A stretch of DNA of 14,587 nucleotides, from positions 2,033,120 to 2,047,706 of the forward strand of contig CP070819.1 of the NCBI GenBank assembly GCA_020344295.1, read 5' to 3'. The first letter of the stretch is position 1, and each line of letters begins with the position of its first letter. Below, piece by piece: positions 1 through 14,587 of the stretch. The notes under the pieces are model-generated. The model saw only the letters and a program-made list of their open reading frames with translations, did not search any database and had not been told where the DNA came from. Source of the DNA: Dehalococcoidia bacterium (lineage in GTDB: Bacteria > Chloroflexota > Dehalococcoidia > SZUA-161). The translations under genes were made by a program, and so were the position numbers.

Positions 1-3000
1 ACCGCCGCGTATTACCTGGCAAAGCAGGGACATAATGTAACCGTATTCGAAGCCCTCTCCGAGCCCGGAGGCATGGCACGGGTGGGTATCCCTGAATACC
101 GCCTGCCGCGCGACATACTTGCCAGTGAGATCGAGGATATTCAGAGCTTTGGTGTACAGATTGTATTAAATACGAAGATCGAGTCACTGGACTTGCTGTT
201 CGATCAGGGATTCAACGCTGTATTCCTCGGCATCGGCGCGCATCAGGGGATGAGCCTGGGGGTGGATGGAGAGGACCTCCCCGGTGTGATCGAATCTGCA
301 GAGTTCCTCCGCCGCGTAAACCTGGGAGAGCGGATAGCTGTAGGTGAACAGGTGGGAGTAATCGGAGGAGGCAACGTGGCGATCGATGCGGCCCGTGTTC
401 CGTTGCGCCTCGGTGCCAAGAAAGTAACGATCATTTATCGACGCACGCGGAATGAGATGCCGGCCAATCCCGAGGAGATCGATGCTGCGATTGAAGAAGG
501 TATCGAGATCGTTTATCTGGCTGCTCCCTCCAAGGTTTCAAGCGATAATAACAAGCTGAAACTCGAGTGCATCCGCATGGAGCTGGGAGAGCCCGATGCT
601 AGCGGCAGACGCCGCCCTGTTCCGGTGGAGGGCAGCGAGTTCACCGTCGAACTCGATACATTGATAGCGGCTATAGGGCAGCGCACCGATGTTCCCCAAG
701 GCTTCAACATCGAACTGGGGCGCGGCAATGTGCTGCAGGTCGGGGACGACATGCAGACCAGTCGAGAGGGTGTTTACAGCGGGGGCGACTGTGTCAGCGG
801 CCCGGCCACATTCATTGAGGCCATAGCGGCAGGCAGAAAGGCAGCCATATCGATCGATCTCTATCTGGGCGGAGACGGAGATATTTCCGAATCGCTCGTC
901 GGACCTGAGGAGGCGACGCATTCTGTGGAAGCACTACCGATGGAGAAACTGGCCCACTTCTCTCACCTCCTTCCGGACGGGAGGATCACCAGCTTCGACG
1001 AGGTGGAACTGGCGGTAGAGCCAGATGTTGCGGTGGCCGAGGGGATGCGCTGTCTCCAGTGCAATGTTATCGCACCTCCCGATGAAAAACTGCTGAAGGA
1101 CGCCAACTGCCAGTTCTGCGGCGCCTGCGTGGATGCATGCCCGGTTGGGGCGCTGATCGAGCGCAGCGCACGCTGGATGGATTCGACGGATCGGACCGTG
1201 TCCACTATCTGTCCGTACTGCGGGGTGGGCTGTCAGCTCAATCTCGACGTCAGGGATGAGAAAATAGTGCGAGTGGTGCCTGATATAAATGGACCAGCGA
1301 ACAGAGGCCAGGCGTGTGTCAAAGGCAAGTTCGGGCTGGACTTCGTCAACGATCCGGGCAGACTGACGACACCACTCATTAAAAAGGACGGCGAGTTTGT
1401 AGAGGCAACGTGGGAAGAGGCGCTCGACCTGATAGTGACCAGGCTTGCGGATAACAAGGGGGACCAGTTCGCCGCTATATCCTCGGCCAAGTGCACCAAC
1501 GAGGATAATTACGTTTTCCAGAAATTCACACGGGTGGTGATGGGCACTAATAGTATCGACCATTGTGCCCGTCTCTGACATGCGCCTACTGTGGCCGGTC
1601 TGGCCACAAGCTTCGGCAGCGGCGCCATGACCAACCCCATAGGAGAAATCGCGGATGCCGGCTGTGTCCTGGCTATTGGTACAAACACTACCGAAGACCA
1701 CCCTGTGATCGCACTCGAGATAAAGAAGGCGGTGGATAGCGGGGCCAAGCTCATAGTTGTCGACCCGCGTGAGATCGGGCTGTGTCGCATGGCTCATATC
1801 TGGCTTCGTCACCGTCCGGGAACGGATGTAGCCCTGCTCATGGGCATGGCGAAAGTAATAGTCGATGAGAACCTGCTGGACAAAGCGTTCATTGAAGAGC
1901 GCTGTGAGGGCTTAGTCGAGTTCCTGAGCTCTCTCGACGAATTCAATATAGATCGTGTATCTCAGATCACCAGCGTGCCTGCGGATAAAATCCAGGAGGC
2001 GGCTCGAATATATGCCACCAGTGGACCGTCAACCATTCTCTATGCTATGGGGATAACTCAGCATTCGCACGGTACGGACAACGTGTTGGCCATTGCCAAC
2101 CTCGCTATGCTCACCGGAAACGTCGGCAAGCGCTCCTCGGGTGTGAATCCGCTGCGTGGACAGAACAACGTTCAGGGCGCCTGCGATCTAGGGGCGCTGC
2201 CCAATGTATATACCGGTTATCAGCAGGTAGCAAATGAGGATGTTAAGGCGAAATTCGAGGCTGCTTGGGGCGCGTCGCTGCGAGCGGAGCCGGGTCTGGT
2301 GCTCACCGAGATGTTCCATGCAATGGAGGAGGGGAAGGTCAAGGCCGTGTATCTTATGGGCGAGAATCCGGTGCTCAGCGACCCCGATGCAAAGCACATC
2401 GAAGATGCGCTGAAGAAGGTGGAGTTCTTAATAGTCCAGGATATCTTCCTGACGGAGACCGCCCAGTACGCCGATGTGGTATTGCCGGGAGCCAGCTTCG
2501 CTGAGAAGGACGGAACCTTCACCAATACCGAACGCCGTGTGCAGCGAGTGCGCCGGGCAGTAGAGCCTGTGGGCGACTCCAGGCCTGATTGGGAGATAAT
2601 ATGTGAGATCGCACAGAGGATGGGCTCGAAGGGTTTCGACTTCGCCAATCCTTCGGAGATTATGGAGGAGATGGCACAGCTGACGCCATCATATGGCGGC
2701 ATAACATACGCGAGGTTGGAGAGCGACAGCCTGCAGTGGCCCTGCATTAACGTCGATCATCCGGGGACGGAATGCCTGCATGAAGGCGGTTTCGCCAGGG
2801 GTAAAGGCAAGTTCAGCCCACTGGAGTATAAGCCTCCTCAGGAGATACCCGATTCTGAGTTCCCCCTGGTTCTTACCACGGGGCGCAACTTGTTTCAGTT
2901 CCACACTGGAACCATGACGCGAAAATCGAAGGGGCTCAACGAGTTGAAGGGCGTAGAGGAGGTGGAGATAAATCCTCAGGATGCCGAGGCACTCGGTATC

Positions 3001-3213
3001 GCTGATGGCGATCCGGTGCAGGTAACCTCCAGAAGAGGCAAGGTCACAACCAAGGCAAAGCTGACGGAGAGCGCGGCTAAAGGTACGGTTTTCATGACCT
3101 TCCACTTTGCTGAGACCCGGACCAACCTGCTCACCAGCACTGCCCAGGATCCTGTGTCTAAAATCCCTGAGCTTAAGGTTTGTGCTGTAAGGGTAGAGAA
3201 GACAGCTGCATAA
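1..3213 (+). CDS. fdhA: Selenocysteine formate dehydrogenase alpha chain fused to a GltD-like NAD(P)/FAD module (5' partial)
   Basis: The frame is open from base 1, so the start and the first FAD-binding glycine motif lie outside the window. In-window codon numbering: 1 to about 285 is a GltD-like pyridine-nucleotide oxidoreductase with GGGN at 122-125 and a YRRTRNEMPA motif. C351/C354 and C370-x2-C373-x2-C376-x3-C380 are ferredoxin-type ligands. C404-x2-C407-x3-C411-x27-C439 is the [4Fe-4S] site of molybdopterin oxidoreductases, followed by K441. Codon 526 is UGA in the context HCARL-U-H-APTVAGL, where formate dehydrogenases have catalytic Sec-His. R719 in NPLRGQNNVQG matches the family's active-site arginine. 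The C-terminus is a molydopterin dinucleotide-binding domain (TTGRNLFQFHTGTMTRKS). Expected role: reversible formate oxidation to CO2, with electrons passing through Fe-S centres to the fused flavin module and NAD(P). It is followed after 114 bp by nfnA- and nfnB-like genes. Without Sec insertion the product would stop at codon 525. Identity is firm; the electron acceptor is inferred. Confidence 0.95.
1576..1578 (+). other. UGA recoded as selenocysteine
   Basis: This in-frame TGA interrupts an otherwise continuous reading frame. It sits exactly where formate dehydrogenases carry catalytic Sec or Cys, followed by the conserved His and a VAGL segment. Coding continues without frame change, and a SECIS-like hairpin follows. 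A sequencing error or true nonsense mutation is unlikely given that combination. Confidence 0.95.
1579..1617 (+). promoter_or_regulatory. Bacterial SECIS element (SelB-binding hairpin)
   Basis: Immediately downstream of the UGA, TGTGGCC (1590-1596) pairs perfectly with GGCCACA (1602-1608) around the five-base loop GGTCT (1597-1601). A further GCC/GGC pairing (1584-1586 with 1615-1617) can extend it below an internal loop. The GGUCU loop and the 18 nt between the UGA and the loop equal the arrangement I recall for Escherichia coli fdhF. The hairpin lies within the coding region, as is normal for bacterial SECIS elements. Confidence 0.93.
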
Positions 3214-3327
3214 GCATTCGTCACCTGTAACTCGTATGAAGCTGATTTACTCCTGCTTAGCAGTGAGGGTCGGTGGCTGATTGAGAAGGGTCTATCGTCC
3301 AACGTTTCTAATGTATCTGGGATCACG

Positions 3328-4164
3328 ATGTACCAAATCGTAGCGAAGGAAGACGTCACGCCTCAAATCCATCTCCTCGAGATACATGCCCCGGATGTAG
3401 CTAAAAAGGCACAGGCGGGGCAGTTCGTCGTTATCAGGTTGGATGAGAAAGGGGAACGCATCCCTCTTACCATAGCCGACTGGAACCGGCAGAAGCGCAC
3501 GGTCACTGTTGTCTTTATGGAAGTGGGAAAGACAACCCGGAAGCTGGCAAATGTCAAGGCAGGAGACTCTATCGCCAACTTCGTCGGCCCTCTGGGCCGG
3601 CCCACCCGTATTGAGAAGTCAGGTACAGTAGTATGCGTCGCCGGTGGATTCGCCATCGCCACCATCGTTCCTATTGCCCGGGCAATGAAACAAGCGGGGA
3701 ACAGGGTTATTTCAATAATGGGCTTCCGCACCAAGGCTCTGATGTTCTGGGAGGACCGCCTGCGCAGATTCAGCGACCAACTCATCATTACTACCGATGA
3801 TGGCTCTTACGGCCGTGAGGGCGTGGTAACAGTCCCCCTGAAAGAACTGCTCGAAGGTACCCAGAAGATAGATCGTGTGATTGCAATCGGGCCCACTGTA
3901 ATGATGAAGTTCAGCTCGATTACCACTTTGCCATTCGGGGTGGACACTGTAGTGAGCCTTAACCCCATAATGGTAGATGGCACCGGCATGTGTGGCGTCT
4001 GCCGCGTAACTGTTGATGGCGCCGTCAAGTTCACCTGCGTCGATGGCCCCGAGTTCGACGGTCATAAAGTAGATTGGGATGAACTCATGGCCCGGCAGCG
4101 CACTTACCTCGATGAGGAAAAGCGGTCCCTGGAGATGTGGCAGCAGGAGCAGGCGGGGGGATAA
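3328..4164 (+). CDS. NfnA-like ferredoxin-NADP reductase subunit (FAD, [2Fe-2S])
   Basis: This 278-residue protein matches the NfnA / sulfide dehydrogenase / DHODH electron-transfer (PyrK-like) family at its usual length. The FAD-binding barrel carries R44-x-P46-L47-T48 and GPLG at 87-90. The nucleotide-binding part has VAGGFAIA near 104-111 and TTDDGSYGREG at 155-165. The C-terminal iron-sulfur site has C222, C225 and C237 with D217 just before, consistent with the unusual Asp/3-Cys [2Fe-2S] site of NfnA. In characterised NfnAB it takes electrons from NADH and works with NfnB in bifurcating transhydrogenation. Here it follows a formate dehydrogenase and ends 6 bp before an nfnB-like gene, so the two are surely co-translated. 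The ATG has only a weak upstream GGGA. Orthologues are also annotated as sulfide dehydrogenase subunit beta, which cannot be excluded from sequence alone. Confidence 0.88.
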   Translation: MYQIVAKEDVTPQIHLLEIHAPDVAKKAQAGQFVVIRLDEKGERIPLTIADWNRQKRTVTVVFMEVGKTTRKLANVKAGDSIANFVGPLGRPTRIEKSGTVVCVAGGFAIATIVPIARAMKQAGNRVISIMGFRTKALMFWEDRLRRFSDQLIITTDDGSYGREGVVTVPLKELLEGTQKIDRVIAIGPTVMMKFSSITTLPFGVDTVVSLNPIMVDGTGMCGVCRVTVDGAVKFTCVDGPEFDGHKVDWDELMARQRTYLDEEKRSLEMWQQEQAGG

Positions 4165-4170
4165 AGACTT

Positions 4171-5565
4171 ATGGCGAAACTTGACCTGAACCGGGTGCCC
4201 ATGCCCAAGCAGGAGCCCGAAGCACGATCTGAGAACTACGACGAAGTGGCATTGGGCTATTCAGACGAGGAGGCCCTGGCCGAGGCCAACCGCTGCATCC
4301 AGTGCAAGAAACGCCCCTGCGTCCAAGGTTGCCCCGTGGGCGTGGACATTCCGGAGTTTATTGATGCGCTCAGGAATAACGATATGCCTGAAGCTGTCAG
4401 ATCGCTGAAGGCAAAGAACGCCCTGCCCGGCGTCTGTGGTCGGGTCTGTCCGCAGGAAACACAGTGCGAGGAGGTATGCACCCTGGCCAAGAAGGGTGCG
4501 CCCATGGCAATCGGTCGTCTGGAACGCTATGTCGCTGACTGGGAGCTGAACCATCAAAACGATTCGAATCGGGAGGTTGCTCCTGCAACCGGCAGCAGGA
4601 TAGCCGTGGTCGGATCCGGCCCGGCGGGACTGACTGCAGCAGCTGATCTCGCGAAGCGGGGACATCAGGTAACAATCTTCGAGTCACTGCATGTAGCCGG
4701 TGGTGTGCTTATGTATGGTATCCCCGAGTTCAGACTGCCCAAGAGAATCGTCCAGGCCGAGGTAGACTACGTCAGGTCGCTGGGCGTGGAGATCAAGCTG
4801 GACTCAGTGATTGGTAAAACATTAACTGTCGATGAACTGCAGGAAGTGGGTTACGACGCAGTCTTTCTGGGTACAGGGGCCGGTCTGCCCATGTTTCTCA
4901 ACATCCCTGGTGAGAATCTAAACGGGGTTTACTCTGCCAACGAGTTCCTTACCCGTATCAATCTTATGAAGGCCTACCTGTTCCCCGAGTATGACACACC
5001 TATCAAGGTTGGAAAGAAAGTCGCTGTTATCGGAGGCGGTAATGTAGCTATGGATGCTGCCAGGTGCGCTGTCAGGCTCGGTGCCGGCGAGGTCCACATA
5101 GTGTATCGCCGCTCTCGAAACGAGATGCCGGCCAGACTGGAGGAGCTTGAGAATGCTGAAGAGGAAGGGCTCATAATCAATCTACTCACTAATCCGCTAA
5201 GGTTCCTGGGTAATGACCAGGGATGGGTTTACGGTATGGAATGCATTGAGATGGATCTTGGTGAGCCCGATGACAGCGGCCGGCGGCAGCCGATGCCGAG
5301 GGAGGGCAGTGATTTCATAATTGATGTCGATACTGTGGTAGTGTCCCTGGGCACCTCCCCCAATCCTCTGGTGCCCTCTGCCACTGAGGGCCTGAACACC
5401 ACTAAACGAGGTACGGTCATTATCGATGAAGGAACAGGAAAGACCACCAAGGCAAAGGTATGGGCCGGTGGCGATATCGTCACCGGGGCGGCGACTGTGA
5501 TCAGCGCAATGGGTGCCGGTAAAAGAGCCGCCGCCTCGATCGATGCCTATCTCCAGGGTAAATAA
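4171..5565 (+). CDS. NfnB-like / GltD-family NADPH oxidoreductase (FAD, two [4Fe-4S])
   Basis: 464 residues, typical for NfnB, SudA and the glutamate synthase small-chain family. The N-terminal cysteine domain has C42-x2-C45-x4-C50-x3-C54 followed by PVGVDIPEFI, and C89-x3-C93-x5-C99-x3-C103 (GRVCPQ...CEEVC). These are the two [4Fe-4S] sites. GSGPAG at 148-153 binds FAD and GGGN at 288-291 begins the NADP-binding fold, followed by YRRSRNEMPA. No glutamate synthase large chain is present, and the NfnA-like gene lies just upstream. An NfnAB/SudAB-type complex is therefore more likely than glutamate synthase. The start has a purine-rich GGGGGGA stretch 8 or so bases upstream. It shares clear motif-level similarity with the flavin module fused to the formate dehydrogenase in this window, so two GltD-type modules are encoded side by side. 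Confidence 0.9.
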   Translation: MAKLDLNRVPMPKQEPEARSENYDEVALGYSDEEALAEANRCIQCKKRPCVQGCPVGVDIPEFIDALRNNDMPEAVRSLKAKNALPGVCGRVCPQETQCEEVCTLAKKGAPMAIGRLERYVADWELNHQNDSNREVAPATGSRIAVVGSGPAGLTAAADLAKRGHQVTIFESLHVAGGVLMYGIPEFRLPKRIVQAEVDYVRSLGVEIKLDSVIGKTLTVDELQEVGYDAVFLGTGAGLPMFLNIPGENLNGVYSANEFLTRINLMKAYLFPEYDTPIKVGKKVAVIGGGNVAMDAARCAVRLGAGEVHIVYRRSRNEMPARLEELENAEEEGLIINLLTNPLRFLGNDQGWVYGMECIEMDLGEPDDSGRRQPMPREGSDFIIDVDTVVVSLGTSPNPLVPSATEGLNTTKRGTVIIDEGTGKTTKAKVWAGGDIVTGAATVISAMGAGKRAAASIDAYLQGK

Positions 5566-5588
5566 TTGTTACGTTTCTTAAGACCATA

Positions 5589-5617
5589 TTGACGGAGGTG
5601 CAGATCAAATATAGTAT
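5589..5617 (+). promoter_or_regulatory. Candidate sigma-70-type promoter of the PKD lipoprotein gene
   Basis: TTGACG (5589-5594) and TAGTAT (5612-5617) are separated by 17 bp. They match the -35 consensus at 5/6 and the -10 consensus at 4/6. Initiation would fall near 5624, about 30 bases before the chosen ATG. It lies in the gap after the redox operon. This is pattern reading only. Confidence 0.5.
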
Positions 5618-5653
5618 GTATAGCAGGAATATATTATGACCGGCAGGGGGACA

Positions 5654-6259
5654 ATGAACAGGATATTAGTTGTTGCTGCTTTGCTCGTAATCGCTTTGGC
5701 TGGTATTGTGGGCTGTGGGACTGATGCCCCCGAAGCTGACTTTGATGCTTCTCCCCTCAGAGCTTACGCGCCCGAGGAGGTGCAGTTTACCGATCAGTCT
5801 CAAGGCAACGTCACTTCCTGGGCGTGGGATTTCAATAGTGATGGGGTGGTTGATAGCGTACTTCAGAACCCACAGTATGAATTCGCCAATCCGGGCACCT
5901 ATACAGTCAGCCTGACCGTGAGCGGGACCGATGGCAACGATACCGAGGTAAAGTCAGAATATATCGAGTTAATCCCCTGCCCGAACTTCGCCGATTTCAT
6001 CGCAGAACCGACATCAATGGATGGCAGACACCCGATACAGTTCACCGATCTATCATCGTCTGATCCATCACTCGGCACCGTTATCGGCTGGGAATGGGAC
6101 TTCAACAGTGACGGCAGGATCGACAGCACAGAGCAGAATCCGACGTACACTTACTTGAGAAACGGTGTTTATTCGGCTACTCTTACCGTCACTACAGCCG
6201 AATGTGAGGATACGCTAACCAGACAGGAATATATTACGATCACTGGCTGCGGAACCTGA
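5654..6259 (+). CDS. Lipoprotein with two PKD domains
   Basis: 201 residues from the chosen ATG, which follows a strong AGGGGGA ribosome-binding site. An in-frame ATG 18 bp upstream (5636) has a weaker site and would put extra residues before the signal peptide. Residues 1-21 are a lipoprotein signal: MNR, a hydrophobic core, then the lipobox I-V-G-C with C21 as lipidation site. Two tandem PKD domains follow, about 28-106 and 113-197. Each has QFTD, a W-x-WDF core, a (Q)NP-x-Y motif and G-x-Y-(T/S)-x-x-LTV. Each also has a DxNxDGxxD loop (D59-D67 and D149-D157) resembling a calcium-binding loop. C109, C184 and C199 could form disulfides. It is exported and membrane-anchored; PKD domains usually mediate protein or carbohydrate contacts at the surface. 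No enzymatic domain is present and the specific role is unknown. Confidence 0.85.
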   Translation: MNRILVVAALLVIALAGIVGCGTDAPEADFDASPLRAYAPEEVQFTDQSQGNVTSWAWDFNSDGVVDSVLQNPQYEFANPGTYTVSLTVSGTDGNDTEVKSEYIELIPCPNFADFIAEPTSMDGRHPIQFTDLSSSDPSLGTVIGWEWDFNSDGRIDSTEQNPTYTYLRNGVYSATLTVTTAECEDTLTRQEYITITGCGT

Positions 6260-6293
6260 GGCTGAGTATAGGTGCCGGTTCGGCACCTCAGCC
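6260..6293 (+). terminator. Bulged hairpin directly after the lipoprotein gene
   Basis: The hairpin begins on the base after the stop codon. GGCTGA (6260-6265) pairs with TCAGCC (6288-6293), and GGTGCC (6271-6276) pairs with GGCACC (6282-6287). There is a 5-nt bulge on the left and a GGTTC loop. No T-run follows on either strand, so it may be a weak terminator or an mRNA-stabilising 3' hairpin between convergent genes. Confidence 0.5.
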
Positions 6294-6456
6294 ACAGCGA
6301 TCCTAGATGATACTCAGCCCGGTTGTAGTGGCTATCCCTTGCTCACAACTTAATCTACACGATGCAGTCAATGGTATGAGCCTTATCAACTTCGAGGGCA
6401 AAAGGGGTCTTAGGGACAAATTTGGTAGATGGGAAGACATATGATGTGGTCTGGTG

Positions 6457-7809
6457 TCATGAGGCAACACACTTTACGTACTGATACTTCTTCGTCGCCA
6501 ATGAGCCCAGTCCTCGATTCAACGAATACGCGACTACGGTCAGAGGCAGGCTCCTTGTTTGCAGAAACGAGTTGAAAGCCCTCTTTAATGACACCGCTCT
6601 CGAGTCAATCCCTTGATATATTCGATATACACCGTCTTCCAGTTCATCCGGGGTCATGTGCCGGGGCCTGAATACTGCCTCCTCGAAATCGTAGTGCCGC
6701 CAGTCTTCAGGATAATTGGTACGCAATAACCTCTCCTCAGCCATCAATCTACTGTATAGCCGGGTCCCCGGGAGAGGTGTTAAGATGGTGAATGAGGCCG
6801 TATCTATCTTCGAATCCAGTATAAAGTCTATAGTCCGCTCAAATATGTCTTTGCGATCGCCATCGCTCCCCAGGACGAAGGCCCCATGCACGCCAATACC
6901 GTGTTCATGTATTCTCTTGATTAACTCCGTGTATTTCCCCGCTCCAACCTTCAGATTCCTTACCTTGTGCATAGCCTGAAGTGCATCTTCATCGATGGAC
7001 TCGAAACCGATGTGTACTGCCAGACAGCCCGACCTCTTGGCCCAGCTTAATACCTCGGGATTAATGGCGAAATCGATTCCCACCTGAGAGATCCAGCGCT
7101 TTTTCAGGCCGCGATCCACCAGACCCTGAAACAACCGGATAGCTCTACGCTCCGCCTCTTTACCATAGTTCAGGATATTATCGTCGGAGAAAAACAACTC
7201 CCTGCAATCCAGGGCCTCCAGTTCATCTAGCACGTCTTCTACGGGCCTTTGTCTATATGTTCGACCGTGAAAGGTTGCCACAGAACAGAACTCGCAGTCT
7301 ATGGGGCAGCCTCTCGCTGTTTGTACTGAAGCTTTAATCCTGTATTTGTCAGAATAAAGGTCATTTCTAGGTCTGGCGAGGTTCTCTAAAGAAATACGTT
7401 CCCCCTTATAGATACTCTTCAACCCATTTTTTTCGAAGTCATGCAGTACTCTCTCCCAGACGGATTCCGCCTCGCCTATTACAACGGAATCGACGAACCG
7501 GATGGCTTCGTCGGGCAACATAGAGGCATGAATGCCGCCCATAACTGTCTTGACGCCCCTCTGCCTGTATAGCTCCGAGATTTCGTATGCCCGGGGAGCG
7601 TTCCAGGTCATGGCGGTGATCCCTACCAGGTCGGCATCCTCGAAAGTCAGGGGATCGACATTCTCATCGGCAATCACGATATCCCATTTGGGAGGCGTCA
7701 TTGCGGCCAGATATGCCAGGCTCGGCGGGGGCAATAGGAAAATGCGGACGTCGATTGCATTCAGCTTGGCTTGATCACTTGGATTCACAAGTAACAGTTT
7801 CTTTGACAT
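6457..7809 (-). CDS. Radical SAM protein with N-terminal cobalamin-binding-type domain, copy A
   Basis: 450 residues from the ATG at 7809, which is preceded by AAAGGATAAT, a good ribosome-binding site. A longer frame from 7848 exists, but the shorter start aligns with the paralogue's start (KKLLLxNP). Residues 1 to about 130 form a Rossmann-like B12-binding-type domain (DADLVGIT, GGIHASMLPDEA, VIGEAESVW). No DxHxxG cobalamin motif is visible. The radical SAM core carries C168-x3-C172-x2-C175 in TARGCPIDCEFCS, followed by FFSDDNI and GFES motifs. The C-terminal part (LTPLPGTRLY ... YPEDWRHYDF ... MTPDEL) resembles the tail of HpnP-type proteins. These families perform radical methylations or C-C chemistry on lipids, pigments or natural products; substrate unknown. 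It is the downstream gene of a two-gene unit, overlapping or nearly touching the upstream paralogue. Confidence 0.88.
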   Translation of the reverse strand: MSKKLLLVNPSDQAKLNAIDVRIFLLPPPSLAYLAAMTPPKWDIVIADENVDPLTFEDADLVGITAMTWNAPRAYEISELYRQRGVKTVMGGIHASMLPDEAIRFVDSVVIGEAESVWERVLHDFEKNGLKSIYKGERISLENLARPRNDLYSDKYRIKASVQTARGCPIDCEFCSVATFHGRTYRQRPVEDVLDELEALDCRELFFSDDNILNYGKEAERRAIRLFQGLVDRGLKKRWISQVGIDFAINPEVLSWAKRSGCLAVHIGFESIDEDALQAMHKVRNLKVGAGKYTELIKRIHEHGIGVHGAFVLGSDGDRKDIFERTIDFILDSKIDTASFTILTPLPGTRLYSRLMAEERLLRTNYPEDWRHYDFEEAVFRPRHMTPDELEDGVYRIYQGIDSRAVSLKRAFNSFLQTRSLPLTVVAYSLNRGLGSLATKKYQYVKCVAS

Positions 7810-7844
7810 ATTATCCTTTTCTTTTACCAAGGGCAAAAAATGTC

Positions 7845-9275
7845 TCATACACTAATTGCTTCCTCATCGCAGCTCTCCCGGCTTGTCAAAGAGGCGTCCG
7901 GTTGCCAGTCATCGATTCTTGAGGAACGTGTATCCTTGATATGCCAGCAGTTCCTTAGCCAGAATGTGCGAAATCCACGATTATATGAAAACATGATAAC
8001 GCCTCCATACGAACTCCTTGATTGGACAGCAGAATTAAGAGCCCTTTTAAATGACTTGACCATAGAGCAGGTGTCTCTATAGACCCGGGTTGCACCTTCT
8101 TCCAGCTCATCGGGTGTCATGTGCTTAGGTTTGAATACAGCTTCCGTGAACCCGTAGTGCTTCCAGTCGCTAGGATAACGAGTGAGCAGCAGCCTTCCTT
8201 CTTGTTTTAACCTGTTGTACAGTCTTGTTCCTGGAAGCGGGGTCAGAATCGATATTTGTGCTCCGTCCATCTTTGAATCCAAGATGAACTGGGTTGTCCG
8301 GTCAAACACATCTTTCATGTCTCCGTCACCGCCCAGAACAAATGCCCCAGCAACTAGAATTCCATGGTCACGTATTCTCCTAACCACATCTTTATAGTTA
8401 CTTGCACCAACCTTCAAGTTCCTAACCTTATTCATACTCTTTAGACATTCGTCATTTAGAGACTCAAATCCAATAAAAGCTACCAAGCAACCCGCTTTCT
8501 TAGCTAACTTCAGTACATCAGAGTTAGTGGCGAAATCGATCCCTACTTGACAAGCCCATCGTTTGTTCAGTCGTCTCTCCAGCATCCCTCGGAACAGCCT
8601 GATTGCCCTTTTTTCTGCAATTTCTCCGTGACCTAATATATTGTCATCCATAAATAATAGATTCCTATAATCTGTAGCTTCCAGTTCGCTCAGCACATCT
8701 TCAACAGGTCTCTGTCTATAGGAACGACCGTACAGGGTTGTAACGGAACAGAACTCGCAGTCCATCGGGCAGCCCCTTGCTGTCTCTACGTGTACTTTAG
8801 TATGATAATCCTGTAATTTATATAAATCCCATCTATGTTTGACACATTCCTCAAGGGATATAAGCTGTCCTTGATAGAAATGTTTTAATCCGTTGCTTTC
8901 AGAATCACGAACCACCTGTGGCCAGACAGACTCTGCTTCCCCTATCACGACAGAATCAACAAACTGGATGGCCTCATCGGGCAACAGTGAGGCATGCACA
9001 CCGCCCAGCACTGTTCTGATGCCCCTCCGTCTATATTGTTCAGCTATTTCATACGCTCTAGGAGCATTGCTGGTGTAAGCAGTTATCCCAACCAAGTCAG
9101 CATCTTCAAACGACAGATGTTCTACATTCTCATCGACTATCCTTATTTCCCAATCCGATGGAGTCAATGCGGCTACGTACCCCAAACCTATTGGCGGAAC
9201 TCTGATAGGAGCGACAATACCTAAACTTAGCCTGGCATCTTGAACTGGATTAATCAGTAACAGTTTCTTATTCAT
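7845..9275 (-). CDS. Radical SAM protein with N-terminal cobalamin-binding-type domain, copy B
   Basis: 476 residues from the ATG at 9275. A TTG six codons upstream would add residues that do not match the paralogue, and neither start has a clear ribosome-binding site. Architecture is the same as the downstream copy: a B12-binding-type domain (GITAYTSNAPRAYEI, GGVHASLLPDEA) and a radical SAM core with C169-x3-C173-x2-C176. The tail begins LTPLPGTRLYNRL. By hand count, 39 of 50 residues around the cysteine motif are identical to the neighbour, so the pair arose by tandem duplication. It differs in having a C-terminal extension of about 25 residues after the shared NRG motif, rich in Ser, Asp and Glu. 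Its TGA overlaps an ATG at 7848, so translation of the two genes may be coupled. Reaction and substrate unknown. Confidence 0.88.
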   Translation of the reverse strand: MNKKLLLINPVQDARLSLGIVAPIRVPPIGLGYVAALTPSDWEIRIVDENVEHLSFEDADLVGITAYTSNAPRAYEIAEQYRRRGIRTVLGGVHASLLPDEAIQFVDSVVIGEAESVWPQVVRDSESNGLKHFYQGQLISLEECVKHRWDLYKLQDYHTKVHVETARGCPMDCEFCSVTTLYGRSYRQRPVEDVLSELEATDYRNLLFMDDNILGHGEIAEKRAIRLFRGMLERRLNKRWACQVGIDFATNSDVLKLAKKAGCLVAFIGFESLNDECLKSMNKVRNLKVGASNYKDVVRRIRDHGILVAGAFVLGGDGDMKDVFDRTTQFILDSKMDGAQISILTPLPGTRLYNRLKQEGRLLLTRYPSDWKHYGFTEAVFKPKHMTPDELEEGATRVYRDTCSMVKSFKRALNSAVQSRSSYGGVIMFSYNRGFRTFWLRNCWHIKDTRSSRIDDWQPDASLTSRESCDEEAISV

Positions 9276-9664
9276 TGTGATGATCAGAGTCAAATATGAA
9301 AGAGAAATTCGCCAGTTGGATTCGCGGTGTCAATTTCTGGAGTGCTAGTAGTGTCGATTCTCCTCACTCGAGGCTATTCTGAAGAGGCGACCGAGTCTGA
9401 CACTTCAGCATAGAGGACTATAAGGAAATTCGAGAACGAGTGCCATATAAAATATCAGGCTATGACCAATTTGTCAATAGGGTGAATGCCCTTTTATTTC
9501 AATTTATTTGCGGAGAAATCAAAGGCGTAACCTGTCACTTTTGTGGTGACCTATTTACGCAGGTCGGAATAACTTACAGGACATCCCGCGCTTCACTTGT
9601 TCAATTAAATCTTTCCTTGTAAGAGCGGTTCTAGTAAAATAGCCAAAGCGCAGGCGATCCGATA
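9276..9664. other. Divergent intergenic region between the radical SAM pair and mutS
   Basis: 389 bp, more AT-rich than its surroundings. It must hold the promoters of both directions, but I could not place a convincing -35/-10 pair for either. A TTGACA reads on the minus strand at 9333-9328 without a good -10. The only strong structure is the inverted repeat at 9374-9413. A 60-codon GTG frame (9440-9622) lacks a well-placed ribosome-binding site and is not called. Confidence 0.6.
9374..9413. repeat. Inverted repeat, 11-nt arms
   Basis: CTATTCTGAAG (9374-9384) and CTTCAGCATAG (9403-9413) pair at 10 of 11 positions around an 18-nt spacer. It lies about 100 bp upstream of the radical SAM unit and 250 bp upstream of mutS. 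It could be an operator, the hairpin of a leader transcript, or remnant sequence; no T-run follows. Confidence 0.5.
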
Positions 9665-12238
9665 ATGACACAGAGAACAACCCCGATCAGAACTCAGTAC
9701 CTCAAGATCAAGCGGAGCTATCCCCAGGCTATTGTCTTCTTCCGGCTGGGCGATTTTTATGAGACCTTCGATGAAGACGCCAAGATAGTCTCCAGTGAAC
9801 TGGAGATCGTGTTGACATCCAGGGAGATGGGCAAGGGACAGCGCTATCCTATGGCGGGGATTCCACATCACGCCCTGGACAACTATCTGGCCAGGCTTAT
9901 CAATAAGGGCTATAAGGTGGCCATCTGCGAACAGGTCAGCGAACCCAAGGCGGGCAAAGGCATAGTCGACCGGGAGGTCGTTCGGGTGGTGACACCGGGA
10001 ACCATCATCGAGCCCAATCTGCTGGAGACAAAGACGAATAATTACCTCGTCTCCCTGTGTGTCGAAGGCGAAATGGCAGGGATAGCCTACATTGACATAA
10101 CGACGAGCGAGTTTGCTACTACCCAGATCGCTATCGAGAGGGTCCCCCTCGAACTGGAACGCCTGAGTCCTTCCGAGGTACTCATTCCCGATGGTGCACA
10201 GTTCCCCCAGTCGTGGTTCGAAGCCCCATCGACTGAACTCGATGATCACTGGTACGATTTCGATACGGCGCAGCAGGCCCTGCTAGACGGTCTGGGCGCA
10301 GCCTCTCTGGAAGGCTATGGCTGCGCCCACCTTCCGCTTGGAGTCAGAGCAGCCGGCTCCATTCTGCGGTATCTGGAACAGACCCAGAAAGGTGTACTGG
10401 AACAGATAAACAGCCTCTCTACCTACTCAACCGAGTCCTACATGACTTTGGATGCCCAGACGCGCCGCAATCTCGAGCTGTTTCAAAGCAGTCGCCTGGG
10501 ATTGACCAGCGGCTCGCTTCTGTCTGTCATAGACCTGGCCAAGACACCAATGGGGGGAAGGCTGCTCAAGAAATGGCTGGGACAGCCTCCACTCGACATA
10601 AAACAACTGGAGCAGCGGCAGCAGGTCGTTTCCTGCTTCCAATCTCCGCACCGGATGGACGTGATAGGCCTCCTCAGCAAATTCAATGATATCGAGCGAC
10701 TGATCAACAGGGTACGGACAGGTATCGCCACCCCAAGGGAGCTGGTCTCGCTACGGCGCAGCCTGGAGCAGATACCCCGGCTGAGATCCGAACTCGAAAA
10801 TGAAGCCGACTTGCAATGGTTATGCTCGGAACTCAAACCATGTGACGACGTGGCTGTGCTGATCTCTCAGGCCATTGTTGAGGAGCCCCCGGCGATGGTC
10901 ACTGATGGCGAAGTGATCAAGAGCGGCTTCTCCAGTGAATTGGATGAGCTCCGCTCCTCCTCATCGAATGCCCGGAGATACCTGGCCGAACTGGAACAGA
11001 TCGAACGATCGAGAACAGGCATCAAGTCGCTCAAGGTCGGCTATAACAAGGTGTTCGGATACTATATCGAGGTCACCTCGCCGCATGTGCACCGTGTCCC
11101 CGAGGATTATATACGTAAGCAGACACTTGTCGGCGCGGAACGTTATTTCACTCCCCAGCTCAAGGAGTACGAATCCCTGATCCTGAGCGCGGAGTCAAGG
11201 ATCACGGAACTGGAGACCGCTATCTTCCGCCAGGTCTGCCGTCAGGTGGGCGGCTGGGGCGACCGAGTCCTGAGCATTGCCGCTGCCGTGGCCCAGATCG
11301 ATGTTCTCTGCGCCTTTGCGGAAGTGGCTGCCCGTCATGGTTACAGTCGCCCCAGGCTGACCCTGGATGACTCTATTACAATATCAGGGGGACGCCATCC
11401 GGTGGTTGAGCTGGCGCTTGTCGATGATCAGTTCGTTCCCAACGACGTCTACCTGTCGAACAAGGACGCCCAACTCATCATCCTCACAGGCCCGAATATG
11501 TCGGGCAAATCGACCTACCTGAGGCAGGTAGCGATAATTGTGCTGCTGGCCCAGATCGGCAGCTTTGTTCCCGCCGACTCGGCCACCATCGGCCTCGTGG
11601 ACCGGATATTCACCAGGGTCGGTCTGCAGGATGACCTGGTGACGGGCCAGTCTACCTTCATGATAGAGATGCTGGAGACAGCTAACATACTTAACAACGC
11701 GACTTCAAAATCGCTGATCATACTGGATGAAATCGGGCGCGGTACCTCGACATACGACGGGCTCTCCATAGCACAGGCCGTTGCTGAATTCATTCATAAC
11801 CATCCCCGGCTCGGAGCAAAGACGCTGTTTGCCACCCACTACCACGAGCTAGTAGGGCTGGCCAACTACCTTCCCCGCGTGAGAAACTTGAACGTCGCTG
11901 TCACAGAGGATGAAGGCAAGGTAGTGTTCCTGCGAAAGATAATCCCTGGTGGCGCCGACAAGAGTTATGGCATTCACGTAGCACAGCTGGCGGGCCTGCC
12001 GCGAGCAGTTGTACACCGCGCCGAGGAAGTTCTGAACCAGCTAGAGAACCACACCGGGGAGAAAGCAGCCAGGAGAGAGCCCACTGTTCGCCGGGAGAAG
12101 ATTCCCTCGGAGCAGCTATTGCTGTTTGGGCAGAAGCCCCCTATTATAGATGAAATCCTCGGGATGGATGTCTCCTCTATGACTCCACTCGAAGCCATTA
12201 CCAAGCTCTACGAGCTTCAGGAGAAGGCCAAAGAATAG
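9665..12238 (+). CDS. mutS: DNA mismatch repair protein MutS
   Basis: 857 residues, the normal length for MutS1. The N-terminal mismatch-binding domain carries the F-x-E motif as F31-Y-E33 in GDFYETF, and the family segments YPMAGIPHHA and KVAICEQVSEP. The clamp/lever region spans roughly 265-560. The ABC-type ATPase has Walker A G609-P-N-M-S-G-K-S-T617, Walker B ILDE (D688, E689) and the GRGTSTYDG signature, then ATHYHEL. The C-terminus ends with the short MTPLEAITKLYELQ helix typical of MutS. It recognises mispaired bases as a dimer and recruits MutL; no mutL is in the window. The ATG has only a weak upstream AGG. A universal stress protein gene follows after 70 bp on the same strand and may be co-transcribed. 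Confidence 0.97.
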   Translation: MTQRTTPIRTQYLKIKRSYPQAIVFFRLGDFYETFDEDAKIVSSELEIVLTSREMGKGQRYPMAGIPHHALDNYLARLINKGYKVAICEQVSEPKAGKGIVDREVVRVVTPGTIIEPNLLETKTNNYLVSLCVEGEMAGIAYIDITTSEFATTQIAIERVPLELERLSPSEVLIPDGAQFPQSWFEAPSTELDDHWYDFDTAQQALLDGLGAASLEGYGCAHLPLGVRAAGSILRYLEQTQKGVLEQINSLSTYSTESYMTLDAQTRRNLELFQSSRLGLTSGSLLSVIDLAKTPMGGRLLKKWLGQPPLDIKQLEQRQQVVSCFQSPHRMDVIGLLSKFNDIERLINRVRTGIATPRELVSLRRSLEQIPRLRSELENEADLQWLCSELKPCDDVAVLISQAIVEEPPAMVTDGEVIKSGFSSELDELRSSSSNARRYLAELEQIERSRTGIKSLKVGYNKVFGYYIEVTSPHVHRVPEDYIRKQTLVGAERYFTPQLKEYESLILSAESRITELETAIFRQVCRQVGGWGDRVLSIAAAVAQIDVLCAFAEVAARHGYSRPRLTLDDSITISGGRHPVVELALVDDQFVPNDVYLSNKDAQLIILTGPNMSGKSTYLRQVAIIVLLAQIGSFVPADSATIGLVDRIFTRVGLQDDLVTGQSTFMIEMLETANILNNATSKSLIILDEIGRGTSTYDGLSIAQAVAEFIHNHPRLGAKTLFATHYHELVGLANYLPRVRNLNVAVTEDEGKVVFLRKIIPGGADKSYGIHVAQLAGLPRAVVHRAEEVLNQLENHTGEKAARREPTVRREKIPSEQLLLFGQKPPIIDEILGMDVSSMTPLEAITKLYELQEKAKE

Positions 12239-12308
12239 ACCGATAACGCTTTAATTAACAGTTACAGGTCGAGACGGGAACCACGCGACAAATGACAGGA
12301 GGTACACG

Positions 12309-13244
12309 ATGTACGAGCGAATACTTGTTCCACTGGATGGATCGGAGCTGGCGGAAGCTGCCCTGCCCTACGCGGAGGAGCTGGCGGGACGGCTCGGCTC
12401 CGAGGTCATCTTGATTCACGCTTATGAATCGGACGACGAGAAATACCGCCGTATGCACCAGCTATACCTCCAGAAGATAGTTGAGGCTACTAAGCGCGGT
12501 GTTAAAAGCCGTCTGGGTACAGGAGAGAAGGGAGAAGCCAGGGTGGATTCAGCCCTTCTCATCGGTCACCCCGCAGAGCAGATAGTGGAATACGCGGATA
12601 GAGAAAGCATCGGCCTCATCTTAATGGCGACTCACGGCCGATCCGGCATCAAGCGCTGGGTGCTGGGAGATGTGGCGGCCAAGGTAGCGAGGGCGACGAA
12701 AGGACCGGTGGCACTCATCCGAGTCGATGAAAAAGGGCTCAAAGCAAGTAAAAAGGCCAAGATCAGCAATATAATTCTTCCTCTGGACGGCTCGAAGGAA
12801 AGTGAGGCAGCGATTCGCCCTGTTGAGGAACTGGCATCCAAGCTCAAGGCCAACGTTGTACTCCTCCATGTGATAGCACCCACATACTTCGTCTACAGTA
12901 TACCGGGTGAGACTGTTGAGATGCCCTTAACAGCTGAGGATATGCAGCGGTCCCGGGAAAAGGCCGAACATTATCTGGAAACAGTCGCGGCCGCTTTCCA
13001 AAAGAAGGGGGTCAACACGCGAATAGAAGTTATAGTTGGCGCAGCGGCTGATCAGATTCTGAGTCTTGCAGATGAAATACCTGCCGACATGGTCGCGATG
13101 TCAACGCATGGACGGTCCGGTATCAGCCGCTGGGCCTTCGGCAGTATTACGGATAAAGTCCTCCATGCCGCAAATACTCCGGTGCTGCTCATTCGCGAAT
13201 CAGGCGGTAATAAGAAAAAAATCAACAATCCAGCTTCAGAGTGA
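12309..13244 (+). CDS. Tandem-domain universal stress protein (UspA family)
   Basis: 311 residues with two complete Usp domains, 1-139 and about 152-297, joined by a Lys-rich linker. Each begins with the (R/N)I(L/I)(V/L)PLDGS strand-loop. Each ends with the nucleotide-binding loop: THG110-x9-G120-D121 in the first and THG268-x9-G278-S279 in the second. The second matches the ATP-binding G-x9-G-(S/T) form, whereas the first has Asp in place of Ser/Thr, which may weaken phosphate contact. The ATG follows a perfect AGGAGGT at 12297-12303 with 5-nt spacing. No membrane segment or added domain is visible, so it is a cytoplasmic single-polypeptide equivalent of a Usp dimer. Usp proteins respond to energy or oxidative stress; the specific role here is unknown. 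Confidence 0.93.
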   Translation: MYERILVPLDGSELAEAALPYAEELAGRLGSEVILIHAYESDDEKYRRMHQLYLQKIVEATKRGVKSRLGTGEKGEARVDSALLIGHPAEQIVEYADRESIGLILMATHGRSGIKRWVLGDVAAKVARATKGPVALIRVDEKGLKASKKAKISNIILPLDGSKESEAAIRPVEELASKLKANVVLLHVIAPTYFVYSIPGETVEMPLTAEDMQRSREKAEHYLETVAAAFQKKGVNTRIEVIVGAAADQILSLADEIPADMVAMSTHGRSGISRWAFGSITDKVLHAANTPVLLIRESGGNKKKINNPASE

Positions 13245-13269
13245 AGACCTCTTATAACCGGGCACAAAA

Positions 13270-13297
13270 AGGAGGCAGTCTCGAGTTACTGCCTCCT
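13270..13297. terminator. Intrinsic terminator-like hairpin after the usp gene
   Basis: AGGAGGCAGT (13270-13279) and ACTGCCTCCT (13288-13297) form a perfect 10-bp stem with an 8-nt loop, 25 bp after the usp stop. The following + strand tail is only ATCTTAGG. On the minus strand the stem is followed by TTTTT (complement of 13266-13270). It is therefore a better terminator for leftward transcription and may act in both directions. Confidence 0.7.
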
Positions 13298-13400
13298 ATC
13301 TTAGGTCCTTTGCTCATCGCATAAAGACGATTAATATGGTGTATTAAACACCTAATTAGCGCGAGCCGGACAAACTAATTTTCCGCTATAACAGTATGGC

Positions 13401-13424
13401 TGTATATGACATAGGTCACATACA
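13401..13424. promoter_or_regulatory. 24-bp palindrome with Crp-type core (site 1)
   Basis: Half-sites TGTATATGAC (13401-13410) and GTCACATACA (13415-13424) flank ATAG and match at 9 of 10 positions. Inside is TATGA-N6-TCACA (13405-13420), a Crp-family core with one mismatch to TGTGA-N6-TCACA. It lies roughly 310 bp upstream of the candidate start site of the next gene and overlaps the end of the 43-codon minus ORF. Confidence 0.5.
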
Positions 13425-13547
13425 GACAGACGCGCTGCTGGCTTCCCCTTTCCGGGGTGATGACCTATAGCTTCGGACTCCCAGCCGTTCCCGTAACTCT
13501 TTGAACTGAGCCCGGTATGCCTCCAGCATCTCCAACGACATATCCAT
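13416..13547 (-). CDS. Possible 43-residue small protein, charged helix
   Basis: The frame runs from ATG at 13547 to TGA at 13418-13416, with an upstream in-frame stop. The first 23 residues (MDMSLEMLEAYRAQ ... ELRERLG) read as a highly charged amphipathic helix. The remainder is Ser/Arg-rich (SYRSSPRKGEASS) and probably disordered. No clear ribosome-binding site is seen at 13547; in-frame ATGs at 13541 and 13529 are alternatives. It is not recognised as any known family. It could be a real small protein, the 5' remnant of a longer gene, or a chance frame. Its 3' end overlaps a palindrome. Confidence 0.3.
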   Translation of the reverse strand: MDMSLEMLEAYRAQFKELRERLGVRSYRSSPRKGEASSASVCM

Positions 13548-13651
13548 CGCCGTGAATAATATATACTACCCTGCAAATTTATTGAGCTAGCATATTCTAA
13601 GATATAATAAGCGGGCTTTCTCGATATTTAATGCTCCGAAACTAACTGAAA

Positions 13652-13667
13652 TGTGACCGACCTCACA
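13652..13667. promoter_or_regulatory. Perfect Crp-type operator (site 2)
   Basis: TGTGA-CCGACC-TCACA matches the Crp consensus TGTGA-N6-TCACA at all ten defined positions. The symmetry extends one more pair on each side plus A/T (AATGTGA ... TCACATT, 13650-13669). Its centre is at 13659.5, which is -64.5 relative to the transcription start inferred at about 13724. Confidence 0.7.
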
Positions 13668-13674
13668 TTCTTTG

Positions 13675-13690
13675 TGTGATCCCCTTCATA
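13675..13690. promoter_or_regulatory. Crp-type operator (site 3), one mismatch
   Basis: TGTGA-TCCCCT-TCATA has nine of ten consensus positions. Its centre (13682.5) lies 23 bp from that of site 2, about two helical turns, so both would face the same side of the DNA. Relative to a start near 13724 it is centred at -41.5, the classical position for activation with overlap of the -35 region. Confidence 0.55.
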
Positions 13691-13711
13691 ACACTCTCAA
13701 GTTATCCCCAT

Positions 13712-13717
13712 TAGTAT
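13712..13717 (+). promoter_or_regulatory. -10 element of a putative activator-dependent promoter
   Basis: TAGTAT matches TATAAT at 4/6 and has no good -35, as expected for an activator-dependent promoter. It places initiation near 13724, 26 bases before the ATG at 13750. The same hexamer occurs in the candidate promoter at 5612-5617. Confidence 0.45.
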
Positions 13718-13749
13718 TAGTGTCAGAAAGAACAAAGGAGGCTAGAACA

Positions 13750-14058
13750 ATGGTTACAATGGAAATGAACGCCAGACCAGAGATAGACCCCGAGGCAATA
13801 CTCAGGGAGATGAAGGCGAAGAGGCAGAGAAAGAACAGAGTTGCCCGGTATCAGATATGCCGTGAGGCAAATGCTCTAACGATCCTGATGTTCGGCATCG
13901 GATTCCTGATCTTCGTCATCGGCCTCTGCACCGGCCTGCTCACTGTCCCCCACGGTTTCGTTGGCTGGATCGCCACCTGGGTGGTCGCATTCGCCCTGCG
14001 GTCCTACTGCGGCACGGTGTCATACGAGGACAGGGTTGACTATGAACCAGAGTACTAG
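13750..14058 (+). CDS. Small membrane protein with two transmembrane helices, unknown function
   Basis: 102 residues from ATG 13750, preceded by AAAGGAGG (13734-13741) with 8-nt spacing. A longer frame beginning near 13672 would run through the promoter and operators and is rejected. Residues 1-38 are charged and cytoplasmic-looking (EAILREMKAKRQRKNRVARY), 42-64 and about 68-86 are hydrophobic helices, and the tail is acidic (YEDRVDYEPEY). By the positive-inside rule both ends would be cytoplasmic. C37, C60 and C87 are present without a metal-binding pattern. I do not recognise the family. It is a monocistronic unit: its own promoter region with Crp-type sites in front and a strong terminator 38 bp behind. 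This suggests a conditionally induced protein, perhaps tied to energy or redox state. Confidence 0.8.
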   Translation: MVTMEMNARPEIDPEAILREMKAKRQRKNRVARYQICREANALTILMFGIGFLIFVIGLCTGLLTVPHGFVGWIATWVVAFALRSYCGTVSYEDRVDYEPEY

Positions 14059-14096
14059 AAACAGTATCTACTAGATAATCGAATCTCTTTCTACTG

Positions 14097-14130
14097 CAAG
14101 GAACCCTCCAGACGGAGGGTTCCTTGTTTT
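14097..14130 (+). terminator. Strong Rho-independent terminator
   Basis: CAAGGAACCCTCC (14097-14109) pairs perfectly with GGAGGGTTCCTTG (14114-14126), a 13-bp stem with loop AGAC, followed by TTTT. It ends the unit of the 102-residue membrane protein. Confidence 0.92.
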
Positions 14131-14132
14131 CT

Positions 14133-14226
14133 GCCAACCCGCCCACCCTCTGGGCTTCGCCCCAAACCCGTGAGGGAATACGGGGGCGCCTGCCCCCGTA
14201 GATATTTTGTGGGTGGGCGGGTGGGC
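14133..14226. repeat. GC-rich nested foldback element (REP/MITE-like)
   Basis: Outer arms GCCAACCCGCCCACCC (14133-14148) and GGGTGGGCGGGTGGGC (14211-14226) pair at 15 of 16 positions. Inside are GGGC-TTC-GCCC (14152-14162), CCC-GTGA-GGG (14167-14176) and a 9-bp stem TACGGGGGC/GCCCCCGTA (14179-14187 with 14192-14200). The result is a multi-hairpin, clover-shaped fold with no coding content. It resembles dispersed palindromic elements; copy number elsewhere is unknown. Confidence 0.75.
14211..14225 (+). other. G-quadruplex motif with single-base loops
   Basis: GGG-T-GGG-C-GGG-T-GGG fits the G3N1 pattern, the class that forms very stable parallel quadruplexes. It coincides with the right arm of the foldback element, so duplex hairpin and quadruplex are alternative folds. 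It lies about 115 bp upstream of the zinc-ribbon gene. Confidence 0.7.
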
Positions 14227-14263
14227 GCAACAGGCATTGTTAATCCAGCCTGCTCTTATACAA

Positions 14264-14293
14264 TTGACATGCTGCACACATATCAATTACGAT
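14264..14293 (+). promoter_or_regulatory. Candidate promoter of the zinc-ribbon/cyclase gene
   Basis: TTGACA (14264-14269) is a perfect -35. TACGAT (14288-14293) matches -10 at 4/6 with 18-bp spacing. Initiation would fall near 14300, about 40 bases before the ATG at 14341. Confidence 0.45.
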
Positions 14294-14340
14294 AGGCGCA
14301 CCCAAGAATAGAAACCTCACTGCTATTGGAATACCAAGAG

Positions 14341-14587
14341 ATGAAATGCCCCAAATGTCAGTTTGAGAACAGATCCGACGTAAGCTTCTGTGAGGAGTGT
14401 GGCGCCAAGCTAGAACTGGCCTGTCCTAGTTGCGCAGCCGCTATACCGCTGGGCAGGAAGTTCTGCGGCAAGTGCGGCCATGACCTGACAACGTCAAGAG
14501 AAAAACCTCAGGTGGACCTATCTTTTGAAGAAAAACTGGAGCAGATACAGCGCTATCTCCCCGATGGCCTCACCGAGAAGATACTGG
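14341..14587 (+). CDS. Double-zinc-ribbon protein, probable N-terminus of a class III nucleotidyl cyclase / AAA-TPR regulator (3' partial)
   Basis: 82 codons are open to the window edge. Two rubredoxin-like zinc knuckles stand in tandem: C3-x2-C6-x10-C17-x2-C20 and C28-x2-C31-x10-C42-x2-C45. A short linker follows, then LSFEEKLEQIQRYLPDGLTEKIL. That order, with an 'xYLPxxLxEKIL' segment after the ribbons, is what I recall at the start of large bacterial proteins with a guanylate/adenylate cyclase catalytic domain followed by an AAA ATPase and TPRs. The catalytic domain itself is outside the window, so cyclase activity is inferred. The ribosome-binding site is weak (GGA 11-13 bases before ATG). 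If the call is right, a possible cAMP source sits next to a promoter with Crp-type sites. Confidence 0.7.
   Translation, partial: MKCPKCQFENRSDVSFCEECGAKLELACPSCAAAIPLGRKFCGKCGHDLTTSREKPQVDLSFEEKLEQIQRYLPDGLTEKIL

Follow-up and report, generated by a model that had tools for sequence, protein, structure and literature searches.

The two open reading frames (ORFs) at the beginning of the 14,587-nucleotide stretch of Dehalococcoidia DNA analysed here (the window) are very probably one gene for a Mo- or W-dependent formate dehydrogenase (FDH), in which the UGA at 1576-1578 would be read as selenocysteine (Sec) by means of tRNA-Sec, SelB, and an adjacent hairpin. This reading, one selenoprotein gene rather than two genes, was proposed in an earlier note on the same DNA, and it remains the best one because the UGA lies at the catalytic position, every stop codon found at this site is UGA (36 of 36), other orthologues carry cysteine (Cys) there, the hairpin is tied to the UGA, and selection is similar on both sides of it. 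The gene itself is ordinary, a textbook Sec-FDH arrangement in an uncultured Chloroflexota bacterium. It is less unusual than had been implied, since Sec-FDHs in subsurface Chloroflexi, and Cys forms of them in closely related organisms, are already described in the available portions of PMC4959059 and PMC5736913. To judge from its domains, its least ordinary feature is an architecture like that of StnC (see below) combined with a seemingly active FDH domain.

Frame 1 of positions 1-3213 (+ strand) contains two stop codons, the UGA at 1576-1578 and the terminal TAA at 3211-3213, the UGA being the only internal stop in 1,070 codons; the other two forward frames of this region contain 57 and 41 stops. 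As originally claimed, the UGA (residue 526, the predicted Sec codon) stands in an unbroken frame at the catalytic position, within the motif CARL-U-H. Alignment with characterised FDHs, a check that the earlier note had suggested, places it at an X (a non-standard residue) in the solved F420-linked FDH 9t1s and at a Cys in the HDCR FdhF 7qv7. When the window is translated mechanically with table 11, the same region gives a 525-codon open end and a second ORF of 540 amino acids that starts at a GTG (1591-3213, + strand). The window begins directly after a gap of 100 N's, and therefore the gene lacks its 5' part here; positions 1-3213, which had been taken as the whole gene, are a predicted GltD-like/FdhA fusion selenoprotein gene whose beginning was lost in the assembly gap. 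In all eight relatives examined (8/8), the frame extends upstream by a further 209-365 codons. Consequently, the full product, with the ~280 residues that relatives add, would be ~1,350 amino acids (~147 kDa by length) rather than the ~120 kDa expected earlier.

The predicted protein enters the window inside a GltD/NfnB-like FAD and NAD(P)H domain whose start is missing (1-870, + strand; PF07992 at residues 2-278, with StnC- and NfnB-type chains as PDB matches), and continues through a 4Fe-4S ferredoxin motif (1105-1155, + strand; PF00037) into the FDH alpha domain (1204-3195, + strand; TIGR01591 at residues 402-1065, 871 bits against a cut-off of 666.25). The TIGR01591 match is continuous across the UGA and spans both ORFs. 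Downstream on the + strand lie genes for an NfnA-like FAD/NAD-binding subunit (3328-4164; NF004862, 421.6 bits against a cut-off of 220) and an NfnB-like subunit of the GltA family (4171-5565; TIGR01316, 589.9 bits against a cut-off of 471.75). In a relative from the same genus (L023), the upstream stretch contains PF13510 and PF10588 (NuoG-type Fe-S) together with PF14691. The whole gene would then be a NuoG-N + GltD + FdhA fusion followed by nfnA-nfnB, with the NuoG-like N-terminus seen in relatives only. Among 44 loci examined from the best 80 of 154, this domain order is present in 13 (L023-L034 and L042), and nfnA-nfnB follow on the same strand, as in the window, in six (L026, L047, L048, L050, L057, and L065), counts that include many contigs ending soon after fdhA; in L040, nfnA-nfnB lie on the opposite strand. 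The fusion is not universal within the family: the whole window protein is matched in four family genomes (G007, G003, G004, and G005), in G002, G006, and G008 the best match does not start until about residue 362, and the match in G009 is at 41%. When the missing N-terminus was sought in the host genome itself, the best match was an 840-amino-acid frame that is 51% identical and is a paralogue. (This NuoG-N + GltD-like frame, at G000:C1:1206379-1210016, adjoins a formate-tetrahydrofolate ligase match of 511.8 bits, at a distance of ~0.2 kb.) Elsewhere in the window, two adjacent, similar ORFs on the - strand (6457-7848 and 7845-9293) resemble B12-binding radical SAM families most closely, and no match among those listed is over the curated cut-off of its family.

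The codon at the site was compared across 110 loci, which comprise the best 80 of 154 relative-encoding loci from a scan of named genomes and 30 loci from 18 genomes of the order. The site is covered by 104 of the 110, giving 108 rows, of which 102 are unique (window and paralogues included). Among these unique rows the codon is TGA in 36, TGC or TGT in 60, and another codon in six; neither TAA nor TAG is present in any of the 102, and so a stop codon at this site is always TGA. This distribution bears on the idea that the UGA is a real stop, dividing two separate proteins of which the second starts at GTG 1591, or leaving the second ORF as the relic of a dead gene. Such a reading accords with the two ORFs given by table 11 and with the failure to find selD in the host, but it is very improbable given that UGA recurs at the exact site in 36 unique rows with Cys in others, that the frame runs unbroken through the Cys orthologue in G005, that TIGR01591 spans both halves, and that tRNA-Sec, selA, and selB are present. 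It is also at odds with dN/dS, which is similarly low on either side of the UGA: 0.091 before and 0.080 after it relative to L023, 0.119 and 0.131 relative to L025, and 0.112 and 0.116 relative to L105 (the first part is saturated relative to L026 and yields no value). Purifying selection is thus similar on both sides of the codon.

The prediction that standard gene calling would report truncated proteins is borne out in the databases. Among the best 120 of 7,998 protein-database matches to the second ORF, 84 are 520-550 amino acids long, with starts that all lie 5-17 residues beyond the Sec position, and the remaining 36 are at least 770 amino acids; this search admits only proteins of ~297-945 amino acids, and full-length fusions could not appear in it. 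Gene callers halve Sec proteins, and 84 of these 120 listed relatives have been deposited as such stumps.

The second element of the one-gene reading, a SECIS hairpin after the UGA, likewise holds up. The hairpin (1590-1608, + strand) has a 7-bp stem formed by 1590-1596 and 1602-1608 and the loop GGUCU at 1597-1601, 18 nt from the UGA. The SECIS of E. coli fdhF has the same GGUCU loop and the same 18-nt spacing. The Rfam model SECIS_3 matches at 1573-1631 with an E-value of 5.8e-5 and 35.7 bits, which is under its 63-bit gathering score, and the folding energy is unexceptional (z of -0.68 for 1576-1620 and -1.34 for 1579-1611). Folding energy is weak evidence for the hairpin, and the case for it rests on comparison. 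A covariance model of our own, trained on 30 other Sec loci with the window excluded, gives the window 77.1 bits; in the 2.1-Mb genome it finds no second match at E up to 0.5 among the 150 of 1143 first-look candidates that were scored.

Comparison of Sec and Cys rows indicates what the hairpin follows. The loop GGTCT is present in 34 of the 36 TGA rows versus 10 of the 60 Cys rows; when only rows that encode the same Gly-Leu are counted, the numbers are 34/36 and 10/48, and therefore the hairpin tracks the UGA codon and not the protein. (Fisher p-values on these loop and codon counts treat related rows as independent.) At least six of the seven stem pairs are formed in 32 of 36 Sec rows versus 10 of 60 Cys rows, and 89.7% of stem cells are paired across all 36 Sec rows versus 62.1% across all 60 Cys rows. 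In a set of 30 Sec rows, with the window among the six excluded, 91.0% of cells are paired versus 84.0% in shuffles (0/500 as high), and four pairs of the same stem have changed on both sides. A 30-row Cys control set has 57.1% paired cells, a value that overstates the Sec/Cys contrast because intact-hairpin rows were excluded when the 30 were drawn from the 60, whereas the 36- and 60-row counts are complete; on one measure of covariation, that of cells changed on both sides, this control too lies above its shuffles (2/500 as high). When relatedness is taken into account by a tree-based test on ten independent Sec/Cys pairs, which has lower power, the link between hairpin and UGA is only modest. 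Of the three hairpin criteria tried in this test, at least six of seven stem pairs gives 5.6 pairs in the same direction and 0 in the other (median p 0.031), at least five contiguous stem pairs gives p 0.070, and the loop gives p 0.125.

The hairpin and its recurrence also weigh upon two other explanations. One is that the codon at 1576 is really Cys and became UGA through a sequencing or assembly error. The assembly does contain gaps, and near selB one contig end is a close but inexact copy of another contig's start, but there is hardly any likelihood of such an error at this codon: the UGA and hairpin recur in separately assembled relatives, including one of the same genus (L023, in G007), and the error would leave the hairpin unexplained. 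Just as slight is the chance that the UGA is read by some route other than Sec (Trp suppression, or a code in which TGA is Trp), since, even though the frame is open once TGA is read as a residue, other orthologues have Cys and not Trp at the site, a SECIS and Sec machinery are present, and a full-length MutS in the window (9665-12238, 1044 bits) has no in-frame UGA when translated with table 11.

Of the host Sec machinery that the earlier note had inferred, tRNA-Sec (selC), selA, and selB were found, but selD was not. The host genome (G000) is a single record whose pieces are separated by gaps of 100 N's, and it is 70.6% complete. Its tRNA-Sec, with anticodon UCA (ARAGORN), scores 70.3 bits; the tRNA-Sec model also matches Ser tRNAs and control genomes, and the call rests on the UCA anticodon and on the gap between 70.3 and 51 bits. 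The selA and selB matches score 532.7 and 360.1 bits, respectively. No selD over the cut-off is present in this 70.6% complete assembly, and curated models identify the two candidates for it as hypE (475.5 bits) and purM (363.5 bits). Similarly, none is over the cut-off in G007 (same genus, 88% complete) or G006 (same family, 90%). All three genomes are without selD yet have fdhA (UGA- or Cys-type), selA, selB, and a tRNA that scores with the tRNA-Sec model. Within the 18 genomes of the order, selA is over the cut-off in 14, selB in 14, and selD in 11, each of the 11 selD genes having one in-frame TGA; within the family, selD is found in six of nine genomes, the exceptions being G000, G007, and G006. 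We estimate that selD would be absent by chance from both genomes of the window's genus with a probability of ~0.035 if losses are independent. A second selB beside selA was also considered, but the 36-codon stub there is more simply a contig-end fragment, being a near-repeat of the beginning of the contig that carries the full selB. The contig end after selA (G000:C1 276,763-276,870) and the beginning of the selB contig (1,156,935-1,158,776) are close copies with mismatches, and no exact overlap was found when eleven lengths between 21 and 141 nt were tried. Because this near-repeat connects distant pieces, the arrangement of the pieces joined by 100-N gaps in G000 is untrustworthy.

In the mechanism that we propose, the hairpin just downstream of the UGA would recruit SelB and tRNA-Sec, and Sec would be inserted at 1576-1578. 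The catalytic subunit shares its chain with a GltD-like flavin/NAD(P)H module and, judging from relatives, with a NuoG-like N-terminus. Electrons would probably pass from NAD(P)H to FAD, then through Fe-S clusters to the Sec-ligated metal site, where CO2 may be reduced to formate for the methyl branch of the Wood-Ljungdahl pathway, or the reaction may run in reverse. The downstream nfnA-nfnB products probably balance NADPH, NADH, and ferredoxin.

Several known systems resemble this one in part. The E. coli FdhF type and Moorella FdhA share with it the UGA at CARL-U-H, an adjacent downstream SECIS with a GGUCU loop, and SelA, SelB, and tRNA-Sec in the genome; in contrast, the catalytic domain here is fused to a GltD-like flavin module, and selD was not recovered in the assembly. 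The Sec-FDHs of subsurface Chloroflexi, as far as the available portions of PMC4959059 and PMC5736913 describe them, come from the same phylum, have Sec or Cys at this position in close relatives, and occur in a Wood-Ljungdahl context. According to these same portions, FdhA in the DscP3 NAD-FdhAB has a NuoF/HylB-like subunit as its partner, whereas here the GltD-like nucleotide module is in the same polypeptide and nfnA-nfnB are adjacent. The closest architecture is that of StnC from the Sporomusa Stn transhydrogenase (PDB 8oh5 and 8oh9), which also has NuoG-like, GltD-like, and FdhF-like parts in one chain and whose FdhF domain is catalytically inactive, as given in the available portions of PMC10482914. 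By comparison with StnC, the window gene has kept the Sec/Cys site and a full TIGR01591 domain, and its neighbours are NfnA/NfnB-like. It is conceivable, if rather doubtful, that the product corresponds to StnC but is active, as a selenoenzyme in which one chain is an NADPH-formate dehydrogenase, that it forms with NfnAB one formate/NADPH/NADH/ferredoxin hub, and that it resembles the ancestor of StnC's dead FDH domain. This StnC-like fusion points to a way in which uncultured Dehalococcoidia may connect formate, NADPH, and Nfn. We recognised no description of a Sec-FdhA/GltD fusion in the open-licence literature, judged largely from listings, and none is given in the available portions of PMC9012536 or PMC6405883.

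The relatives also reveal exchange between Sec and Cys. A tree of 90 rows (35 of the 36 Sec and 55 of the 60 Cys rows, kept if they had at least 55% identity near the site and a match of ~450 residues or more) requires at least 16 Sec/Cys changes, 10 of which are forced by well-supported branches; their direction depends on where the root is placed. Four Cys rows, L107 (the same as L026, in G005), L109 (in G006), L051, and L071, have the GGTCT loop and a stem of 6-7 pairs directly after the Cys codon; with our own model these score 67.6-71.0 bits, and nine other Cys loci tried score 34.4-53.4 bits. G005 has kept selA, selB, an ARAGORN-confirmed tRNA-Sec, a UGA-bearing selD, and a UGA-bearing FDH of a second type, and therefore Sec has been lost in its fdhA protein and not as a trait. 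Likewise, selA and selB are still present in G006, whose Cys-type fdhA has an intact SECIS hairpin. Sec/Cys switching with leftover SECIS hairpins thus happens in this FDH clade. The pattern is not new: the available portions of PMC1794560 report Cys-FdhA with an intact or remnant SECIS-like hairpin in Sec-decoding organisms, as in G005 and G006 but in another lineage, and those of PMC13188914 describe Sec-to-Cys changes as rare and mostly in FdhA and SelD. A clade with many such switches and some leftover hairpins would suit a test of what drives selenocysteine loss. Our model also gives five further SECIS matches in relatives (35-38 bits, E < 1e-4). The three that were examined, L164, L165, and L167 (in G008, G005, and G017, respectively), belong to a second FDH with an in-frame UGA in the motif HCARL-U-HSS; L164 is an FDH-N alpha subunit (TIGR01553, 1192.1 bits), and by eye both L164 and L167 have a twin-arginine-like N-terminus.
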